A stretch of 64,000 nucleotides of DNA from Saxibacter everestensis (GTDB taxonomy: Bacteria; Actinomycetota; Actinomycetes; Actinomycetales; Brevibacteriaceae). The stretch spans positions 3,210,550 through 3,274,549 of the forward strand of contig NZ_CP090958.1 in the NCBI RefSeq assembly GCF_025787225.1, in the 5' to 3' direction. The notes under the pieces are model-generated. The model was not told the origin of the DNA, ran no database searches, and was given only the letters and a program-made list of their open reading frames with translations. Each line of letters begins with the position of its first letter. Position 1 is the first letter of the stretch. The translations under genes and the position numbers were made by a program. Below are positions 1 through 64,000 of the stretch, piece after piece.

Positions 1-2
1 GG

Positions 3-755
3 AAAGCGCATGGCGTCACGCTCACTCCGGCGGGGACGTTTCTCTACTCGCGTGCGCCGGGGTTGCTCGATGCGGCCGAGGAACTCGAACTCAGTACGTC
101 GAGCGGAGGCACCGAGCTCGCCGGGCCCCTGGTCGTAGGGTGCTATCGGACGGTCGCGCCGACAATCCTGCCGGTTCTGTTGGAAGGATTCGCCGCGGAT
201 CACCCCAAGGTTCAGCTCGATTTCGTCGAGGCCGCGCAGGACGTATTGCAGGACCGGTTATTCGGCGGCGAGCTGGATCTGGCAGTGGTGTACGACATGG
301 ACCTGCGCCCGGGGCTGCACAGCGTGGAGCTGTTCAAGGCGCCGATTCATGTCCTGCTGCCTCGGGAGCACAGGCTGGCGGACCGCGCCGAGGTATCACT
401 GCCCGAGCTTGCCGAGGATCCACTGATTCTCCTGGACGCTCCGCCCAGCAGTTCCCACACGATGTCACTGTTCGAACAGGCCAATGTCGTCCCGAACATC
501 CGCTACCGCACAACTGATTTCGAACTCACCCGCTCGCTGGTCGGCCGGAAGCTGGGCTACTCGATCCTGGTACAGCGTCCGGCGCTCGACACGTCCTATG
601 AAGGACTGCCGTTTCATGTAAAGCCCATCACGGCGGTCCGGCCGGTTTCGATAAAAATAGTCTGGCCGGAAGCGTTCCGACTCACCGACCGGGCCAGGGC
701 TATGGTGAATTTCGCGCCTCGTGCCACCCGGAATGCACGGTCGGCTCCGCACTAG
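3..755 (+). CDS. LysR-type transcriptional regulator, 5'-truncated by window edge
   Basis: C-terminal ~250 residues of a LysR-type regulator. The frame is open from base 3. The first visible residues (GVTLTPAGTFLYSRA) match the wing and linker-helix segment that follows the winged HTH in this family, so roughly the first 45-50 residues lie to the left of the window. The rest reads as the two-lobed periplasmic-binding-like effector domain (LVVGCYRTVAP, ELDLAVVYDM, DPLILLDAPPS). A TTG at 63 is internal, not a true start. The gene ends 45 nt from the convergent HutD-like gene. The effector and targets are unknown; LysR genes usually control a divergent neighbour, which would be outside the window. 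Confidence 0.85.
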   Translation, partial: KAHGVTLTPAGTFLYSRAPGLLDAAEELELSTSSGGTELAGPLVVGCYRTVAPTILPVLLEGFAADHPKVQLDFVEAAQDVLQDRLFGGELDLAVVYDMDLRPGLHSVELFKAPIHVLLPREHRLADRAEVSLPELAEDPLILLDAPPSSSHTMSLFEQANVVPNIRYRTTDFELTRSLVGRKLGYSILVQRPALDTSYEGLPFHVKPITAVRPVSIKIVWPEAFRLTDRARAMVNFAPRATRNARSAPH

Positions 756-800
756 CCTCGCTCGGCTCTGGCGTGCGGGGTGGGCGGAGCGCAGGCCTGC

Positions 801-1400
801 TCAAAGACTGCAGAGCTCCACCACGGCGCAGCGTCCTTCGTTTTCCGGTCCTTCGTTTGCCGCGCGAATCGACAGTTGCGCAGGCCCACCGGGGTTTTCG
901 ATCCGGAGCAGGTCATCCCTGGCCAAGAGAATCTCCTGGCCGGCCGCTACCCGGACGAGCGTTTCCGGCCCATGGCAATAGACCAGCATCGTGTCCGCGG
1001 AACTGAGGAAAGTCCTGGCCGCCGGAAACCCGATCCATTCCATCCGTGCGGCGAACCTGTCCCGCCGGTAGATCAGATTGAAATCGCGGATCGGGCCGTC
1101 GAGAAGCGTGCAGGTTGTGCTGCTGCCACCGTCAAAGGCATGGCTTTGAGATGGCAACAGGTCACCGCTTGATTGACCGTCGGAGATCAGGCGCATGCCG
1201 CCGCCTTCCAGCACACTGATAATCCGAGCCATACCCGGGAACGTGGAGAACGGTCCTTCCACGGTGATGTCTGCGATCGAAATCCGCCAGGCGTAGTCCC
1301 CATCGGCCGTGTCCCGGGCAAGTTCGATGGTTGTTCCGCCACCGTTCTTCCACGGCATGGCTGCGTAATTGGCCGAACCGTAATGTGTCGTGATCAGCAT
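801..1400 (-). CDS. HutD/Ves family protein
   Basis: A 199-residue protein with the HutD/Ves hallmark near its N-terminus (YAAMPWKNGGGTTIELARD), an SIADI segment and a central GPFSTFPGMARIISVLEGGG block. The family has a bicupin fold. HutD is linked to histidine utilisation in pseudomonads, where binding of a pathway metabolite has been proposed; the molecular role is not settled. The ATG at 1400 is preceded by GGAG at 5 nt spacing. It lies 29 nt downstream of the DedA-family gene on the same strand, so the two may be co-transcribed. No hut genes are nearby, so a histidine role here is only family-based. Confidence 0.8.
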   Translation of the reverse strand: MLITTHYGSANYAAMPWKNGGGTTIELARDTADGDYAWRISIADITVEGPFSTFPGMARIISVLEGGGMRLISDGQSSGDLLPSQSHAFDGGSSTTCTLLDGPIRDFNLIYRRDRFAARMEWIGFPAARTFLSSADTMLVYCHGPETLVRVAAGQEILLARDDLLRIENPGGPAQLSIRAANEGPENEGRCAVVELCSL

Positions 1401-1429
1401 GGTTGCTCCGCTGTTTCAGTGCCCGGTGG

Positions 1430-2074
1430 TCAGGACGTGCCGGCTTTCCGTCGTTTTTTGAGCCGTCTGACGATTAGCCACACCAGGAGGCCGGCCAACG
1501 CAGCGTAGACCGCGTAGTTGAGGAAGCGGGAGTACTTGTCGATGACTTCATACTGTTCGCCGAGTAGCGCGCCCAACCCAATCAGCAGGGCGTTCCATAG
1601 CCCGCTGCCGGCAAGCGTGAAGATACTGAAGGTGGCCAGGCTCATCCGTTCGGCCCCAGCGGGCAGGGATATCAGGCTGCGCACACCCGGCAGGAGCCTG
1701 CCGAAGAACACGGCGGATCTGCCGTGGCGTTCAAACCACGCGGCGGACTTTTCAAAGTCCTCCCTGTCCACCAGCGGCAATTTCGACAGCCAGCGGATGG
1801 AACGCTCAAGGCCCAGCTTGGCGCCCAGCGCATAGAGGAACAATGCACCAAGGTATGCGCCGATTGTGCTGGTGATGAAAACAAGAACGATGTTCATGCT
1901 GCCCTGCCGGGTGAGAAAACCGGCAAGCGGAAGAATTACCTCACTGGGAATAGGTGGAAAGACCGTTTCCAGCAGGGTGAACAGCCCGACCCCCACTTCC
2001 CCCAGGGAGTCGATCGCCCGCGCCGCGACTCCGACGATCCCGGTCAGGTCATCGGCCGGATTGGATGTGCTCAT
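1430..2074 (-). CDS. DedA family integral membrane protein
   Basis: A 214-residue DedA/VTT-domain protein of usual length. The N-terminal region has the conserved family block (FTLLETVFPPIPSEVILPLAG) entering a first membrane segment. A GRLLPGVRSLISLPAGAERM stretch follows, which is the conserved re-entrant/arginine motif, then hydrophobic helices and a basic C-terminus (RRLKKRRKAG) likely on the cytoplasmic side. DedA proteins are needed for envelope homeostasis, and several are implicated in undecaprenyl phosphate or phospholipid flipping. The start at 2074 is an ATG with a weak ribosome binding site. It is probably the first gene of a pair with the HutD-like gene. Confidence 0.88.
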   Translation of the reverse strand: MSTSNPADDLTGIVGVAARAIDSLGEVGVGLFTLLETVFPPIPSEVILPLAGFLTRQGSMNIVLVFITSTIGAYLGALFLYALGAKLGLERSIRWLSKLPLVDREDFEKSAAWFERHGRSAVFFGRLLPGVRSLISLPAGAERMSLATFSIFTLAGSGLWNALLIGLGALLGEQYEVIDKYSRFLNYAVYAALAGLLVWLIVRRLKKRRKAGTS

Positions 2075-2259
2075 GGACTGATCACGCTACTCAGACTCCT
2101 TGACGGCAGGCGAGGGAACGACGGGCTTGAGACTGGGGCACACTACTACCCAATCACAAAGCGCCACCATTACTTGCGCCGCTACTTGCACCGCGCCGCG
2201 AAGGCTGAGGGGTTGAAGCCGAGGCTGGGCCAGCCAGATGGGACTGGCGGAGCTGCTCG

Positions 2260-3411
2260 TCAGCTCGGCTTTACCGGTTGCCTGAGGATCGTCCTGAGTT
2301 TCTCTGGCGCCGTCCGGCGTGCGTCGCTGAGGTAGATCTCGTGGTGGAGGCCGTTGAACGTGAAGTCATGCCCTGGCATGTACTCGCTGTGCAGCCGGCT
2401 GAGCGTCGGCGTCTCGTCGTCATATGAGCCGATGTGCAGGATCTGGAGGCTCGCGCCCTCGGTAAGAGTCAGGATCCGAAGGTCGCCGAGCGCCGCGTTC
2501 TCCTTCTTGGCCGATGCCTTCTCGATGGCCGCAGTGACCATATCCGAACTGATCCAGTCCGGCTGGGCGATCATCATGGTCCAGTTCCACGCGTCCTTGT
2601 CCCGCCTAACAAAGGACGACACGTCGTCTGATCCCCACAATCCTTCCAGCGGGCCGACTACGAAGTCACGCCCGAGCGCGTTCTTGCTCTCGAACTTCAG
2701 CACGTAGGCGACGCCGTAGAGTGCTTCGATCGCCGCCGCGTATTTCGTCGATGTGTTTGGATCGCCATGGCCGTCGACCGCGATATAGCGGAACTCGGGC
2801 ACATCGACAAGGGCGAAGTCCTTTGAACTCGGAGCGTACAACCCCTTGTGCGCCTTCTTGATGTCGTACTTCTCCATCGCGATCTCCTTCGTGAGTTCGG
2901 TGAGAGTGGCGTCGGTCCATTTGGCGTCCGCCTCGAGCATCGTCTCGCTGTAGTCAAAGATCGCGGAAGCGGCGAAGGGCAGCGGCTGCTGGCTGGCCCG
3001 GGCCCGGCGAACCTCATCGAGCTGAGCTCGCAAGCCCTCGGCTCGGCGGGTAAGCCCGCTCATAACGTCGTCATCCTGTAGTCCGGGGCTGTTTGCGATA
3101 CCGACGAGCACGTTGGCATGCAGCGGGCTGACAGTTGAAAGGTATTCGAGCGACGCCTTGGCGCAGAGCTCATATCCCTGCGCCGTGACCCCGAATGTGG
3201 CTCGCGTCTTTCCCCCGGCATGACCCGTACGCTCGATCAGCCCACGCTTGGCGAGCTTGTCCAGCAGATAGTAGATCGAGGAAAAGCCGAGCGCCGTCCA
3301 CTGCCGGACGCCTCGCTGCTCGACGATCTGCTCCAATTCATAGCCGTGACGAGGCTGTTCGGCGAGCAGGCCGAGGATGGTCAGCTCCGCGGGAGTAAGA
3401 GCAGCAGGCAT
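2260..3411 (-). CDS. PadR-family repressor fused to GyrI-like effector-binding domain
   Basis: A 383-residue two-part protein. Residues about 1-90 are a PadR winged HTH (TILGLLAEQPRHGYELEQIV, SSIYYLLDKLAKRGLIER). Residues about 95-175 form the helical PadR C-terminal part. From about residue 178 a complete GyrI-like domain begins (MEKYDIKKAHKGLYAPSSKD, VDGHGDPNTS). This is just how stand-alone GyrI-like small-molecule binding proteins start, and an internal ATG is still present at the junction. PadR proteins normally stop near 180 residues and rely on their own dimer pocket; here a second ligand-binding module is attached. The ATG at 3411 lies inside a 42-bp palindrome, suggesting autorepression and a leaderless or very short-leader mRNA. 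The ligand is unknown; GyrI-like domains commonly bind amphipathic or cationic toxic compounds. Confidence 0.85.
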   Translation of the reverse strand: MPAALTPAELTILGLLAEQPRHGYELEQIVEQRGVRQWTALGFSSIYYLLDKLAKRGLIERTGHAGGKTRATFGVTAQGYELCAKASLEYLSTVSPLHANVLVGIANSPGLQDDDVMSGLTRRAEGLRAQLDEVRRARASQQPLPFAASAIFDYSETMLEADAKWTDATLTELTKEIAMEKYDIKKAHKGLYAPSSKDFALVDVPEFRYIAVDGHGDPNTSTKYAAAIEALYGVAYVLKFESKNALGRDFVVGPLEGLWGSDDVSSFVRRDKDAWNWTMMIAQPDWISSDMVTAAIEKASAKKENAALGDLRILTLTEGASLQILHIGSYDDETPTLSRLHSEYMPGHDFTFNGLHHEIYLSDARRTAPEKLRTILRQPVKPS

Positions 3412-3446
3412 GCCGGTATTCTAGCACTAGAATACCGGCATGCCTG
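3405..3446. promoter_or_regulatory. 42-bp perfect palindrome over the PadR-GyrI start codon
   Basis: Two 20-nt arms (3405-3424 and 3427-3446) are exact reverse complements around a CA centre. The minus-strand ATG of the regulator (3409-3411) lies in the left arm. A -10-like TAGAAT (minus strand) ends about 7 nt before that ATG, so transcription could start at or next to the A of the ATG. This is a likely autoregulatory operator; PadR proteins bind dyad sites overlapping their own promoters. Confidence 0.75.
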
Positions 3447-3498
3447 GCTTACTAACGACTCTCCACAGCTGGAACCTCACCAGCCGAAAGCTCCCAGC

Positions 3499-6240
3499 TT
3501 AAGCGTCACCGCCGGCTACGCCCGAGGTGCCCGCATTGACCTCGTCAAGCCGGTACCGGGTATGCGCCTGTGCCGCCAGTTCCGGACTGACCTCGCCCCT
3601 GCGGGCCAGCATCTCCAGTGCCCGCACAACAATCGAGTGGCTGTCGATTTTGAAGTAGCGCCGGGCCGCGGCCCTGGTATCTGAGAAGCCGAAGCCGTCC
3701 GCACCAAGCGTGGAAAAATCGTTCGGCACGAACTGCCTGATCTGGTCCGGCACCGCCTTCATGTAATCGCTCACTGCCACGACCGGCCCTTCGGCACCGG
3801 CGAGCTGACGTCGCACAAACGGCTCACGCGGCTCGGTCCCTGGTTTGGCAAACGATTCTTCTTCCGCCGCCAGGCCGTCGCGCCGAAGCTCGTTCCAGGA
3901 CGTCACCGACCACACATCTGCGGCGACACCCCATTCCTCGGCAAGCAGTTTCTGCGCCTCAAGCGCCCAGGGCACCGCCACGCCCGAGGCCAGCAACTGG
4001 ACCCGCGGGCCCTCGGTCTGCGCCCCTGCAAGCCGGTAGATTCCACCGAGCACGCCTTCGACGTCGAGGTCAGCCGGCGCAGGCGGCTGAATGATCGGTT
4101 CGTTGTAGACCATCAGGTAGTAGATCAGGTTGCGGTCGGTCGAGTCTTCGCCGTACATCCGGCGAAGTCCATCGCGGACGATGTGGCCGATTTCGTAGCC
4201 GTACGCCGGGTCGTAGGTAACAACGGCCGGATTGGTCGAGGCCAGCAATGGCGAATGCCCGTCGGCGTGCTGCAGGCCCTCGCCGGTAAGCGTCGTCCGG
4301 CCGGCGGTGGCGCCGATCAGGAAGCCCCGGCTCATCTGGTCGGCGGCGGCCCAGATTGAATCGGCGGTGCGCTGGAAGCCGAACATGGAGTAGAAGACGT
4401 ACACCGGGATCAGCGGCTCGCCGTGAGTGGCATATGCCGTTCCCGCCGCGGTGAAGGCAGCGATCGATCCGGCTTCGTTGATTCCGGAATGCAGGATCTG
4501 GCCCTGCGGTGACTCCTTGTACGCCAGCATCTGCTCTCGATCCACCGAGAGGTAGTTCTGCCCCTTGGGGTTGTAGATCTTCGCGGTCGGAAAGAATGAA
4601 TCCATCCCGAAGGTCCGGGCCTCATCGGGAACGATCGGCACCACCCGGCGGCCAAATTCCTTGTCCCGCATCAGGTCCTTCAGCAGGCGCACGAAGGCCA
4701 TCGTTGTGGCGGCGTACTGCTTGCCCGAACCGCGGTTTGCCATCTCGTAGGCCTTATCGCCAGGAAGCTCAATCGCCGTGGGAGAATTCCGGCGTTCCGG
4801 CACGAAGCCGCCAAGTTCCCGCCTGCGTTCGAGCAGGTACTTGATTTCGGGCGCATCCGGCCCCGGGTGGTAGTAAGGGGGCGCGTAAGGATCAGCCTCA
4901 AGCTCGGCATCATCGATCGGGATCCGCAGGTGGTCCCGGAAATTCTTAAGGTCGGCCAACGTCAGCTTCTTCATCTGGTGAGTGGCGTTCCGGCCTTCGA
5001 AATTGGTGCCGAGCCCGTAGCCCTTCACCGTCTTGACCAGGATGACGGTGGGCTGCCCCTCATGTTCCATCGCCGCCTTGTATGCGGCGTGCACCTTGCG
5101 ATAGTCATGACCGCCGCGCTTCAGGCCCCAGATCTCGGCATCGCTGAGATCGTCGACCAGGCCCTTGGTGTGCGGGGTCTTGCCGAAGAAGTTCTCCCGG
5201 ACGAAGCCACCGTCTTCCGACTTGTAAGTCTGATAATCGCCATCCGGAGTTTCGTTCATGATCCGGACCAGGTCGCCCTCGGCGTCCTGAGACAGCAAAT
5301 CGTCCCATTCCCGACCCCAGATCACCTTGATCACGTTCCAGCCGGCTCCGCGGAAGAACGCCTCGAGCTCCTGGATGATCTTGCCGTTGCCGCGAACCGG
5401 TCCATCAAGTCGCTGCAGGTTGCAGTTAACCACGAAGGTGAGGTTGTCCAGCCTGTCGTTCGCGGCGAGCTGCAACAAGCCACGGCTTTCCGGCTCATCC
5501 ATTTCGCCATCGCCGAGGAAAGCCCATACGTGCTGCTCGGAGGTGTCTTTCAGCCCCCGGTTCTGCAGGTACCGATTGGCCTGCGCCTGATAGATGGCGT
5601 TCATCGGGCCGATGCCCATGGAGACCGTGGGGAACTCCCAGAACTCCGGCATCAATCGCGGATGAGGGTATGACGACAGGGCATGTCCCTCCTGGGACTT
5701 TTCCTGCCGGAAGCCATCGAGATCTGCCGCGCCGAGGCGCCCCTCCAAAAATGCCCTGGCATACATCCCGGGCGAGGCGTGTCCCTGGAAGAACACCTGA
5801 TCGCCGCCACCCGGATGATCCTTGCCACGGAAGAAGTGATTGAGACCCACTTCGTAAAGCGTTGCCGCTCCCGCATAGGTCGAGATGTGGCCGCCGACGC
5901 CAATTCCAGGGCGTTGCGCCCGGTGTACGAGCACCGCGGCATTCCAGCGCAGCCACGCCCGGTAGCGTCGTTCGATCTCCTCATCGCCCGGATACTCCGG
6001 CTCCTGATCGGCCGGGATGGTGTTGACGTAGTCACTCGTGGTGGCCATCGGCATCCGCACGCTTTTCGCGCCAGCCCGCTGCAGCAGGGATCGCATGATG
6101 AACTGCGCCCGCGAGGTGCCGTGGGTCCGGATCAGCTGGTCAAGTGATTCGGTCCACTCGGCCGTCTCCTCCGGATCGCGATCGGTACTAAATGCCGCCG
6201 AGCCGGCCAGGATCGTCGAGTAATCATCAATAGTCGTCAC
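3499..6240 (-). CDS. aceE: Pyruvate dehydrogenase E1 component, homodimeric type
   Basis: A 913-residue homodimeric-type E1 that decarboxylates pyruvate with thiamine diphosphate and passes the acetyl group to lipoyl-E2. Near residue 240-270 is the ThDP/Mg motif GDGEMDEPE... followed by [14 protein letters not shown]. Other family blocks are [40 protein letters not shown] and [18 protein letters not shown]. The open frame runs further upstream to 6396, but I place the start at the GTG at 6240. A strong GGAGAGG is 6 nt upstream there, the protein then begins [10 protein letters not shown] as expected, and an ATG at 6254 lies within the ribosome binding site. E2 and E3 genes are not adjacent, which is usual in actinobacteria. 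Confidence 0.96.
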
Positions 6241-6291
6241 GTTCGACCTCTCCATCGAGGGGATGTATGCACAGCAAACTACAAGTTTTCC

Positions 6292-6305
6292 GTAATGTGG
6301 ATTAC
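6292..6305. promoter_or_regulatory. Small inverted repeat upstream of aceE (candidate operator)
   Basis: GTAAT-GTGG-ATTAC, a perfect 5-4-5 inverted repeat about 52-65 nt upstream of the aceE GTG, in the AT-richer part of the aceE/bcp divergent region. It could bind a regulator of pyruvate metabolism; the regulator is not identifiable from this window. Confidence 0.3.
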
Positions 6306-6416
6306 TTTTTCCATTCAGTACGATACAGTCAACGTTGCACGGACTTGTTCTGTCAATGCGGCTGGTGTTGACTCGATGCTGCGGGCCCCGAACCATTGCC
6401 GCGGCTCTTGCGAATC

Positions 6417-6505
6417 GGCACTCACTGTTGGCGGCAGCTCTCGCGGCTAGCCGCGAACGACTGGCACTCGCGGTTGGCGGCAGCGCTCGCGCTTAGGCGA
6501 ACGAC
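6417..6505. repeat. Degenerate tandem direct repeat, two ~45-bp copies
   Basis: Copies at 6417-6461 and 6463-6505 both begin GGCACTC and share TTGGCGGCAGC, CTCGCG and CGAACGAC, so the period is about 46 bp with several substitutions and a small length difference. The array lies just upstream of the peroxiredoxin gene and would be in or near its leader. There is no coding potential consistent with a gene here. Confidence 0.6.
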
Positions 6506-6535
6506 AGTTCCAACCACCCGAACGGAAGGACAGCA

Positions 6536-7006
6536 ATGTCAGATCGACTGGTAGTCGGCTCCCCAGCTCCCGACTTCACCCTGCCGAGCGCAAATGGGGA
6601 TGACGTCTCCCTCTCCGACTACGCCGGCCGTGGCGTGGTGGTCTACTTCTATCCGAAGGCGGCGACCCCAGGTTGCACGACCGAGGCCTGCGATTTTCGC
6701 GACAACCTCGGCTCACTCGTTGCCGCCGGCTACGCCGTTGTGGGGATTTCCTCGGATTCCACCGGGGCCTTGCAGGAGTTCGCGGCTGACCAGCACCTGA
6801 CGTTCCCACTGCTGTCCGATACGAGCAACGCGACCGCCCAGGCGTGGGGCGCCTATGGCGAGAAGCAGCTCAACGGCCAAACTGTCACCGGCACCATCCG
6901 GTCGACCGTGGTTGTGGATCCGGACGGTTCAGTTCGTTTGGCGGAATACGGCGTCGACGCCAAGGGCCATGTCGCCCGGCTGCGCGAGACCCTCGGCGTC
7001 GGCTGA
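6536..7006 (+). CDS. bcp: Thioredoxin-dependent thiol peroxidase, Bcp/PrxQ type
   Basis: A 156-residue peroxiredoxin of the Bcp/PrxQ class that reduces hydroperoxides using thioredoxin. The active-site block is YFYPKAATPGCTTEACDFRD, with the peroxidatic cysteine at residue 47 and a second cysteine at residue 52. That C-x4-C arrangement is typical of atypical 2-Cys PrxQ enzymes. The conserved APDFTLPSANG N-terminal segment is present and the length is normal. The start ATG at 6536 follows GGAAGGACAGCA, a good ribosome binding site. It is divergent from aceE and preceded by a tandem repeat; cytosolic antioxidant function is expected. Confidence 0.95.
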   Translation: MSDRLVVGSPAPDFTLPSANGDDVSLSDYAGRGVVVYFYPKAATPGCTTEACDFRDNLGSLVAAGYAVVGISSDSTGALQEFAADQHLTFPLLSDTSNATAQAWGAYGEKQLNGQTVTGTIRSTVVVDPDGSVRLAEYGVDAKGHVARLRETLGVG

Positions 7007-7178
7007 GCCACCCGCCGCCGCTCTATCAGGAACGCGAACGCGGTGCAGGACCGCGCGTGAATTCAAGGTGGGTTCCTGCATACAGTGCGCGTCCCTGCGC
7101 CGGAGCCCAAAGCAATGACCAGAGTCGGCCCCTGCATGCGCCGCTGCCCAGGCAATTGAGCATCGCTAGCCGTGCCGG

Positions 7179-7985
7179 TTAAGTCAGCACGGACACGACT
7201 AGCGTCCCGGTGACAAGGCTGTTCAGGAGCGCATGCATGATTACCGGGGCCCAAAGGGTCTTATGGAACTCTCGAAGAAGGGCCAAGGCCAAGCCGAGTG
7301 TCACCATGTAGGGCAGGAGAATCGGCACGCCATGCGCGGCGGCGAAGATCGCTGCGCTGATAAAAGAAGCGCCGAGCCGCCCGAGACGACGCCTCAGGCC
7401 GCCGTGAACTATACCCCGGAATATCGCTTCCTCCCACAAAGGGGTAAGTATCGCGACTCCCAGGAACACCGCGAGAGCGACCAGCGGACCGGTGCCGGCG
7501 ACTAGCGACTCGACTCCCCCGCCACCCTCAGGTGCTGGGGAATCGCCGGTGATCGCGAATGTCAGCAACTGGACCGTGACCAGCGCGACGAGAACCAGAG
7601 GAATCTGCCACAACAGATGGAAGATGCGCACTGTCGGTCGGGTGAAGCCCAGCTCCCGCCACCCGGTCCCCGCCCTTCGCAGCCCACGGTGGATGACGAG
7701 CAAGAGTAGCGCGGCATGAACTGGAAGCACTGCACCAAGTAGCGCAGGACCGACCTGCCGAACGCCGGGAACCAGAAAGATGGCAAGCACAACGGTCCCA
7801 AAAGTCAGGAGCGTGACCAGCACAAGGACGGCCAAGAGAACGAGGCTCGAGCGCAGGTTCAGAGGAGAGCGGACGCTCTGAGCATTGGAGCGAAGCATTG
7901 ATTCGACGGATGGCGTAAGCGTCACGGAACCATCCTCGCGCATCCGTCGATCCGACGCCCCACGGCGTCCGAGCCCGCCGTCCAT
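7179..7985 (-). CDS. CPBP family intramembrane glutamic endopeptidase
   Basis: About 268 residues. A short polar N-terminus is followed by several hydrophobic segments (SSLVLLAVLVLVTLLTF, FLVPGVRQVGPALLGAVLPV). The C-terminal half carries the CPBP/Abi motifs: the double-glutamate EEAIFRGIVHGGLRRR, then AAIFAAAHG, then a final helical segment with HALLNS. These glutamates and histidines form the active site of the Rce1-like membrane proteases. I use the ATG at 7985 because GGAGG lies 10 nt upstream; an in-frame start at 8018 has poorer support. It is transcribed alone, away from the MHS transporter. The substrate is unknown; bacterial members are often linked to peptide maturation or immunity. 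Confidence 0.85.
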   Translation of the reverse strand: MDGGLGRRGASDRRMREDGSVTLTPSVESMLRSNAQSVRSPLNLRSSLVLLAVLVLVTLLTFGTVVLAIFLVPGVRQVGPALLGAVLPVHAALLLLVIHRGLRRAGTGWRELGFTRPTVRIFHLLWQIPLVLVALVTVQLLTFAITGDSPAPEGGGGVESLVAGTGPLVALAVFLGVAILTPLWEEAIFRGIVHGGLRRRLGRLGASFISAAIFAAAHGVPILLPYMVTLGLALALLREFHKTLWAPVIMHALLNSLVTGTLVVSVLT

Positions 7986-8102
7986 CAGGAAACGACCTCC
8001 GGGAACAAGTCTGCCCACAGGACAGAATCTGGGCTAACCTCTTAGCAGAACTGCCTCGGCCCCTCAGGCGAGTCGAGTTGGCATTCCGTCTCGGAGGTTC
8101 TG

Positions 8103-9437
8103 ATGAGCACCAGCGCCAACACCAACAGCGTTATTGAACCGCCGGATCCCCGGCAGCTGCGAAAGATTGCATTCTCCGCCTATCTGGGCACCGCTCTGGA
8201 ATGGTACGACTTCTTCCTGTTCGGCACTACCGCAGCGATTGTCTTCGCCCCGCTCTTCTTCTCCGGCGATGACCCGGTACTGCGCACCATCGGAGCCTTC
8301 CTGAGCTTCGGCGTTGGCTTCATCGCTAGGCCGATCGGCGCGGTGATTTTCGGCCATATCGGCGACCGCTACGGCCGGCGCGGCGCACTGGTGGCAACCA
8401 TCTCGCTGATGGGCATTGCCACGACATTGATGGGCGCGCTTCCAACCTACGAAACCGCTGGCATCGTCGCTCCTATCCTGCTGACGATCCTTCGGGCCGT
8501 GCAGGGCGTGGCCACCGGCGGCGAATGGGGTGGGGCCACGCTGCTCGCGATCGAGTATGCGCCGATCAAGAAGCGCGGCTTCTATGCCGCCGTTGTTCAG
8601 CTGGGATCACCCAGCGGCACCCTACTGTCTTCCGGCGCCGTCGCGCTGGTGGCTTCGCTGCCCAACGATGCATTCCTGGAATGGGCATGGCGGCTGCCCT
8701 ACCTCGCCTCGATCGTTCTGGTGCTTGTGGCGCTGTGGATTCGACTCAAGGTCGAAGAAACCCCGATCTTCCGCCAGCTTGCGGCGGCCGGAAAGCAGGA
8801 GCGACTGCCGGTGGTCGAGGTTTTCCGCACCACCCCAGGCCGCCTGCTGATCGGGATCGCCGCCTACCTGTTCAATAACGCTGGGTTCTTCCTTTTGACC
8901 ACGTTCATGATCAGTTATGCCACCACCGCACTTGGTCTGCCGTCATCCACCATCCTGGGCGCCATCACCATCGGGGCGCTGGCACAGATCGTTATGACAG
9001 TCATTTCCGGCCGGGTGGCCGACCGGATCGGCGCGGGCCCGACCGTGGTGATCGGCTACGTGGCATGTCTTGCGGTCGCGTTCCCGATCTTCTGGTTGGT
9101 GGATACCCGCAGTGCCGGCCTGATCACCCTGGCGATGATCCTGGCACTGGGGCTCGGCGCCATCCCGTACGCACCAATCGGCGCTCTGCTGGCAAAAATT
9201 TTCCCCGCGCGGCTGCATTACAGCGGCCTCGGACTCTCGGCAAACCTGGCCGGTGTGATTGCCGGATTCATGCCCGCCCTGGCCACCTTGATCCTCAGCA
9301 AGTCGGATAACCAGTCCTGGGGACCCGCCTCACTGCTCGCGCTGATCGCCTTGGTTTCACTGATCGGAGCGTTCATCGCAATGCGGCTGATCAACAAGGA
9401 CGACCGGGCTTTGGCGCAGGCCGACGAGATCAGCTGA
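8103..9437 (+). CDS. MFS transporter, metabolite:H+ symporter (MHS) family
   Basis: A 444-residue 12-helix carrier of the MHS branch of the major facilitator superfamily (relatives ShiA, ProP, KgtP). The family signature is clear: the N-terminal ALEWYDFFLFGTTAAIVF helix, GFIARPIGAVIFGHIGDRYG in the loop after the second helix, then RAVQGVATGGEWGGATLLAI. The start ATG follows TCGGAGGTTCTG. The M20 deacylase gene starts 17 nt after the stop on the same strand, so the pair probably imports an organic acid or N-acylated amino acid and then hydrolyses it. The exact substrate cannot be read from the sequence. Confidence 0.9.
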   Translation: MSTSANTNSVIEPPDPRQLRKIAFSAYLGTALEWYDFFLFGTTAAIVFAPLFFSGDDPVLRTIGAFLSFGVGFIARPIGAVIFGHIGDRYGRRGALVATISLMGIATTLMGALPTYETAGIVAPILLTILRAVQGVATGGEWGGATLLAIEYAPIKKRGFYAAVVQLGSPSGTLLSSGAVALVASLPNDAFLEWAWRLPYLASIVLVLVALWIRLKVEETPIFRQLAAAGKQERLPVVEVFRTTPGRLLIGIAAYLFNNAGFFLLTTFMISYATTALGLPSSTILGAITIGALAQIVMTVISGRVADRIGAGPTVVIGYVACLAVAFPIFWLVDTRSAGLITLAMILALGLGAIPYAPIGALLAKIFPARLHYSGLGLSANLAGVIAGFMPALATLILSKSDNQSWGPASLLALIALVSLIGAFIAMRLINKDDRALAQADEIS

Positions 9438-9454
9438 CCAGGAAGAAGACTTAG

Positions 9455-10735
9455 ATGAACCCTGAAATCGCGAGCAAGATAGCCGATGCCGTCGATGCCG
9501 CTTTCGATCGCCAGCTCGAGTTCACGCACGAACTCATCCAATACCCATCGCTGCGCGGCAGAGAACTGGCGATCCAGGATCGGCTGTTACAGGAGATGTC
9601 AGATCGCGGCCTGGCAACCGACCGCTGGCGAATCGACGCCGAAGACATCGAGGACCACCCTGGGTTCGGGCCGATGACCGTCCCCTACGACGAAGACTTC
9701 AACGTGGTCGGAACCTACACGCCGCCGGAGACTCGCGGCCGCTCCCTGATCCTGCAGGGGCACGTCGACGTCGTACCGACCGGGCCTGAGGAGAACTGGA
9801 CCCGGCCACCCTTCGAAACCTACGTCCAGGACGGCTGGCTCTACGGCCGCGGCGCCGGCGACATGAAAGCCGGGCTGGCCGCCAACTTCTTCGCCTTCGA
9901 CGCGATCCGGGCCGCTGGATACGCACCGGCCGCGCCGGTCTGCTTCCAGTCCGTGGTGGAAGAAGAGAGCACGGGCAACGGCGCACTGTCCGCACTACTC
10001 CGCGGCTACACGGCCGATGCCGTCCTCATTCCCGAACCGGAGGAGAACGCCCTGGTCAGGGCCAACGTCGGCGTCATCTGGTTCACGGTTCGGGTCGAAG
10101 GCAAACCGACGCATGTCCGGGAGATGGCTGAAGGATTCAACGCATTCGACGCCACCAACGATGTGATCGCGGACCTGCGCCGCCTCGAGGCGGAATGGAA
10201 CGCCCGAAAAGACGAACAGCCGGATTTCGACCGGGTTGAGCATCCGATCAACTTCAACGTCGGGCTGATCAAGGGCGGGGACTGGCCGTCGAGCGTCCCG
10301 GCCTGGTGTGAAATCTCGGTACGCGCCGCGATCTATCCCGGCGTACCCGCAGATCAGGCCTGGGCCGAAATCCAGGAGTTCGTCCGGCAGGCGGCCATCG
10401 ACCGGCACGGGTCAGAAGCAAGGCTGCCTACGCTGAAACGATCCGGATTCTTCGCCGAGGGCTATCGCCTGGAAGAAGACGGCGCGGCCGAATCGCTGCT
10501 GGCGGAAACTCACCAGCAAGTCTTCGGCGCTCCGCTGGAAACCTTCACCACACCCGGGTATCTGGATGGCCGGGTGTACACGAACTACGGGAACATGCCG
10601 ACGTTGACCTACGGTCCCCGATCACTGGACATTCACGCCTTCGATGAGCGAGTGCACGTCGAATCGGTCCGTAACATCACCAAGACCATCGCGCTCTTCA
10701 TCGCGCAGTGGTGTGAGCTCGATCCCCTCCCGTAG
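9455..10735 (+). CDS. M20 family metallo-deacylase (ArgE/DapE type)
   Basis: A 426-residue zinc-dependent M20 peptidase/deacylase. Zinc motifs: GHVDVVPTG (His103, Asp105), GRGAGDMKAGLA (bridging Asp136) and VVEEESTGNGA (catalytic Glu170/171). A dimerisation 'lid' domain follows (VRVEGKPTHVREMAEGFNAF), then a final zinc site toward the C-terminus (SLDIHAFDERV). It belongs to the ArgE/DapE/ACY1 branch, acting on N-acyl amino acids, not the HyuC/AllC branch, so it is not a good candidate for allantoate amidohydrolase despite its position beside allantoinase. It is downstream of, and probably co-transcribed with, the MHS transporter. Its last 38 nt overlap the convergent allB end. Confidence 0.88.
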   Translation: MNPEIASKIADAVDAAFDRQLEFTHELIQYPSLRGRELAIQDRLLQEMSDRGLATDRWRIDAEDIEDHPGFGPMTVPYDEDFNVVGTYTPPETRGRSLILQGHVDVVPTGPEENWTRPPFETYVQDGWLYGRGAGDMKAGLAANFFAFDAIRAAGYAPAAPVCFQSVVEEESTGNGALSALLRGYTADAVLIPEPEENALVRANVGVIWFTVRVEGKPTHVREMAEGFNAFDATNDVIADLRRLEAEWNARKDEQPDFDRVEHPINFNVGLIKGGDWPSSVPAWCEISVRAAIYPGVPADQAWAEIQEFVRQAAIDRHGSEARLPTLKRSGFFAEGYRLEEDGAAESLLAETHQQVFGAPLETFTTPGYLDGRVYTNYGNMPTLTYGPRSLDIHAFDERVHVESVRNITKTIALFIAQWCELDPLP

Positions 10736-12089
10736 CCACGGAACCAATCGCGTCCCGCCGCAGCAGCCGACCTGCGGGGGCCTGACCGTCGATCTCGTTG
10801 CCACGCAGGAACGTCCGGCGGACCACACCCACCAGTTCCTTGCCCTGGTACGGACTCACTGGGTTCTTGTGAAAGAGGCGATGTGCGTCCACCCGGAACG
10901 TCTCGTCTGCGGCAAGCACTGAGAAGTCGGCGTCAAAGCCCGGTGCGAGCCGGCCCTTGTGCTGCACGCCGGCCACCTCCGCCGGGCGCCGGGACATCCA
11001 GTCCACGACCTGCGCCAGATCGATTCCCCGACGTCTGGCCTCGGTCCAGATCAGGGGCAGGCCGAGTTGCAGCGAGGCGACGCCGCCCCATGCGGTGCCG
11101 AAGTCGCCGTGGTCAACACCCTTGAGTTCGGCGGTGCTGGGCGAGTGGTCGGACACGATGCAGTCGATGGTTCCATCCGTCAGTCCCTGCCAGAGCAGCT
11201 CGCGGTTGGCGTCCTCGCGGATCGGTGGGCAGCATTTGAACGCAGTGGCTCCATCCGGGATCTCTTCGGCGAGCAACGTGAGGTAGTGCGGACAGGTCTC
11301 GACAGTGAGCTGGACGCCGTCCCGCTTCGCCGCCGCGATAATGCCGAGCGCGTCCGATGACGAAAGGTGCAGGATGTGCGCCCTGGCGCCAGTGCGCCGT
11401 GCACGGTCGATCACCTCGGCGATTGCGGCATTTTCGGCCTTCCGCGGCCTGGACGCCAGGAAGTCCCGGTAGCCGGTGCCGCTGGCTTCCGGAGCCTGCT
11501 CGATCACGGCAGAGTCCTCCGCGTGCACGATCATCAGCGAATCGAACTTCCGCAGTTCGACCAGGTCCTCCTCGAGCTCGTCCGCGGTGAGGAAGCCGAA
11601 CTCGTCGACACCGGAGTGCAGCAGGAAGCATTTGAAGCCGAACACGCCGTCCTCGTGCAGTGGCCGGAGGTCGGCAAGATTGCCCGGCACGGCTCCGCCC
11701 CAAAAACCGACATCGACGAACGCCTGGTCCCGAGCCGCGTCACGCTTCTCATCCAGGGCTGCCACAGTGGTGGTCGGCGGAATCGAGTTCAGCGGCATAT
11801 CGATGATGGTGGTCACTCCACCCGCCGCGGCAGCCCGGGTTGCGGAGGCAAAGCCTTCCCATTCGGTGCGCCCCGGTTCATTGACGTGGACATGGCTGTC
11901 AACCAGGCCGGGGATCAACGTCTCATCGGCGGCAAGATCCAGTTCTCGCGTTCCGCGGATGCCTGACCCCGGCTGATTCACGACCACGATCGTGCCGTCA
12001 GTGATTCCTAGTTCGGCCGGTCCGATTCCGGATCGGGTTACCGCTCGGGCCGCACGCACGACCAGGTCGTATTCTGCCTCTTGCGCCAT
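10698..12089 (-). CDS. allB: Allantoinase
   Basis: A 463-residue cyclic amidohydrolase that opens allantoin to allantoate. The metal centre is visible in order: GLVDSHVHVNEPGRTEWEGF (H-x-H), the lysine in FGFKCFLLHSG expected to be carboxylated, HAEDSAV, ARAHILHLSSSDA and the final CIVSDHSPS aspartate. VNEPGRTEWEGF is characteristic of allantoinase versus dihydropyrimidinase. I place the start at the ATG at 12089 because AAAGGA is spaced 6 nt from it; another ATG at 12104 overlaps the glxK stop as ATGA and is possible. It is the last gene of the hyi-glxR-gcl-glxK-allB operon and converges with the M20 gene, with a 38-nt overlap. Confidence 0.95.
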   Translation of the reverse strand: MAQEAEYDLVVRAARAVTRSGIGPAELGITDGTIVVVNQPGSGIRGTRELDLAADETLIPGLVDSHVHVNEPGRTEWEGFASATRAAAAGGVTTIIDMPLNSIPPTTTVAALDEKRDAARDQAFVDVGFWGGAVPGNLADLRPLHEDGVFGFKCFLLHSGVDEFGFLTADELEEDLVELRKFDSLMIVHAEDSAVIEQAPEASGTGYRDFLASRPRKAENAAIAEVIDRARRTGARAHILHLSSSDALGIIAAAKRDGVQLTVETCPHYLTLLAEEIPDGATAFKCCPPIREDANRELLWQGLTDGTIDCIVSDHSPSTAELKGVDHGDFGTAWGGVASLQLGLPLIWTEARRRGIDLAQVVDWMSRRPAEVAGVQHKGRLAPGFDADFSVLAADETFRVDAHRLFHKNPVSPYQGKELVGVVRRTFLRGNEIDGQAPAGRLLRRDAIGSVATGGDRAHTTAR

Positions 12090-12100
12090 TGGCGTTCCTT

Positions 12101-13435
12101 TCATTCCAGCTTTTGCCTGGCGTCATTGCCGAGGCTGCTTGCCGGCGCGGCGCCTGCGGCGACCGGCTCGGCGATTGCAATTTCCTGCCGTACTGCATCC
12201 GTGATGATCATCGCACCAATGCGTTCGAGCAGCTCCGCCGCATTGTCCATGCTTGCGCCGGCATCCGGCTCCAGATCCATCAGCGCATAACCTGCGGCAA
12301 ACCCGGCCGCGCGCAGCTGCTGTGGCGCCAGGGACAGACGGCCGCCAACCACAATAGTCGGAACACCGACCTCGGCCGCCACCGCGGCGACCCCCACCGG
12401 AGCCTTGCCCTGCAGGCTTTGCGCGTCGACGCTGCCTTCACCTGTGATCACCAGGTCTGCACCGTCCAGCTGCTCACGCAGACCGGTCAGCTCGATAACG
12501 ACGTCAATGCCCCGCCGCCGCTGCGCGCCGAGGAATGCCATTGCGGCAAAACCGACCCCACCAGCCGCACCGGCGCCCGGAGCTTCGGCAACTTTCGCCA
12601 CCGGCATTCCTGCACCCGCGGCCGCGCGCCCTACGCCTTCGGCAAGCGCACCGGTCGCCGCGAGCGCTCCGGTATCGGTGAGCACATCGGTATCGGTGAG
12701 CACATCGACAAACCGCCGGAGCCCCGCCTCGAGCACGGCCACATCGTTTCCGGTGGCGCCCTTCTGCGGACCGAACACCGCCGCCGCCCCATCACTGCCG
12801 AGCAGCGGGTTCTCGACATCCGCAGCCAGGGTTATCGTGGCCGAGGTCAGCCGGGGATCCAGCCGATCCAGGTCGATACGGCCCAGCGCCGCAAGACCGG
12901 CGCCTCCTGGCGGCACCGGCTCATCATGTTCGTCCAGCAGCCTCGCTCCGAGCGCCGTCAACATCCCCGCGCCCGCATCCGTGCCGGCGCTGCCGCCGAT
13001 GCCGATCACCAAGTCGGCGCAGCCCTGGTCCAGCGCTGCGGCGATCAATTCACCGAGTCCGTAACTGTCCGCCCTGAGCGCGGTCTGCGAGGTCGGTCCG
13101 CCGGCGAGCAGGTCGAGACCGCAGCTGCCTGCCATCTCGATAACCGCCCGCGGGCCGTCGATCGCGATCGAAGACTCAACCAGGGCTCCGGTCGGGCCGC
13201 TGGTCACCACCCGGTGGGGGCGGTAACCAGCGCTCAGCGCCGCGGTCAGCGTTCCTTCGCCGCCATCGGCGACCGGAACGGCGACAACATCGACATCACC
13301 GCCGGCGCGCAGCCCGCGCCCGAGCGCCTCGGCGACCTCGGGTGCGGGCAGCGAACCCTTGAACTTGTCCGGCGCAACGACGATACGCAGCCGGCGTCCG
13401 TTAGTCGGCAAGCGAGACCAGCGCTGTCGGGGCAT
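12101..13435 (-). CDS. glxK: Glycerate 2-kinase, GlxK/GarK type
   Basis: A 444-residue member of glycerate kinase family 1, making phosphoglycerate from the glycerate formed by Gcl and GlxR. Family blocks: [22 protein letters not shown] at the N-terminus, [29 protein letters not shown], and the C-terminal [20 protein letters not shown]. The ATG at 13435 overlaps gcl by 35 nt and has AAAGG 7 nt upstream; an open frame to 13474 is probably not used. Odd point: an in-frame exact 18-bp duplication (12671-12706) adds a second VLTDTD unit, and a GALA repeat follows, just outside the conserved motifs. These make the protein longer than the usual ~380 residues. Confidence 0.92.
12671..12706. repeat. 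Exact 18-bp tandem duplication inside glxK
   Basis: Two identical 18-nt units (12671-12688 and 12689-12706) encode a repeated LTDTDV hexapeptide in GlxK. The length is a multiple of three, so the frame is kept. It looks like a recent slippage event or a phase-neutral length polymorphism. Confidence 0.85.
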
Positions 13436-15179
13436 CAGCCCGCCTTTCGGCAAGCGGCTCGAACTCGTTGACATTGTCCAGCTCGGTTCCCATCGAAATA
13501 TTGGTCACCCGTTCCAGAATGACCTCGACGACGACCGGAACGTGGTACTCGCTCATCAGCGCGCGCGCCTTGTCGAAGGCCGCCGACAGGTCATTGGGGT
13601 CCTCAACCCGAATCGCCTTGCAGCCGAGCCCCTCGGCCACCTTGATGTGGTCGACGCCGTAGCCGTTGGTCTCCGGCGAATTGACGTTGTCGAACGCCAG
13701 CGAAACGTGGAAGTCCATCTCGAACCCGCGCTGTGCCTGTCGGATCAGCCCGAGGTAGGAGTTGTTGACCACCACGTGGATGTACGGCAGCTGGAACTGG
13801 GCGCCGACGGCCAGTTCTTCCAGCATGAACTGGAAGTCGTAGTCCCCGGAGAGCGCGACGACTGTCTCGCCCGGCTTCCCGCGCACAACGCCGAGCGCCG
13901 CTGGAGCTGTCCAGCCGAGTGGTCCGGCCTGGGCCGCGTTGATCCACCGGCGCGGACCGAAAACGTGCAGCATCTGCGCGCCGGCGATCTGGGAGAGGCC
14001 GATCGTCGAAACGTAGGTGACGTCCTCGCCGAACGAGCGGTTCATCTCCTCATAGACGCGCTGCGGCTTGATCGGCACATTGTCGAAGTGCGTCTTGCGC
14101 TGCAGGCTGCCCCGGCGGGCGAAGCATTCTTCCGCCCATGCCGAGTAATCCGGCAGTTCGCCCCGGGCGTCCCGTTCGCGGGCGACATCGAGGATGGCCT
14201 CAATCGCTGCGCCGGCATCGGAGACAATGCCGAAGTCCGGTGCGAAGACCCGGCCGATCTGCGTTCCCTCAATGTCGACGTGCACGAATGTGCGGCCGGC
14301 GGTGTACTTGTCCAGGCCGCCGGTGTGCCGGTTAGCCCACCGGTTGCCGATCCCGATCACGAAGTCTGAGGCAAGGAATGACTCGTTGCCATAGCGATGT
14401 GAGGTCTGCAGGCCAACCATGCCGGCCATCAGCCGATGGCTGTCCGGAATCGTTCCCCAGCCCATCAGAGTCGGCACGACGGGAACGTTGAGCAGCTCGG
14501 CCAGCTCCACCAGCTGATCGGAGGCATCCGCATTGATGATTCCGCCGCCGGCCACGATGAGCGGCCGCTTGGAAGCGGTCAGCATGTCCAGGGCCTTTTC
14601 GGCCTGCTTGCGGGTGGCTCGCGGCCGCTGCACCTGGAGCGGTTCGTACGTTTCGGGATCGAATTCGATCTCGGCCAGCTGCACATCGATCGGCAGGTCC
14701 AGCAGCACTGGCCCCGGACGCCCGGAGCGCATCAGCTGGAATGCCTTCTGGAATGCACCGGGCACCTGCGCGGGTTCCAGGATGGTCATCGCCATCTTGC
14801 TCACCGGTGCGGCGATCGTCTGGATGTCGACGGCCTGGAAATCTTCCTTGTGCAGCTTGGCGACGGGAGCCTGTCCGGTGATGCACAGCATCGGGATCGA
14901 GTCGGCCCAGGCGGCGTACAGGCCGGTGATCATGTCGGTGCCGGCCGGACCGGAGGTGCCGATGCATATGCCGATATTGCCTGCCGCTGCCCGGCTGTAA
15001 CCGTCGGCCATATGCGAGGCACCCTCAACGTGCCGTGCCAAGGTGTGCCGGATGCCGCCATGGGCACGCATCGCGGAATAGAACGGGTTGATCGCGGCAC
15101 CCGGCAGCCCGAAGGCCTCGGTTGCGCCTTCCTTTTCAAGTATGGCGACTGCCACGTCGACCGTGCGCATTTTAGCCAT
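13401..15179 (-). CDS. gcl: Glyoxylate carboligase (tartronate-semialdehyde synthase)
   Basis: A 592-residue ThDP enzyme that condenses two glyoxylates to tartronate semialdehyde plus CO2. It starts [20 protein letters not shown]. The segment [19 protein letters not shown] has valine where other ThDP enzymes have the activating glutamate, the known hallmark of glyoxylate carboligase. The ThDP-binding region reads [19 protein letters not shown]... with [14 protein letters not shown]. An acetohydroxyacid-synthase-like FAD domain lies in the middle. The ATG at 15179 is preceded by AGGAGAATCTG. It overlaps glxK and follows glxR by 30 nt. Confidence 0.97.
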
Positions 15180-15209
15180 CAGATTCTCCTAGGATGTCTC
15201 GTTTGTCGG

Positions 15210-16091
15210 TTAGCGGCTGCGGCCGGAGAGCTGCTCGACCAGCAGCAGCAGGGCCGAATGGTCGAGGGAGCCGTGGCCCTCTGCACGCAGGGCGCCCATC
15301 AGCTGTGCGGTGAGCGCGCCAAGCGGAATGGCGACTCCGGCTTCCCGGGCAGCCGAGGTGACGATGCCGAGATCCTTGTGGTGCAGGTCGACCCGGAATC
15401 CGGGCTCGAAGCTGCGCGCCGCCATCGACTCGGCCTTGCGATCGAGGATCCGGTTACCGGCCAATCCTCCGGCCAGCACCTTGATGGCTGCTTCAGTGTC
15501 GACGTTGTGTGCCTCAAGGAACACCAGCGATTCGGCGACGAGCTGGATTGTTCCGGCCACGATCAGCTGGTTCGCAGCCTTGACCGTCTGTCCTGATCCG
15601 GTTGGGCCGACGTGCACGATGGTCTTACCGACCGCCTCAAGCACCGAGCGCACCGCCTCGACGTCGGCGCTGTCACCGCCGACCATGATCGAAAGGCTGC
15701 CTTCGATGGCGCCCTGTTCACCACCGGATACCGGAGCGTCGACCGCCCGGATTCCAACCTCTTTGGCTGCCGCGGCCAGCCGTACGCTGACGTCGGGACG
15801 GATGCTGCTCGCATCGATCCAGAATGTGCCGGCGGCCGCGTTGGCCAGCAGCCCGTCATCGCCAAGGGCCACGGCCTCGACGTCGGCCGAATCCGGCACG
15901 ATACTGATCACGACATCGGCGTCCTTGACCGCGTCAGCAATGCTGTTCGCGCCCTTGCCGCCCTCGGCAACGAGCTTGTCGATCTTTTCCTGGCTCCGGT
16001 TGTATCCGGTTACGATGTGGCCGGCCTTGATCAGGTTGACGGCCATCGGCAGGCCCATGATTCCGAGTCCGATAAATCCTACGTGTGCCAT
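15210..16091 (-). CDS. glxR: 2-hydroxy-3-oxopropionate (tartronate semialdehyde) reductase
   Basis: A 293-residue beta-hydroxyacid dehydrogenase that reduces tartronate semialdehyde to glycerate with NAD(P)H. The N-terminal Rossmann motif is FIGLGIMGLPMAVNLIKAGH. The substrate-binding loop is DAPVSGGEQGAIEGSLSIMV. The catalytic lysine lies in SGQTVKAANQLIVAG. The C-terminal helical domain includes the conserved HKDLGIVTSAAREAG. It sits directly upstream of gcl in the same transcript, which makes the tartronate semialdehyde assignment secure relative to 3-hydroxyisobutyrate dehydrogenase homologues. Confidence 0.94.
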   Translation of the reverse strand: MAHVGFIGLGIMGLPMAVNLIKAGHIVTGYNRSQEKIDKLVAEGGKGANSIADAVKDADVVISIVPDSADVEAVALGDDGLLANAAAGTFWIDASSIRPDVSVRLAAAAKEVGIRAVDAPVSGGEQGAIEGSLSIMVGGDSADVEAVRSVLEAVGKTIVHVGPTGSGQTVKAANQLIVAGTIQLVAESLVFLEAHNVDTEAAIKVLAGGLAGNRILDRKAESMAARSFEPGFRVDLHHKDLGIVTSAAREAGVAIPLGALTAQLMGALRAEGHGSLDHSALLLLVEQLSGRSR

Positions 16092-16158
16092 GGTTGCTTG
16101 TCCTTTGCTTTATTCGGTTGACGCTTTTGTCCGGTATGCGTTTGAGGCTTTTACCTGG

Positions 16159-16941
16159 CTAGCGGATCAGCCAGCTGAACGCGTTTGCCGAATCCGATTT
16201 GTACTCAAGTCCGATCGGGCCCTGGTAGCCGAGTTCCCGGCTCCTGTTCACCCATTCGCCGAGCGGAAGTTCGCCGGTGCCGGGGGCGCCCCGGCCCGGA
16301 TTGTCCGCAATCTGGATGTGCGCGAATTCTCCCGCATGTGCTTCGATCACTGCCGCGACATCGTCACCGTTGACTGACAGGTGGTAGAAATCGGCGAGCA
16401 GGCCGATGTTCTCCGCTCCGCGTGATTTCACCGCCGCGATGGCGCTCAGGGCTTGGTCGGCGGTCTTGATCGGGTAGCGCTCAGCACCGCTGACCGGCTC
16501 AAGCAGCACTGTGCCGCTGATGCCGGACACCGCTTTCGCGGCAAGGAACAGGTTCTCGACCGCGAGCTCGTCCTGCTCCTCTGCCGATGCCTCGTCGGTG
16601 CGATTGCCGTAAAGCGCGTTGAATGCGGTGCAGCCCAGGCGTTCGCCGATGCCGGCGACCACGTCGAGGTTGTCCCGGAACTCGTCCCGACGCGACGGCC
16701 AGGACACGAGTCCGCGATCGCCGGCCGGCATGTCACCGGCGTTGAAGTTCAAACCGGTGAGTTGGACGCCTGCGTCGGTGATGGCGCGTTCGAAAGCTGT
16801 CACGTCGGCGTCGCCGGGGACGGAGCTCGCGAACGGCCACCAGAATTCCACGCCGTCGAATCCTGCGGCCTTGGCCGCGGCTGGCCGTTCGAGCAGCGGC
16901 AGCTCGGTGAGGAGGATTGAGCAGTTGACTGTGTACGACAT
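16159..16941 (-). CDS. hyi: Hydroxypyruvate isomerase
   Basis: A 260-residue TIM-barrel enzyme of the Hyi/xylose-isomerase-like superfamily, interconverting hydroxypyruvate and tartronate semialdehyde. Recognisable blocks are GFDGVEFWWPFA, LNFNAGDMPAGDRGLVSWP, VLLEPVSG, ADFYHLSVNGDDV and HIQIADNPGRGAPGTGELPL. The start ATG at 16941 is preceded by AGAGGAATACCC. It is the promoter-proximal gene of the glyoxylate/allantoinase operon, with glxR 67 nt downstream. The upstream region carries a candidate IclR box over the -10. Confidence 0.93.
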   Translation of the reverse strand: MSYTVNCSILLTELPLLERPAAAKAAGFDGVEFWWPFASSVPGDADVTAFERAITDAGVQLTGLNFNAGDMPAGDRGLVSWPSRRDEFRDNLDVVAGIGERLGCTAFNALYGNRTDEASAEEQDELAVENLFLAAKAVSGISGTVLLEPVSGAERYPIKTADQALSAIAAVKSRGAENIGLLADFYHLSVNGDDVAAVIEAHAGEFAHIQIADNPGRGAPGTGELPLGEWVNRSRELGYQGPIGLEYKSDSANAFSWLIR

Positions 16942-17041
16942 GGGTATTCCTCTTTTCTATGTGCTCGGTGCGCGGCTTCCGTGTGCCCGATTCGAGCCCG
17001 ACGGCCTGAATCGCGCCTGACCCTGCGGTCATCCGTGCCGA

Positions 17042-17056
17042 TTTCGCATTATGGAA
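17042..17056 (-). promoter_or_regulatory. Candidate IclR/AllR operator over the hyi operon -10
   Basis: TTTC-N7-GGAA at 17042-17056, overlapping a minus-strand -10-like CATAAT (17048-17053). A similar box, TTCC-N7-GGAT, lies at the same place relative to the -10 of the malic enzyme operon (23717-23731). TCAGACA occurs 12-14 nt upstream of the -10 in both promoters. A repressor bound here would block both ureide operons. Confidence 0.45.
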
Positions 17057-17202
17057 GTTCTTTTCTGTCTGATGAAAGATTAGCTAGTGTTGCCGCGGCC
17101 TGTCAACGGGTTGTGCGATGGTTTGCCCGGCGGAGCGGCAGCGGAGCAGGTATGAGCGGGCGCTCGAACCACGCGGGTCGCCCTCGATCTCGGTCAGCGC
17201 GG

Positions 17203-17297
17203 CGACTTTTGCGGGAGCTGACTGATGAGTAACCGCTCTGGTCTCACATTGTGAGCGGATTCGGTCAGCTACGAGGGCGTAGAACCCGCAAATGTCG
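17203..17297. repeat. 95-bp structured repeat, copy A
   Basis: Same length and orientation as copy B (18393-18487), differing at 14 of 95 positions. The ends are inverted: the first 13 nt and last 13 nt pair at 12 of 13 positions, so the repeat boundaries coincide with its own terminal stem. Inside are a second pair of arms (17216-17225 with 17261-17270, paired with one wobble), a CTCACA-T-TGTGAG dyad (17243-17255) and a CTACG-AGGG-CGTAG hairpin (17269-17282). It lies 25 nt beyond the stop of the AbiEi/DUF559 gene. In the 16942-17322 gap, apart from this repeat and the hyi promoter, I see no gene. Confidence 0.8.
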
Positions 17298-17322
17298 CGC
17301 CAGCTTCGCCTACCGCCAAGGG

Positions 17323-18234
17323 TCAGGACCGTCGTCTATGCAGGTTCAGCAGCCGCTTGATCGAGGCGATCATGCTTGCGGGGTCAAACATGACGTCCTC
17401 GTACGTGAATGCCAGTAGAAGATATCCAGCCAGCTGTGCTTGGTTGTGACGCCGCCGGTCGGCACGGTACGAACGGCGATCGGAGTGAAACGCCGCGCCA
17501 TCCACCTCAACCGCGATGATTCCCTCGATCACAAAGTCGACATGCCCCACCGCATAGATTTCCACTTGTGAGACGAAGCTCAGCCCCGAGATCAGCAAGG
17601 CGTACCGGGCCACGGTTTCCAGCACGGACGCGGCGGCGGGATCGATGAGGCCTACAGTTATCCGTGCGTCGGCCGCCGCCGGGTCTCGAAGACGTGCCGT
17701 GAGTGCGGGAAACGATACGAGCCCCTGGTTCACGGCCGCATCTGCGATGGCGAGCGCGACCAATCGGCCCTGACAGCGCAGCGCGTGAACGACGCAATCC
17801 AGCGCAGAGGCAAAGTTCCCATCCGATTCGTCCTGCTGACGATGAGCGATGGCGCCGGGAACCGGACGTTCGCTGGACCAGGCGAGGTGCACGCCGCCTG
17901 AGGCGGTCTCTCCCGGGTCGAACCGGGCAGTCCCGGCGGTCGTCGCGATCAGTCGTCGGATGCTCGCAATGGTCTCGCGCCCGGTGACCAGCGGCAATCG
18001 ATAGTGAGCCGCTGCTGAAACACAGCTCAGCCTGGCAGAGGCCATCACGGCCTGGGTGATGGCAGGCGCGGCATCAGGTAGCGCATACTTGCCGCGGCCG
18101 ACCCTGATGATCGCGCCGCCGTGCAGCGCCGCTTCGATCCGAGAGTCCGTGACGCCCGGGATGCCGAGCAGATCTCGTCGTCTTCCGGCGCCACCGAGCG
18201 CGGCCAGGCCAGTGAGAACGTCCATGCCTCGCAT
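17323..18234 (-). CDS. AbiEi-like winged HTH plus DUF559 (VSR-like) nuclease domain protein
   Basis: A 303-residue protein. Residues about 12-60 resemble the N-terminal winged helix of type IV AbiEi antitoxins (ALGGAGRRRDLLGIPGV, IIRVGRGKYALPDA). The C-terminal ~80 residues read as DUF559, a very-short-patch-repair-like PD-(D/E)xK fold (GHVDFVIEGIIAVEVDGAAF, then RSYRADRRRHNQAQLAGY). This architecture is common in actinobacteria as an orphan gene; its function has not been established here, and no AbiEii-like toxin is adjacent. An ATG at 18225 is an alternative start. The gene is unrelated to the ureide operons on both sides and is bracketed by 95-bp direct repeats, which suggests insertion as a unit. 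Confidence 0.75.
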   Translation of the reverse strand: MRGMDVLTGLAALGGAGRRRDLLGIPGVTDSRIEAALHGGAIIRVGRGKYALPDAAPAITQAVMASARLSCVSAAAHYRLPLVTGRETIASIRRLIATTAGTARFDPGETASGGVHLAWSSERPVPGAIAHRQQDESDGNFASALDCVVHALRCQGRLVALAIADAAVNQGLVSFPALTARLRDPAAADARITVGLIDPAAASVLETVARYALLISGLSFVSQVEIYAVGHVDFVIEGIIAVEVDGAAFHSDRRSYRADRRRHNQAQLAGYLLLAFTYEDVMFDPASMIASIKRLLNLHRRRS

Positions 18235-18392
18235 CGTGGCCCGATGGACAGGCGCACCACCTGCGGCCAGCCGAAACTGTGGAAGCCTGCGGCCACCATG
18301 CCACTTGTGCCGACGAGCCGGCGCCGACGGCGGAGAATTCCGGACGACTGTGAGCAGATCAGAACCGACCCGGCCACGTCGCCGGTAACAGC

Positions 18393-18487
18393 CGACTTTT
18401 GCAGGAGCTGACTGCTGAGTAACCGCCCTGATCTCACACTGTGAACGAATTCCGCCGCCTACGAGGACCTAGAACCTGCAAATGTCG
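18393..18487. repeat. 95-bp structured repeat, copy B
   Basis: Direct copy of the 17203-17297 element. The terminal stem is kept with a compensatory change: G17213-C17287 in copy A is A18403-T18477 here. The inner arms are more decayed than in copy A. It lies about 160 nt upstream of the AbiEi/DUF559 start. The 18235-18392 stretch between them has no other gene and probably holds that gene's promoter. Confidence 0.8.
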
Positions 18488-18526
18488 TCAGGAGACAACG
18501 GCCCCTCAGCAGCTCCCAGCTCAACC

Positions 18527-18574
18527 GGCAGAGAAAAGCTGCGCCCCGGGGCTTGCGACATGAGTCCCGGGGCG
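18527..18574 (-). terminator. Probable intrinsic terminator after allE
   Basis: A perfect 9-bp GC-only stem (18566-18574 with 18542-18550, 15-nt loop) is followed on the minus strand by AGCTTTTCTC. It lies just downstream of the allE stop at 18596, so it would end the malic enzyme-aceB-DUF6986-allE transcript. Confidence 0.6.
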
Positions 18575-18595
18575 GAGCGGTTCGTACGGCCGGCG

Positions 18596-19423
18596 CTACA
18601 GCACGATCTGCCGGTTCACATCCTTGTAAAGCAGGTACCGGAAGTTGCTCGGACCGCCGGCGTAGCAGGCCTGGGGGCAGAACGCCCGCAGCGAGAGGTA
18701 GTCCCCCTCCTGCACCTCGACCCAGTCGTCATTGAGCCGGTACACAGCCTTGCCCTCGAGCACGTAGAGGCCGTGCTCCATCACGTGGGTTTCGGCAAAG
18801 GGAATAACCGCGCCAGGTTCGAAGGTGACGACGTTGATGTGCATGTCGTAGGCAAGGTCTTCGACTGGCAGCATCCGGGTTGTGCGCCACTTGTTGTCGG
18901 TGCCCGGCATTGACCCGGGTTCCACGTCCTGCTCATTACCGACAAGTGGTGCCGGCGTGTGGCCCTCCAACGGCTGGTAGCGTTTGCGGATCCACTGGAA
19001 CTTCGCTAGTTCTCCGGCATCGTTGGACACCTGCCACTCGGCGTCCGGCGGCAGGAAGGCGAAGCCACCCGGGGCCAGCACATGCCTGGTCCCGTCGATG
19101 ACGACGGTCAGCTCGCCCTCCAGCAGAAAGACGAACGATTCGACGCCGGCCTGCGGCTCCGGCCGGTCCGAACCTCCACCGGGGGCCACCTCGACCAGAT
19201 ACTGGGCGAATGTGGTCGCGCCGCCGGCAACGGGCCGGTTGAGAATCCAGGTCCTTGTGTCGCGCCATCCCGGCAGAACGCTCGTCACAATGTCGCGCAT
19301 CACGTCACGCGGGATGACGGTGTACGCCTCGGTGACGATGGCTCGGCCGGTCAGCAGTTCGGTCTGCGCCGGATGCCCGGCAGTGGGCGCGTAGTAGCGG
19401 GAGTTAGACAACGATGTCCTCAC
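18596..19423 (-). CDS. allE: (S)-ureidoglycine aminohydrolase, bicupin
   Basis: A 275-residue bicupin that releases ammonia from (S)-ureidoglycine to give (S)-ureidoglycolate. The first cupin spans about residues 75-130 (VESFVFLLEGELTVVIDG, FAFLPPDAEW). The second spans about 195-260 (INVVTFEPGAVIPFAETHVM, EHGLYVLEGKAVYRLND, DYLSLRAFCPQACYAGG) and carries the Mn-binding E/H/Q set. The strongly conserved C-terminal RYLLYKDVNRQIVL is typical of AllE. The start is GTG at 19423, overlapping the upstream gene by 20 nt, so translation is likely coupled. It is last in its operon, followed by a terminator-like hairpin. Confidence 0.93.
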   Translation of the reverse strand: MRTSLSNSRYYAPTAGHPAQTELLTGRAIVTEAYTVIPRDVMRDIVTSVLPGWRDTRTWILNRPVAGGATTFAQYLVEVAPGGGSDRPEPQAGVESFVFLLEGELTVVIDGTRHVLAPGGFAFLPPDAEWQVSNDAGELAKFQWIRKRYQPLEGHTPAPLVGNEQDVEPGSMPGTDNKWRTTRMLPVEDLAYDMHINVVTFEPGAVIPFAETHVMEHGLYVLEGKAVYRLNDDWVEVQEGDYLSLRAFCPQACYAGGPSNFRYLLYKDVNRQIVL

Positions 19424-20678
19424 TTTTCATAGCGGTTTTGGGATGCGCGATCGCGGCGAGCTGGAATGAGTCGACGCCGGCATCGCGCCGAACTTCGTCA
19501 TCATCGAGGGCGCCGCACAGCACTCCGCGATGAATGAACTGGGCAAGCGCCCGGGCCGTGGCCGGCTCGTCGAGCACGTCGCCATCGATCTTGTGCACGT
19601 AGTTCTTCAGCCGCAGCGCGGCGGCACTGAATCCGTCCCGGTAGAACGCGTACGTTGCCAGGTAGCGGCTCGGTAACTGCGCCGCGTGCAGGTCCCAGCC
19701 CTGGTAGTAGCCCCGTTCCAGTGAACGCCGTACCAGCCGCGCATGCAGCTTCCACGCGTTCGACCTGTTCTCCGGCGATCCGACCGGGAGCACGTTGGTC
19801 GAGCCGTCCGACAGTCGGACGCCCGTCCCGGCGACGGCCACCTGCATCACCTGCTTGGCGTAATCGGCGGCTGGGTGCTCCATGGACTGATAACGGGCGG
19901 CGATCTGTAGCGACGCACTGTAGTCGTAGGTGCCATAGTGCAGGGCCGACACTCGGCCGGCGCCGGAATGCAACGCCCTGGCCAGCGGCACGGTGCCGTC
20001 GGCGCCGAGCACCAGTTGCGGTGTCTCCATCTGCACCTCGAACCGGAGCCGGCCCTCGGTCAGGCCGTGCACCGCCTCAAGTCGCGAGCAGGCGTCGACC
20101 ATGGCTTCGACCTGTTCGACGGTGCTGACCTTAGGCAGGGTCAGCACCAGGCCGTCTGGCAGCCCTCCAGTCTCGATCAGCTCGCCGATGAAGAGGTCAA
20201 GCGTGCGCAATGCACGCGCCCGGGTGGCCGCCTCAAAGCACTTGAAACGAATTCCGATGTAGGGCGGCGCGGTTCCGTTCCGCACCGCCTCGTTCACCTG
20301 CCGGGCTGCCTGGATGACGTCGTTGTCCTCGTCGTCCGGACGGTCTCCGTAGCCATCTTCGAAGTCCAGCCGGAGATCTTCGATCGGCTCCGCTTCCAGC
20401 TTGCGGGCTACCTTCTCCGCGCTCGCCGTGCCTGTCAGACCCAGGCTGGCCGCAAGCGCCTCCAGGCCACCGGCCTCCTCGGCTGCAGCCAGGGCCGCCC
20501 TGCCCCAGTCAGCGGCCAGGCCGGGGGTGAAGGTATCGGCAGGAACATACACCGTGTGCACCGGCTGCCGACTGCCGTCATCCCCCGGGTACGCGGAGTC
20601 GAGCAGGTCATCGGTGCCGCGCAATGTTGCGTCGATCCGGGCCAGGTCCGCCTCGGCGAGCGCCAGTCGGGGCGCCAT
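19404..20678 (-). CDS. HpcH/HpaI aldolase-citrate lyase superfamily protein (DUF6986 type)
   Basis: A 424-residue TIM-barrel protein resembling the citrate lyase beta-like/HpcH superfamily. An acidic metal/phosphate region reads RLDFEDGYGDRPDDEDNDVI, followed by YIGIRFKCFE, LVLTLPKVSTVEQVEAMVDA and FEVQMETPQLVLGADGTVPL, where the two acids would hold Mg2+. It starts one nucleotide into the aceB stop (TGATG) and overlaps allE, so it is tightly coupled to both malate synthase and ureidoglycine aminohydrolase. The reaction is not established. A C-C lyase producing or using glyoxylate, or a malyl-type lyase, fits the context. I do not assign a symbol. Confidence 0.75.
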   Translation of the reverse strand: MAPRLALAEADLARIDATLRGTDDLLDSAYPGDDGSRQPVHTVYVPADTFTPGLAADWGRAALAAAEEAGGLEALAASLGLTGTASAEKVARKLEAEPIEDLRLDFEDGYGDRPDDEDNDVIQAARQVNEAVRNGTAPPYIGIRFKCFEAATRARALRTLDLFIGELIETGGLPDGLVLTLPKVSTVEQVEAMVDACSRLEAVHGLTEGRLRFEVQMETPQLVLGADGTVPLARALHSGAGRVSALHYGTYDYSASLQIAARYQSMEHPAADYAKQVMQVAVAGTGVRLSDGSTNVLPVGSPENRSNAWKLHARLVRRSLERGYYQGWDLHAAQLPSRYLATYAFYRDGFSAAALRLKNYVHKIDGDVLDEPATARALAQFIHRGVLCGALDDDEVRRDAGVDSFQLAAIAHPKTAMKSEDIVV

Positions 20679-22276
20679 CAGGACACCAGTTCGTAGGCGG
20701 GAAGCGTGAGGAACTCGACGAAGTCATCGCCCGTCACCAGCTCGTCAATCAGCTTGCTGGCCGGCACGTAGTAGTCGGCGAAGGTCTGTTCGCTGACCTC
20801 GCCGCGCAGCCGTTCGGTCTCCTCGGCAAGCAGCTGGCGGACCAGGTCGACGGTGACCAGGTGCGAGGTGTCGGACAGCACCACCTGGTTGTGAATCTGC
20901 TGCCAGACCTGTGAACGGGAGATCTCAGCGGTGGCGGCGTCTTCCATCAGGTTATGAATCGCCACGGCGCCATTTCCGGACAGCCAGACGGCGGTATATG
21001 CGACGGCTACATACAGATTCGACCGCAGCCCGGCCTCGGTGACACTGCCGTCGGCGGAGCTGACGTCCAGCAGCTGAGCCGGAGTCACACTCACCTCTTC
21101 ACGCAGTCTGTCGAGCTGGTTGGGCTTCTCGTCGAGGACCGAATCGAACACCTCACGGCAGATCGGCACCAGATCGGGATGGGCGACCCAGGAGCCATCG
21201 AAGCCATCCTTGGCTTCGCGGGTTTTGTCCGCCCGTACCTTGTCGAAGGCCTGGGCGGTGACATCGGGTTCCCGGCGATTCGGGATCACCGCCGCCATGC
21301 CGCCCATCGCGAATGCCCCGCGACGGTGGCAGGTCTTGACCAGCAGATCGGTGTACGCCCGCATGAACGGAGCCGTCATCGCAACGCTCGCCCGGTCTGG
21401 CATCACGAAAGCGGCCCCGGCCTCCCGGAAGTACTTGATGATGCTGAACAGGTAGTCCCAGCGGCCAGCGTTCAGGCCAGAAGCGTGATCGCGCAGCTCG
21501 TACAGGATCTCGTCCATCTGGAATGCGGCAGGAATGGTCTCGATCAGCACGGTGGCGCGAATCGTGCCCTGCTCGATTCCAAGCTCATTCTGGGCAAAGA
21601 CGAAAACGTCGTTCCACAGCCGAGCCTCGAGATGGCTTTCAAGCTTCGGCAGGTAGTAGTACGGGCCACTGCCGGTGGCGAGCAGATGCTCGGCGTTATG
21701 GAAGAAGTGCAGCCCGAAGTCGACGAGGGCGCCGATTCCTGGCTCACCGTCAATCCGGACGTGATTCTCATTCAGGTGCCAGCCGCGCGGGCGGACGACG
21801 ACGGTCGCCAGCTCGGCATCCGTGCGCAATGCGTACTGCTTACCGTTCTTGCCCGTGTGGCTCAGCTGACCGCGCGCGGCACCGTGCAGGTTGAGCTGCG
21901 CGTCGATGACGTTCGGCCAGGTGGGCGTGCTGGCGTCTTCGAGATCGGCCAGCCAGACTTTCGCCCCCGAGTTCAGGGCGTTGATCGCCATTTTGACCGG
22001 GGAGGCCGGGCCAGTCATTTCAACCCGGCGATTCGTAAGTTTCTCCGGCGCGGCAGCGACCGTCCAGTCACCTTCGCGCACGTCCTTGGTCGCGGTGAGG
22101 AAGTCCAGTCCACCGCCTGCCGCGGCCGCCCGCCGATCCTCCACGCGCCGGGCCAGCAACTCGTTGCGGGTCGCAGCGAATCTGGCATGCAACTTCTCCA
22201 CGAAATCCAACGCCTCGGGCGTGAGGATCGTGTCGGCGCCGTCGATAGGCGAGTTGTCCGTGAGTGTAACTGTCAT
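20678..22276 (-). CDS. aceB: Malate synthase A
   Basis: A 532-residue malate synthase condensing glyoxylate with acetyl-CoA. The PROSITE-like signature is present as [20 protein letters not shown], preceded by [18 protein letters not shown] with the catalytic-region glutamate. [19 protein letters not shown] and [11 protein letters not shown] are further conserved blocks. The length fits isoform A, not the ~720-residue isoform G. It starts 9 nt after the malic enzyme stop and ends in a TGATG overlap with the DUF6986 gene. Together with malic enzyme it sends glyoxylate to malate and then pyruvate, as an alternative to the Gcl route. Confidence 0.96.
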
Positions 22277-22285
22277 GTCACTGCC

Positions 22286-23677
22286 TTACTTGTTGTTTGC
22301 GTGCGCAACCGCGGCGACCGCGGCCGCCACATCAGGTGCAACCTGTGGATCGAAAACGCTCGGGACTATGAAGCTCGAGTTGAGCTCGTCGTCGCTGACC
22401 CGAGCCGCAATCGCCTCCGCCGCCGCAACCAGCATATTCGGGGTGATGTCGGATGCGCCGGCATCCAGCAGTCCGCGGAAGAACCCTGGGAAGGCGAGCA
22501 CGTTATTGATCTGGTTCGGGAAGTCGCTCCGCCCGGTGGCGACGACCGCGGCATGCCGGGCGGCAATAACGGGGTCGATCTCCGGATCCGGGTTGGCCAT
22601 CGCGAACACGATGGCGTCTTTCGCCATCGAGGCGATGTGGCTCTCGTCCAGGACGTTGGGCGCACTGACCCCGATGAAGACGTCTGCGCCGATCAGTGCC
22701 TTGTGCAGGCTGCCGGAGAAGTTCTCCGGGTTGGTGTTCTCGGCCAACCACTGCTTGGACTCGTTGTCGCCGGCGGTTTCTGCCGTGATGGCGCCGTTGC
22801 GTCCGCACGCGATGATGTGTTCGGCGCCCTCCGCCTTGAGCAGGCCGACGATGGCGGTGCCTGCGGCTCCGACGCCGGAGACCACGATCCGCACCTCGTC
22901 TATCGACTTGTTCACGACCCGGAGCGCATTCTTCAGCGCCGCCAGGGTGACGATGGCGGTGCCGTGCTGGTCGTCGTGGAAGACCGGGATGTCCAGTTCC
23001 TCGCGGAGCCGGTTTTCAATTTCGAAGCAGCGCGGAGCGGCGATGTCTTCGAGGTTGACGCCGCCGTAGACCGGGGCCAGCGCCTTGACGATGCTGATGA
23101 TTTCCTCGGTGTCCTGTGTATCAAGGCACACCGGCCAGGCATCGACATCGGCGAACTGCTTGAACAGCGCGGCCTTGCCTTCCATCACCGGTAACGCGGC
23201 GGCCGGACCGATATTTCCCAGCCCCAGAACGGCGGAGCCGTCCGTGACCACTGCGATGGTGTTGCGCTTCACGGTCAGTCGGCGCGCATCCGCGGGGTTC
23301 TCGGCGATTGCCAGGCAGACTCGGGCAACACCCGGGGTGTAGGCGCGGGAAAGGTCATCCCGGTTGCGAAGTGCGACCTTGGAGACGACCTCGAGTTTTC
23401 CGCCGAGGTGCATCAGGAATGTGCGGTCACTGACCTTGTGGACGGTGACTCCTTCGAGGGCGTCGAGAGCGTCGCGGACCCGTTCGCCGTGATCGGCGTC
23501 GACGGTGTTGCAGCTGACGTCGACGACCATTGAATCGTGCCGGGATTCGGCGACGTCGAGGGCCGTGATGGCGGCGCCGGCCGAGGCGACGGCAGCGGCC
23601 AGTTCGCTGGTCGCGGTGAAGCTCGCGGGAGCTTCCACACGAAGGGTGATTGAGTAGCCGGGGCTGGGACTCGCCAT
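22286..23677 (-). CDS. NAD(P)-dependent malic enzyme with N-terminal ACT-like domain
   Basis: A 463-residue bacterial-type malic enzyme (malate to pyruvate plus CO2). Residues about 1-80 form an ACT-like regulatory domain ([19 protein letters not shown]). The catalytic part has [39 protein letters not shown], the metal-site [20 protein letters not shown], and the cofactor-binding [16 protein letters not shown]. The ATG at 23677 follows a perfect GGAGG. It is first in the operon that continues into aceB, DUF6986 and allE. Its promoter faces the IclR gene. NAD versus NADP use cannot be decided by eye. Confidence 0.94.
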
Positions 23678-23716
23678 TGATCCTCCATATATGTCCGGTC
23701 AACCGGTTCGATTGAC

Positions 23717-23803
23717 TTCCATAATACGGATATTATTGTTTGTCTGACGGAATTTCAAGCCACCAGACGGGAAGAAGTTTCCGATCTACGGAATTAGCTT
23801 CCG
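23717..23803. promoter_or_regulatory. Cluster of TTCC/GGAA dyads in the malic enzyme/iclR intergenic region
   Basis: TTCC-N7-GGAT (23717-23731) overlaps a minus-strand -10-like TATTAT (23721-23726). TTCC-N7-GGAA lies at 23779-23793, and its right half also pairs with a third half-site as CGGAA-TTAGC-TTCCG (23789-23803), on the iclR side. The set fits an IclR-family repressor controlling the operon and itself. Confidence 0.5.
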
Positions 23804-23893
23804 CTCGTGGGGTATGTTGGAGAGGCGGAGACGTTTCCACTAGATGAAGAGTTTTTGTCAGTAGTCGCTGTTCGTTGATCTGAGAGTGAGTCC

Positions 23894-24652
23894 ATGGCCC
23901 AGAAAGTCACCGGCGGTGTGCAATCGGTCGAGCGCGCGTTCGAGCTTCTTGAACTCATTACCAACGCCGGCGGCGAAGTCACGCTGAGCGAGCTCTCCAC
24001 CTTCACCGACCTGCCACTTCCGACCATCCACAGACTGCTGCGCACCCTGGTCTCGCTGGGCTACGCCCGGCAGCTGCCCAATCGACGGTACTCGCTGGGG
24101 CCGAGCCTGATCCGGCTTGGCGAGGTGGCGAACAAACAGCTGGGTTCACTCGCCCGGCCGCAGCTGAAGATGCTTGTCGATGCGCTGGGTGAAACCGCCA
24201 ACATGGCGATCCTCGACTCCGACATGGTGGTGTACATCGCTCAGGTGCCCTCACCGCACTCGATGCGGATGTTCACCGAAGTCGGCCGCCGCGCGCACTT
24301 GCACGACACCGGCGTGGGCAAAGCCATCCTGGCCCAGCTGGACGACGACACAGTACGCAACATCGTGACGCACGCCGGCATGCCGACTCCGACGCCGAAC
24401 AGCATCGGCAACGTCAATGACCTGATGACCGACCTCGGGCAGATTCGCGAGCGCGGTTACTCGATCGACGAGGAGGAGCAGGAGCTTGGCGTCCGATGCT
24501 TCTCGATGGCGGTGCCGGGCTCTCCCACTCCGATGGCGATCTCGGTGTCCGGCCCGGTCTCGAGGGTCGATGACAAGTTCTCAGCCCAGGCTGTCCCATT
24601 GCTTCGCCAGGCAGCGAAGACCATCGCCGAAGACCTCACACTCAAGGTCTGA
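23894..24652 (+). CDS. IclR family transcriptional regulator (probable ureide/glyoxylate repressor)
   Basis: A 252-residue IclR-family protein. The N-terminal winged HTH spans about residues 8-70 (GVQSVERAFELLELI, LSELSTFTDLPLPTIHRLLR, RRYSLGPSLIRLG). The C-terminal GAF-like effector domain includes LGETANMAILDSDMVVYIAQ, HDTGVGKAILAQLDD and RGYSIDEEEQELGVRCFSMA. It is divergent from the malic enzyme-aceB-allE operon. AllR of enterobacteria, an IclR protein, senses glyoxylate/allantoin and represses such operons, so this is likely the functional equivalent, but orthology is an inference from context. Confidence 0.88.
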   Translation: MAQKVTGGVQSVERAFELLELITNAGGEVTLSELSTFTDLPLPTIHRLLRTLVSLGYARQLPNRRYSLGPSLIRLGEVANKQLGSLARPQLKMLVDALGETANMAILDSDMVVYIAQVPSPHSMRMFTEVGRRAHLHDTGVGKAILAQLDDDTVRNIVTHAGMPTPTPNSIGNVNDLMTDLGQIRERGYSIDEEEQELGVRCFSMAVPGSPTPMAISVSGPVSRVDDKFSAQAVPLLRQAAKTIAEDLTLKV

Positions 24653-24662
24653 GAATCGTTTC

Positions 24663-24760
24663 CCGTCGCTCGACGGCTGCCCCTCGTCCGCGAAACGTGG
24701 CTTTGTCGTCGACTCGTGGGATCTTACGCACGACTCGACGACAAAGCCACGAGTGGGCGG
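24663..24760. repeat. Long hairpin repeat, family member 1
   Basis: Arms of 23 nt (24696-24718 and 24729-24751) pair at all but one position around a 10-nt loop. The left flank (about 24663-24695) is shared with the element near 32.1 kb. It lies between the convergent iclR and ABM genes, where it could also act as a two-way terminator although no clear T-run follows. Confidence 0.75.
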
Positions 24761-24764
24761 ACCA

Positions 24765-25055
24765 CTAGGCGGTGTACTCCTCCACCTGACGTGTTTCCAG
24801 CAGCGGAATGATCTGCTCGAACCCAATCGAGCGGAAGTGCTCAGATTCGCGATGCGCCGCGAATCCGGCGGCATCCACGTACCGCTCGAGAATCACGATG
24901 TGGTTCGGGTCCTCGACTCCCTGGTAGTAGTCGTATGACAGGTTGGCAGGTTCCGCACGGCTCGCCGCGGCGAGGCCGGCAAGCAGCGCAAGAACCCGTC
25001 GAGCTTCTCCGTCTTTCACGTAGTAGTGGGCGATAACCTGATGAAACGTTGACAT
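24765..25055 (-). CDS. Antibiotic biosynthesis monooxygenase (ABM) domain protein
   Basis: A 96-residue dimeric alpha/beta-barrel-type protein: STFHQVIAHYYVKDGEARRV, then LSYDYYQGVEDPNHIVILER, then HRESEHFRSIG. The last resembles the HxxSxHF-type segment of ABM/quinol monooxygenase-like proteins. The ATG at 25055 is preceded by AAGGGAAGAAGC; upstream frame to 25226 is spurious. It is last in the glycerol operon, 43 nt after glpP. Its substrate is unknown. Small ABM proteins in sugar or polyol operons may be monooxygenases or mutarotase-like helpers. Confidence 0.75.
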   Translation of the reverse strand: MSTFHQVIAHYYVKDGEARRVLALLAGLAAASRAEPANLSYDYYQGVEDPNHIVILERYVDAAGFAAHRESEHFRSIGFEQIIPLLETRQVEEYTA

Positions 25056-25098
25056 GCTTCTTCCCTTGTTCGAGCGAGGCAGCGGCACAAGCACCGGG

Positions 25099-25731
25099 CT
25101 ACGCCTCGCGGCGCACCCACATGCCGATGTCGCTGGTCGACACTCCCTTGGCCCCGGCAGCCAGCGCGGCCGCGACATCCGACTTGCCGGCAACGAATCC
25201 GCCGACGATGAACGGCGACAGCGCACGGAGTTCCTCTTTTTCGATATACGGCACGACCGGCCAGGGCATTAGCTGAACCAGGTGCGGACGGCTCTGCTCA
25301 ACCGCGGTGACGCTGCGCGGCAGGTTCGAACGGTCCGTGACGAATACCTTCTGCATCGTGACCATGCCGAGGCTGTTGGCTTTCTGAATCAGCGACACCC
25401 TGGTGGTCACGATGCCGGGAGCACCTATTTTCTTCAGGTACTCGACGGCTCCCTTGTCCTGCGCCAGGCCACTGCAGCTGTCGATGTTCACGAAGGCAAA
25501 CTTGTCGTTCGCCGACAGCGCGCCGACCAGGGGCCCCAGATCCTGAAGTGCCACATTCGCGATGATGCAGACATCAGAGGTGGAATCAAGGAACTTGATC
25601 AGCTGCTCCCTGCCGTAGAGTGCGGCAACAACTGGATTCCTGCTGAACGCCCGCTCAAGTGAATCCGGAAAGGTGAGCATTTCGACATCCTTAATCCCGG
25701 CCGCCAAGCGCACGGGGTCGGGTGAGATCAC
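25099..25731 (-). CDS. glpP: Glycerol-3-phosphate-responsive antiterminator, GlpP family
   Basis: A 210-residue GlpP-type TIM-barrel protein. Matches to the family lie in the central block GAPGIVTTRVSLIQKANSLG, then VFVTDRSNLPRSV, LVQLMPWPVVPYI, PFIVGGFVAGKSD and the phosphate-binding-like GAKGVSTSDIGMW. In Bacillus, GlpP with glycerol-3-phosphate binds leader mRNA and prevents termination in glp genes. The GTG start overlaps the preceding stop as GTGA. Finding it inside a kinase-GlpD operon fits control of that operon, whose leader contains a hairpin plus U-rich tract. Confidence 0.88.
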   Translation of the reverse strand: MISPDPVRLAAGIKDVEMLTFPDSLERAFSRNPVVAALYGREQLIKFLDSTSDVCIIANVALQDLGPLVGALSANDKFAFVNIDSCSGLAQDKGAVEYLKKIGAPGIVTTRVSLIQKANSLGMVTMQKVFVTDRSNLPRSVTAVEQSRPHLVQLMPWPVVPYIEKEELRALSPFIVGGFVAGKSDVAAALAAGAKGVSTSDIGMWVRREA

Positions 25732-27251
25732 AGACCGAGCTTGCCGGGATTCAAAAGGCCCTTCGGGTCGAGGCTTTCCTTGATCGAACGCATGACATCG
25801 AGGCCTCCTCCCAGCGACTCCTTCATGTACGGCGCGCGCAACAGTCCCACGCCATGGTGGTGGCTAAGCGTTGCTCCATACTTCAGAATCACTGCGTTCG
25901 CCGCGTCCCAGGCCGTCCTGTACCACTCCGCCCGCCGATCGACATCCACGTTGCCTCGAAGGGAGAAGTAAAGGCACGCCCCGTCAACGTAGGCGTGCGA
26001 CTGATGCGCCGAGCCGGCAAGGGTCCCCGGGATCGAGTTGATCGCAGCAACAACCTCATCGTAAATGGCAGGAAGATCCCGCCAGCGTCCGATCATCTCC
26101 AGCGTGTCGCCGACAAAGCCCGGTCCCTTCGTGAAGCCCTCGGCGCTCTTCCCGGTGAGGTACCGGGTGTCGAGCCACTTTTCGAAGATGCCGTCGGCTC
26201 CGAGCCGGACACCGGTCGGATCGCAGGCCCGCTCACAAATCGCGAGACCTGCATCCACGAGCTCGCGCGGCCCTTCGTCTGCGATCAGAAGGACGTTGGT
26301 TTCGGGGAGGTCGAACTGCACGCCGCTCTCCAGTTCGTCGTACAGGCGGAGCGCGGCCGGATTCGCGCCCTGCTGCAGAATCTGCCGGCACGCTTCGAGT
26401 CCAGCGCTAAAACTCTCGAAGCCGTAGGCGATGGCGCGGCCGTAGTCGGGTAGTCGATGCAGTTTGAACCTGACTCGGGTTATCACGCCAAGCGTGCCTT
26501 CCGAGCCGATGAAGAGCTGGGCAAGGTCTGGGCCGACGGCGGCGCGGGCGCTGTCGCCTACTGTAATCAGATCACCGTTTGCCAATACGACCTCCAGGCC
26601 GTAAACCATGTCTTCGATCTTGCCGTAACGAGTTGATAGTTGACCTGCGCCCCGACAGGCCACCCAGCCGCCGACAGTGCTGATGCCGTAGGAGGATGGC
26701 CAGTGGCCCATGGTCATGCCGTATTCGCGCTGAATGGTTTCTTCGAAGATGTCGCCGAACACACCGGCCTCGACCTCGATGATCTGGCTCTCCTGATCGA
26801 AGCTGCCGAACCTGTCCAGGCCGCAGACATCGAGCACGATCCCACCGTTCACCGGCAGTGCCGCACCGGTCACGTTGCTGCGTCCGGCCGAGACCGTGAC
26901 GGGGACCTCGGCCTGATCGGCGATCCGCATCACAGCCTGTACCTGCTCGGTGGAAGAGACCTTGACGATGACGGCGGTCGGGGTCGCCGGTGAACCGCCG
27001 GTTTCCGCGACCATGCTGCCCGCCCACCAATCCCGGGTGCCCCTGATCACCTCGATGGGGTCGACGATGACCTCGTCCGCCGCTGTCTGAAGCGCCTCGA
27101 TCGTCGCTTCCTCAACCCGGACCGGGGAGGTCTGGAAGGACGCCTCACCGACGACGGTATCGAAGTCCTGAGCGTATGCCGGTTGGGTCGGGGCGCCGAC
27201 CGTGTAATTGCCGCGATTGTAGCCGCGCTTGACTGCCTCTTTGCTGATCAC
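25728..27251 (-). CDS. FAD-binding oxidoreductase, alkyldihydroxyacetonephosphate synthase-like
   Basis: A 507-residue vanillyl-alcohol-oxidase-type flavoprotein. The FAD-binding PCMH region is PTAVIVKVSSTEQVQAVMRI, VTVSAGRSNVTGAALP, then STVGGWVACRGAGQLSTRYG and LFIGSEGTLGVITRVRFKLH. Near the C-terminus is SHHHGVGLLRAPYM, the histidine motif typical of alkyl-DHAP synthases, and DPKGLLNPGKLGL. Bacterial homologues rarely make ether lipids. In this operon with kinase and GlpD, it probably acts on glycerol-3-phosphate, dihydroxyacetone phosphate or a related polyol. GTG start, GTGA overlap with glpD, and GTGA overlap with glpP. Confidence 0.82.
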   Translation of the reverse strand: MISKEAVKRGYNRGNYTVGAPTQPAYAQDFDTVVGEASFQTSPVRVEEATIEALQTAADEVIVDPIEVIRGTRDWWAGSMVAETGGSPATPTAVIVKVSSTEQVQAVMRIADQAEVPVTVSAGRSNVTGAALPVNGGIVLDVCGLDRFGSFDQESQIIEVEAGVFGDIFEETIQREYGMTMGHWPSSYGISTVGGWVACRGAGQLSTRYGKIEDMVYGLEVVLANGDLITVGDSARAAVGPDLAQLFIGSEGTLGVITRVRFKLHRLPDYGRAIAYGFESFSAGLEACRQILQQGANPAALRLYDELESGVQFDLPETNVLLIADEGPRELVDAGLAICERACDPTGVRLGADGIFEKWLDTRYLTGKSAEGFTKGPGFVGDTLEMIGRWRDLPAIYDEVVAAINSIPGTLAGSAHQSHAYVDGACLYFSLRGNVDVDRRAEWYRTAWDAANAVILKYGATLSHHHGVGLLRAPYMKESLGGGLDVMRSIKESLDPKGLLNPGKLGL

Positions 27252-28921
27252 TTGGACTCCCCCATCAGAACTGCGCGTTCGTGCGCGGTGTGTTTTTCAT
27301 ATTCGGTCACCTGACGGGCGACCTCGGTCTTTGACAATCCCAGCTCGGAGCCGAGCAACTCGCCGACCCTGGCCGCTGCCCTGGCTGAGGCATCGCGGGC
27401 CATGATTCTGGCTCGTGTCCGCCGGGACAATATGTCGTCAACGCTGCGGGCCAACTCATGACGTGCGGAGTAGACGACTTCGGCCTCAAGGAACGGCAGG
27501 CCCTGCACGACCGGCTTTCCGAGCTCTGGCCGCGCATCAAGGATGTCGCCGACGAACCGTGCTTCGGTTCCGTACCTCTCACCAAGGTGTGAGGCGAGAC
27601 CGCCCGAAGCGACGATGGCTTCGGCGTCATAGCCGGCGGCCCCGAGAAGGCGGGCGTTCTTGGTCCTGCATCGCCGTTTCTGTCCAAGAACCTTCTGGGC
27701 TGCGTCGACGGTCTGCTCAGCCATATGCCGCGAGGTGGTCAGCTTTCCGCCCACCACGGTCACCAGGCCGTCATGGTCCGTCCGGATTTCGTGATTGCGC
27801 TTCACCTCAAGGGTCTTGCCACCAGGCGGCGCGACGAGTGGCCTGCACCCGCCAATGCTGCCGAGTGCATCCTCCGGCTCGATGTCGACATTGAGCGCGG
27901 ACCGGGCGCCATCGAGCAGGAAGTCGAGTTCTTCCCTCGTGCAGTTCACGTCGTCGAGATCTCCGGTGTAGTCCTCGTCCGTGGTGCCGAGATAGGACGT
28001 TTCACCCCACCGGGTAATCGTTGCTCGTCGATTGCGCCCAGGCACCGGAATTGTCACCGTGCAGTCATTTCGGATCTTCATCCAGGGCACGGCCACATGC
28101 ACACCCTTGGCCGGGCGGATATTGGGCGCGTCGACATCCTTGCCGGCACCGGTCCAGTCACGGAGCCAGACTCCGGTCGCCATGATGACCACACCTGATT
28201 TCGCTCTGATCTCCTGGTTGCCGACCTCGGCGACGATGCCGTGAACCTTGCCGTTGCTGCGGACGATGTCGGTGACCTTGGCCCCGTTCAGCACGGCGGC
28301 ACCATGGAAGGCTGCCGTGCGAGCCAGCGCGAGGGTAAGCCGGGCGTCATCGGCGCGGGCGTCGTAGTACATGAAGCCGCCGTCGAGGTCGTCTCCTTTG
28401 AAGGTCGGGCAATGCGAGAGGACTTCGTTTTTCGTCAGTTTCTGGTGCAGAACGCCCTCGCGCCAGCCGCCGGCGAGGTCGTACGTCCACAGCAGGCTCT
28501 CGAAACCGGCGGCAAGTCGGCGGTCAAATACGCCGTTGCGCGACAGCACCGGGAACAGGAAAGGCAGCCGCTGCACAAGGTGCGCGGCATTCTTACGCAG
28601 ACGTTGTCGTTCCAGCAGTGAGTGGCGAACCAGTGGCAGGTTGCCCTGCTCGATGTACCTCAGGCCGCCGTGAATCATTTTCGACGACTTCGATGATGTT
28701 CCGGATGCGAAGTCGTCCTTTTCCAGCAGAGCGACGCTGTAGCCGCGCAATGCCGCGTCCATAGCGGTGTATGCGCCGGTTATGCCGCCGCCGACGACAA
28801 TCATGTCGAAGGTCGCACCGTCGATTTTTGCGATCTGATCTGCGCGCCGGAGATCCAGCGGCGTCTCAGATGTCAGCCGTGCGCGTTCAGCCTGTGGCTT
28901 CCGCGAGGGCAATCCAATCAT
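27248..28921 (-). CDS. glpD: Aerobic glycerol-3-phosphate dehydrogenase
   Basis: A 557-residue FAD enzyme oxidising glycerol-3-phosphate to dihydroxyacetone phosphate, membrane-associated. The N-terminal Rossmann motif is FDMIVVGGGITGAYTAMDAA. Next come LLEKDDFASGTSSKSSKMIH and GGLRYIEQGNLPLVRHSLLE, both GlpD signatures. The C-terminal DAO_C domain ends with conserved helices (ELARSVDDILSRRTRARI). The ATG at 28921 is preceded by AAGGAAG. The gene follows the kinase by 21 nt and overlaps the FAD gene by 4 nt. Confidence 0.94.
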   Translation of the reverse strand: MIGLPSRKPQAERARLTSETPLDLRRADQIAKIDGATFDMIVVGGGITGAYTAMDAALRGYSVALLEKDDFASGTSSKSSKMIHGGLRYIEQGNLPLVRHSLLERQRLRKNAAHLVQRLPFLFPVLSRNGVFDRRLAAGFESLLWTYDLAGGWREGVLHQKLTKNEVLSHCPTFKGDDLDGGFMYYDARADDARLTLALARTAAFHGAAVLNGAKVTDIVRSNGKVHGIVAEVGNQEIRAKSGVVIMATGVWLRDWTGAGKDVDAPNIRPAKGVHVAVPWMKIRNDCTVTIPVPGRNRRATITRWGETSYLGTTDEDYTGDLDDVNCTREELDFLLDGARSALNVDIEPEDALGSIGGCRPLVAPPGGKTLEVKRNHEIRTDHDGLVTVVGGKLTTSRHMAEQTVDAAQKVLGQKRRCRTKNARLLGAAGYDAEAIVASGGLASHLGERYGTEARFVGDILDARPELGKPVVQGLPFLEAEVVYSARHELARSVDDILSRRTRARIMARDASARAAARVGELLGSELGLSKTEVARQVTEYEKHTAHERAVLMGESK

Positions 28922-28942
28922 TTACTACTACTTCCTTACGCG

Positions 28943-30451
28943 TTACTTGTTGCGGACTAGACGTACTTCGGAATCGACACGCGCCTGCCAGGCCTCGCGT
29001 CGCTCCACTCGATCAGCCGGCGATGTTCCCGGTTCAAAACTGACGCCTTCGCCGATGGTCGCGACAGCATCTTCCAGTGAGTCCCAGAGCAGCCCCTCGG
29101 ATCCCGCCAGGAATGCTGCTCCCCGCAGGCTGGCTTTGTCCGATGCCGGGAGGCGGCGCATCGGGAGCCCGGTCAGATCGGCCTGAAGCTGGACGAGGGT
29201 GTCGCTGGCAGAGAGGCCCCCGCCGACGACAACTTCGCTCACCGGTGTTCCGGCTACCTCCTCGGCGGATTGGATGCTCGTCGCGACCGACTGGGCGATG
29301 CCGTCCAGGATCGCGAACGCAACCTCAGCGCGAGTTGTCGATGTGGCCATACCGGTCAGCGATGCCCGGACTTTTGGCTCGATCACCGGGGTCCGCAATC
29401 CGGTGAGTGCGGGGATGAACATCACGCCGTTCGCGCTGGAAACCGTCGCTGCAAGCGTGCTGATCATTTCCGCCGAGTCGAACCAGTTCAGGGTTCCGCA
29501 GGCCCAGTTGAGTGCGGATCCGGTGGTTGCGGTGAAGCTCTCCACCGCGTACATCGACTGGTTCCGCCTCCGCCAGGCGGTGAGGGTCAGTGCACCCTCA
29601 TGCAGTCCCGGGTTCTTCGGCAGTTCGGTGCCCGTCACCAGATCCACGAAGCTCCCCGTGCCGTGCACGCACATGGCCTGGCCCTGGCGTAGGCAGCCAA
29701 GGCCCAGTGTGCCGGCGTGCTGATCGCCGATTGCGGCCAAAACCGGGACTGAAATCCCCAGCCTTTCCGAGTCGGTTGTGCCGAGGTGATCAGCGTCCTG
29801 CCGTAATTCGGGTAGCAGGTCGGCCGGGAACCCGAGTTCCTCGATCCACGAAGACTGATAGCTGTGGTCTGCCAAGCGATACGCTCCGCTGGACGTCGCG
29901 TTGGTCGATGTCGTGGCGTAGGTACGTTCTCGGGTCAGCGACCACAGAAGCCAGGTGTCAATGGTTCCGAACCCGAGCCGCTTGTCCCGGTATGCCTCGG
30001 CAACCTCCGCCGTTTCGCGCAGGTGATGCGCGGCCCACAGGTACGGCGAACGGACGCCGGTAGCGCGGCCGACCCGTGGAATAAGGAAATCATCCCAGGC
30101 AGGGCCGCGTGCGGCGAGCTCCTCAGCGTAGCGGCTGTCCTGCCACACCATCGCCGGCACGATCGCGGTCCCAGTCTGTAAGTCCCAAAGCACCGCGGTG
30201 CAGCGCTGACTTGCGATGGCCATGCCGACTAGATGAACGTCCTCCGCCGATGCACGGGCGATAACCGTCCGGCAGGCATCGATCGTCCGGGACAGGATCA
30301 GGTTTGCATCCTGCTCGACGACTCCGGCTCGCGGACTGCTGACTCCCAGCGGCCGGTACTCCGTTCCATGCACGGAGCCATCGGCCGTCACCCACGCCGC
30401 GCGCGTTCCGGTTGTTCCCTCGTCGACGCTCAGGATCGCCGGGATACTCAT
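28943..30451 (-). CDS. FGGY-family carbohydrate kinase, glycerol kinase type
   Basis: A 502-residue FGGY kinase. The phosphate loop is AILSVDEGTTGTRAAWVTAD, with IASQRCTAVLWD, GFGTIDTWLLWSLT, LAAIGDQHAGTLGLGCLRQG and the second signature MFIPALTGLRTPVIEPKVRA. The ATP-site VVVGGGLSASDTLVQLQADL follows. It is closest in layout to GlpK. Some blocks differ from textbook GlpK (VESFTATTGSALNWACGTLN), so another polyol (erythritol, dihydroxyacetone) is possible. Operon partners GlpD and GlpP favour glycerol. The start ATG at 30451 has AAAGG upstream. It is 45 nt downstream of the MFS gene. Confidence 0.85.
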   Translation of the reverse strand: MSIPAILSVDEGTTGTRAAWVTADGSVHGTEYRPLGVSSPRAGVVEQDANLILSRTIDACRTVIARASAEDVHLVGMAIASQRCTAVLWDLQTGTAIVPAMVWQDSRYAEELAARGPAWDDFLIPRVGRATGVRSPYLWAAHHLRETAEVAEAYRDKRLGFGTIDTWLLWSLTRERTYATTSTNATSSGAYRLADHSYQSSWIEELGFPADLLPELRQDADHLGTTDSERLGISVPVLAAIGDQHAGTLGLGCLRQGQAMCVHGTGSFVDLVTGTELPKNPGLHEGALTLTAWRRRNQSMYAVESFTATTGSALNWACGTLNWFDSAEMISTLAATVSSANGVMFIPALTGLRTPVIEPKVRASLTGMATSTTRAEVAFAILDGIAQSVATSIQSAEEVAGTPVSEVVVGGGLSASDTLVQLQADLTGLPMRRLPASDKASLRGAAFLAGSEGLLWDSLEDAVATIGEGVSFEPGTSPADRVERREAWQARVDSEVRLVRNK

Positions 30452-30496
30452 TCGATTACCTTTCTGCCGTTCAATGCCTGCTTCTCGGTGGCTCGT

Positions 30497-31933
30497 CTAT
30501 TTACCGGCGGATTCAAACGTGACCGCCCGATCCGCTTTGAACTGCGGAGCATCGAGCTCCTCATCCGGGCTGATCGCCGCACGGGTGGGATCCCACTTGA
30601 TGACAGAGCAGATGATGAACGCGGCGAGTGGCACTACCGACAGGATCAGGAATGTCGGGCCAAGCCCAAGGTCTTCCTTCAGGATCGGGAAAACGAGCAG
30701 ACCGAGGGCCGCGCCGACACTGCCTAGCGCTCCGATGACACCATTTGCGCTGGCGCGTAATTCGCTGCGGAACGAAAGCGACGACAAGCTCTTGCCATTG
30801 GCCCCTGGGCCACCCGAGTGGAAGAGGATGAACAGCGAGGGAAGAACGAATGCCAGCCACAGTGGAAGCGAGTCGAATCCAAGCCCAAGAATGACCAGGA
30901 TGACGAAAACCACTCCGAATCCAGCCGCGGATGCCTTTCGGAGGCCAAACTTCTTTCCGATCACGGGCGACATGAAGCCGCCGATGATGCCGAAGAGGTT
31001 GAACACGAGAGACCCGACAGTGGCGACGATGAAGTCCTTGCCGAACAGCGAGAGGCTGATGATAGGCAGATACCAGCCGACGGCGAAGTACTGGATGGAC
31101 TGCCCGATCTGGACCGTTGCTGCGAGCACCGTTCGGCGCAGATAGCTGCCTCTAAAGATCAGCGCGACATTGGCAAAGCCCCTGGTCGCCTGATTCAGGA
31201 TCGGCAGCCGGTCCTCGACCGGTGCCGCGGTGAAGTCCTCGGCATAGATCTTCCTCATCGAAGTGGTCGCCCGTTCAAGGTAGCCCTTCCGCGCCAGCCA
31301 GGTAGGACTTTCGACCATCAGTGTTGCCTGCAGCAGGAGCATCAGCAGGGCAAAAACCCCGGCCGAGCCGACTGCCCAGCGCCAGATTGCCTCACCGACG
31401 CCGAGATTGTAGAAGGCGATAGCCAGCAGCAGGTTGGTGCTCACCGCCGTGTACCAGATTCCCTGCCAGGTGTTCAGCCGGCTCTTGAATCTGGCCGGCG
31501 TGAATTCCGCCAGCAGCGCCATGGCGATGGCGAAGTCGATGCCGTAGGCGGCCCCGACAAAGAACCGGCCGACCAAAACGAACTCGAACGTCGGAGCGAG
31601 TGCGGCCAACGCGGCACCGACAAGTGCCAACGCCTTCGCGAGAACCAGGGGCGGAATCCGGCCCCACTTGTCCGCCATCCAGCCGCCGATGGGGTTGAAG
31701 GCGATGGCCACCCACGACGCCAGCGAGGTAAGCACTGCGACCTGGGTTGCGCTCAATTCGAGATCGCCGGTCATTGTGCCCAAACCCGCGCTCAGCGCAG
31801 AGTTCGAGAAGGCGTCCAGGAACAGGCCGCCCAGTGCGAGCCACCAGATCACCCCCGCCCGGCCGACTATCTTCGGGCGTGAATCAATGTATGCGACGAC
31901 GTCTCCGACGCCTCTGAGAACGTAGTTTGGCAC
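30497..31933 (-). CDS. MFS transporter, probable glycerol/polyol or sugar-phosphate carrier
   Basis: About 478 residues with 12 predicted helices. MFS loop motifs are GGWMADKWGRIPPLV after the second helix, FVGAAYGIDFAIAMALLAEF, and ESPTWLARKGYLERATTSM after the sixth helix, resembling sugar-porter/MHS-like carriers. It is the first gene of the glycerol operon, so it most likely imports the polyol phosphorylated by the FGGY kinase. The start is read as GTG at 31933 (7 nt after GAGAGGT) rather than the adjacent TTG at 31936. The ribosome binding site lies within a leader hairpin. Confidence 0.85.
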   Translation of the reverse strand: MPNYVLRGVGDVVAYIDSRPKIVGRAGVIWWLALGGLFLDAFSNSALSAGLGTMTGDLELSATQVAVLTSLASWVAIAFNPIGGWMADKWGRIPPLVLAKALALVGAALAALAPTFEFVLVGRFFVGAAYGIDFAIAMALLAEFTPARFKSRLNTWQGIWYTAVSTNLLLAIAFYNLGVGEAIWRWAVGSAGVFALLMLLLQATLMVESPTWLARKGYLERATTSMRKIYAEDFTAAPVEDRLPILNQATRGFANVALIFRGSYLRRTVLAATVQIGQSIQYFAVGWYLPIISLSLFGKDFIVATVGSLVFNLFGIIGGFMSPVIGKKFGLRKASAAGFGVVFVILVILGLGFDSLPLWLAFVLPSLFILFHSGGPGANGKSLSSLSFRSELRASANGVIGALGSVGAALGLLVFPILKEDLGLGPTFLILSVVPLAAFIICSVIKWDPTRAAISPDEELDAPQFKADRAVTFESAGK

Positions 31934-31936
31934 CAA

Positions 31937-31974
31937 TCCGACCTCTCTGTCGGGAAACCGTGTCGGAGGTCCGA
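31937..31974 (-). promoter_or_regulatory. Leader hairpin covering the ribosome binding site of the glycerol operon
   Basis: Arms 31937-31945 and 31966-31974 pair at 8 of 9 positions. The minus-strand AGAGG ribosome binding site of the MFS gene lies in the downstream arm, so folding would hide it. This could be a translational control element or a part of an alternative fold with the upstream hairpin. Confidence 0.4.
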
Positions 31975-31984
31975 AACTAGCGCC

Positions 31985-32028
31985 ATAAACAACAACAGGG
32001 CAGACGGAGACACCGACAGGTGGTCTCC
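31985..32028 (-). promoter_or_regulatory. Leader hairpin plus U-rich tract, possible GlpP-controlled attenuator
   Basis: On the minus strand, 32028-32019 pairs with 32014-32006 (nine pairs and one bulged base, 4-nt loop). It is followed about 8 nt later by TGTTGTTGTTT. It lies between a TTGACA-like box (complement of 32074-32079) and the first gene. As the operon encodes a GlpP antiterminator, this is a candidate target, but the T-run is interrupted, so termination strength is uncertain. Confidence 0.4.
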
Positions 32029-32090
32029 AGTCTTACCCTGATGCTGAGACGCTATCGGGCGGCAGGTTGCCGTGTCAATAGCGAAGTTTG

Positions 32091-32187
32091 CCGCTCGACG
32101 TCCTTCCCCTCGTCCGCGAAACTTGGCTTTGTCGTCGACTCGTGGGATCTTTTGCACGACTCGCATGCCTTAGCCACGAGTGGGCGG
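32091..32187. repeat. Long hairpin repeat, family member 2 (chimeric arms)
   Basis: The left flank and left arm (32123-32144) match member 1 near 24.7 kb. The right arm (32155-32180) matches member 3 near 51.2 kb (TTAGCCACGA). As a result only the outer and innermost parts of the stem pair. It sits between the SRPBCC gene stop and the glycerol operon leader. Confidence 0.65.
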
Positions 32188-32207
32188 CGCATTGCGCAGA
32201 ACCGGCC

Positions 32208-32660
32208 TCAGTAGTCGTCGACGCCCCGGAGAAACCGGTTGCGCTTCTCGATCAGGCGGCGGATATAGCTGCCGAGGACCAGACGTTCGACGATTCGACC
32301 GAGCACCCCGAACGGAGCGGCGAACGACACCCGGTCGATCAGCACAGACCCGCTTCCGTCGGGATGGACTTCGTGAATGTGCCGGAAGTATCGAAACGGC
32401 CCGCGAACCTGCTCATCTGTGAACGAGTCCGGCTCGTGCATCTCGGTGATCTTGCTCGTCATTCGCAGTGGCAGACCGAAGTGCCAGGCGCGCCAAGTGA
32501 CCTGCTGGCCCGCTCCGATGAGTCCCTTCTGCACGCCGGCCACTGCTCTCTCGCCCGAGTCCGACATGGAATCAACATGGACATCGATGTCCCGGCTGAG
32601 GTCGAAGAGACGTTGCTGGCTGAGCGTCGATCGGGTGCTGCATTCGAAACTGACCGCCAT
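32208..32660 (-). CDS. SRPBCC family protein
   Basis: A 150-residue START/SRPBCC-fold protein (polyketide cyclase/coenzyme-Q-binding-like). It begins AVSFECSTRSTLSQQRLFDL, has VTWRAWHFGLPLRMTSKITE with EPDSF after it, and FRHIHEVHPDGSGSVLIDRV, a pattern typical of the ligand-binding cavity strands. It ends with a long helix (LGRIVERLVLGSYIRRLIEK). The ligand is unknown. The next gene upstream on the same strand is an NAD(P)-binding protein 107 nt away; they may or may not be co-transcribed. Confidence 0.75.
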   Translation of the reverse strand: MAVSFECSTRSTLSQQRLFDLSRDIDVHVDSMSDSGERAVAGVQKGLIGAGQQVTWRAWHFGLPLRMTSKITEMHEPDSFTDEQVRGPFRYFRHIHEVHPDGSGSVLIDRVSFAAPFGVLGRIVERLVLGSYIRRLIEKRNRFLRGVDDY

Positions 32661-32767
32661 AGCCCCATGCTCTCATCGCCGTTCAGCTCTTCCTTGCCGC
32701 GATGTCCGGGTCTCGTAAGATTCCAGGCCGTTTTACCTTACGGAACTCGGACATCGAGGAACGATGG

Positions 32768-33418
32768 CTAGGCCGAACGCAGCGCCTCTTCGATCGGCAC
32801 ATCGCCGGAGTTGAAGCCAACGAATTTGCCGATCGTGGCGGGGCTTTCCAGCGCCACTGCCGCGACCTGCGCGACATCGTCACGCGAAACGCGGCCCGGC
32901 TCAAGGTCCGTGCCGACCTCGATCTTCCCGGTCGCGGCGTCCAGAGTGAGCGTGCTCGGGCCGAGGATCGTCCAGGTCAGGGTGCTGCGGCGCAGGTGGT
33001 CGTCCGCTTCCGCCTTCGATTCGGCATACGGATAGAACGAGTCAGATTCCGCCAGACCGTGGTCGTGGCCGGCGCCAAGGTACGAAATCATCAGGTAGCG
33101 ATCGACACCGGCCTCAGCAGCCGCGTCGATCGAGCGGATGGCGGCGTCTCGGTCGACGGCGTACGTGCGTTCCGGACTACCCCCACCGGCGCCCGCGGAC
33201 CAGACGACGGCATCGTGACTGGCTATTGCCTCGGCGATCTCTTCGGTGGAGAGATGCTCGACATCGGCAACCGCCGGCGTCGCACCGGTGGCCTCGACGT
33301 CGCCGCTGTGCTGCGGGTTACGGATCAGCGAGGTGACATGGTGGCCCTGTGAGCTGAGGATCCTGGCCAGCCGGAGGGCGATCTTGCCGTGGCCTCCGAC
33401 GATGACGATGCGTGACAT
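32768..33418 (-). CDS. NAD(P)H-binding SDR/NmrA-like protein
   Basis: A 216-residue atypical short-chain dehydrogenase of the NAD(P)H-binding (YwnB/NmrA-like) type. The N-terminal motif is SRIVIVGGHGKIALRLARIL (GxxGxxA variant). Later segments are AIASHDAVVWSAGAGGG, DRYLMISYLGAGHDH and LTWTILGPSTLTLDAATGKI. No full YxxxK active site is evident, so it may be a sensor or reductase of unknown substrate. The ATG at 33418 is preceded by GGGAAGGAAATAC; the frame to 33433 is not needed. It appears to stand alone. Confidence 0.8.
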   Translation of the reverse strand: MSRIVIVGGHGKIALRLARILSSQGHHVTSLIRNPQHSGDVEATGATPAVADVEHLSTEEIAEAIASHDAVVWSAGAGGGSPERTYAVDRDAAIRSIDAAAEAGVDRYLMISYLGAGHDHGLAESDSFYPYAESKAEADDHLRRSTLTWTILGPSTLTLDAATGKIEVGTDLEPGRVSRDDVAQVAAVALESPATIGKFVGFNSGDVPIEEALRSA

Positions 33419-33565
33419 GTATTTCCTTCCCATGCGGGTGAGCTGCGCCCCTGCGGGTGCTGCGTCTGCGGTCCATTGCGTAGAGCGACACAGGCCTGCC
33501 GACTATTCCCGAAGTCCGGGTTTGGGAAAGTTCCCGGGCGATCTGACCGCTTCGAAACCCGGAGG

Positions 33566-34879
33566 TCAGTGCCCAGACAGCAGCGCCCTGGCGACGCGGG
33601 TCGAATCGACGAGCGGGTGGGTGCCCAGAGCGCGCCATGCCAGCCCGGAATCGTCCTCCCGGACCGCGGCGATGACATCGCGCTCCACCGACTTGACCGT
33701 CAGCATCAGACCCAGCTGATGCAGGTTCGGCGCGCTGGTCGATTTCGGTCTGGGGCCCCGCGCGTCCACATCGCAGATCACTTCGACTATCGCGTCGTCC
33801 GGCAGCCCCTCGATGCTGCCGTTGTTTGGCACGTTCAGGATCAGCTCGGCGGGTTCGTTTTGCGCAATCGCCCGCATCAAGGTCAGTGCTACTCCCTCAT
33901 AGCCGTTGCCCTTGAGGTCTTCCTGGTCCCGCTCCCAGCCGCCGGTCGCCTCGCGACTCTCCGCCATGTAGGTCGATTCGCGTTCGCGCCGCACGCTCTG
34001 CCAGAGCTGATACGCCGCTTCGGGCCCGGTTTCGCTCGCCTGGTAGAACCGCTGCTGCTGGTTGGCCAGGAACTCGCCGCGGCTCGAACCCGCATGGCCA
34101 AGCGCCTCGATGGCGTCTCGGGTGTTGTAGTAATAATGCAGATACTCATTGGGGATGGCGCCCAGCGTCCGCAGCCAATCGGCGCCGAAGAGCTTGCCTT
34201 CCTCGAACCGATCCAGCAGTTCTGGTCTCTGCAACAGTCCCGGCAGCAGGTCATGTCCTCCAGTGATGACTCCGCCAAGCCAGCCGAGGTGGTTCAGGCC
34301 GAAATAGTCGAAAGTCACCAGCTCGGGATCGACATCAAGCACCCGGGCGACCCGCTTGCACAGGCCGATGGGCGAATCGCAGATGCCGATGACCCGTTCC
34401 CCGAGGATCGCCGACATCGCCTCGGTCACCATTCCGGCCGGGTTGGTGAAGTTGATGAACCACGCGTCCGGGCAGATTTCGGCTACCCGATGCGCAATTC
34501 GAAGCACCTCCGGCAGGGTGCGCAGGCCATAAAGCAGCCCCGCTGCCCCCGTGGTTTCCTGACCGAGCACACCGTGATCGAGGCAGCTGCGCTCATCGCT
34601 CGAACGGCCGTCGAGCCCACCTACCCGGATGGCGGAGAAGATGAAGTCGGTGCCGGCCAGCGCCTCGTCGAGCGAATCGGTGCTCGTCACCCGGGGAGCG
34701 TCGGCCGATGCCGCGGCCTGGCCGCGGAGCACCGCCTCGATTTTCCGAACCCGGTCGAGGTCTTCGTCATAGAGGACGACATCCGTGCACGGATTGTCGA
34801 ACTCCTCGTTCTCGCGCAGCAGGGCGCCGTAGACCAGAGGCACCCTGAATCCTCCGCCGCCCAGGATTGTCATCTTCAT
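33566..34879 (-). CDS. Glycoside hydrolase family 4, 6-phospho-beta-glucosidase-like
   Basis: A 437-residue GH4 enzyme. This family cleaves glycosides by an NAD+/Mn2+ redox-elimination mechanism. Features are the N-terminal NAD motif MTILGGGGFRVPLVYGAL, DFIFSAIRVGG, FINFTNPAGMVTEAM, GICDSPIGLC (metal-site cysteine) and FDYFGLNHLGWLGGV (metal-site histidine). The CDSPIG segment is typical of the phospho-beta-glucosidase (CelF/LicH) subgroup, unlike the alpha-galactosidase (MelA) type. It is co-translated with the DeoR regulator (ATGA overlap) and divergent from a kinase-ABC operon that could provide a phosphorylated disaccharide. No PTS gene is visible. Confidence 0.88.
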   Translation of the reverse strand: MKMTILGGGGFRVPLVYGALLRENEEFDNPCTDVVLYDEDLDRVRKIEAVLRGQAAASADAPRVTSTDSLDEALAGTDFIFSAIRVGGLDGRSSDERSCLDHGVLGQETTGAAGLLYGLRTLPEVLRIAHRVAEICPDAWFINFTNPAGMVTEAMSAILGERVIGICDSPIGLCKRVARVLDVDPELVTFDYFGLNHLGWLGGVITGGHDLLPGLLQRPELLDRFEEGKLFGADWLRTLGAIPNEYLHYYYNTRDAIEALGHAGSSRGEFLANQQQRFYQASETGPEAAYQLWQSVRRERESTYMAESREATGGWERDQEDLKGNGYEGVALTLMRAIAQNEPAELILNVPNNGSIEGLPDDAIVEVICDVDARGPRPKSTSAPNLHQLGLMLTVKSVERDVIAAVREDDSGLAWRALGTHPLVDSTRVARALLSGH

Positions 34880-35628
34880 GCCGTGATTACCTCGGTTCCG
34901 CTGTCTGCAAATGGTTCGAAATAGGCCTGATCGGTCTCGGTGGAGGTGACCAGAGTGGAGATCCGCTCCGCTTCACAGACAACACCGTGCCCGCGGCCTG
35001 GAAATTTCCGCGCAGTCGCCACCAGCACGGCCCGATCAGCAGCAAGCAGCATCTGCTGCTTTATCGAGACCTCAACCGGCGTTGTGTCCACGACCTGACC
35101 GCGCCGGGTGACCCCGCTCGTGCCAAGGAACGCAAGATCGGCGTGCACCTGCCGCAGGGCGTTCTCGGTCAGGAAGCCGACTGTCGAGTGGTAGTTTCGC
35201 CGCAGCAGCCCGCCGAGGAACAGCAACTCCGTCTTGCTGTCCTGCTTCAGGATCTCGTAAACCGCCATATTGCTGGTGATGATGGTGACCGGCCTGCCGG
35301 AGAGCGCTCTGGCGACCTCCAGCATGGTGGTCCCGATATCCAGGATGAGGGTGTCGCCATCGGACACCAGATCACTCGCGGCCTGCGCCATCAGCTGCTT
35401 CTCGCCGTGGTCGGTGTACTCGGCGTAGGCGAATGGGACCTCGTTCGGCGCCTTGATCGCGGCGCCTCCGTACACCCTGGTCAACCGGCCGTCGTCGGCG
35501 AGCAGACCGATATCACGTCGGGCAGTGGCTTCGCTGACGCCGAGCACCGCGGCCACATCCTTGATCGCCATGGCTCCGTGCTGGGTCAGGGCCCTGATCA
35601 GCTCGTCATGGCGCTGGTCTCGCAACAT
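34876..35628 (-). CDS. DeoR family transcriptional repressor
   Basis: A 250-residue DeoR regulator. The HTH spans about residues 5-55 (DELIRALTQHGAMAIKDVAA, LGVSEATARRDIGLLADDGR, RVYGGAA). The C-terminal sugar-phosphate sensing domain includes DTLILDIGTTMLEVARALSG, ITSNMAVYEIL, ELLFLGGLLRRNYHSTVGFL and ADRAVLVATARKFPG. The ATG at 35628 gives the normal family length; the open frame upstream to 35706 would add a poor N-terminus. It is divergent from the PfkB-ABC operon and overlaps the GH4 gene, so it likely controls both in response to a sugar phosphate. Confidence 0.88.
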   Translation of the reverse strand: MLRDQRHDELIRALTQHGAMAIKDVAAVLGVSEATARRDIGLLADDGRLTRVYGGAAIKAPNEVPFAYAEYTDHGEKQLMAQAASDLVSDGDTLILDIGTTMLEVARALSGRPVTIITSNMAVYEILKQDSKTELLFLGGLLRRNYHSTVGFLTENALRQVHADLAFLGTSGVTRRGQVVDTTPVEVSIKQQMLLAADRAVLVATARKFPGRGHGVVCEAERISTLVTSTETDQAYFEPFADSGTEVITA

Positions 35629-35717
35629 ACCGTCACGATATACCAAAGCATGACGTAAATTGATTGAACTTGAGTATGTATTGACATTCTCTGACGCCCT
35701 ATGCAATTCTTCAGCTC
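35629..35717. promoter_or_regulatory. Divergent deoR/pfkB promoter region
   Basis: An 89-bp AT-richer gap with TTGATTGA/CTTGAG repeats (about 35659-35673) and a plus-strand TTGACA (35681-35686) as a probable -35 for the kinase operon; the -10 is weak. The repeated TTGA motifs are a plausible DeoR-type operator. Confidence 0.4.
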
Positions 35718-36890
35718 ATGGACGTCAGCTCACCGGAGAGTCGGAACCCGACCGGAGTCGATCACGGCAGTTCCGTTGCGAGCCGTCGAGGCGAAGTGAG
35801 CCCCGGAAACGCCGCCACAAGCCGCCCGTCCGACGCGACCTCCACGGCATACCCGGGCGAGGCATACGACGAGACGTACGACGTGTTTCTTGCCGGCTCG
35901 CTCTTCATGGATCTGGTCTTCGCTGGCCTGCCGCACGCTCCCGTGCTCGGCACCGAGACCTGGGCCGACGCGATGGGCTGCTGCCCAGGTGGAGTAGCCA
36001 ACATGGCGGTCGCCACCAGCCGGCTCGGGGCGAGAACATCGCTGGCGACGATCTTTGGTGACGACTTCTACGGGGACTTCTGTCATGAAAGCCTCGAGGT
36101 CGGTGAGTCGATCGATCTCAGCGGCTCGATCCGCAAGTACCGTGCGCACACGCCGGTGACGGTGTCCCTGTCCTACGACGGCGACCGAACGATGATCTCG
36201 CACGGGCACGTGAGCAAGGTCGGGGTAGCAAACCCCGAGGCGATCCCGCAGTCGAAGGCGTTTTTCGCCTCGATCGAATCGGGAATGAGCGTTCCCTGGC
36301 TGGCGCAGGCCCGCAGCAGCGGGGCGAAGGTGTTCGCTGATACCGGCTGGGATTCGAGCGAGAAGTGGGATCTGACGAATCTCACCGATCTTGCCTACGT
36401 TGACGTGTTCATGCCGAATGCCGCGGAGGCGATGGCCTTCACGAAAACCGATAACGCGCTCGATGCCGCTAGAAGGCTCAGCGATCACGTCGAACTTGCC
36501 GTCGTCACGCAGGGAAAAGACGGAGCGATTGCGGTGGATGGCGGAACCGGCGACATCGTGCAGGTGCAGGGCATTGACGTACAGTCGGTCGATCCAACCG
36601 GCGCCGGAGATATTTTCGCCGCCGGCGTCATGGTCGGCCTGATTTCCGAGCTCGACGTTCGCTCGGCAGTAACCCTTGGCACCGTCGCCGCAGGCCTCTC
36701 CGTGCAGTGGATGGGCGGATCGTTCTCCGCACCAAGCATCTTCGAGGTCGGTGACTGGTACCAGCGGCATCAAGCGAAGGGCTCGGTCGGGTTCGAGACC
36801 GCGTATGGCTTCATCCCGGACCTCGTGCCCGACCTGCGAAGTCGCCGTCGTCCGCGCCGCGCCATCCCGACCGTCGGATTTCGGCAGTAA
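35718..36890 (+). CDS. PfkB family carbohydrate kinase
   Basis: A 390-residue ribokinase-like sugar kinase. After a ~50-residue polar N-terminal extension, the core begins YDVFLAGSLFMDLVFAGLP. It continues with PGGVANMAVATSRLGARTSL (substrate loop), DDFYGDFCHE, VFMPNAAEAMAF and the catalytic anion-hole motif SVDPTGAGDIFAAGVMVGL. The annotated ATG has no clear ribosome binding site. A GTG at 35796 (GAGGCGAA upstream) would remove 26 residues and is a fair alternative. It is first in an operon with a sugar ABC importer, so it phosphorylates the imported sugar. The exact sugar is unknown. Confidence 0.87.
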   Translation: MDVSSPESRNPTGVDHGSSVASRRGEVSPGNAATSRPSDATSTAYPGEAYDETYDVFLAGSLFMDLVFAGLPHAPVLGTETWADAMGCCPGGVANMAVATSRLGARTSLATIFGDDFYGDFCHESLEVGESIDLSGSIRKYRAHTPVTVSLSYDGDRTMISHGHVSKVGVANPEAIPQSKAFFASIESGMSVPWLAQARSSGAKVFADTGWDSSEKWDLTNLTDLAYVDVFMPNAAEAMAFTKTDNALDAARRLSDHVELAVVTQGKDGAIAVDGGTGDIVQVQGIDVQSVDPTGAGDIFAAGVMVGLISELDVRSAVTLGTVAAGLSVQWMGGSFSAPSIFEVGDWYQRHQAKGSVGFETAYGFIPDLVPDLRSRRRPRRAIPTVGFRQ

Positions 36891-36953
36891 CCTTTCAATG
36901 TTCAGCCCACCGCTTCATCCTTTCAACGGCTAACTCGTCACACAGGAGTTTCT

Positions 36954-38345
36954 ATGAGAACCGCCGCAACCCGCAGAAGACTAGGCTTAGGCGCCCTCGG
37001 GGCCATCGCATCCCTCGCGGTCGCCCTGGGCGTCGCCGGGTGCGTTCCTGGCTCATCCGGCGGATCGGGGCCGAAGGAATCAGCTACCCAGGTGAAAGAC
37101 GTTCCCGACCCCGCACAGGCAGGCGACGTCACCCTGCGGGTCTGGGATCAGGAAGTTCGCGGCGGCCAGGACAAGACCTTGAAGGCGCTCAACGCCGCCT
37201 TTGAAAAGAAGTACCCGAACATCAAGATCGAGCGCACTTCGCGCAGCTTCTCGGATTTGCGCACCACCTTGAAGCTGGCGATCAGCGATGACAACCCGCC
37301 AGATGTGGTCCAGGCGAACCAGGGCTACGGTTCGATGGTGAGTTTCGCCCAGGCCGACCTGCTTCGGCCGATGGACGACTACGCCACTGTATTTGGCTGG
37401 GAGGACCGGTTCCCCAAACCGTTGCTCGACCTGAACCGGGTGAGCGCGGACAAGAAGTCGTTCGGCTCCGGCAATCTGTACGGCCTCTCCCAGGCCGGTG
37501 AGTACATCGGCATCTACTTCAACAAGGACATCCTGAAGAAGGCCGGAGTCGCCGAACCGAAAACATGGGAAGAGTTCCTGGCTTCGATGCCCGCCCTCAA
37601 GGCCAAGGGCGAGCTTCCGGTCCAGTTCGGGAACCTCGACAAGTATCCGGCAATCCATACTTTCGGAGCCCTGCAGGCCAACGCCGGCAATCCGCAGGAC
37701 ATCCGCGACACCATCTACGGCTCGGGCCCAGGTTTCGAGACGGATCAGACCACATCGGCCGCCCAGACCCTGGCGTCCTGGGCAAAAGACGGCTACATCC
37801 CGGAATCGGCAAATGGCCTGGGCTATGACGACGCGGCCAAGCAATTCGCCGACGGCAAGGGCGCCTACCTGATCACCGGAACCTGGGAGCTGCCCGAGGT
37901 CGAACCGACCCTCGGTGACAAGCTCGGCTTCATGCCGCCCCCGGCTAAGGATGGCGCCGCAGGTCCGGTGACCACGGGCGGCGAAGGACTCGCCTGGTCG
38001 ATCACCTCGAAGTCCAAGCACGATGACGTGGCCGCCGCGTACATCGATTTCATCAGCAACGCCGAAGCTGCCGACGTGATGACCACGAACGGGATCCTGC
38101 CGATAGTTCCCGGCAAGGAGGCCGAAAAGCTGCCAGAGGGTTCGCCGCAGGCAGCTATGTTCGCCGGCTGGAAGCAACTGTCCGAAAACGATGGCCTGGT
38201 CCCCTACCTGGATTACTCATCGCCCTCATTCTTCGACACAAGCAGCGAGCAGCTGCAGCTGCTGATCGACGGCCGGGTCGGCCCCGACGAGTTCGCCAAG
38301 AATCTGAACAAGGACTACCGGGATTTCCAGGATGGCAACAAATAG
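36954..38345 (+). CDS. Sugar ABC transporter substrate-binding lipoprotein
   Basis: A 463-residue family 1 (MalE/UgpB-type) solute-binding protein. The signal peptide runs to the lipobox LGVAGC, giving a lipid-anchored cysteine near residue 30, followed by a Ser/Gly-rich linker. The mature part has TLRVWDQEVRGGQDKTLKAL, NPPDVVQANQGYGSMVSFAQ, GQYGLSQ-like hinge region (GNLYGLSQAGEYIGIYFNKD) and FADGKGAYLITGTWELPEV. ACAGGAG precedes the ATG. It is between the kinase and the two permeases; there is a 14-nt overlap with the next gene. Confidence 0.92.
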   Translation: MRTAATRRRLGLGALGAIASLAVALGVAGCVPGSSGGSGPKESATQVKDVPDPAQAGDVTLRVWDQEVRGGQDKTLKALNAAFEKKYPNIKIERTSRSFSDLRTTLKLAISDDNPPDVVQANQGYGSMVSFAQADLLRPMDDYATVFGWEDRFPKPLLDLNRVSADKKSFGSGNLYGLSQAGEYIGIYFNKDILKKAGVAEPKTWEEFLASMPALKAKGELPVQFGNLDKYPAIHTFGALQANAGNPQDIRDTIYGSGPGFETDQTTSAAQTLASWAKDGYIPESANGLGYDDAAKQFADGKGAYLITGTWELPEVEPTLGDKLGFMPPPAKDGAAGPVTTGGEGLAWSITSKSKHDDVAAAYIDFISNAEAADVMTTNGILPIVPGKEAEKLPEGSPQAAMFAGWKQLSENDGLVPYLDYSSPSFFDTSSEQLQLLIDGRVGPDEFAKNLNKDYRDFQDGNK

Positions 38346-39294
38346 TCAGCTGATGCCGTCCAAACGGAAGAAGCCGGCCGAAAAGGCCAGGCCCACAACG
38401 CCGTCCAGGCGAAAGGGGGACTCGGCGCCAGGTGAGCCCCGGACGATCGGGTTGGTCTACATCCTGCCCGCGCTCCTGCTCTACGGCTTCTTCCTGCTCT
38501 ACCCGTTCGGCCAGTCGATCTGGATCTCGCTGTTCGACTGGGACGGGTTGACGGTGGCGACCTGGACCGGCTTCAGCAACTATGCCGATGTCTTCACGGA
38601 CCCCGACATCCGCAACGCGTTTGGCCATTCGATCTTCCTGCTGATCTTCTATGCCGTGGTCCCGGTGGCGATCGGCCTGATCATCGCGGGCATCGTATCG
38701 AGGGCGACCCTTCGGGGCATGTCTGTCTACCGCACGATCATCTTCATGCCGCAGGTGCTCGCGATGGTCGTCGTCGGAGTGGCTTGGCGCTACATGCTCG
38801 CCCCGGAAGGGTTCATCAACCAGACGCTCAATGCCATCGGGCTTGACGGCGTGAGCCGTGCCTGGCTTGGCGACTACACCTTCGCGCTTCCGGCCGTCGG
38901 GGTGATCGGTTCCTGGGTGCAAACGGGACTGTGCATGGTGCTGTTCATCGCTGGCGCCCAGCAAATCCCCAAGGAACTCTTCGAGGCCGCGCGCATCGAT
39001 GGCGCCGGCCCGGTTCGTGAGTTCTTCGCAGTGACCCTGCCCGCGCTGCGCCCGCATGTCGCGGTCGCCTCGACGCTGACGATCATCTCGGGAATGCGAA
39101 ACTTCGACCTGATCTACATCACCACCAGCCAGGGTCCCGGTAAGGCGACCTCGGTGCCCTCGTACGAAATCTACAGTCGCGCCTTCGAGACGAACCAGGT
39201 TGGCTCCGCGACTGCCATCGGCGTCACGCTCACAGCGGTGATCCTGATCATCACGACAGTGGTCGCCAAGACAATCGAGGGCCGGACGCGATGA
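38332..39294 (+). CDS. Sugar ABC transporter permease, MalF/UgpA-like
   Basis: A 320-residue inner-membrane permease. A basic polar N-terminus (~40 residues) leads into IGLVYILPALLLYGFFLLYP and five further helices. The cytoplasmic EAA loop that docks the ATPase is ELFEAARIDGAGPVREFFAV. It overlaps the binding-protein gene by 14 nt and the next permease by 4 nt (ATGA). It pairs with the second permease to form the channel. No ATPase gene is present in this operon. Confidence 0.92.
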   Translation: MATNSQLMPSKRKKPAEKARPTTPSRRKGDSAPGEPRTIGLVYILPALLLYGFFLLYPFGQSIWISLFDWDGLTVATWTGFSNYADVFTDPDIRNAFGHSIFLLIFYAVVPVAIGLIIAGIVSRATLRGMSVYRTIIFMPQVLAMVVVGVAWRYMLAPEGFINQTLNAIGLDGVSRAWLGDYTFALPAVGVIGSWVQTGLCMVLFIAGAQQIPKELFEAARIDGAGPVREFFAVTLPALRPHVAVASTLTIISGMRNFDLIYITTSQGPGKATSVPSYEIYSRAFETNQVGSATAIGVTLTAVILIITTVVAKTIEGRTR

Positions 39295-40109
39295 TCTCTT
39301 CCGCAGAGAAGACCTTCTCCCATATCATCCTGGCACTCTTCTCGCTGGCGTTCCTGATGCCGATCGTCGTCATCCTGAGTAACGCCGTCGGCGACCCGAA
39401 CTCACTCGACACCGGGCTGAAGTTCGACGGCTTCCACTGGCAGAACTTTGTTGACGCCTGGACGATCGGGCACTTCGGCGGATACATCGGGAACTCGGCG
39501 CTGGTCACGGTGACAGTCGTTGTGGCAACCTGTCTGCTCTCGATTCCCGCGGCGTACGCCTTCGGAACCATGCGCTTTCCGGGGTCAACGGTGCTCTATT
39601 ATCTGTTCGTCCTCGGGCTGATGCTGCCGCAGGAAGCGGTGATCATTCCGCTGTACTTCAACCTGCGCGGCTACGGGCTGACCGATAGCCTTTGGGCGCT
39701 GATCATTCCGCAGACAGCCCAGTCGTTGGCCTTCGGTGTGTTCTGGATGCGCACCTACTTTCGAGCCGCGCCGAAGTCGATCGTCGAGGCCGCGCGGCTC
39801 GACGGCTGCAACTCATGGAAGACGCTGTTGCAGATCCTGGTGCCCCTGGGCCGTCCGGCAATCACCACCATGGTTGTCATCGTCTTCATGTGGACATGGA
39901 ACGAGTTCCTGCTCGCGTTGGTGATGGTCAGCAGTGACCAATACCGGACAGTGCCGCTGGGCCTTGCCTTCTTCCAGGGCCAGCACAGCTCGGACACCGC
40001 CCAGCTGGCCGCCGCCGCCCTGCTGATCGCCGCGCCGGTGGTGATCGTCTATCTGATCTTCCAGCGGAAGTTCATCGAGGGCGTGCTTGGCGGAGCAGTC
40101 AAGGAGTAA
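39291..40109 (+). CDS. Sugar ABC transporter permease, MalG/UgpE-like
   Basis: A 272-residue permease with six membrane segments. The EAA motif is SIVEAARLDGCNSWKTLLQI. The segment NEFLLALVMVSSDQYRTVPL toward the end is typical of MalG-type subunits. The ATG start overlaps the upstream stop. The operon stops here with no MalK-like ATPase, which fits actinobacteria in which one MsiK-type ATPase serves several sugar importers. Confidence 0.92.
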   Translation: MISSAEKTFSHIILALFSLAFLMPIVVILSNAVGDPNSLDTGLKFDGFHWQNFVDAWTIGHFGGYIGNSALVTVTVVVATCLLSIPAAYAFGTMRFPGSTVLYYLFVLGLMLPQEAVIIPLYFNLRGYGLTDSLWALIIPQTAQSLAFGVFWMRTYFRAAPKSIVEAARLDGCNSWKTLLQILVPLGRPAITTMVVIVFMWTWNEFLLALVMVSSDQYRTVPLGLAFFQGQHSSDTAQLAAAALLIAAPVVIVYLIFQRKFIEGVLGGAVKE

Positions 40110-40166
40110 AAACTCCGGGCGACATTGCTTGCATCCCCCGGCCCTCGAATATTCGCTTGCGCATAT

Positions 40167-40182
40167 ATACGCCATATCGTAT
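40167..40182. promoter_or_regulatory. Inverted repeat upstream of the ArsR gene, probable operator
   Basis: ATACG-N6-CGTAT lies 10-25 nt before the ArsR ATG within an ATATA-rich stretch that would contain the promoter. ArsR-family proteins usually repress their own operon by binding such a dyad. Confidence 0.5.
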
Positions 40183-40191
40183 GGTGGGGCT

Positions 40192-40542
40192 ATGACATCG
40201 ACCGCCGTGCTGGAAGCTATCGCCGAGCCAACTCGGCGCCGCATCCTCGACGCCGTCCGCGGTAGTGAGCACTCGGTCGGTGACCTCGTCGAGATCGTCG
40301 GCATGCACCAGCCCGGTGTCTCGCGGCACCTCAAGGTGCTGCGAGACGCCGGGCTCGTCGAAGTCCGGCGTGAGGCGCAGCGGCGGCTCTACCGCCTCCG
40401 CCCAGAGCCGTTGAAAGAGCTGGACGAGTGGCTCGAACCGTACAGAGCGGAATGGGCCGGCCGCCTGGACGCCCTCGAACGGCATCTCGAACGCACCGCG
40501 AATCCGACCGCGAACAACCACACAACAATGGAGCAACCATGA
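40192..40542 (+). CDS. ArsR family transcriptional regulator
   Basis: A 116-residue winged-HTH repressor. It contains VLEAIAEPTRRRILDAVRGS, HSVGDLVEIVGMHQPGVSRH and LKVLRDAGLVEVRREAQRRL, with the RLYRLRPEPLKELDEWL wing and C-terminal helix. It has no cysteine metal-binding motif, so it is not an arsenic/metal sensor. It belongs to the SRPBCC-linked group of ArsR proteins. I chose the ATG at 40192 (GTGGGGC upstream). It overlaps the SRPBCC gene as ATGA and an inverted repeat lies in its promoter. Confidence 0.9.
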   Translation: MTSTAVLEAIAEPTRRRILDAVRGSEHSVGDLVEIVGMHQPGVSRHLKVLRDAGLVEVRREAQRRLYRLRPEPLKELDEWLEPYRAEWAGRLDALERHLERTANPTANNHTTMEQP

Positions 40543-41057
40543 GTCCCAGTCCCAATGGCACGATCGAGCGCACTCCCGACGGCGGCATTGTTCGCTTCGA
40601 CCGCTCACTCGCCTTCCCGATCGACGAGGTCTGGGCATCGATCACGGAACCTGCGCGCCTTGCCGACTGGTGGCCACCGTTCACCGCGGATATCACCGTC
40701 GACCTCCGTGAGGGCGGCAAGATCGTCTTCGACTGGCCAGAGACCGACTTCCCGACCCTTGAGTTCGTGATCGTGCGACTCGCAGCACCGACGCTGCTCG
40801 AGCACACCCACACCAGTCCGGGCTCGTGGATGCGTTGGGAACTGGAGGCCACCGCTGACGGCACTCGACTCCGCGCTACCTACTTCATCCCTGACCTGGA
40901 TATGGCCATCGAGCGCGGCGATCTCGTTGGGCTGCATCATTCCCTCGATCGCCTCGCACCGGCGCTCGCGGGAAATCCGGTCGCTTGGGATAACGACGCC
41001 TTCATCGAGCTACGCGATGCCTACGCGGAACTCAGCCCCACCGAGCCGCAGACCTGA
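40539..41057 (+). CDS. SRPBCC (AHSA1/START-like) domain protein
   Basis: A 172-residue AHSA1-type SRPBCC protein: IVRFDRSLAFPIDEVWASIT, EPARLADWWPPFTADITVDL, then KIVFDWPETDFPTLEFVIVR and LLEHTHTSPGSWMRWELEA. These are the standard strands and helix of the ligand-binding cavity. It is translationally coupled to the ArsR regulator, a frequent pair in actinobacteria whose ligand is usually unknown. Its stop is only 3 nt from the convergent ROK kinase stop. Confidence 0.88.
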   Translation: MSPSPNGTIERTPDGGIVRFDRSLAFPIDEVWASITEPARLADWWPPFTADITVDLREGGKIVFDWPETDFPTLEFVIVRLAAPTLLEHTHTSPGSWMRWELEATADGTRLRATYFIPDLDMAIERGDLVGLHHSLDRLAPALAGNPVAWDNDAFIELRDAYAELSPTEPQT

Positions 41058-41060
41058 CGG

Positions 41061-42005
41061 TCATCTGGAAGAAGCTCGGCCTTCGCTAGTCGCCAGGAAT
41101 TTCGACGCCGCAAGCGAAGCCGCGCCGAGGGCGACGGCGTCTGTTCCAAGCTCACCCCGCAGAACCCGAATCTTGGCGCCACTCACCGGGGGCTCCTCCC
41201 GGAGTTCCCTTGAGAGGGTCGGCTCGAGAAGGTCCCATGCCTGGCTCACACCGCCACCAACTACGACGGTGTCCACGTCGAGCAACCCGGCGACCATGAG
41301 CACACCTCGGCCGACGGCGGCTCCGGCATCGGCGAAGATCTCACCCGCTACGCCATCTCCGGTCCGGGCCAGCGCCGCGACCTCTGCCGCCGAAACGCCT
41401 TCGGCACGGGCGGTGAGCCGTTCGTACCTCCGCGCGATCGATCGCCCAGATGCAATGGTCTCAAGATGCCCCTTGCCCCCACAGGTGCACGGCAGGTCGC
41501 CGAATCCCGGGGTATGCCCGATTTCGCCGGCGGCGCCGTGTGCTCCCTGCCAGAGCATGCCGTCGACCATAAGTGACCCGCCAACTCCGGTGCCAAGGGT
41601 CATTCCGAAAACCTGCCCGCAACCTCGGGCCGCACCGACTGCGACTTCGCCGGCAACGAAGGCGTTGACATCGTTTTCAAGCACGGTTCCGGCGTCGAAC
41701 CGCACACTGAGTTCGGTGGCAACCTGCGTCCCGGCCCAATCAACGAAAGAATCGCTTGCCACCAGCACGGCACCCGTCCGCTGATCGACTACTCCGGCCG
41801 CGCCCACTCCGATAGCCGACGCCGTCGCGCGGTTCCGGTTCAGGAGCAGGGCGATAAGGTCAGTGATTGCGTCCATCATCGCCGAACCGCCCGTTCGCGC
41901 CGGAGTACGGACCGACTCGCGGTCGATGACGACGAGGTCCTGCGTACAGGCAACCACCTGTGTCGTCGTCCCACCCACATCGACGCCGAGAAGTATGGAT
42001 TTCAC
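41061..42005 (-). CDS. ROK family sugar kinase
   Basis: A 314-residue ROK kinase without a DNA-binding domain. The ATP phosphate motif is ILLGVDVGGTTTQVVACTQD. The catalytic region is VLENDVNAFVAGEVAVGA. The substrate/zinc region is GAAGEIGHTPGFGDLPCTCG, followed by GKGHLETIASG, the ROK zinc consensus. VVVGGGVSQAWD is in the C-terminal part. Likely substrates are glucose, N-acetylglucosamine or ManNAc; the exact one is open. The GTG start overlaps the Dpp ATPase stop (GTGA), so it belongs to the importer operon as its last gene. Confidence 0.88.
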   Translation of the reverse strand: MKSILLGVDVGGTTTQVVACTQDLVVIDRESVRTPARTGGSAMMDAITDLIALLLNRNRATASAIGVGAAGVVDQRTGAVLVASDSFVDWAGTQVATELSVRFDAGTVLENDVNAFVAGEVAVGAARGCGQVFGMTLGTGVGGSLMVDGMLWQGAHGAAGEIGHTPGFGDLPCTCGGKGHLETIASGRSIARRYERLTARAEGVSAAEVAALARTGDGVAGEIFADAGAAVGRGVLMVAGLLDVDTVVVGGGVSQAWDLLEPTLSRELREEPPVSGAKIRVLRGELGTDAVALGAASLAASKFLATSEGRASSR

Positions 42006-43723
42006 GAGACGCGGTCACCCTGCGCCTGATCGAACTGCGTCTTGTCACGAAGTCGGGCAAGCCGGCGTTCACGCTGCGCAACCGGGTCTGGAACCGGAAC
42101 TGCCGCCAGCAGGGCGGAAGTGTAGTCATCCTGCGGCCTGACGAGTGTTGCCGCGGTCGGTCCGGCTTCGACAACACGTCCGTTACGCAACACCACGACG
42201 TTTTGAGCCATTTCCTGAACAACGGCCAGGTCATGGGAGATGAACAAACAGGCAAAGCCGAGCCGCTGTTGTAGTTCGGACAGAATGCCAAGCACGCTCG
42301 CCTGCACCGACACGTCGAGGGCCGAGGTTGCCTCATCGGCGATTAGAAGTTGCGGATCGAGAATCAGCGCCCGGGCGAGGCTGATCCGTTGCCGCTGACC
42401 TCCGGACAGTTCATGCGGGTACCGGCTGATCACACCGGCCGGCAGGTGCACGGCGTCGAGCATGTCGGCGACGGCGCGCCGGGCATCGTTCCTGGAATAA
42501 CGGCCGGCCGAGCGACTGGAATCCGCAACTGGGCGGCCATGCACCAGGAGCGGTTCGGCGACGCAGTCCAGCACTCCCATTCTTGGATCAAGTGATGCCA
42601 CCGGATCCTGAAGCACTATGCCGATTTTCGATTGCAGCCGTCGTCTCTCGGGCCTGCGCAGGGAAGCGAAATCCTGACCGAACAGGCGCACGGCTCCACT
42701 TGAGGGTTTGATCAGGCCAATCGCCGTACGGCCGGCCGTCGACTTCCCGGAACCGGATTCACCGACCAGCCCGAGCGTGGTGCCCTTCTTCACGCCGAAT
42801 GAGACGCCGTCAAGGGCACGGAAAGCCTTGCGGCCCCTGCCATAGACCACAGAAACGTTCTCGAGCTCAATCACGGTGGCGTCCGCAGGTTCCACGTCAT
42901 CGGTCTTCCGGGCCGGCGATTCTTCGACAACGTCCCAGCGCAACCGCGGTACGGCCGCGAGCAGCTTCACTGTGTAATCGTGCTCAGGGCGCAGCAGGAC
43001 ATCGTCGACGGTGCCGGACTCCACTATTTCGCCGTTCAGCATCACCGCGACCCGGTCGGCGAAGTCCGCCACGACTCCCATATTGTGCGTGACGAGTAGG
43101 ACCGAAGTACCGGTTCGTTCGGCCAGGTCCCGGAGCAGATCGAGAATTTCCGCCTGCACAGTGACGTCGAGGGCGGTTGTCGGCTCGTCGGCAACCAGCA
43201 GCTTGGGGGAATTCGCGATGGCGATAGCGATGACGACGCGTTGCCGCTGTCCGCCGGATAGCTGATGGGGGTAGGCGCGGGCCTTGATCTCCGGTTGCGG
43301 GATGCCAACCAGACGCAAGAGCTCAACGGCCCTCTGTTGAGCTGCCGACCTGCCTGCGGTTCCGTGATTACGAACTACCTCCGCGATCTGGTCGCCAATC
43401 CTGTGCAGCGGGTTGAGCGCAGTCGACGGTTCCTGAAACACCATCCCCATCAGCGAACCGCGTTTGGCCGACATCGAAATGGGGTCATCCGGATTGATCC
43501 GCTCGCCGGAAACGCGGACCTCTCCGCTGGCGCTAGCATTGCGGGACAGCAGTCCCATGATCGACAGGGCGACAGTACTCTTCCCCGAGCCGGACTCACC
43601 GACCAACGCCAGAACCTCGCCCGGCGCGATCTCGAGGTCTACACCGTCGACCCCGGTGATCGTCCCGCTTTCGGTTGAAAACTCGACCCGCAATCCCGAC
43701 ACTTCAAGGACGTTCTCAGTCAT
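42002..43723 (-). CDS. Dipeptide/oligopeptide-type ABC transporter ATPase, fused DppD-DppF
   Basis: A 573-residue protein holding two ABC ATPase domains in tandem. The first has ALVGESGSGKSTVALSIMGL and LSGGQRQRVVIAIAIANSPK. The second (from about residue 290) has LGLVGESGSGKSTAGRTAIG and LSGGQRQRISLARALILDPQ. Each is followed by the oligopeptide-type C-terminal extension. Fused versions replace separate DppD and DppF subunits. The ATG at 43723 shares one nucleotide with the DppC stop; a GTG one codon earlier is possible. It is encoded between permease and ROK kinase. Confidence 0.93.
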   Translation of the reverse strand: MTENVLEVSGLRVEFSTESGTITGVDGVDLEIAPGEVLALVGESGSGKSTVALSIMGLLSRNASASGEVRVSGERINPDDPISMSAKRGSLMGMVFQEPSTALNPLHRIGDQIAEVVRNHGTAGRSAAQQRAVELLRLVGIPQPEIKARAYPHQLSGGQRQRVVIAIAIANSPKLLVADEPTTALDVTVQAEILDLLRDLAERTGTSVLLVTHNMGVVADFADRVAVMLNGEIVESGTVDDVLLRPEHDYTVKLLAAVPRLRWDVVEESPARKTDDVEPADATVIELENVSVVYGRGRKAFRALDGVSFGVKKGTTLGLVGESGSGKSTAGRTAIGLIKPSSGAVRLFGQDFASLRRPERRRLQSKIGIVLQDPVASLDPRMGVLDCVAEPLLVHGRPVADSSRSAGRYSRNDARRAVADMLDAVHLPAGVISRYPHELSGGQRQRISLARALILDPQLLIADEATSALDVSVQASVLGILSELQQRLGFACLFISHDLAVVQEMAQNVVVLRNGRVVEAGPTAATLVRPQDDYTSALLAAVPVPDPVAQRERRLARLRDKTQFDQAQGDRVS

Positions 43724-44616
43724 CACTGGCCTTTCACATCAAACATGTCGCGGAGTCCGTCGCCGATCGCGTTGAACGCGCAGACCACGAGGATGATCGC
43801 AACACCCGGCGGACCTATCAGCCACCACGATCCTGAGTTGACCGCGGTGAGACCGGCAGACAGCATGCCGCCCCAGTCCGTGGCCGGCGGTTGGACGCCC
43901 ATGCCGAGATAGCTGACATACGCCACCAACAGAATCGCGTCCGCGACCTGAAACGTTGCGTTGACAACGAGCGTGCTCACCGTGTTCGGCAGGATATGTC
44001 TGCCGATGGCCCGGAAGTGCGATCCGCCGATCGCCCTGAGCGTCAGCACGTAGTCCCGGTTCTTGAGCGAAAGCGTTTCCGCCCGAACCAGCCGTGAGGG
44101 CACGAGCCAGGAGAGACAGGCCACAACCAGAATCATCGTCGCGCTGTTCGGCGAGGTGATCGCCGAGATGACCAGCAGAATGAAGAGCGCGGGTATCGCG
44201 ATACCGCTGTCGACGAGCCGCATCATTGCCGAGTCCACCCAGCCTCCGGCGTACCCGGCGATCGAGCCCCACACTGCGCCGATCAACGTCGCCAGCAGGC
44301 CAGCCGCAAGTCCGATAACCAGGGACGTCTGCCCGCCGACCATCATTCGCCCGAGCTGATCGAATCCCACCGCGTCCGCGCCGAGCGGATGCCCTGGTCC
44401 GGGTGCCTGGTTGGCTGAGGCAAGATCCACGTGCATCTGGTCGGTCTGATACAGCAGCGGGCCAAGGAATGAAAAGGCGAACGCAAGCACGACGATGGCG
44501 AAACCGGCGACGGCAAGCTTGTTGCGGATAAACCGGCGCAACATCATCCGCGCGTTGCCGACGTTCACCGGCAGGTCGTTGTGCGCTTGCACAACTTCAA
44601 TCGGTACGCCGCTCAT
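43723..44616 (-). CDS. Dipeptide-type ABC transporter permease, DppC-like
   Basis: A 297-residue permease. The N-terminal cytoplasmic segment and first helix read MMLRRFIRNKLAVAGFAIVV, the OppC_N pattern. The conserved AASANQAPGPGHPLGAD-like segment (SANQAPGPGHPLGADAVGFD) follows, then binding-protein-dependent transport helices with ALRAIGGSHFRAIGRHILPN, the EAA-equivalent loop. It overlaps dppB-like and the ATPase genes at its ends. It forms the channel with the DppB subunit. Confidence 0.93.
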   Translation of the reverse strand: MSGVPIEVVQAHNDLPVNVGNARMMLRRFIRNKLAVAGFAIVVLAFAFSFLGPLLYQTDQMHVDLASANQAPGPGHPLGADAVGFDQLGRMMVGGQTSLVIGLAAGLLATLIGAVWGSIAGYAGGWVDSAMMRLVDSGIAIPALFILLVISAITSPNSATMILVVACLSWLVPSRLVRAETLSLKNRDYVLTLRAIGGSHFRAIGRHILPNTVSTLVVNATFQVADAILLVAYVSYLGMGVQPPATDWGGMLSAGLTAVNSGSWWLIGPPGVAIILVVCAFNAIGDGLRDMFDVKGQ

Positions 44617-45569
44617 CGAGCCTCCTTCACCCGTGGATCAATGAGAACCTGCGCAAGATCGGCTAGCAGGCTTCCGACTACCGTTGCGATTGAGATAACC
44701 AGGACGCAGCCGAGCAGGATCGGAAAGTCGGGAGCCTGGGCCGCGCTCCAGAAGAGCAGGCCCATCCCCGGAAAGTTGAAGAGCTGCTCGACGACCAGCG
44801 CCCCGCCAAAAAGAACCGGAATGTAATACCCGAGCATCGTGGTGATCGCCGTCAGTGAGTTTCGAAAGACATGGCGTTGCAGAACTTTTCGCATTGGCGT
44901 CCCCTTGGCGAGCGCGGTCCGCACATAATCTTCGGACAGGTTGTCCAGGGTCGAACTGCGCATGTATCGGCTGAAGACGGCGACCATCCCGAGCGAGCCG
45001 GCTGCAACGGGAAGAATGAGTGCAGCAGGATCGCCGAGAATCTGCCAGATCGTGTCACCCTGCGGAGCCTGGGACGGCAGAATGGGCAAGACCTGGCTGA
45101 ACACGACGATCAGCACCAGTCCCAGGAAGAAGACCGGCGTCGCATAAGCGACAAACGACAGGGCGGTCAGTACGTAGTCCGAAGGTTTGCCCCGTCTGGA
45201 TGCCTGCCACAGCCCAACCGGGATCGCAATTGCCAGCCCTACCGCCGCCGAGAGCACCGACAACAGCAGCGTTTTCGGTAGCCGCTGGACGAGCATGTCG
45301 GACACTGAGGCGTTCAGGACATACGACGTGCCCAGATCACCCTGCAGCAGCCGGCCGAGATAGTCGATGTACTGCACAACAAGCGGCTTGTCCAGGCCCT
45401 GAGCGGTGTTGAAGAGCGCAATCTGCTCAGGGGTTGCCTGCACTCCGAGCACACCGCGGGCCGGCCCGCCCGGAAGTGCGTGCAGCAGCAGGAAGACGAT
45501 AATGGTGACGACGAAGACCACCACCAACGCCTGCCCGATGCGGCCAAGCATGAAGCGAAGTATGTCCAC
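44613..45569 (-). CDS. Dipeptide-type ABC transporter permease, DppB-like
   Basis: A 318-residue permease starting VDILRFMLGRIGQALVVVFV, the usual DppB first helix. HALPGGPARGVLG and RLLQGDLGTSYVLNASVSDM are the conserved periplasmic segments, and ALAKGTPMRKVLQRHVFRNS is the EAA-equivalent loop. GTG start with a weak ribosome binding site, 51 nt after the binding-protein stop. ATGA overlap with the DppC-like gene. Confidence 0.93.
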   Translation of the reverse strand: MDILRFMLGRIGQALVVVFVVTIIVFLLLHALPGGPARGVLGVQATPEQIALFNTAQGLDKPLVVQYIDYLGRLLQGDLGTSYVLNASVSDMLVQRLPKTLLLSVLSAAVGLAIAIPVGLWQASRRGKPSDYVLTALSFVAYATPVFFLGLVLIVVFSQVLPILPSQAPQGDTIWQILGDPAALILPVAAGSLGMVAVFSRYMRSSTLDNLSEDYVRTALAKGTPMRKVLQRHVFRNSLTAITTMLGYYIPVLFGGALVVEQLFNFPGMGLLFWSAAQAPDFPILLGCVLVISIATVVGSLLADLAQVLIDPRVKEAR

Positions 45570-45620
45570 TGGCGTTTCTTTCTCTCTGCAGACGGCGGGC
45601 CGGCAAGCTGACTGTCCTGA

Positions 45621-47426
45621 TTACCAGGACCAGCGCTGCGGGTAGATCTGATCGACGTCCTGTTCCGTGCCTTTCAGGCCGCTACCGGTCACGGCTACCT
45701 GGTAGACAGGGTTTGGCATCCAGACAACCGGCAAATCCTTGGCCAGCAGCGCGCTGTACTTCTGCATTGCGGAGCCATCGTTCGACATCATTGCGGCATC
45801 AAGCAGCTTGTCAGCTTCAGGATTCGAGTAGCCGCCGAAGTTGGACTTGCCACCCGTGCCGAAGATCTTCTCGCCGGTCGGATACGCGGGGAAGTACCAA
45901 CTGCCCGATGTGCCGAAGAATGACATCTGCCACTTGCACGCCGGGTCAGACGACTTGCATTCCTGCGCCTGGGCGAGCACCGAATTGACCGGAGCCGCCT
46001 GCACCGTCATCTTGATGCCGGTCTTCGACAGCGAGGACCGGATTTCGTTCATCATGTTGTCAGTCTCGGTTGACCCGTTCTGGGTCAGTACCGTGACCTC
46101 GAATTTCGTCCCCTTTGCCACTCCCTCGCCGCACTGCGTCTCACCGGAGCCGGCATCGTCGCAGACTGCGACGCCATCGTCACCGATGACCCAACCGTGT
46201 TCGGTCAGTATCGACTGCGCGGCGCCGGTGTCGAACGGGTACGGATTTCCGGTTTGCTCGGTGGAGAGGAAATCGGACTTGTTTCCCTGCGGGACCGGTC
46301 CGTAACCGGGCTGGGCGCTGTCGTTCCATACGACCTTGGAGATGCTCTTCTGGTCGACCGACTTCTGGATGGCCTGCCTGGCGTATAGCTGGGAGAAGAC
46401 CTTGCCCATTGTCGGGTTGTTGAAGTTGTACGGCATATAGGTGACCGACCAGCCCGGTTTCGGAGTGACGGCGTATCCCTGCTGCTCGAATTGGTCCTTT
46501 TGCGGCATTGCGGACGCCGTTATGTAGCCGTAGTCGAGCGACTTGCTCCGTAGGGCGTTCTGCTCAGCATCCGCCGAGGTGTAAGGAAGCAGATTAACTG
46601 TCTTGATCTTTGCCGGATCGGCGCCATCGTACTTCTCATTCTTCGAGAGCACGACCTTCCCTGAGGCGTCGAATGAACCCAGCGCGTAGGGCCCGAGAGT
46701 TGTTTTCCACAGCTTGTTCGTGGAATAGCTGCCCATGTCTTCCGCGGCGGCCTTAAGGTAGGCGAAGACTTTCTTCGCGCCGTCTGTGGTGCGGTCCAGG
46801 TCACTGGGGGTCTCGCCGTCGCCCGTTTTGTCCCAGGCGTGCTGTGGCATCGGCCGGACAACAGCCAATTGTGTCGACACAAGCCAGTCCTGGTTGTAGG
46901 CCTTGTCGAAGGTCAGTGAAAATGTCTGCTCGTCAACGGTGGTGAAGTCCGAGATGTTGTCCGGGATCCGGGTTTGCGAATAGTTCGCCCATTCTTCCTT
47001 GTTCGCCTTGACCAGGTTGTACCAGAATTCGACATCGCGACTGGTTAGTGGCTTGCCGTCCGTCCAGCTCATCTTGTTGAGCGTGATCGTGACAGTCTTT
47101 CCGTCGTCGGAGAACTTGTAGCTCTTCGCCGAACTCGCCTTCTTATCCCAGGCCATGCTTCCGCTCGCCGTGTTGTATGCGAAGAGCGGTACCCACATGC
47201 TGTCGATCAGCGAGGTATTTATCGTCGACGTGTGTCCGGCGGTACCCAGCGGCATGATCCAGTTCGGTGTTTGCGCTACCGGCCAGGCGTAGCTCACCGA
47301 ATCCTTGGCAGGCGTGTCGCTGTCGGCCCCGGAGCTTGAGCAACCTGCCATTAATCCCAAAGCAAGAGCCGCAGACGCAGCCAGCACGCTACGCGTCTTC
47401 TTGCCGAAGCTGTTACGGAAAGCCAC
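45621..47426 (-). CDS. Dipeptide-type ABC transporter substrate-binding lipoprotein, DppA-like
   Basis: About 601 residues, SBP_bac_5 family. A signal peptide (KKTRSVLAASAALALGLMAG then C) gives a lipid-anchored cysteine near residue 29. The core has TITLNKMSWTDGKPLTSRDV, KTVNLLPYTSADAEQNALRS, a long domain II and a typical C-terminus. I use the GTG at 47426 because GGAGG precedes it; the frame to 47480 is less likely. It is the first gene of the importer operon. Substrates of this family include peptides, nickel, heme and oligosaccharides, so the peptide label is only structural. Confidence 0.92.
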   Translation of the reverse strand: MAFRNSFGKKTRSVLAASAALALGLMAGCSSSGADSDTPAKDSVSYAWPVAQTPNWIMPLGTAGHTSTINTSLIDSMWVPLFAYNTASGSMAWDKKASSAKSYKFSDDGKTVTITLNKMSWTDGKPLTSRDVEFWYNLVKANKEEWANYSQTRIPDNISDFTTVDEQTFSLTFDKAYNQDWLVSTQLAVVRPMPQHAWDKTGDGETPSDLDRTTDGAKKVFAYLKAAAEDMGSYSTNKLWKTTLGPYALGSFDASGKVVLSKNEKYDGADPAKIKTVNLLPYTSADAEQNALRSKSLDYGYITASAMPQKDQFEQQGYAVTPKPGWSVTYMPYNFNNPTMGKVFSQLYARQAIQKSVDQKSISKVVWNDSAQPGYGPVPQGNKSDFLSTEQTGNPYPFDTGAAQSILTEHGWVIGDDGVAVCDDAGSGETQCGEGVAKGTKFEVTVLTQNGSTETDNMMNEIRSSLSKTGIKMTVQAAPVNSVLAQAQECKSSDPACKWQMSFFGTSGSWYFPAYPTGEKIFGTGGKSNFGGYSNPEADKLLDAAMMSNDGSAMQKYSALLAKDLPVVWMPNPVYQVAVTGSGLKGTEQDVDQIYPQRWSW

Positions 47427-47517
47427 GCTAGTCCTCCAGTTCACGCAACGCCCACCGACCTTCGAGGGGCGACAGTGCAATTCAAAGTTGACGATGGGAC
47501 GGCGCGTCCCGACACTT

Positions 47518-47547
47518 AGTTAACGGCGAGTTAATGAAGAAAGTCAA
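47518..47547 (-). promoter_or_regulatory. Promoter of the DppA operon with overlapping direct repeat operator
   Basis: Minus-strand -35 TTGACT (47547-47542), 17-nt spacer, then GTTAAC/TTAACT as -10. Two AGTTAA repeats (47518-47523 and 47529-47534) are 11 nt apart, one on the -10 and one in the spacer, so they face the same side of the helix. The divergent ROK regulator is the obvious candidate binder. The rest of the 47427-47746 gap is AT-rich and shows no gene. Confidence 0.5.
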
Positions 47548-47746
47548 CAGCTTCTGTAAAAAGAAAGTTATTTCAAAAATAGCAGAAGTCGGCAGGCAGA
47601 TATAACCAACAAGCACTGGAATACCGGGGCCAGCATCGAACTAGCGAAGGGCTCTGTCCAGTCGTGTTTGACAGCATCGATCGCAAAACAAATACTTACC
47701 TCTAACTACTTGACTTTGAATCACAGAAAGTCGGGATACTTAATTC

Positions 47747-48922
47747 ATGACTGAAAAAAGAACGACGCTTGATCGCCGTGCTGGGACAGCGTCGAAAAGC
47801 GTCAGCGCCAGGGTGCTGGCTCTCGTGGCATCCGGGCGGGCAAATTCCCGCGCCGAACTGTGCTCGGTTCTCGGGATGGCGCCCTCGTCAATCTCGATGG
47901 CAGTGGCCGGCCTCGTCCGTTCAGGTGCTCTGACAGAAGCGGGTGAAGGTGATTCAACTGGCGGACGCCGCCCTCGGATACTGTCCCTTGGCGGACAGTC
48001 GAACTACGTGGCATGCGCCGACCTGGGCGGGCATCACCTGCGAGTCGGCATAATGTCCGCCGACGGGAAACTGGAAGCGTCAAAGACCCTGCCCTTTGAC
48101 ATCGGGTCGGGTCCTGAAGCCTGTCTTGCCACATTAGGCATTGCCTTTGACCAGCTGATCACAGATCGCCCGGGGCGCACGTTGATGGGTCTCGGCATTT
48201 CTCTGCCGGGCCCAGTCAATGTCGAGGGCGGCTTCGTCGACTCTCCCTCGCGGATGCCGGGCTGGCACAGGTTCCCGTTTCGCGATGCACTCGCGGAGCG
48301 GTTCGAGACGACGACGGTTGTCGAAAACGATGCGAACGCTATGGCCGTTGGGGAGTACTCCGCGCAGCCGAACAAGCACCGCCAGATGATTGTGGTCAAG
48401 GCCGGAACTGCTATTGGTTCGGGCCTGATTATCGATGGCCAGATCTATCAGGGCGCGAACGGAGCAGCGGGCGACATTACTCACGCCCGGACTCCGGCCG
48501 CGGGCAGCTACCCGTGTTCCTGCGGTAACCGTGGCTGCCTGGAAACTATTGCGTCAGGAGCCGCCGTCGCGCGGATGCTGGGCGAGCGCGGCACCACCAT
48601 CAACGATTCAAGCGACATAGTCGCCCTGGTTGAGGACGCGCATCCCGAGGCGACCGCACTTGTCCGAGACTCCGGACGGCACCTGGGCTCGGTCATGTCA
48701 GCGATCGTCAACTTCTTCAACCCGTCGGCGGTGCTTCTCGGCGGCACTTTCTCCACCCTCGAGCCTTTCGTTGCATCGTTCAGGAGCCAGCTCTACGAGG
48801 GGTGTCATCCCCTGGTGACCAAGCACCTCGTGATCGGGACTTCGCTTCTCGGAGCAGACTCCGGACTTGCCGGTGCGGGCCGGCTCGCACTCCACGCCGC
48901 GTTTGACACTTATTCGCACTAG
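47747..48922 (+). CDS. ROK family transcriptional regulator (NagC/XylR type)
   Basis: A 391-residue ROK repressor. The N-terminal winged HTH spans about residues 15-75 (KSVSARVLALVASGRANSRA, LGMAPSSISMAVAGLVRSGA). The sugar-kinase-like ROK domain includes YVACADLGGHHLRVGI, VVENDANAMAVGEYSA, GAAGDITHARTPAAG, and the zinc region YPCSCGNRGCLETIASG. It is divergent from the DppA operon and upstream of the M81 and CutC genes, which it may co-regulate. The ligand is expected to be a sugar or amino sugar derivative. Confidence 0.9.
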   Translation: MTEKRTTLDRRAGTASKSVSARVLALVASGRANSRAELCSVLGMAPSSISMAVAGLVRSGALTEAGEGDSTGGRRPRILSLGGQSNYVACADLGGHHLRVGIMSADGKLEASKTLPFDIGSGPEACLATLGIAFDQLITDRPGRTLMGLGISLPGPVNVEGGFVDSPSRMPGWHRFPFRDALAERFETTTVVENDANAMAVGEYSAQPNKHRQMIVVKAGTAIGSGLIIDGQIYQGANGAAGDITHARTPAAGSYPCSCGNRGCLETIASGAAVARMLGERGTTINDSSDIVALVEDAHPEATALVRDSGRHLGSVMSAIVNFFNPSAVLLGGTFSTLEPFVASFRSQLYEGCHPLVTKHLVIGTSLLGADSGLAGAGRLALHAAFDTYSH

Positions 48923-48968
48923 CTTTCGCCATCGCTGCCCCGCGCCCATCAACCGACAGGAAAATCAC

Positions 48969-50465
48969 GTGTCGCTTACACTTCCGCGAATCGCAATAGC
49001 CGGCCTGAGTCTTGAGGCCAGCACCTTCTCACCAGCACGGACGACGACGGCGATGTTGTCGCCCAAACGCGGCGCCGAGATTCTCGACGGACGGCCGTTC
49101 TGGCAGCCCGGCGGGGCATTGCACGATGCTGCGGAATGGGTCCCGATCCTGCAAGGCCGGGGAATCCCCGGAGGTCCGGTGCCGCGCGAGGACTACGAAG
49201 ACCTCAAGTCGGAGATCCTCGGCGGGCTGAAGGACGCCGGGAGGCTCGATGGATTGGTCTTCGACATTCACGGCGCGATGAGCGTCATCGGCATGGATGA
49301 CGCCGAGGGCGATCTTGCGGTGGCCATTCGAGATGTGGTCGGTCCCGACGTAATCATCAGCACCGGCATGGACCTGCACGGTAACGTCAGCTGGCGTCTG
49401 GCGCACGCCCTCGACCTGTTGACGTGCTACCGGATGGCGCCGCACGAAGATGCGCTGGAAACCAAGGAACGCGCCGTGCGCAATCTGCTCGACCGTCTCG
49501 CACTACCCGCGAAGGAACGCCGTCCGCGCAAGGCGTGGATACCGATCCCCATCCTCCTGCCCGGCGAAAAGACGAGTACCCGGATCGAGCCGGCGCGAAG
49601 TCTGTACGACATGGTGCCCAGAACAGAGGCGCTGCCAGGCGTGCTGGACGCGGCGATCTGGATCGGCTACGCCTGGGCCGATGAACCCCGGAACTGCGCG
49701 GTCGTCATGGTGACCGGCGACGATGCCGGGCTGATCAGCGCGGAAGCCGAGAAGATCGCACAGGCCGTCTGGGAGCGACATGAAGACTTCTCGTTCGTTG
49801 CGCCGGCCGGCTCTCTCGATCTGTGCCTTGAAACCGCGCTGCGCAGCGACAAGCGCCCGTACTTCATCAGCGATTCGGGCGATAACCCGACTGCCGGAGG
49901 CGCCGGTGACGTCACCTGGACGCTTCGCGAATTGCTGATGCATGACGACCTGGTCAGTGGTGCTGTCACTGCCATTTATGCCTCGATTCCGGATCCGCAC
50001 GCCGTCGAGCAATGTGTGGAAGCCGGCATTGGCGGATCCGTTTCACTGAGCGTTGGGGCGATTGTCGACGCCGGGCCGGCGGGCCCGGCGATGCTGACTG
50101 GAATCGTCGAGCACATTCGTCACGGAGACGAGCACGCCGGTACCGAGGTGGTCGTCCGAGTCGGCGGTCTGAGCGTGATCATCACCGGCAGCCGAAAGCC
50201 GTACCACCTGGAGCGTGATTTCTCCCAGCTGGGCCTCGATCCTCGTTCCGCCGATATCGTCATCGTGAAGATCGGCTACCTGGAACCCGAGCTATTCGAC
50301 ATGGCGGCCGACTGGATGCTGGCACTGACTCCCGGCGGAGTTGACCAGGACCTGCTTCGGCTGGGCCACCACCGCATCAGCAGGCCGATGTACCCGTTCG
50401 ACGTTGATTTCGACGCCCCCGATCTGTCGGCCCGAATCGTGCCGGCCGCGGATGAGGACATTTGA
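48969..50465 (+). CDS. M81 family metallopeptidase (MlrC-like)
   Basis: A 498-residue protein of the M81/MlrC (microcystinase C) family. It starts RIAIAGLSLEASTFSPARTT and has LDGLVFDIHGAMSVIGMDDA and DVIISTGMDLHGNVSWRLAH, the aspartate/histidine sets expected to bind zinc. SDSGDNPTAGGAGDVTWTLR is strongly conserved in the family. The GTG at 48969 follows CAGGAAAATCAC; the longer frame to 48867 overlaps the ROK gene and is rejected. It is followed directly by cutC. Family members outside microcystin degraders have unknown substrates; here a peptide or peptide-sugar brought in by the Dpp-like importer is plausible. Confidence 0.88.
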   Translation: MSLTLPRIAIAGLSLEASTFSPARTTTAMLSPKRGAEILDGRPFWQPGGALHDAAEWVPILQGRGIPGGPVPREDYEDLKSEILGGLKDAGRLDGLVFDIHGAMSVIGMDDAEGDLAVAIRDVVGPDVIISTGMDLHGNVSWRLAHALDLLTCYRMAPHEDALETKERAVRNLLDRLALPAKERRPRKAWIPIPILLPGEKTSTRIEPARSLYDMVPRTEALPGVLDAAIWIGYAWADEPRNCAVVMVTGDDAGLISAEAEKIAQAVWERHEDFSFVAPAGSLDLCLETALRSDKRPYFISDSGDNPTAGGAGDVTWTLRELLMHDDLVSGAVTAIYASIPDPHAVEQCVEAGIGGSVSLSVGAIVDAGPAGPAMLTGIVEHIRHGDEHAGTEVVVRVGGLSVIITGSRKPYHLERDFSQLGLDPRSADIVIVKIGYLEPELFDMAADWMLALTPGGVDQDLLRLGHHRISRPMYPFDVDFDAPDLSARIVPAADEDI

Positions 50466-50467
50466 CC

Positions 50468-51232
50468 ATGCGGCAGCCCGACCTGGAGATTGCGGTCAAC
50501 AGCGCCGCCGGCGCACTCACCGCCTGCACCGCCGGCGCTGACCGTGCGGAACTCTGCACGGCTATGGAACTTGGCGGGCTCACACCGTCCGAGGGCCAGA
50601 GCGAGGCTGTGCTCAACGCTGTCGAAGGACGGCTTTTCGGCATTCACGCCCTGATACGACCGCGCCCCGGTGATTTCGTCTATGACGACGCGGAGGCTGC
50701 GATCGCTCTCCGCGAGGTAGCCGCGCTCGTTCGGCAGGGCGTGCATGGCGTTGTGATCGGCGCGCTACGCGAAGACGGCACGGCGGATCTCACCCTGACC
50801 AGGGCTTTGGCCGACGCGGCGAAGGCGATAAACCCGGATGTCGAGGTTACATTTCACCGCGCCATCGATCACTCCGCGGACCCGGTGGGCTGCCTCAGGT
50901 CCCTGGCCGGAATCGGCGTGGATCGGGTGCTGACCTCCGGGCAGGCTCGACGTGCCGTGGAGGGGCTCGAGGTGCTGCGCGCACTCGTTGACGTCGCCGC
51001 CGGAGAGATTCAGATAATGGCCGGAGGCGGGGTACACCCCGATGACATAGCCGTCCTTCGAGAATCCGGACTCGGCGCTGTTCACCTCTCGGCCAAGCAG
51101 ATCTTCAGCCGTGGGAATAGCCGGATTTCGCTCGGTTCAAACGATGGAGCGGATCCGGACGCATACTTCGTGACGAACCCGGACATCGTGCTGGCAGCGG
51201 CTCGCGCAATTGCGGCCCCCGTCGTGCAGTGA
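50468..51232 (+). CDS. CutC family protein (copper homeostasis family)
   Basis: A 254-residue TIM-barrel CutC-family protein. Features are LEIAVNSAAGALTACTAGAD, RAELCTAMELGGLTPSEGQ, IHALIRPRPGDFVYDDAE, GVVIGALREDG, VTFHRAIDH, GVDRVLTSGQARRA and IQIMAGGGVHPDDI, all standard CutC blocks. CutC was linked to copper in E. coli, but its reaction is doubtful and the context here (ROK proteins, M81, Dpp-type importer) points to catabolism of a sugar-like or peptide compound. I use the ATG at 50468; a TTG at 50462 overlaps the upstream stop. The stop is 2 nt before a long hairpin repeat. Confidence 0.85.
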   Translation: MRQPDLEIAVNSAAGALTACTAGADRAELCTAMELGGLTPSEGQSEAVLNAVEGRLFGIHALIRPRPGDFVYDDAEAAIALREVAALVRQGVHGVVIGALREDGTADLTLTRALADAAKAINPDVEVTFHRAIDHSADPVGCLRSLAGIGVDRVLTSGQARRAVEGLEVLRALVDVAAGEIQIMAGGGVHPDDIAVLRESGLGAVHLSAKQIFSRGNSRISLGSNDGADPDAYFVTNPDIVLAAARAIAAPVVQ

Positions 51233-51233
51233 C

Positions 51234-51293
51234 TCGTGGTTAAGGCAGACGAGTCGTGTGAAACAACCCACGACTCGTCTGCCTTAGCCACGA
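51234..51293. repeat. Long hairpin repeat, family member 3
   Basis: Arms of 25 nt (51234-51258 and 51269-51293) pair at 24 of 25 positions, with a 10-nt loop. They share the outer TCGTGG and inner CGAGTCGTG blocks with members 1 and 2, and the TAAGGCA middle with the right arm of member 2. It lies between convergent cutC and the TetR gene. Confidence 0.75.
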
Positions 51294-51315
51294 CTGAGGC
51301 GGCGTCCGACCGCGA

Positions 51316-51993
51316 TCAGGCAGTGAGCCGCTTCAGCCGAGCTCGCAGACCGTCAATCAGAACCTCAAGCCCGATCTCAAATGTGAGGGCGGCCTCGCTC
51401 ACCCCTGCGCCGTCCGCCTGGGCCTTCCGCTCCCGCAGCCCCCGGTCGAGTGTCGGGGCCAGGTCTGTGTGCGGTTTCGGGTCCATGTTGCCAACTGGGG
51501 CCAGCGCATCCAACGCTGACCCGATAATGAAGGATTCCGTCGCGACGATTGTCGAGACGATCTCTGTTTCCGGCCATCCACCCCGCACCAGCGCACTGCT
51601 GACCGCCTCGTAGTTCTCAACCACATTCCGCTCACCGTCGATTGGCAGCATAGCCAGCAAGGCGATGATTTCCGGATGGGCGGCGAATGCCGATCGGTAC
51701 GACCTCGCCCAGGCAATCATTGCCTCATCCCAGGGCAACCGAGCAAAAACGTCCGGCTCCATCCGCCGAGAAATCCGACCGCGCATCCCGTTCAGCACCG
51801 CATTCTTGTTCGCCACATGGTTGTACAGCGCAGGCGTCTGCACGCCCAGCGCTTCTGCCAGCCGGGTCATCGTGAAGCCGTCGGCACCGGTCGCCTGCAG
51901 CACCTCAAAGGCGGTGGAGATGATCAGTTCCCGGCTGAGCAGCGAGGTTTTCGGCCGGCCAGCCCTCCTTCGACCGACTTCTTTGGTCGTCAC
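51316..51993 (-). CDS. TetR family transcriptional regulator
   Basis: A 225-residue TetR-type repressor. The HTH spans about residues 20-65 (LLSRELIISTAFEVLQATGA, FTMTRLAEALGVQTPALYNH, VANKNAVLNGMRGRI). The C-terminal ligand domain resembles TetR_C class proteins (MIAWARSYRSAFAAHPEIIA, EFSTIVATESFIIGSALDAL-like segment). The GTG at 51993 is preceded by GGGAG. It is divergent from the APC permease, 119 nt away, and likely controls it and the amidohydrolase. Confidence 0.88.
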   Translation of the reverse strand: MTTKEVGRRRAGRPKTSLLSRELIISTAFEVLQATGADGFTMTRLAEALGVQTPALYNHVANKNAVLNGMRGRISRRMEPDVFARLPWDEAMIAWARSYRSAFAAHPEIIALLAMLPIDGERNVVENYEAVSSALVRGGWPETEIVSTIVATESFIIGSALDALAPVGNMDPKPHTDLAPTLDRGLRERKAQADGAGVSEAALTFEIGLEVLIDGLRARLKRLTA

Positions 51994-52112
51994 GAATTCT
52001 CCCGAGGTTGTTGTGATGTGACCTGCACTACAGTTACACTCCTCGAAGTAATTAAAGACATTAATTTTTGTCCAGCGGTTCCGTCTTCGCTTCTACCGTT
52101 AAGGAAATCGCA

Positions 52113-53489
52113 ATGACCGCCAACGCTGTCCCGCCTCGTACCGCATCGGAGCGGCCACGACTGCGACGCTCTCTTGGCCTCACCGGGCTGACCATCTTCG
52201 GCCTCACCTACCTTGGCCTCGGCGCGGTCTTCACCGTGTATGGGCCCGGCGTAGAGATCACCGACGGCCACCTCCCGGCCGCGTACATCCTTGCGACTGC
52301 CACAATGCTGTTCACCGCCTACTCCTACGGCCGGATGGCGGTGAAATTCCCTGTCGCAGGATCGGCCTACACCTACTCCCAGCAGTCCTTCGGCGGAAAC
52401 ATCGGGTTCCTGACCGGCTGGACGCTCATGCTCGACTACCTCTTCCTGCCGATGATCAACTTCCTGCTGATCGGCATCTACCTCAACGCCCAGTTCCCCG
52501 CGATTCCACAGTTCGTGTTTACCCTGGCCGGGCTACTCATCGTGCTCGGACTCAACATTGTCGGCATCAAGATCGTCGCCAAGCTGAACTTCCTCGCCGT
52601 CGGACTTGGGGTGCTGATCACCGTACTCTTCGTGGTTTTCTCCATTCGGTTCGCCTCCTCCGCCGACGCCCAAGTCTCCCTTCTGACCCCGCTGGTTCCC
52701 GGCGAGGGCGGTATCGGCCCGATTTTTGCCGGGGCGGCGGTGCTCGCACTGGCCTTCCTCGGCTTCGACGCGGTGTCCACCCTGTCCGAAGAGGCACGAC
52801 GGCCGAAAAAGGACATTCCCCGGGCGATCATGCTCACCACGCTGATCGGTGGCGGCACGTTCTTCGTGGTGGCTCTGGCCGGCTCGCTGGTCTATCCGGA
52901 TTGGCGGCAGATCACCAATCTCGACGCCGCCGGCCTCGAGATGATGCAACGAGTGGGCGGTTCCGCCCTGCAGGCCCTGTTCGTGGTGGTCTACATCGTC
53001 GGGACAATACTTTGCGGCGCAGCCTCCCAGGTCAGTGTCTCCCGGATTCTCTATTCGATGGGCCGCGACGGGATTCTGCCGAGGCCGTTCGGTTACCTGC
53101 ACCCGCGTTTTCGCACCCCGGTTTTCGCAGCCATCGTCGTCTCGGCGTTCTCGCTCGTAGCGCTCTTCATCAGCCTGGACGCGGCCGTGACGATCATCAA
53201 CTTCGGCGCGCTTGCCGCTTTCTCGATGGTGAACCTCTCCGTGATCAAGAGTTATCTGTTCGACCAGCGACGCCGGTCGCCGCTCGATCTGTTCCGCTAC
53301 GGCCTGCTGCCGGCGGTCGGCTTCGCGCTGACCCTGTGGCTGTGGACGTCGCTGACCGGCTTCACCTTCGTCGTCGGGCTCTGCTGGATGCTCGTCGGAG
53401 CCGTCATTCTGGCGGTCCGCACCAGGTTCTTCCGCCGCAAGCCGCCGATGATGGACTTCTCCGAGCGCGAAGAGCTCGAAGTCTCCTGA
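52113..53489 (+). CDS. APC superfamily amino acid/amine permease
   Basis: A 458-residue APC-family permease with about 12 helices. RRSLGLTGLTIFGLTYLGLG is the first helix with the glycine-rich substrate-binding unwound region, followed by GRMAVKFPVAGSAYTYSQQ and GFLTGWTLMLDYLFLPMINF. GFDAVSTLSEEARRPKKDIP is the highly conserved inter-helix loop. The ATG at 52113 follows AAGGAAATCGCA; the longer frame to 52068 lacks support. The nearest named relatives I would expect are PuuP/ethanolamine-type transporters, but substrate is uncertain. The amidohydrolase gene begins 45 nt downstream. Confidence 0.88.
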   Translation: MTANAVPPRTASERPRLRRSLGLTGLTIFGLTYLGLGAVFTVYGPGVEITDGHLPAAYILATATMLFTAYSYGRMAVKFPVAGSAYTYSQQSFGGNIGFLTGWTLMLDYLFLPMINFLLIGIYLNAQFPAIPQFVFTLAGLLIVLGLNIVGIKIVAKLNFLAVGLGVLITVLFVVFSIRFASSADAQVSLLTPLVPGEGGIGPIFAGAAVLALAFLGFDAVSTLSEEARRPKKDIPRAIMLTTLIGGGTFFVVALAGSLVYPDWRQITNLDAAGLEMMQRVGGSALQALFVVVYIVGTILCGAASQVSVSRILYSMGRDGILPRPFGYLHPRFRTPVFAAIVVSAFSLVALFISLDAAVTIINFGALAAFSMVNLSVIKSYLFDQRRRSPLDLFRYGLLPAVGFALTLWLWTSLTGFTFVVGLCWMLVGAVILAVRTRFFRRKPPMMDFSEREELEVS

Positions 53490-53534
53490 CCATCCGCTGC
53501 CTGCCATCGCCCCCTACTGTAAGGAGTCATTTCC

Positions 53535-55175
53535 GTGCCCCAACAGAGCACAACCGCCAGCAAGATCATCGTCAATGCGAAGGTCCGCACCCTCGATCCA
53601 CGCAATCCGGTTGCGAGCTCGCTCGCGATCAGCGGCGACACCATAATCGCCGTCGGAAATGAGCGCGACGTCGCGGAGTATCGTGGTGCCGGCACGGAGC
53701 TGATCGATGTCGGCGGGCACGCAGTGACACCTGGGCTTATCGACGGTCATATCCACCCGTTCATGGGGGCGAAATCCACTGAAGGCATCGACTTCGCCGG
53801 CGTGACCACGATGGAGGCATTCCTCGCCCTGCTGCGCGCGGAGGCCGACCGGATCCTCACGCAGGAGCCCGGCGCCTGGCTGCGCGGCTGGAATCTCGAC
53901 TATGACGTCTTCGGCCGCCAGCCCATTACGGCAGCACTGATTGAGGATGCCGTCCGGGGCTCGCCGACCTTCATCTTCGTTTTCGACATGCACACCGCAC
54001 TGGCCACGCCTGCAGCGATGCGCGCGGCCGGCATAACCGGATCCGTTACGTTCGGCGACGCCTCGCAGATCGTGGTGGACCAGGACGGCGTTCCGACCGG
54101 CGAGCTGCGGGAAGCCTCGGCGTACGACGCTGTGCTCGCAGGTGCGCCGGCGATGTCCCGTGCCGAAGTCGTCCGCCGCAGCCAGGACGTGCTGCGTCGG
54201 CTCAACGCCTCGGGGATCACCGGCGGTGCTGTGATGGACGGCGCCGGCTCCAGCTTGGATATGCTCGATGAGCTGGCCGCCACCGGCGACGGCCTGCCGG
54301 TCCGCCTGGTCCACGCACTAGGTCATGCACCGGAGCGCGATGCGGCCGGCATCGCGGAGTTCATCTCGATGCGGGACCGCCGCGGCGAGCGCTGGCGTGG
54401 CGGCCTGATCAAGATGTTCGCCGACGGGGTGATTGATTCCGGCACCGGTTGGCTCTACGAACCCGACGCCCTCGGCGGCGGCCTGGATTCGTTCTGGCCG
54501 AACCCGGCCGACTACGCAGACGTGGTTCGGCAATACAGTGAGGCCGGCTTCCAGATCGCCACCCACGCCATCGGCGACCGGGCGATCGGCGCCGCGATCG
54601 ATGCCTATGTTGCCGCCGGTGTCACCTCGCGCGGCGGAGCGCCACATCGGATCGAGCACCTCGAGTGCCTGGCAGACAAAGACCTGGCCCGGCTGGCCGA
54701 GCACGGGATCACCGCTTCGATGCAGCCTTTGCACCTGCAGTGGCGCAAGGCAGACGGGTCCGATGCCTGGGCAGCCCGGATGGGTCCCGAGCGGACCAGC
54801 CGCGCCTGGCGCACCCGTGACGTTCACGACGCCGGGGTGCCACTGGCGCTAGGCTCCGACTGGCCGGTGGCCCAGCTGGACGCCCGGCTCGGGATGGCGT
54901 GGGCACGGCTGCGCCGGACACCAGGAAACCCTGATGCACCGGTCTTCGAGCCAGTTCAGGTACTGAACCCGCTGGAAGCCCTGGCCGGATTTACCACCGG
55001 CTCGGCTCGGGCGCAGGGTGACCAGGACACGCTTGGCCGGATAGCGGTCGGCTACAAGGCCGACCTCGCCGTCTGGGCAGAGGATCCGGTGCTGGTGGGT
55101 TCGGATGCCCTCGTCGACCTGCCGGTCAGCCTCACACTGGTCGGCGGCGCTGTCACCTACCGGGCCGAGGAATAG
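53535..55175 (+). CDS. Amidohydrolase, YtcJ-like (amidohydrolase family 3)
   Basis: A 546-residue metal-dependent hydrolase of the YtcJ/LAF3-like group. Features are a N-terminal beta-sandwich, then HAVTPGLIDGHIHPFMGAKS (H-x-H metal motif), GLIKMFADGVIDSGTGWLYE, FQIATHAIGDRAIGAAIDAY and PHRIEHLECL histidines, and PLALGSDWPVAQLDARLGMA with the final metal aspartate. The C-terminus DLAVWAEDPVLV is typical. GTG start with AAGGAG 8 nt upstream. It follows the APC permease, suggesting import then hydrolysis of an amide or formamide-like compound. The actual substrate is unknown. Confidence 0.87.
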   Translation: MPQQSTTASKIIVNAKVRTLDPRNPVASSLAISGDTIIAVGNERDVAEYRGAGTELIDVGGHAVTPGLIDGHIHPFMGAKSTEGIDFAGVTTMEAFLALLRAEADRILTQEPGAWLRGWNLDYDVFGRQPITAALIEDAVRGSPTFIFVFDMHTALATPAAMRAAGITGSVTFGDASQIVVDQDGVPTGELREASAYDAVLAGAPAMSRAEVVRRSQDVLRRLNASGITGGAVMDGAGSSLDMLDELAATGDGLPVRLVHALGHAPERDAAGIAEFISMRDRRGERWRGGLIKMFADGVIDSGTGWLYEPDALGGGLDSFWPNPADYADVVRQYSEAGFQIATHAIGDRAIGAAIDAYVAAGVTSRGGAPHRIEHLECLADKDLARLAEHGITASMQPLHLQWRKADGSDAWAARMGPERTSRAWRTRDVHDAGVPLALGSDWPVAQLDARLGMAWARLRRTPGNPDAPVFEPVQVLNPLEALAGFTTGSARAQGDQDTLGRIAVGYKADLAVWAEDPVLVGSDALVDLPVSLTLVGGAVTYRAEE

Positions 55176-55236
55176 GTCGGACCGTCGGATTGGCGCGTGA
55201 CCTCCGGCGTCACGCGCCTGTCCAGGTGCCGACTGG

Positions 55237-55295
55237 CTCCAAATCGGTAACTTATCCTCCTCCAGATCGGTAGTTCAAGCTGCTCCAAATCGGTA
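55237..55295. repeat. Three 13-bp direct repeats with exact 23-bp period
   Basis: CTCCAAATCGGTA at 55237-55249, CTCCAGATCGGTA at 55260-55272 and CTCCAAATCGGTA at 55283-55295. The starts are 23 nt apart each time and spacers differ in sequence. They lie in the 186-bp gap between the convergent amidohydrolase and PuuB-like genes; no gene fits in the gap. Confidence 0.8.
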
Positions 55296-55361
55296 AAGCT
55301 GCTACGCCGACGGAAAGGTTGGGCTTTCGAAATCAAGGCGAGCTTGAGTGCCCCAGGCTTC

Positions 55362-56741
55362 TCAGCGGCCGGCCAGCTTGTTCGCCACCGTGCCAACGAT
55401 CGAGGTTTCCGGGCCACCGCGCCGGCGTTCGATCCGGTCAGCGACCCGGTACATCCCGTACATCGCATTGGACCCGATCCATCGGACCGGCTCGGGCTCC
55501 CACTTTCCTGGCAGCGGACGCACCCATGACGATCGGGTCAGCTCGGTATCGCGATCGAGCAGCAGATCGGTCACTGAGCGGCCGGCAACATATGCCGACG
55601 TGACGCCCTGGCCCGCGTATCCGCCCACCCTGGTGAGCTTTTGCACCCGCTGCACGTCAAGGAATGGGGACCAGTCCCGGGTCACGCCGAGCACGCCGCA
55701 CCAAGAGTGTTCGAACTCCAGGGCCACCTGGGGGAAGAGGCCGCGCAGGGTGCTGGTGAGCTGACGCTGGGTCCTGCGATCCAGCCGGCCGTTCTCGTCC
55801 AGCCGGGAGCCAAACCGGTAGGGCATACCGCGACCGCCTAGCGCGATCCGCCCGTCGGCGGTACGTTGCGAGTAAAAGTACATGTGCTGAGCGCCGCTCA
55901 TACACTCCGAGTTCTCCCAGCCGATCTTCGACCACTCCTCGTCGCTCAGCGGCGCGGTCACCACCATCGACGAGATCATCGGAAGCAGGTCCCGCTTCAT
56001 ACCCGGCAGCTGCGAGGTGTAGCCCTCGGTGGCAAGCACGACCATTTCTCCCGACGCCGAGCCACGGGAAGTCGTCGCGGTACCGTCGTGCAGCGATTCA
56101 ACCCGGGAGTTCTCGTAGATCGTCACGCCAAGATCCGTGCACAGCTTCGCCAGTCCGTAGGCCAATTTCGCCGGATTCATTCGCACCGAGTAGGGGCTGT
56201 AGATGGCGCCAACCGCGCCTGGGACGTTGATCCGGTCCCTGGTCTCCTTCCCGCCGAGCAGGCGAATGTCGTCATCGACAAGGCCCCAGGAATAGTCATC
56301 CTCGACGTGATGTCGCAGCCGGGCCAGTTCGCTTTCGGTCCGGGCGATCTGCATCCAACCGCTACGGGCTGCGCCGATGTCGATGCCGTTGGTCTCGAAG
56401 AGGTCCGCGATCTCGAACACGGCCTTGTGGCAGTACTTCTCCATCTCGAGCACGGCCTCACGACCGCGGGCGCTCTTCACCAGGTTCTTGCGCAGTCCCA
56501 CTGTTTTGCCGGTGATCCAGCCGCCATTCCGGCCCGACGCCCCGTAACCCACCCGGTCCTGCTCCAGGATGACGATCCGCGCGCCAGGCGATTCCCTGGC
56601 CAGCCAGTACGCGGTCCAGAGGCCGGTATACCCGGCACCCACGATGACGTAATCCGCATGGACGTCATCCTCCAGCCGCGGTCGGGGCGTTCCCTTGTCG
56701 ACAGTGCTATCGAGCCAGAACGATCCAAATCCATTACGCAT
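55362..56741 (-). CDS. FAD-dependent amine oxidase, gamma-glutamylputrescine oxidase (PuuB)-like
   Basis: A 459-residue DAO-family flavoprotein. FAD motif: ADYVIVGAGYTGLWTAYWLA, with IVILEQDRVGYGASGRNGGW after it (second conserved DAO block). SGAQHMYFYSQRTADGRIAL and VTRDWSPFLDV mid-C-terminal, then GYAGQGVTSAYVAGRSVTDL as the C-terminal FAD-contact region. The closest functional model is PuuB, which oxidises gamma-glutamylputrescine. The gene starts 6 nt after the Pot-like ATPase stop and is last in that operon, linking uptake and oxidation of an amine. No PuuA or PuuC/D is nearby, so the free amine or another substrate is possible. Confidence 0.85.
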   Translation of the reverse strand: MRNGFGSFWLDSTVDKGTPRPRLEDDVHADYVIVGAGYTGLWTAYWLARESPGARIVILEQDRVGYGASGRNGGWITGKTVGLRKNLVKSARGREAVLEMEKYCHKAVFEIADLFETNGIDIGAARSGWMQIARTESELARLRHHVEDDYSWGLVDDDIRLLGGKETRDRINVPGAVGAIYSPYSVRMNPAKLAYGLAKLCTDLGVTIYENSRVESLHDGTATTSRGSASGEMVVLATEGYTSQLPGMKRDLLPMISSMVVTAPLSDEEWSKIGWENSECMSGAQHMYFYSQRTADGRIALGGRGMPYRFGSRLDENGRLDRRTQRQLTSTLRGLFPQVALEFEHSWCGVLGVTRDWSPFLDVQRVQKLTRVGGYAGQGVTSAYVAGRSVTDLLLDRDTELTRSSWVRPLPGKWEPEPVRWIGSNAMYGMYRVADRIERRRGGPETSIVGTVANKLAGR

Positions 56742-56747
56742 ATCGAT

Positions 56748-57917
56748 TCACTCTCCGGGTTGCTGGCTTGATTCGGGCGTATCCGGAAGCAGGATCGCGT
56801 CCGTCACCGCCCAGGTGAGCGAGACATTGCGGCCTGCGGCATCCCCTGTTGGGTCATCGTTGGCGATACGAACGATTCCGCCGCCCGCGTCGCCGACAGT
56901 GACGGCGTATCGGCTGGTATGCCCGAGGTAGGTCGAGCTTTCAACTCGTGCCGGCACTCGAGCGTGACCGGACGGGACGCCGTCCGCGCCGCCGTCCGCG
57001 TCGGCCATACCGATCTTTTCCGGCCGGACCATCAGCCGGACCCGTCCATCGAGGGCGCGCGGGTTCTCGACCGGGATCTGGAAGGCAGCCGTCCGGAACA
57101 CGGTGCTTCCGCCGCCATCCCGGGCCACCTCCCCTTCGAGCAGCAAGGACTCACCGAGGAATTTCGCCACGAACAGGTTGTCCGGATGCGCGTAGAGCTC
57201 TGCCGGTGTTCCGGTCTGCTCGGTCCGGCCCTCGTTGAACACCACAATCCGGTCGGAGAGTGCTAGCGCCTCGTCCTGATCGTGCGTGACGTAGACGACA
57301 GTGGTGCCGAGATCCTGATGAATCGAGCGGATCTCGTGCTGCAGCCGCTCCCGGAGCCCCTTGTCCAGGGCGCTGAGCGGCTCGTCCATCAACAGCAACG
57401 GCGGCTGGTAGGCGATGGCGCGGGCAAGGGCCACCCGCTGCCGTTGGCCGCCGGAGAGCTGGGCCGGCATCCGCTTGCGAAACTCTTCGAGGTTCACCTT
57501 GTCGAGCACCTCGGTCACCCGGCGCTGGCGCTCCGCCCGGCCAACCTTGCGCTGCTTCAGCGGATAGCCGATGTTGTCCTCGACGGACATATGCGGGAAC
57601 AGCGCGTAGCCCTGAAAGACCATGCCGATATTTCGGCGACTGATCGGCAGCGTGACCAGCGACCGATCGTCCAACCGGATATCGCCGGCACTCGGCGTCT
57701 CGAACCCGGCAATCATGTTGAGGCTCGTGGTCTTTCCCGAGCCGCTCGGACCGAGGAACGTGACGAACTCCCCCGGCCGGACATCTATCGAAACGCCCTT
57801 CACCGCGGCGAAGGTGCCGAAGTTCTTGCTGACATTGTCCAGTGTCAGCGCCGCGCCCTGGCTCGCCGACGGGGCGGCACCAGTCGCTAGGGCCTCGTCC
57901 TTGATCGCCTCAGACAT
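56748..57917 (-). CDS. Polyamine-type ABC transporter ATPase, PotA-like
   Basis: A 389-residue ABC ATPase with C-terminal TOBE domain. Walker A GPSGSGKTTSLNMIAG, Q-loop VFQGYALFPHMSVEDNIGYP, signature LSGGQRQRVALARAIA, Walker B LLLMDEPLSALD, H-loop VVYVTHDQDEAL. The final ~120 residues carry LMVRPEKIGM, typical of PotA/FbpC-type regulatory TOBE parts. ATG at 57917 preceded by GGAG; an in-frame start to 57953 is less likely. It overlaps the permease gene by 8 nt. Confidence 0.93.
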   Translation of the reverse strand: MSEAIKDEALATGAAPSASQGAALTLDNVSKNFGTFAAVKGVSIDVRPGEFVTFLGPSGSGKTTSLNMIAGFETPSAGDIRLDDRSLVTLPISRRNIGMVFQGYALFPHMSVEDNIGYPLKQRKVGRAERQRRVTEVLDKVNLEEFRKRMPAQLSGGQRQRVALARAIAYQPPLLLMDEPLSALDKGLRERLQHEIRSIHQDLGTTVVYVTHDQDEALALSDRIVVFNEGRTEQTGTPAELYAHPDNLFVAKFLGESLLLEGEVARDGGGSTVFRTAAFQIPVENPRALDGRVRLMVRPEKIGMADADGGADGVPSGHARVPARVESSTYLGHTSRYAVTVGDAGGGIVRIANDDPTGDAAGRNVSLTWAVTDAILLPDTPESSQQPGE

Positions 57918-58698
57918 TCGTTTTGCTCCGTTTCGCGCGTGCGAGCACACCAACAGCCGCGGCCGCCGTGGTGATCAGCATGATGATGGTGGCAGCAGCG
58001 GCAATGGTCGGGTCGACCTCGCGCTGCAGGCTGGTGAACATTCGGACCGGAAGTGTCTGCAGGTAGGGATTCGAGATGAACAGCGAGACGATCACCTCAT
58101 CGAACGAGGTGATGAACGCGAACAGGAAACCGGCTGTGACACCGGGAGCGATCACCGGAAGGGTAACGGACAGGAATGCCTTCAGCTTGCCGGCCCCGCA
58201 GACCCAGGCGGCCCGTTCCAGCTGCTCGTCGTAGCTGGCCAGAACCGAGGTCACCGGAACAACCACGAACGGAATCGCCAATACAGTGTGCGCCAGCAGG
58301 AAACCCGGCAGCGTTCCGACCAGGTGCAGCCGCAGGAAGATCGCATACACGCCGACGGCGAAGATCACTCCAGGCACGAGCATCGGCAGCAACAGCAGGT
58401 TGTTGCTCGCGGCCTTCCTGAAACCGGCGATCTTCATCAGGCCGTAGGCAGCCGCGGTGCCGATGACTGTCGCAATCACGGCGACCATCAGGCCGATCTG
58501 CAGCGAGTTGAGCAGGCCTCCGATCCACTGCGGACTGGCGAAGAAGTTCTCGTACCAGCGCAGCGAGAGGCCGGTCGGCGGGAAGGCCAGCGACTGCTGC
58601 GAAGTGAAACTCAGCGGGATCACCACCAGGGTGGGCGCGACGAGCCACAACGCGATCAGTCCGCAGACCAGCAGAAGGACAACTCTGGAGAGTCTCAT
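57910..58698 (-). CDS. Polyamine-type ABC transporter permease, PotC-like
   Basis: A 262-residue permease with six membrane segments. It opens VVLLLVCGLIALWLVAPTLV, has WYENFFASPQWIGGLLNSLQ after the periplasmic segment (typical of PotC), and the EAA-type loop LERAAWVCGAGKLKAFLSVT. ATGA overlap with the PotB-like gene. It forms the channel with PotB. Confidence 0.92.
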   Translation of the reverse strand: MRLSRVVLLLVCGLIALWLVAPTLVVIPLSFTSQQSLAFPPTGLSLRWYENFFASPQWIGGLLNSLQIGLMVAVIATVIGTAAAYGLMKIAGFRKAASNNLLLLPMLVPGVIFAVGVYAIFLRLHLVGTLPGFLLAHTVLAIPFVVVPVTSVLASYDEQLERAAWVCGAGKLKAFLSVTLPVIAPGVTAGFLFAFITSFDEVIVSLFISNPYLQTLPVRMFTSLQREVDPTIAAAATIIMLITTAAAAVGVLARAKRSKTNV

Positions 58699-59609
58699 AG
58701 CCCGGTCCCTCCCAGCTTGCCGATCTGGACGCCAAACACTCTGCCAAGGAGTGCCACCAGAGCCAACAGCACGCCGACTATCATCAGCAGGGCAACTGCC
58801 ATCGCACCGCCATGTCCCCAGTTCAGCAACTCGAGAACCTGCGCGTAGATGGCGTTGGGCAACAGCTGCTCCCTAGGCGAGCCGAGCAGCGCCGGCGTGA
58901 TGTAGAAGCCAAGCGACAGGATGAAGACCATCAGGCACCCGGCGAACACTCCTGGCAGTGACAAGGGAAAGTAGACCGTCCGAAACGCCTTCTGCGGGGA
59001 TGCACCCATCACCTGTGCCGCCAGCGGCAGCCGATGATCGATCGACTGCATGACGGCGACCATCGGCAACACCATGAATGGCATCAGGACCTGGCACATC
59101 CCGATCAGCGTCGCCGTCGTGGTGCCCAGGAGGCTGACTCCCGGCGCGCCCATCCCACGAAGAATGGCATTCAGCACCCCGTTGTTCTGCAGGATGATCA
59201 CCCAGGCGAAGGCGCGAACCATCAGGCTGGTCCAGAACGGCAGCAGTACTAGGGCCATCATAATCCCGCGGAGAACCGGGCCCGAGGTACTCATCAGATA
59301 GGCGTAGGGATAGCCGACGACCGCGGTGATCAGGGTGGCGCCGATGGCCACCACGATCGTCCGCCCGAGCACCTGCAGGTTTGTGGAACTCGTCAGGAGC
59401 CACGCGTAGTTCTGCAACCCGATCGTTGGGTCCGACACACTTTGCCACACGATGTAGAGCACCGGGATGACGAACACCAGAACAACAACGATGACGGCCG
59501 GGACCACCAACCTGAATCCGTTCCGGGCCGACGCCTCGGGCACCGGCCTACGGGCCGCGGCGCCATCAGACGGTGGCGCCTTGTCGGTCGCCGTCAGGGT
59601 CACCGCCAT
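58695..59609 (-). CDS. Polyamine-type ABC transporter permease, PotB-like
   Basis: A 304-residue permease. A 30-residue polar N-terminus precedes VVPAVIVVVLVFVIPVLYIV. TRTIVVAIGATLITAVVGYP-type segment, MVRAFAWVIILQNNGVLNAI, and the EAA-type loop AAQVMGASPQKAFRTVYFPL are all as in PotB. It shares one nucleotide with the binding-protein stop (TGATG). Confidence 0.92.
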   Translation of the reverse strand: MAVTLTATDKAPPSDGAAARRPVPEASARNGFRLVVPAVIVVVLVFVIPVLYIVWQSVSDPTIGLQNYAWLLTSSTNLQVLGRTIVVAIGATLITAVVGYPYAYLMSTSGPVLRGIMMALVLLPFWTSLMVRAFAWVIILQNNGVLNAILRGMGAPGVSLLGTTTATLIGMCQVLMPFMVLPMVAVMQSIDHRLPLAAQVMGASPQKAFRTVYFPLSLPGVFAGCLMVFILSLGFYITPALLGSPREQLLPNAIYAQVLELLNWGHGGAMAVALLMIVGVLLALVALLGRVFGVQIGKLGGTGL

Positions 59610-60721
59610 CAGCTCAGCCAGTCCGACCAGGCCTTGCCCAGCTCATCGAGATTCTTGCCCCAGTACTCGGAGTTCTGCGGGATCGAGACCTTGGCTACAG
59701 CCTCGGATGACACGTTGAACTCTTCGGCTTCCTTGGGAATGACCGGCTTCGAATCGACATTGACCGGCGAGTAGCTGGTCAGCTCGGCCATCTTCTTTTG
59801 CTGATCGGCGCCCAACGCATAGTTGATGAACGCGTGAGCGGCGACCTTGTTCTTCGAGCCCTTCACAATGGAGAAGCTGTCGGAGGCGATAAATGCCTTG
59901 TCCCAGACCGGCTTGAAGTTCGCGCCGCTTTGATTGGCTTCGTAGATGCGCCCACTCCAGCCGAAGACCATATCGGCTTCACCGGATTGCGCCATCTGGG
60001 TCTGTTCCGCTCCCGAGCTCCAGTACTTCAGCGAATCCTGGATGTCTGTCCACTTCTTCAGCGCCCGGTCGGTGTCGATCGGATACAGGTCGTCCGTGGC
60101 GACTCCGTCGGCCAAAAGCGCGGCCTCATAAGTGCCGGCGGTCGGCACCGGCCTGCCATCTACGGCACGGGTGCCGGGGAACTTCTTGGTGTCGAAGAAG
60201 TCGGCCCAGTTCTTCGGTGGGTTATCACCGTACTTATCGGCGTTATAGAAGAAGGTGTAGCCGTAGCTCAGCGAAGGTACATAGCACTTCGATTTCGGCG
60301 TCGATTCCGGCAGCTTCGACGTGTCGATCAGGTTCCAGTCGAGCGGCTCGAACAGTTCGTCGCAGTGCGCCGTGTTCATGGTGGGACTTGCGTTGACGAC
60401 GTCCCAGGAGACGTTACCGGCATCGACCTGGGCCTTGATTTTTGCAACGTCGGTCGGCCCGTCGAACAGAACCTCGGCCCCGCTCTTTTCAGCGAACGGC
60501 GTGCCGAATGCCTCTTCCTGGCCCTTCTGAAACTCCCCGCCCCATGAGGTGAATGTCATGGTTGTGCCATCGAGCGCGCCCTCTTCAACCGTGCCGACCG
60601 GCGCCTTCTCGAAGGCTTTCTGATCGACGGTCTGATTTCCCGCGCCGCCCTGCATACAGGCAGACGTTAGGAAAACTACTGATGCGATGACGGCAACGAC
60701 TCCGGATTTGCTGGTTCTCAC
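59609..60721 (-). CDS. Polyamine-type ABC transporter substrate-binding lipoprotein, PotD-like
   Basis: A 370-residue PotD/PotF-type binding protein. The signal peptide ends in the lipobox LTSAC (cysteine near residue 22). The mature part has TMTFTSWGGEFQKGQEEAFG, VDAGNVSWDVVNASP, YGYTFFYNADKYGDNPPKNW and MVFGWSGRIYEANQSGANFK, standard family blocks. I use the GTG at 60721 that overlaps the XRE stop as GTGA; the open frame to 60769 would lack a signal start. The ligand is likely a polyamine or related amine. Confidence 0.9.
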   Translation of the reverse strand: MRTSKSGVVAVIASVVFLTSACMQGGAGNQTVDQKAFEKAPVGTVEEGALDGTTMTFTSWGGEFQKGQEEAFGTPFAEKSGAEVLFDGPTDVAKIKAQVDAGNVSWDVVNASPTMNTAHCDELFEPLDWNLIDTSKLPESTPKSKCYVPSLSYGYTFFYNADKYGDNPPKNWADFFDTKKFPGTRAVDGRPVPTAGTYEAALLADGVATDDLYPIDTDRALKKWTDIQDSLKYWSSGAEQTQMAQSGEADMVFGWSGRIYEANQSGANFKPVWDKAFIASDSFSIVKGSKNKVAAHAFINYALGADQQKKMAELTSYSPVNVDSKPVIPKEAEEFNVSSEAVAKVSIPQNSEYWGKNLDELGKAWSDWLS

Positions 60722-61311
60722 GATGGTGCCCCGTTCCGACCACTGAGGTCTAGTTCCTGCGTAATCCAATAGAACTCTGCACTTGCTGAACCCTGATTGC
60801 TTATCCTGTGTGACACCGTCGACTGAAAGTCGACCGAATCGCCGCGGTTAAGTAGCTGGAGCTCCCCGTCCAGCTCGACGCCGACGACGCCGTTGATGCA
60901 GATCACCAGCTCGGACTTTCCGAGATGCGAATACGCCTCGCCGGTCGATCCGCCAACGTTGAACTCGATGCAGCAGACGTCGACGCCGGCCATCCCCGGT
61001 CTGGAGATCACATACTTCGATCCAGCCTGCTTCAGGTCGATCCGCCGGCGGTCACGGCGACGGATCAGATTCGGCAGGACCTGCTCAGACCTGAACAAAT
61101 CGCCGAAGGTGATTCCCAGCGCGGTGCAGATCCGGCTCAGCGAACTCATGCTCGCGTCCGACTGACCACGCTCGAACTGGCTGATGAATGAAGGGCTCAA
61201 TCCGGCTTTGAGCGCGAGCTCCGACTGGGTCAGGCCGCGGTTCAACCGGGTAGAACGTAACCGGCGACTGATATCAGTCATCGGGTTTGATTCTGACGAA
61301 TCCGGCAGCAT
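60718..61311 (-). CDS. XRE-cupin transcriptional regulator (PuuR/SutR-like)
   Basis: A 197-residue regulator with N-terminal HTH_XRE (about residues 18-70: LRSTRLNRGLTQSELALKAG, LSPSFISQFERGQSDASMSS) and C-terminal cupin (about 115-190: EAYSHLGKSELVICINGVVG, GDSVDFQSTVSHRISNQGSA). PuuR, the E. coli putrescine repressor, has the same layout. The ATG at 61311 has GGAGGG 7 nt upstream. The gene is first in the Pot-like operon and overlaps the binding-protein gene. Inverted TGTAAGT/ACTTACA arms (61359-61365, 61399-61405) upstream could be its operator. Confidence 0.88.
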   Translation of the reverse strand: MLPDSSESNPMTDISRRLRSTRLNRGLTQSELALKAGLSPSFISQFERGQSDASMSSLSRICTALGITFGDLFRSEQVLPNLIRRRDRRRIDLKQAGSKYVISRPGMAGVDVCCIEFNVGGSTGEAYSHLGKSELVICINGVVGVELDGELQLLNRGDSVDFQSTVSHRISNQGSASAEFYWITQELDLSGRNGAPS

Positions 61312-61358
61312 TGCCACACCCTCCGCATGAAGTTGCCTCAGCGTAGACCCGAAGCGGG

Positions 61359-61405
61359 TGTAAGTTCTATCAAAATTGAGAAATAGATTCGCAGTGTGAC
61401 TTACA
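61359..61405. promoter_or_regulatory. Inverted TGTAAGT/ACTTACA arms upstream of the XRE-cupin operon
   Basis: Seven-bp perfect arms at 61359-61365 and 61399-61405, 40 bp centre to centre, enclose an AT-rich segment with TCTAT/ATAGA arms. A minus-strand -10-like GATAGAAC lies here. A candidate looped operator for the XRE-cupin regulator. Nothing else is seen in 61312-61586. Confidence 0.4.
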
Positions 61406-61586
61406 GGCTGGCTCCTTCTAACCCAGAAATTTCAGCGGCACTGCATACGCATCGCCGTACTGCCGCTGGATTGCGGGTGCGGACGGCGTCAGCGTGGCGT
61501 CAGCGAAGTCCGGGCAGGAACACGAGTGTCTCCGCTCGCGTTCCTGCACGGCGCTCAGGTTTTGCGTCGATGGTTCAATCGAGGCT

Positions 61587-62513
61587 TCAGAGGTACGTCG
61601 ATTCTCGCGCCTTGATCAGCGCCACGACGACATCGTTCGTCGGCGTGGGAACGCCGAGCCGCTCGCCGAAGGTGCTGATCGAGCCGTTGATCGCATCCAC
61701 CTCGGACCGACGGCGCAGCGAAGCGTCGATCAGCATCGAAGGCCGGGCATCCGGGATCTTGCCGCCAAGCGTACGCACGTGCCGAATCGGATCGCCGACA
61801 TCGAGCGTTACCTCCGCGGCACTCGCCACCGCCACTGCCTCGGCGGAGCAGGCGGAAGCAACGCGCCAGGCATCGGGATCGGCTATCACCTGGCCGATCG
61901 TCATCCCGGTCAGGCAGCAGGTGCCGGAGAAGGCGACATTCATAATCAGCTTCTCCCAGACCATCTGGGCCGTGTCGTCGAACAGCCTGGTGGTGAACCC
62001 GGCCGATTCCCACACCTGCGCACCTGCGGCGAGGTCTTCGCGGGGCAATTCCCGGTAGCTGCCGAACCGGATCATTTCCATCCCGTTGTGATGCGCTACG
62101 CCTGGTTCGGGCACCGACGCTCCGAAGCCGCCGACCACGCCAATCGCTAGCCGATCTGAACCGATAATCGCGGCCACCCGGTCGGCGGACCCGAGCCCGT
62201 TCTGGATGGTTTGCACGACCGTGCCGGGGCCAATCAGGCCACGCGCCGAGGCAGCAGCCGCCTCGACATCGAAGGACTTAGTGGCGATGACGACCAGATC
62301 CGATCTACCGATCCCTTCGGTGCTTGCCGACATGGATGCGAGCCGCACAGTGCGATCGCCGCTGATGCCATGCACCCGCAGGCCATTGGCATTCACCGCG
62401 TTAATGTGGTCTTCCCAGAGCGTGACGCCGTGCACCTCATGGCCGGCGTACTGCATAAGGCCCGCGTAAACGGAACCCATCGCTCCGGCACCGATAATCG
62501 TCACCTTTGCCAC
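61587..62513 (-). CDS. Ketopantoate reductase family protein (PanE/ApbA)
   Basis: A 308-residue 2-dehydropantoate 2-reductase family protein. The NADP motif is KVTIIGAGAMGSVYAGLMQY. VVQTIQNGLGSADRVAAIIG, VGGFGASVPEPGVAHHNGME and VWEKLIMNVAFSGTCCLTGM (catalytic-lysine region) are standard. PSMLIDASLRRRSEVDAING is near the C-terminus. GTG start with AAGGATGACCA upstream. It follows a GntR gene by 107 nt and is not near panB/C, so a role with another 2-keto acid is possible. Confidence 0.88.
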   Translation of the reverse strand: MAKVTIIGAGAMGSVYAGLMQYAGHEVHGVTLWEDHINAVNANGLRVHGISGDRTVRLASMSASTEGIGRSDLVVIATKSFDVEAAAASARGLIGPGTVVQTIQNGLGSADRVAAIIGSDRLAIGVVGGFGASVPEPGVAHHNGMEMIRFGSYRELPREDLAAGAQVWESAGFTTRLFDDTAQMVWEKLIMNVAFSGTCCLTGMTIGQVIADPDAWRVASACSAEAVAVASAAEVTLDVGDPIRHVRTLGGKIPDARPSMLIDASLRRRSEVDAINGSISTFGERLGVPTPTNDVVVALIKARESTYL

Positions 62514-62575
62514 TGGTCATCCTTCCCTAGTCCGAGCCTCAGGTCCCTGACGCGGGCGCCCGGCCTCTGGATTGC

Positions 62576-62617
62576 GTCTGGCGCGGATCGCGAGACGTCT
62601 GGCGCGGCTCGCGAGAC
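62576..62617. repeat. 21-bp tandem duplication with hairpin potential
   Basis: Two adjacent 21-nt units (62576-62596, 62597-62617) differ at one base. Each can fold as GTCT/AGAC plus CGCG/CGCG with a 2-nt bulge. It lies between the GntR stop and the ketopantoate-reductase-family start. Confidence 0.75.
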
Positions 62618-62620
62618 CCG

Positions 62621-63289
62621 CTACGAATCCGCATCCGTCGAATAGTTCTCCAGCCGTTCCATCGTTTCGCTGCGCGCGTGCGTGATGTGGTCGCGTAGCG
62701 CTTTCGCAGCCGCCGCCGGGTCCCGACTGTGCAGCGCGTCGACGATCAGGTGGTGTTCTTTGGCCGATCGTTCGTGGTGAGTGACGACGCTCATCGACTG
62801 ATACGGGATGCTTTCCCACAGCCGGTTGATGAACTCAAGCATCAGCCCGGCGCCGGCCACCCGGTAGATGCGCTTGTGCAACACAGCGTTGAGCTCGGGC
62901 AGATCGCTGTAGCGCGCCTCCGAGCACGCCGCATCGAAGTCCTGCAGGGCCTGATCGATACCCGCCAGGTCATCGTCGGTCATCTTCGCGGCCGCAAGCT
63001 CGATGGCATAGGGCTCCAGCAATAGCCTTAGCCGGTACACCTCTTCGGCCCGCGCCCGAGAGTACTCGGTGATCCAGGTGCCCCGATTCGAGTCCTGATG
63101 CACCAGCCCCTGACTCGCCAGTAACCGAAGCGCCTCCCGCACCGGAGTAAGGCTCATGCCCAGGTCGGACGCCAGTTCCGTCAGTGTGACCCGCTGACCG
63201 GGCTCCAATCGCCGGTCCAAGATGGCTTCGCGCAGGGCGTCATATGCGGCCTCGCTCTTGGTGCGCACGACCATCGGTTTCAACGTCAT
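62621..63289 (-). CDS. GntR family transcriptional regulator (FadR/FCD subfamily)
   Basis: A 222-residue GntR regulator. The winged HTH spans about residues 8-75 (AYDALREAILDRRLEPGQRV, TLTELASDLGMSLTPVREAL, LRLLASQGLVHQDSNRG). The FCD effector domain includes VYRLRLLLEPYAIELAAAKM and a C-terminal HHLIVDALHSRDPAAAAKAL with metal-binding histidines. FCD regulators sense carboxylates. ATG at 63289 with AGGA 7 nt upstream. It is divergent from the alpha/beta hydrolase; an ATGATCAT palindrome at about 63325-63332 lies between. Confidence 0.9.
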   Translation of the reverse strand: MTLKPMVVRTKSEAAYDALREAILDRRLEPGQRVTLTELASDLGMSLTPVREALRLLASQGLVHQDSNRGTWITEYSRARAEEVYRLRLLLEPYAIELAAAKMTDDDLAGIDQALQDFDAACSEARYSDLPELNAVLHKRIYRVAGAGLMLEFINRLWESIPYQSMSVVTHHERSAKEHHLIVDALHSRDPAAAAKALRDHITHARSETMERLENYSTDADS

Positions 63290-63413
63290 GGCAACATCCT
63301 AGGCTTCGGCCAACACCACTTGGCTCATGATCATAATTCATCATTGACATTTTATAAATAGAGGGAGGATGATCCCTTTTAAGCGAACTTCCAACGGCGG
63401 AGGGCAGCGAACG
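63290..63413. promoter_or_regulatory. GntR/hydrolase divergent promoter region
   Basis: A 124-bp AT-rich gap with an ATGATCAT palindrome (about 63325-63332), a nearby ATCAT half-site and TATAAA. A probable GntR operator controls both directions; precise start sites cannot be fixed. Confidence 0.35.
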
Positions 63414-64000
63414 GTGGCATTTACGCCAGACACCTGGAGTGACCAAGGTGGTCGCACGGCGATCTACGCCTTGCCTAGCGACCAGCGATTCTCGTATTGC
63501 CTGTTCCACCCCCAGCACGCCGAGCCGCCTCGAGGCCTACTCGTCGCTATCCATGGCACCGAACGCGATGTCATCGGCACCCGCGAGGCATTCATCCCGT
63601 TTGCTGCCGCCAATAACCTTGTGATCCTGGCTCCGCTGTTTCCGGCCGGGATCCAGGCGGCCGACGACGTCGACGGGTACAAGCTGTTGCAGGCCGGGCT
63701 CCCCCGCTACGATCAGCTGCTGCTGAGCATGGTCGACGAGGCCGGACGACGACTGAGGCTGCCACGGTCCGACATCTACCTGTGCGGGTTTTCCGGCGGC
63801 GCTCAGTTCGCGCATCGGTTTCTCTACCTGCATTCCGATCGCGTCGCCGCGGTCAGCATCGCGGCTCCGGGCCGGATCACGCCGCTCGACGACAGCGCGG
63901 ACTGGTGGCACGGCACCGGCAATATCGCCGTACTGTTCGGTCAAGTCATCGACCGGGCCCGAATCCGCGACGTCGTGACGCATGTCGTCGTCGGCGCCGA
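63414..64000 (+). CDS. Alpha/beta hydrolase, 3'-truncated by window edge
   Basis: An open frame with no stop before the edge, 195 residues visible. From GTG 63414 (GGAGGG upstream) it reads VAFTPDTWSDQGGRTAIYAL, then GLLVAIHGTERDVIGTREAF (oxyanion-side HG), FAAANNLVILAPLFPAG, and LYLCGFSGGAQFAHRFLYL-type text where GFSGGAQ is the nucleophile elbow. The strand order fits a PHB-depolymerase/poly-3-hydroxyalkanoate-type or dienelactone-type hydrolase. The acid and histidine lie beyond the window. It is divergent from GntR, which likely controls it. Confidence 0.75.
   Translation, partial: MAFTPDTWSDQGGRTAIYALPSDQRFSYCLFHPQHAEPPRGLLVAIHGTERDVIGTREAFIPFAAANNLVILAPLFPAGIQAADDVDGYKLLQAGLPRYDQLLLSMVDEAGRRLRLPRSDIYLCGFSGGAQFAHRFLYLHSDRVAAVSIAAPGRITPLDDSADWWHGTGNIAVLFGQVIDRARIRDVVTHVVVGA

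Follow-up and report, generated by a model that had tools for sequence, protein, structure and literature searches.

A 95-bp inverted-ended repeat in the origin half of one chromosome, possibly kept as a putative protein-binding site of fixed geometry

Introduction

Two direct repeats enclose a gene in the window, by which we mean the whole stretch of 64,000 nt analysed here. The locus raises the question of what these repeats are: the ends of a unit that carries the gene, structures selected for their fold, or copies of an element with a distribution of its own. A sequence-only reading of the window had described them as structured mini-elements that could be either the REPIN/MITE-like ends of a mobile gene or paired regulatory elements of a defence gene. 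We compared the repeats within their own genome and with related genomes, and the answer that emerges concerns the position of a whole repeat family on the chromosome rather than the enclosed gene.

Results

From two repeats to a family of 30 copies

The two repeats, copies A and B (Table 1), are indeed 95 bp long each and align ungapped at 85% identity. Their ends are inverted as previously described, with 12 of the 13 outermost bases paired in copy A, and the homology between the copies stops at these ends: of the adjoining 30 nt, 5 match on the left and 6 on the right. A chance origin is excluded because the same element is present 30 times in the genome. BLAST of the own genome provided a third copy, and the proposed search for the element in the same genome, conducted with sequence-only profiles, finally delivered a family of 30 copies, A and B included, on the circular chromosome of 4.05 Mb.

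Table 1. Copies A and B and the enclosed gene in window coordinates; the scores to model R1 are those of two copies that belonged to its training set.
Feature	Position	Strand	Remark
95-bp element, copy A	17203..17297	+	genome position 3227752, family + orientation; 72.9 bits to model R1
Copy A, left terminal arm	17203..17220	+	family consensus CGACATTTGCRGnnGCTn
Copy A, inner left motif GTAACC	17229..17234	+	family positions 27-32
Copy A, central partial dyad	17242..17256	+	family positions 40-54
Copy A, right terminal arm	17280..17297	-	inverted relative to the left arm
Gene for a 303-aa AbiEi-like/DUF559 protein, between copies A and B	17323..18234	-	judged a bystander outside the element
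95-bp element, copy B	18393..18487	+	genome position 3228942, orientation as copy A; 73.7 bits to model R1
Copy B, left terminal arm	18393..18410	+	
Copy B, inner left motif GTAACC	18419..18424	+	
Copy B, central partial dyad	18432..18446	+	
Copy B, right terminal arm	18470..18487	-	

The size of the family is well delimited. A fixed-length pattern of the end pair matched 13 copies and its reversed control none; with a variable gap the pattern matched 12 places, eight of which are family members, all with an identical 85-base span. Model R1, a sequence-only profile built from 17 copies, recovered 13 further copies at 37.4-65.3 bits, and the next non-overlapping match scored 14.2 bits. Model R2, built from all 30, returned the same 30 and no additional copy in the genome; its scores (47.7 bits for the weakest copy) are high because it was trained on these copies. 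The genome-wide searches scored 150 of 2007 first-look candidates with R1 and 108 of 1640 with R2, and the profile E-values derive from a shortened calibration.

The anatomy of the element is strikingly uniform in length. It is exactly 95 bp long in 28 of the 30 copies, the other two having 94 and 96 bp, and the mean pairwise identity among the 28 is 60%. Conservation is concentrated in blocks, namely, the ends CGACATTTGCRG..GCT and TAGC..CTGCAAATGTCG, the motif GTAACC at positions 27-32 and TCTCACnATGnGAGC at positions 40-54. The last of these shows that the inner CTCACA-T-TGTGAG dyad first noticed in copy A is a feature of the whole family; the CTACG-AGGG-CGTAG hairpin of copy A is already absent from copy B. 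In the copy at 2563327 another short stretch of the right end (gcctcagcattt) adjoins that end directly, which gives the impression of a duplication of the outermost bases. The only clear broken copy that we saw is a 29-nt left end (3658930-3658958, 9.3 bits), about 20 bp past the full copy at 3658817, which overlaps the end of a called membrane-protein gene.

Outside this chromosome the element was absent from 59 other genomes of the family (BLAST, E<=0.001) and from 395 further genomes of the order, a selection from a larger group (R1, E<=0.001, strict filters, ten candidates scored per genome); the genus is represented by one genome among those searched. Model R2 gave partial matches at E<=1 in 28 of 38 relatives (best E 0.012, at most 17.4 bits), which we take as noise. 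The element was not found in plasmids with blastn, and an exact core pattern, carried by only 8 of the 30 known copies, matched nothing in the genome_contigs and viral_contigs collections.

Spread as a unit and apparent constraint on resident copies

The flanks of seven sister pairs have little or no homology, with 4-13 of 30 adjacent bases matching. A remnant may be retained in the right flank of the pair 3658817/3659513, which scores 19 on a background of 11.3 (sd 2.7, largest 22). Target-site duplications show no excess at 2-12 bp among the 30 copies (e.g., at 4 bp one was observed and 0.57 expected). Unrelated sister flanks and the absence of target duplications together indicate that the copies spread as exact 95-bp units, and duplication of this unit is the most likely origin of the copies as judged from their comparison.

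The element is small, non-coding and multicopy and has terminal inverted repeats, all of which are traits of a MITE; the target-site duplication that also characterizes this class was not found. A Y1 transposase (Y1_Tnp, PF01797) gave 0 matches in the own genome at E<=0.1, and the control was positive in 8 of 14 genomes. A REPIN driven by a RAYT was rejected on this result. The former proposal of a REPIN/MITE-like unit is right as to a self-contained mini-element with inverted ends that spread as a unit, and is not supported as to the gene as a part of that unit.

Sister copies differ preferentially where the family is variable. Across ten of the 14 disjoint sister pairs, changes affect 25 of 320 conserved and 214 of 630 variable columns (p=7e-21, with conservation judged without the tested pair and columns treated as independent). 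When the test is limited to the three closest disjoint pairs, in which the recovery of only good copies introduces little bias, 4 of 95 conserved and 47 of 190 variable columns differ (p=6e-6). This test and the covariation statistics below omit the 94- and 96-bp copies. Because the differences avoid conserved columns, the resident copies appear to be selected, and the pattern appears to match the prediction of purifying selection on them; unsampled intermediate jumps could mimic part of this constraint.

Confinement to the origin half

The contig closes into a circle via an intact reading frame. The origin was placed by a DnaA domain match (3,620,814-3,621,314), three perfect parS sites (starts 3,625,487, 3,626,736 and 3,627,949) and the GC skew sampled at 20 places. 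All 30 copies are located within 1.142 Mb of dnaA and leave an empty arc of 1.848 Mb, whose centre (1.639 Mb) is 42 kb away from the antipode of dnaA (1.597 Mb). The family shares this absence from the terminus region with terminus-excluded marker sites. After collapsing close pairs into 27 sites, a gap of this size never arose in 200,000 simulations with uniform placement; with placement weighted by the supply of intergenic gaps, it arose in 25 of 2,000,000 (p about 1e-5).

When 496 kb (27%) of the empty arc were searched directly with the profile, no match was obtained, an outcome with a chance probability of 0.001-0.01 at the density of the origin half. The comparison search of 197.9 kb found two copies besides those of the window, in origin-half stretches that include, like those of the parS scan and the gap counts, one 12-kb stretch at 2.50 Mb inside the empty arc. 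Too little room near the terminus was considered and rejected: gaps of at least 110 bp number 31.9 per 100 kb there versus 41.9 in the origin half, and this lower supply is insufficient to explain zero copies because the weighted simulations rarely empty the arc. Local hopping as the source of the origin bias was likewise rejected, since a Mantel comparison of sequence and chromosomal distance shows no positive correlation (rho -0.11, all copies). The score of an element is independent of its distance from the origin.

Among the best-scoring 20 ORFs scanned from the empty arc, the only housekeeping genes are typA, citrate synthase and ychF, all located at 2.19-2.27 Mb, which indicates that this stretch is not foreign DNA. 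Most of the 20 are transporters, regulators or unnamed, and the remainder of the arc may be younger DNA.

Gene context

All 30 copies have their midpoint outside the genes called with a codon-usage caller trained on ten window genes; one copy intrudes by 2 bp into the end of a gene. For 12 copies, a called stop codon is found at a distance of at most 40 bp. On the gene map, read by eye, 11 copies are located between convergent, 4 between divergent and 15 between co-directional genes. The corresponding numbers for 83 gaps of the origin-half sample are 12, 28 and 43, so that convergent gaps are enriched (11/30 vs 12/83, p=0.002) and divergent gaps depleted (4/30 vs 28/83, p=0.01). The avoidance of divergent gaps, which bear promoters, makes a role of the element as an operator unlikely. 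A Pfam match was obtained for 29 of the 35 flanking genes scanned (of 57); they are of many kinds and do not comprise a transposase. A PemK/MazF-type toxin gene (49927-50196) is located 356 bp from the element at 49476. Three near-origin elements lie within long apparent gene gaps of 1.1-1.4 kb (3576357-3577763, 3603682-3604850 and 3724731-3725822), which may hide atypical genes or RNAs.

Discussion

A possible mark of the origin half

The property common to the copies is their position and not the identity of their neighbouring genes. Our tentative reading of the sequence data is that of a lineage-specific MITE/REPIN-like repeat, the copies of which would now be kept as putative protein-binding sites of fixed geometry in the origin half of the chromosome. 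The near-fixed length, the two inverted end motifs and the conserved centre suggest that DNA and protein assemble into a complex of defined geometry, and each copy would represent a compound putative binding site with about nine helical turns between its ends. The site would have spread by a transposition-like process that leaves no target duplication, for which no mover was found, and resident copies would be maintained since they mark or organise the origin half. In a mode like that of SlmA, Noc or SeqA, exclusion from the terminus would let the sites signal that origin-side DNA is clear of the division site; alternatively, they might serve as loading or tethering sites for chromosome segregation. 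The more specific scenario that a dedicated putative protein reads the 95-bp site as a chromosome-domain mark, for which mobile-element-like units first spread and were then conscripted, appears doubtful to us.

According to PMC3116907 and PMC4726725, SlmA of E. coli has about 24-52 dispersed sites and Noc of B. subtilis about 70. The sites of SlmA, Noc and SeqA do not occur in the terminus region, and the genes next to them need not be under their control. The 95-bp element resembles them as a dispersed specific DNA site that is absent from the terminus region. The SlmA and Noc sites are palindromes of 12 and 14 bp, in contrast to a compound element of 95 bp, and SlmA sites are mainly located in coding regions, whereas our element is intergenic and was found in one genome. 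The closest likeness to the parS/ParB system is an origin-proximal location. Here, three canonical parS sites are found within 7 kb of dnaA, but their sequence and length are unrelated to those of the element, and the 95-bp copies extend 1.14 Mb from the origin.

Several observations speak against a marker role, among them the difference in length from the SlmA and Noc sites, the possibly younger DNA in part of the empty arc and the known repeat deserts of P. fluorescens described below. A general role predicts an equivalent in relatives, and none was recognized by sequence in the 395 genomes of the order with ten candidates scored per genome; an equivalent could have diverged past recognition. 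Furthermore, pairs that are 0.7-1.2 kb apart are more like insertion clustering than functional spacing.

A plain mobile repeat as a possible alternative

A plain repeat family that does nothing for its host is a nearly equal rival of the origin-half site. It would consist of MITE/REPIN-like non-autonomous mobile repeats, whose ends persist because spreading requires a competent copy, in a chromosome with a younger or more rearranged terminus half. The inverted ends and the duplication of a unit with unrelated flanks fit this explanation well, as do the occurrence in one genome alone, the truncated 29-nt copy beside that at 3658817 and the scarcity of housekeeping genes in the sample of 20 ORFs from the empty arc. 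It is challenged by the absence of target duplications and of a Y1 transposase; single-end matches to the element occur in the genome, and no autonomous relative was seen. Moreover, the scores show no continuum of decayed copies, sister differences spare the conserved columns, and housekeeping genes are present inside the empty arc. Similarity is not higher for nearer copies, as the rho value given above documents, even if sisters make up two of the three close pairs.

The best precedent for such a family is found in Pseudomonas fluorescens. In PMC2718517, the families R0, R1, R2 and R178 are described as intergenic repeats of 80-110 bp that are confined to certain strains, possess inverted ends in some cases, favour tail-to-tail gene pairs and leave repeat-free regions; strain SBW25 has intergenic repeats with deserts, and the synteny of the species fades toward the terminus. 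The 95-bp element shares the size range, the inverted ends that some of them have, the intergenic location, the restriction to a strain, the tail-to-tail bias, which thereby supports a plain repeat family, and a repeat-free region. The differences, within the same account (PMC2718517), concern number, since the main P. fluorescens families reach hundreds of copies (R178 9-28) and ours has 30; length, since the core size varies within their inverted-repeat families and ours is near-invariant, which argues against a plain repeat family; and distribution, with 60 deserts of up to 176 kb there and a single one here, which spans 1.85 Mb on the side of the chromosome away from the origin.

The inverted ends, the duplication as a unit and the intergenic location are also reminiscent of REPINs, and the anatomy of individual REP hairpins was not seen in the element. 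REPINs or REP doublets are inverted doublets of roughly 100 bp that are mobilised by RAYTs and spread as units between genes. Unlike the REPIN/RAYT system, the 95-bp element has no Y1 transposase in its genome and no GTAG tag (PMC3733652) at its ends. The CGTC-tagged REPs of the same source are a parallel insofar as they are palindromic intergenic repeats without dedicated transposase; with stems of 8-9 bp, loops of 4-5 bp and the CGTC tag they differ in anatomy from our element (PMC3733652).

Terminal symmetry and a putative RNA element

An improbable explanation is a structured RNA or a bidirectional transcript-end element at the 3' ends of genes. The convergent enrichment and the proximity of 12 copies to stop codons would suit it, and it offers no account of the empty terminus half. 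Folding and covariation also speak for it. As DNA, the copies fold more stably than their shuffled versions (mean z -2.3), with 13 of the 30 below -2, and the pair that had been noticed as a compensated change between copies A and B (G17213-C17287 versus A18403-T18477) corresponds to family position 11-85, which co-varies in the family. It is of Watson-Crick type in 21 of 28 copies (12.2 expected; z 3.8, the sixth highest among the column pairs tested), and position 13-83 in 16 of 28 (10.9 expected). The covariation is modest evidence because several off-axis column pairs reach a z like that of 11-85. Taken over its full 18 bp, the terminal stem shows hardly any covariation: it has 76.7% paired cells compared with 74.6% in column shuffles, 12 of 500 shuffles reach 76.7%, and its covariation score is matched by 20 of 500.

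A conserved fold was rejected. The RNAalifold consensus is weak, with 10 pairs and -2.84 kcal/mol, and 17 of the 30 copies have a z above -2. The interior is unfolded on average (mean z -0.39, with 6 of 30 copies below -2). The Rfam search yielded two sub-threshold matches, both outside the elements. The supposed structural selection is thus narrowed to one or two base pairs (11-85 and 13-83) and does not extend to a common fold across the family. The ends of the element are symmetric, and a common hairpin is not supported.

The bracketed gene

The locus was initially taken for an AbiEi/DUF559 gene set between two ureide operons. A single gene is bracketed instead; ureide/glyoxylate-type genes are present on its flanks as stated, but all are located on the minus strand and may form one cluster, judged by Pfam only. 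The enclosed protein matches DUF559 with 22.5 bits (cut-off 20.6) and stays below the cut-offs of MTES_1575 (28.5 versus 38.2) and AbiEi_4 (18.7 versus 25). No AbiEii partner of an AbiE type IV toxin-antitoxin system was detected among the ten neighbouring genes scanned, which are metabolic or encode a regulator. Searches with the gene in 59 further genomes of the bacterial family (E<=1e-5), among the NCBIfam families (E<=0.1) and for relatives in viral contigs were all negative. Four homologues (31-37% identity) are present in Arthrobacter castelli, A. ruber, Nocardioides abyssi and N. oceani, and the host genome is probably actinobacterial like these relatives. A weak paralogue (2600572-2600937; 37% identity to residues 182-297 of the query, its DUF559 end) is located 37 kb from the nearest copy of the element. 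A Tsukamurella plasmid with an allE-type gene has a different gene order and is useless as an empty-site comparison.

The association of repeat and gene did not withstand the comparison. The 95-bp element is absent from the 5-kb flanks of all four homologues, and relatives thus carry the gene without the repeats. Twenty-four of the 30 copies are unpaired; three direct pairs are found within 1.3 kb, and two of them are sisters (85% and 83% identity; 66% in the third). The genes they enclose are unrelated: one pair of the three surrounds the DUF559/AbiEi-like gene, another the gene of an HTH_20 regulator and the third that of a membrane-type protein for which no Pfam family was found. Their host-like codon scores are 0.11, 0.22 and 0.13 per codon versus 0.23-0.41 for most neighbours, and low scores are also found in genes adjoining unpaired copies. 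A gene cassette, in which recombination between paired sites would move or remove the enclosed gene, is therefore highly improbable, even though three direct pairs each surround one called gene of lower host-like codon score: the bulk of the copies stand alone, the enclosed genes have nothing in common, the homologues lack the element and low codon scores are not peculiar to the pairs. The bracketed DUF559 gene looks like a bystander that is incidental to the element.

Implications

To our knowledge, few sequence-specific chromosome-domain marks have been recognized. The literature searched gave no description of such an element, which is in itself a weak statement. The canonical Z-ring regulators of E. 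coli are reported to be missing in actinobacteria (PMC7118173). If the element is a plain repeat family, it would be an intergenic repeat for which no mover was found, with an unusual length constraint and a desert on the megabase scale. If, on the other hand, the tentative reading as a site of the origin half is true, the family would represent a terminus-excluded marker system of new architecture, in which a small mobile repeat has turned into a landmark of chromosome organisation. With a 30-copy site that is strongly constrained, nearly fixed in length and excluded from the terminus half, the idea of a chromosome mark can be tested.
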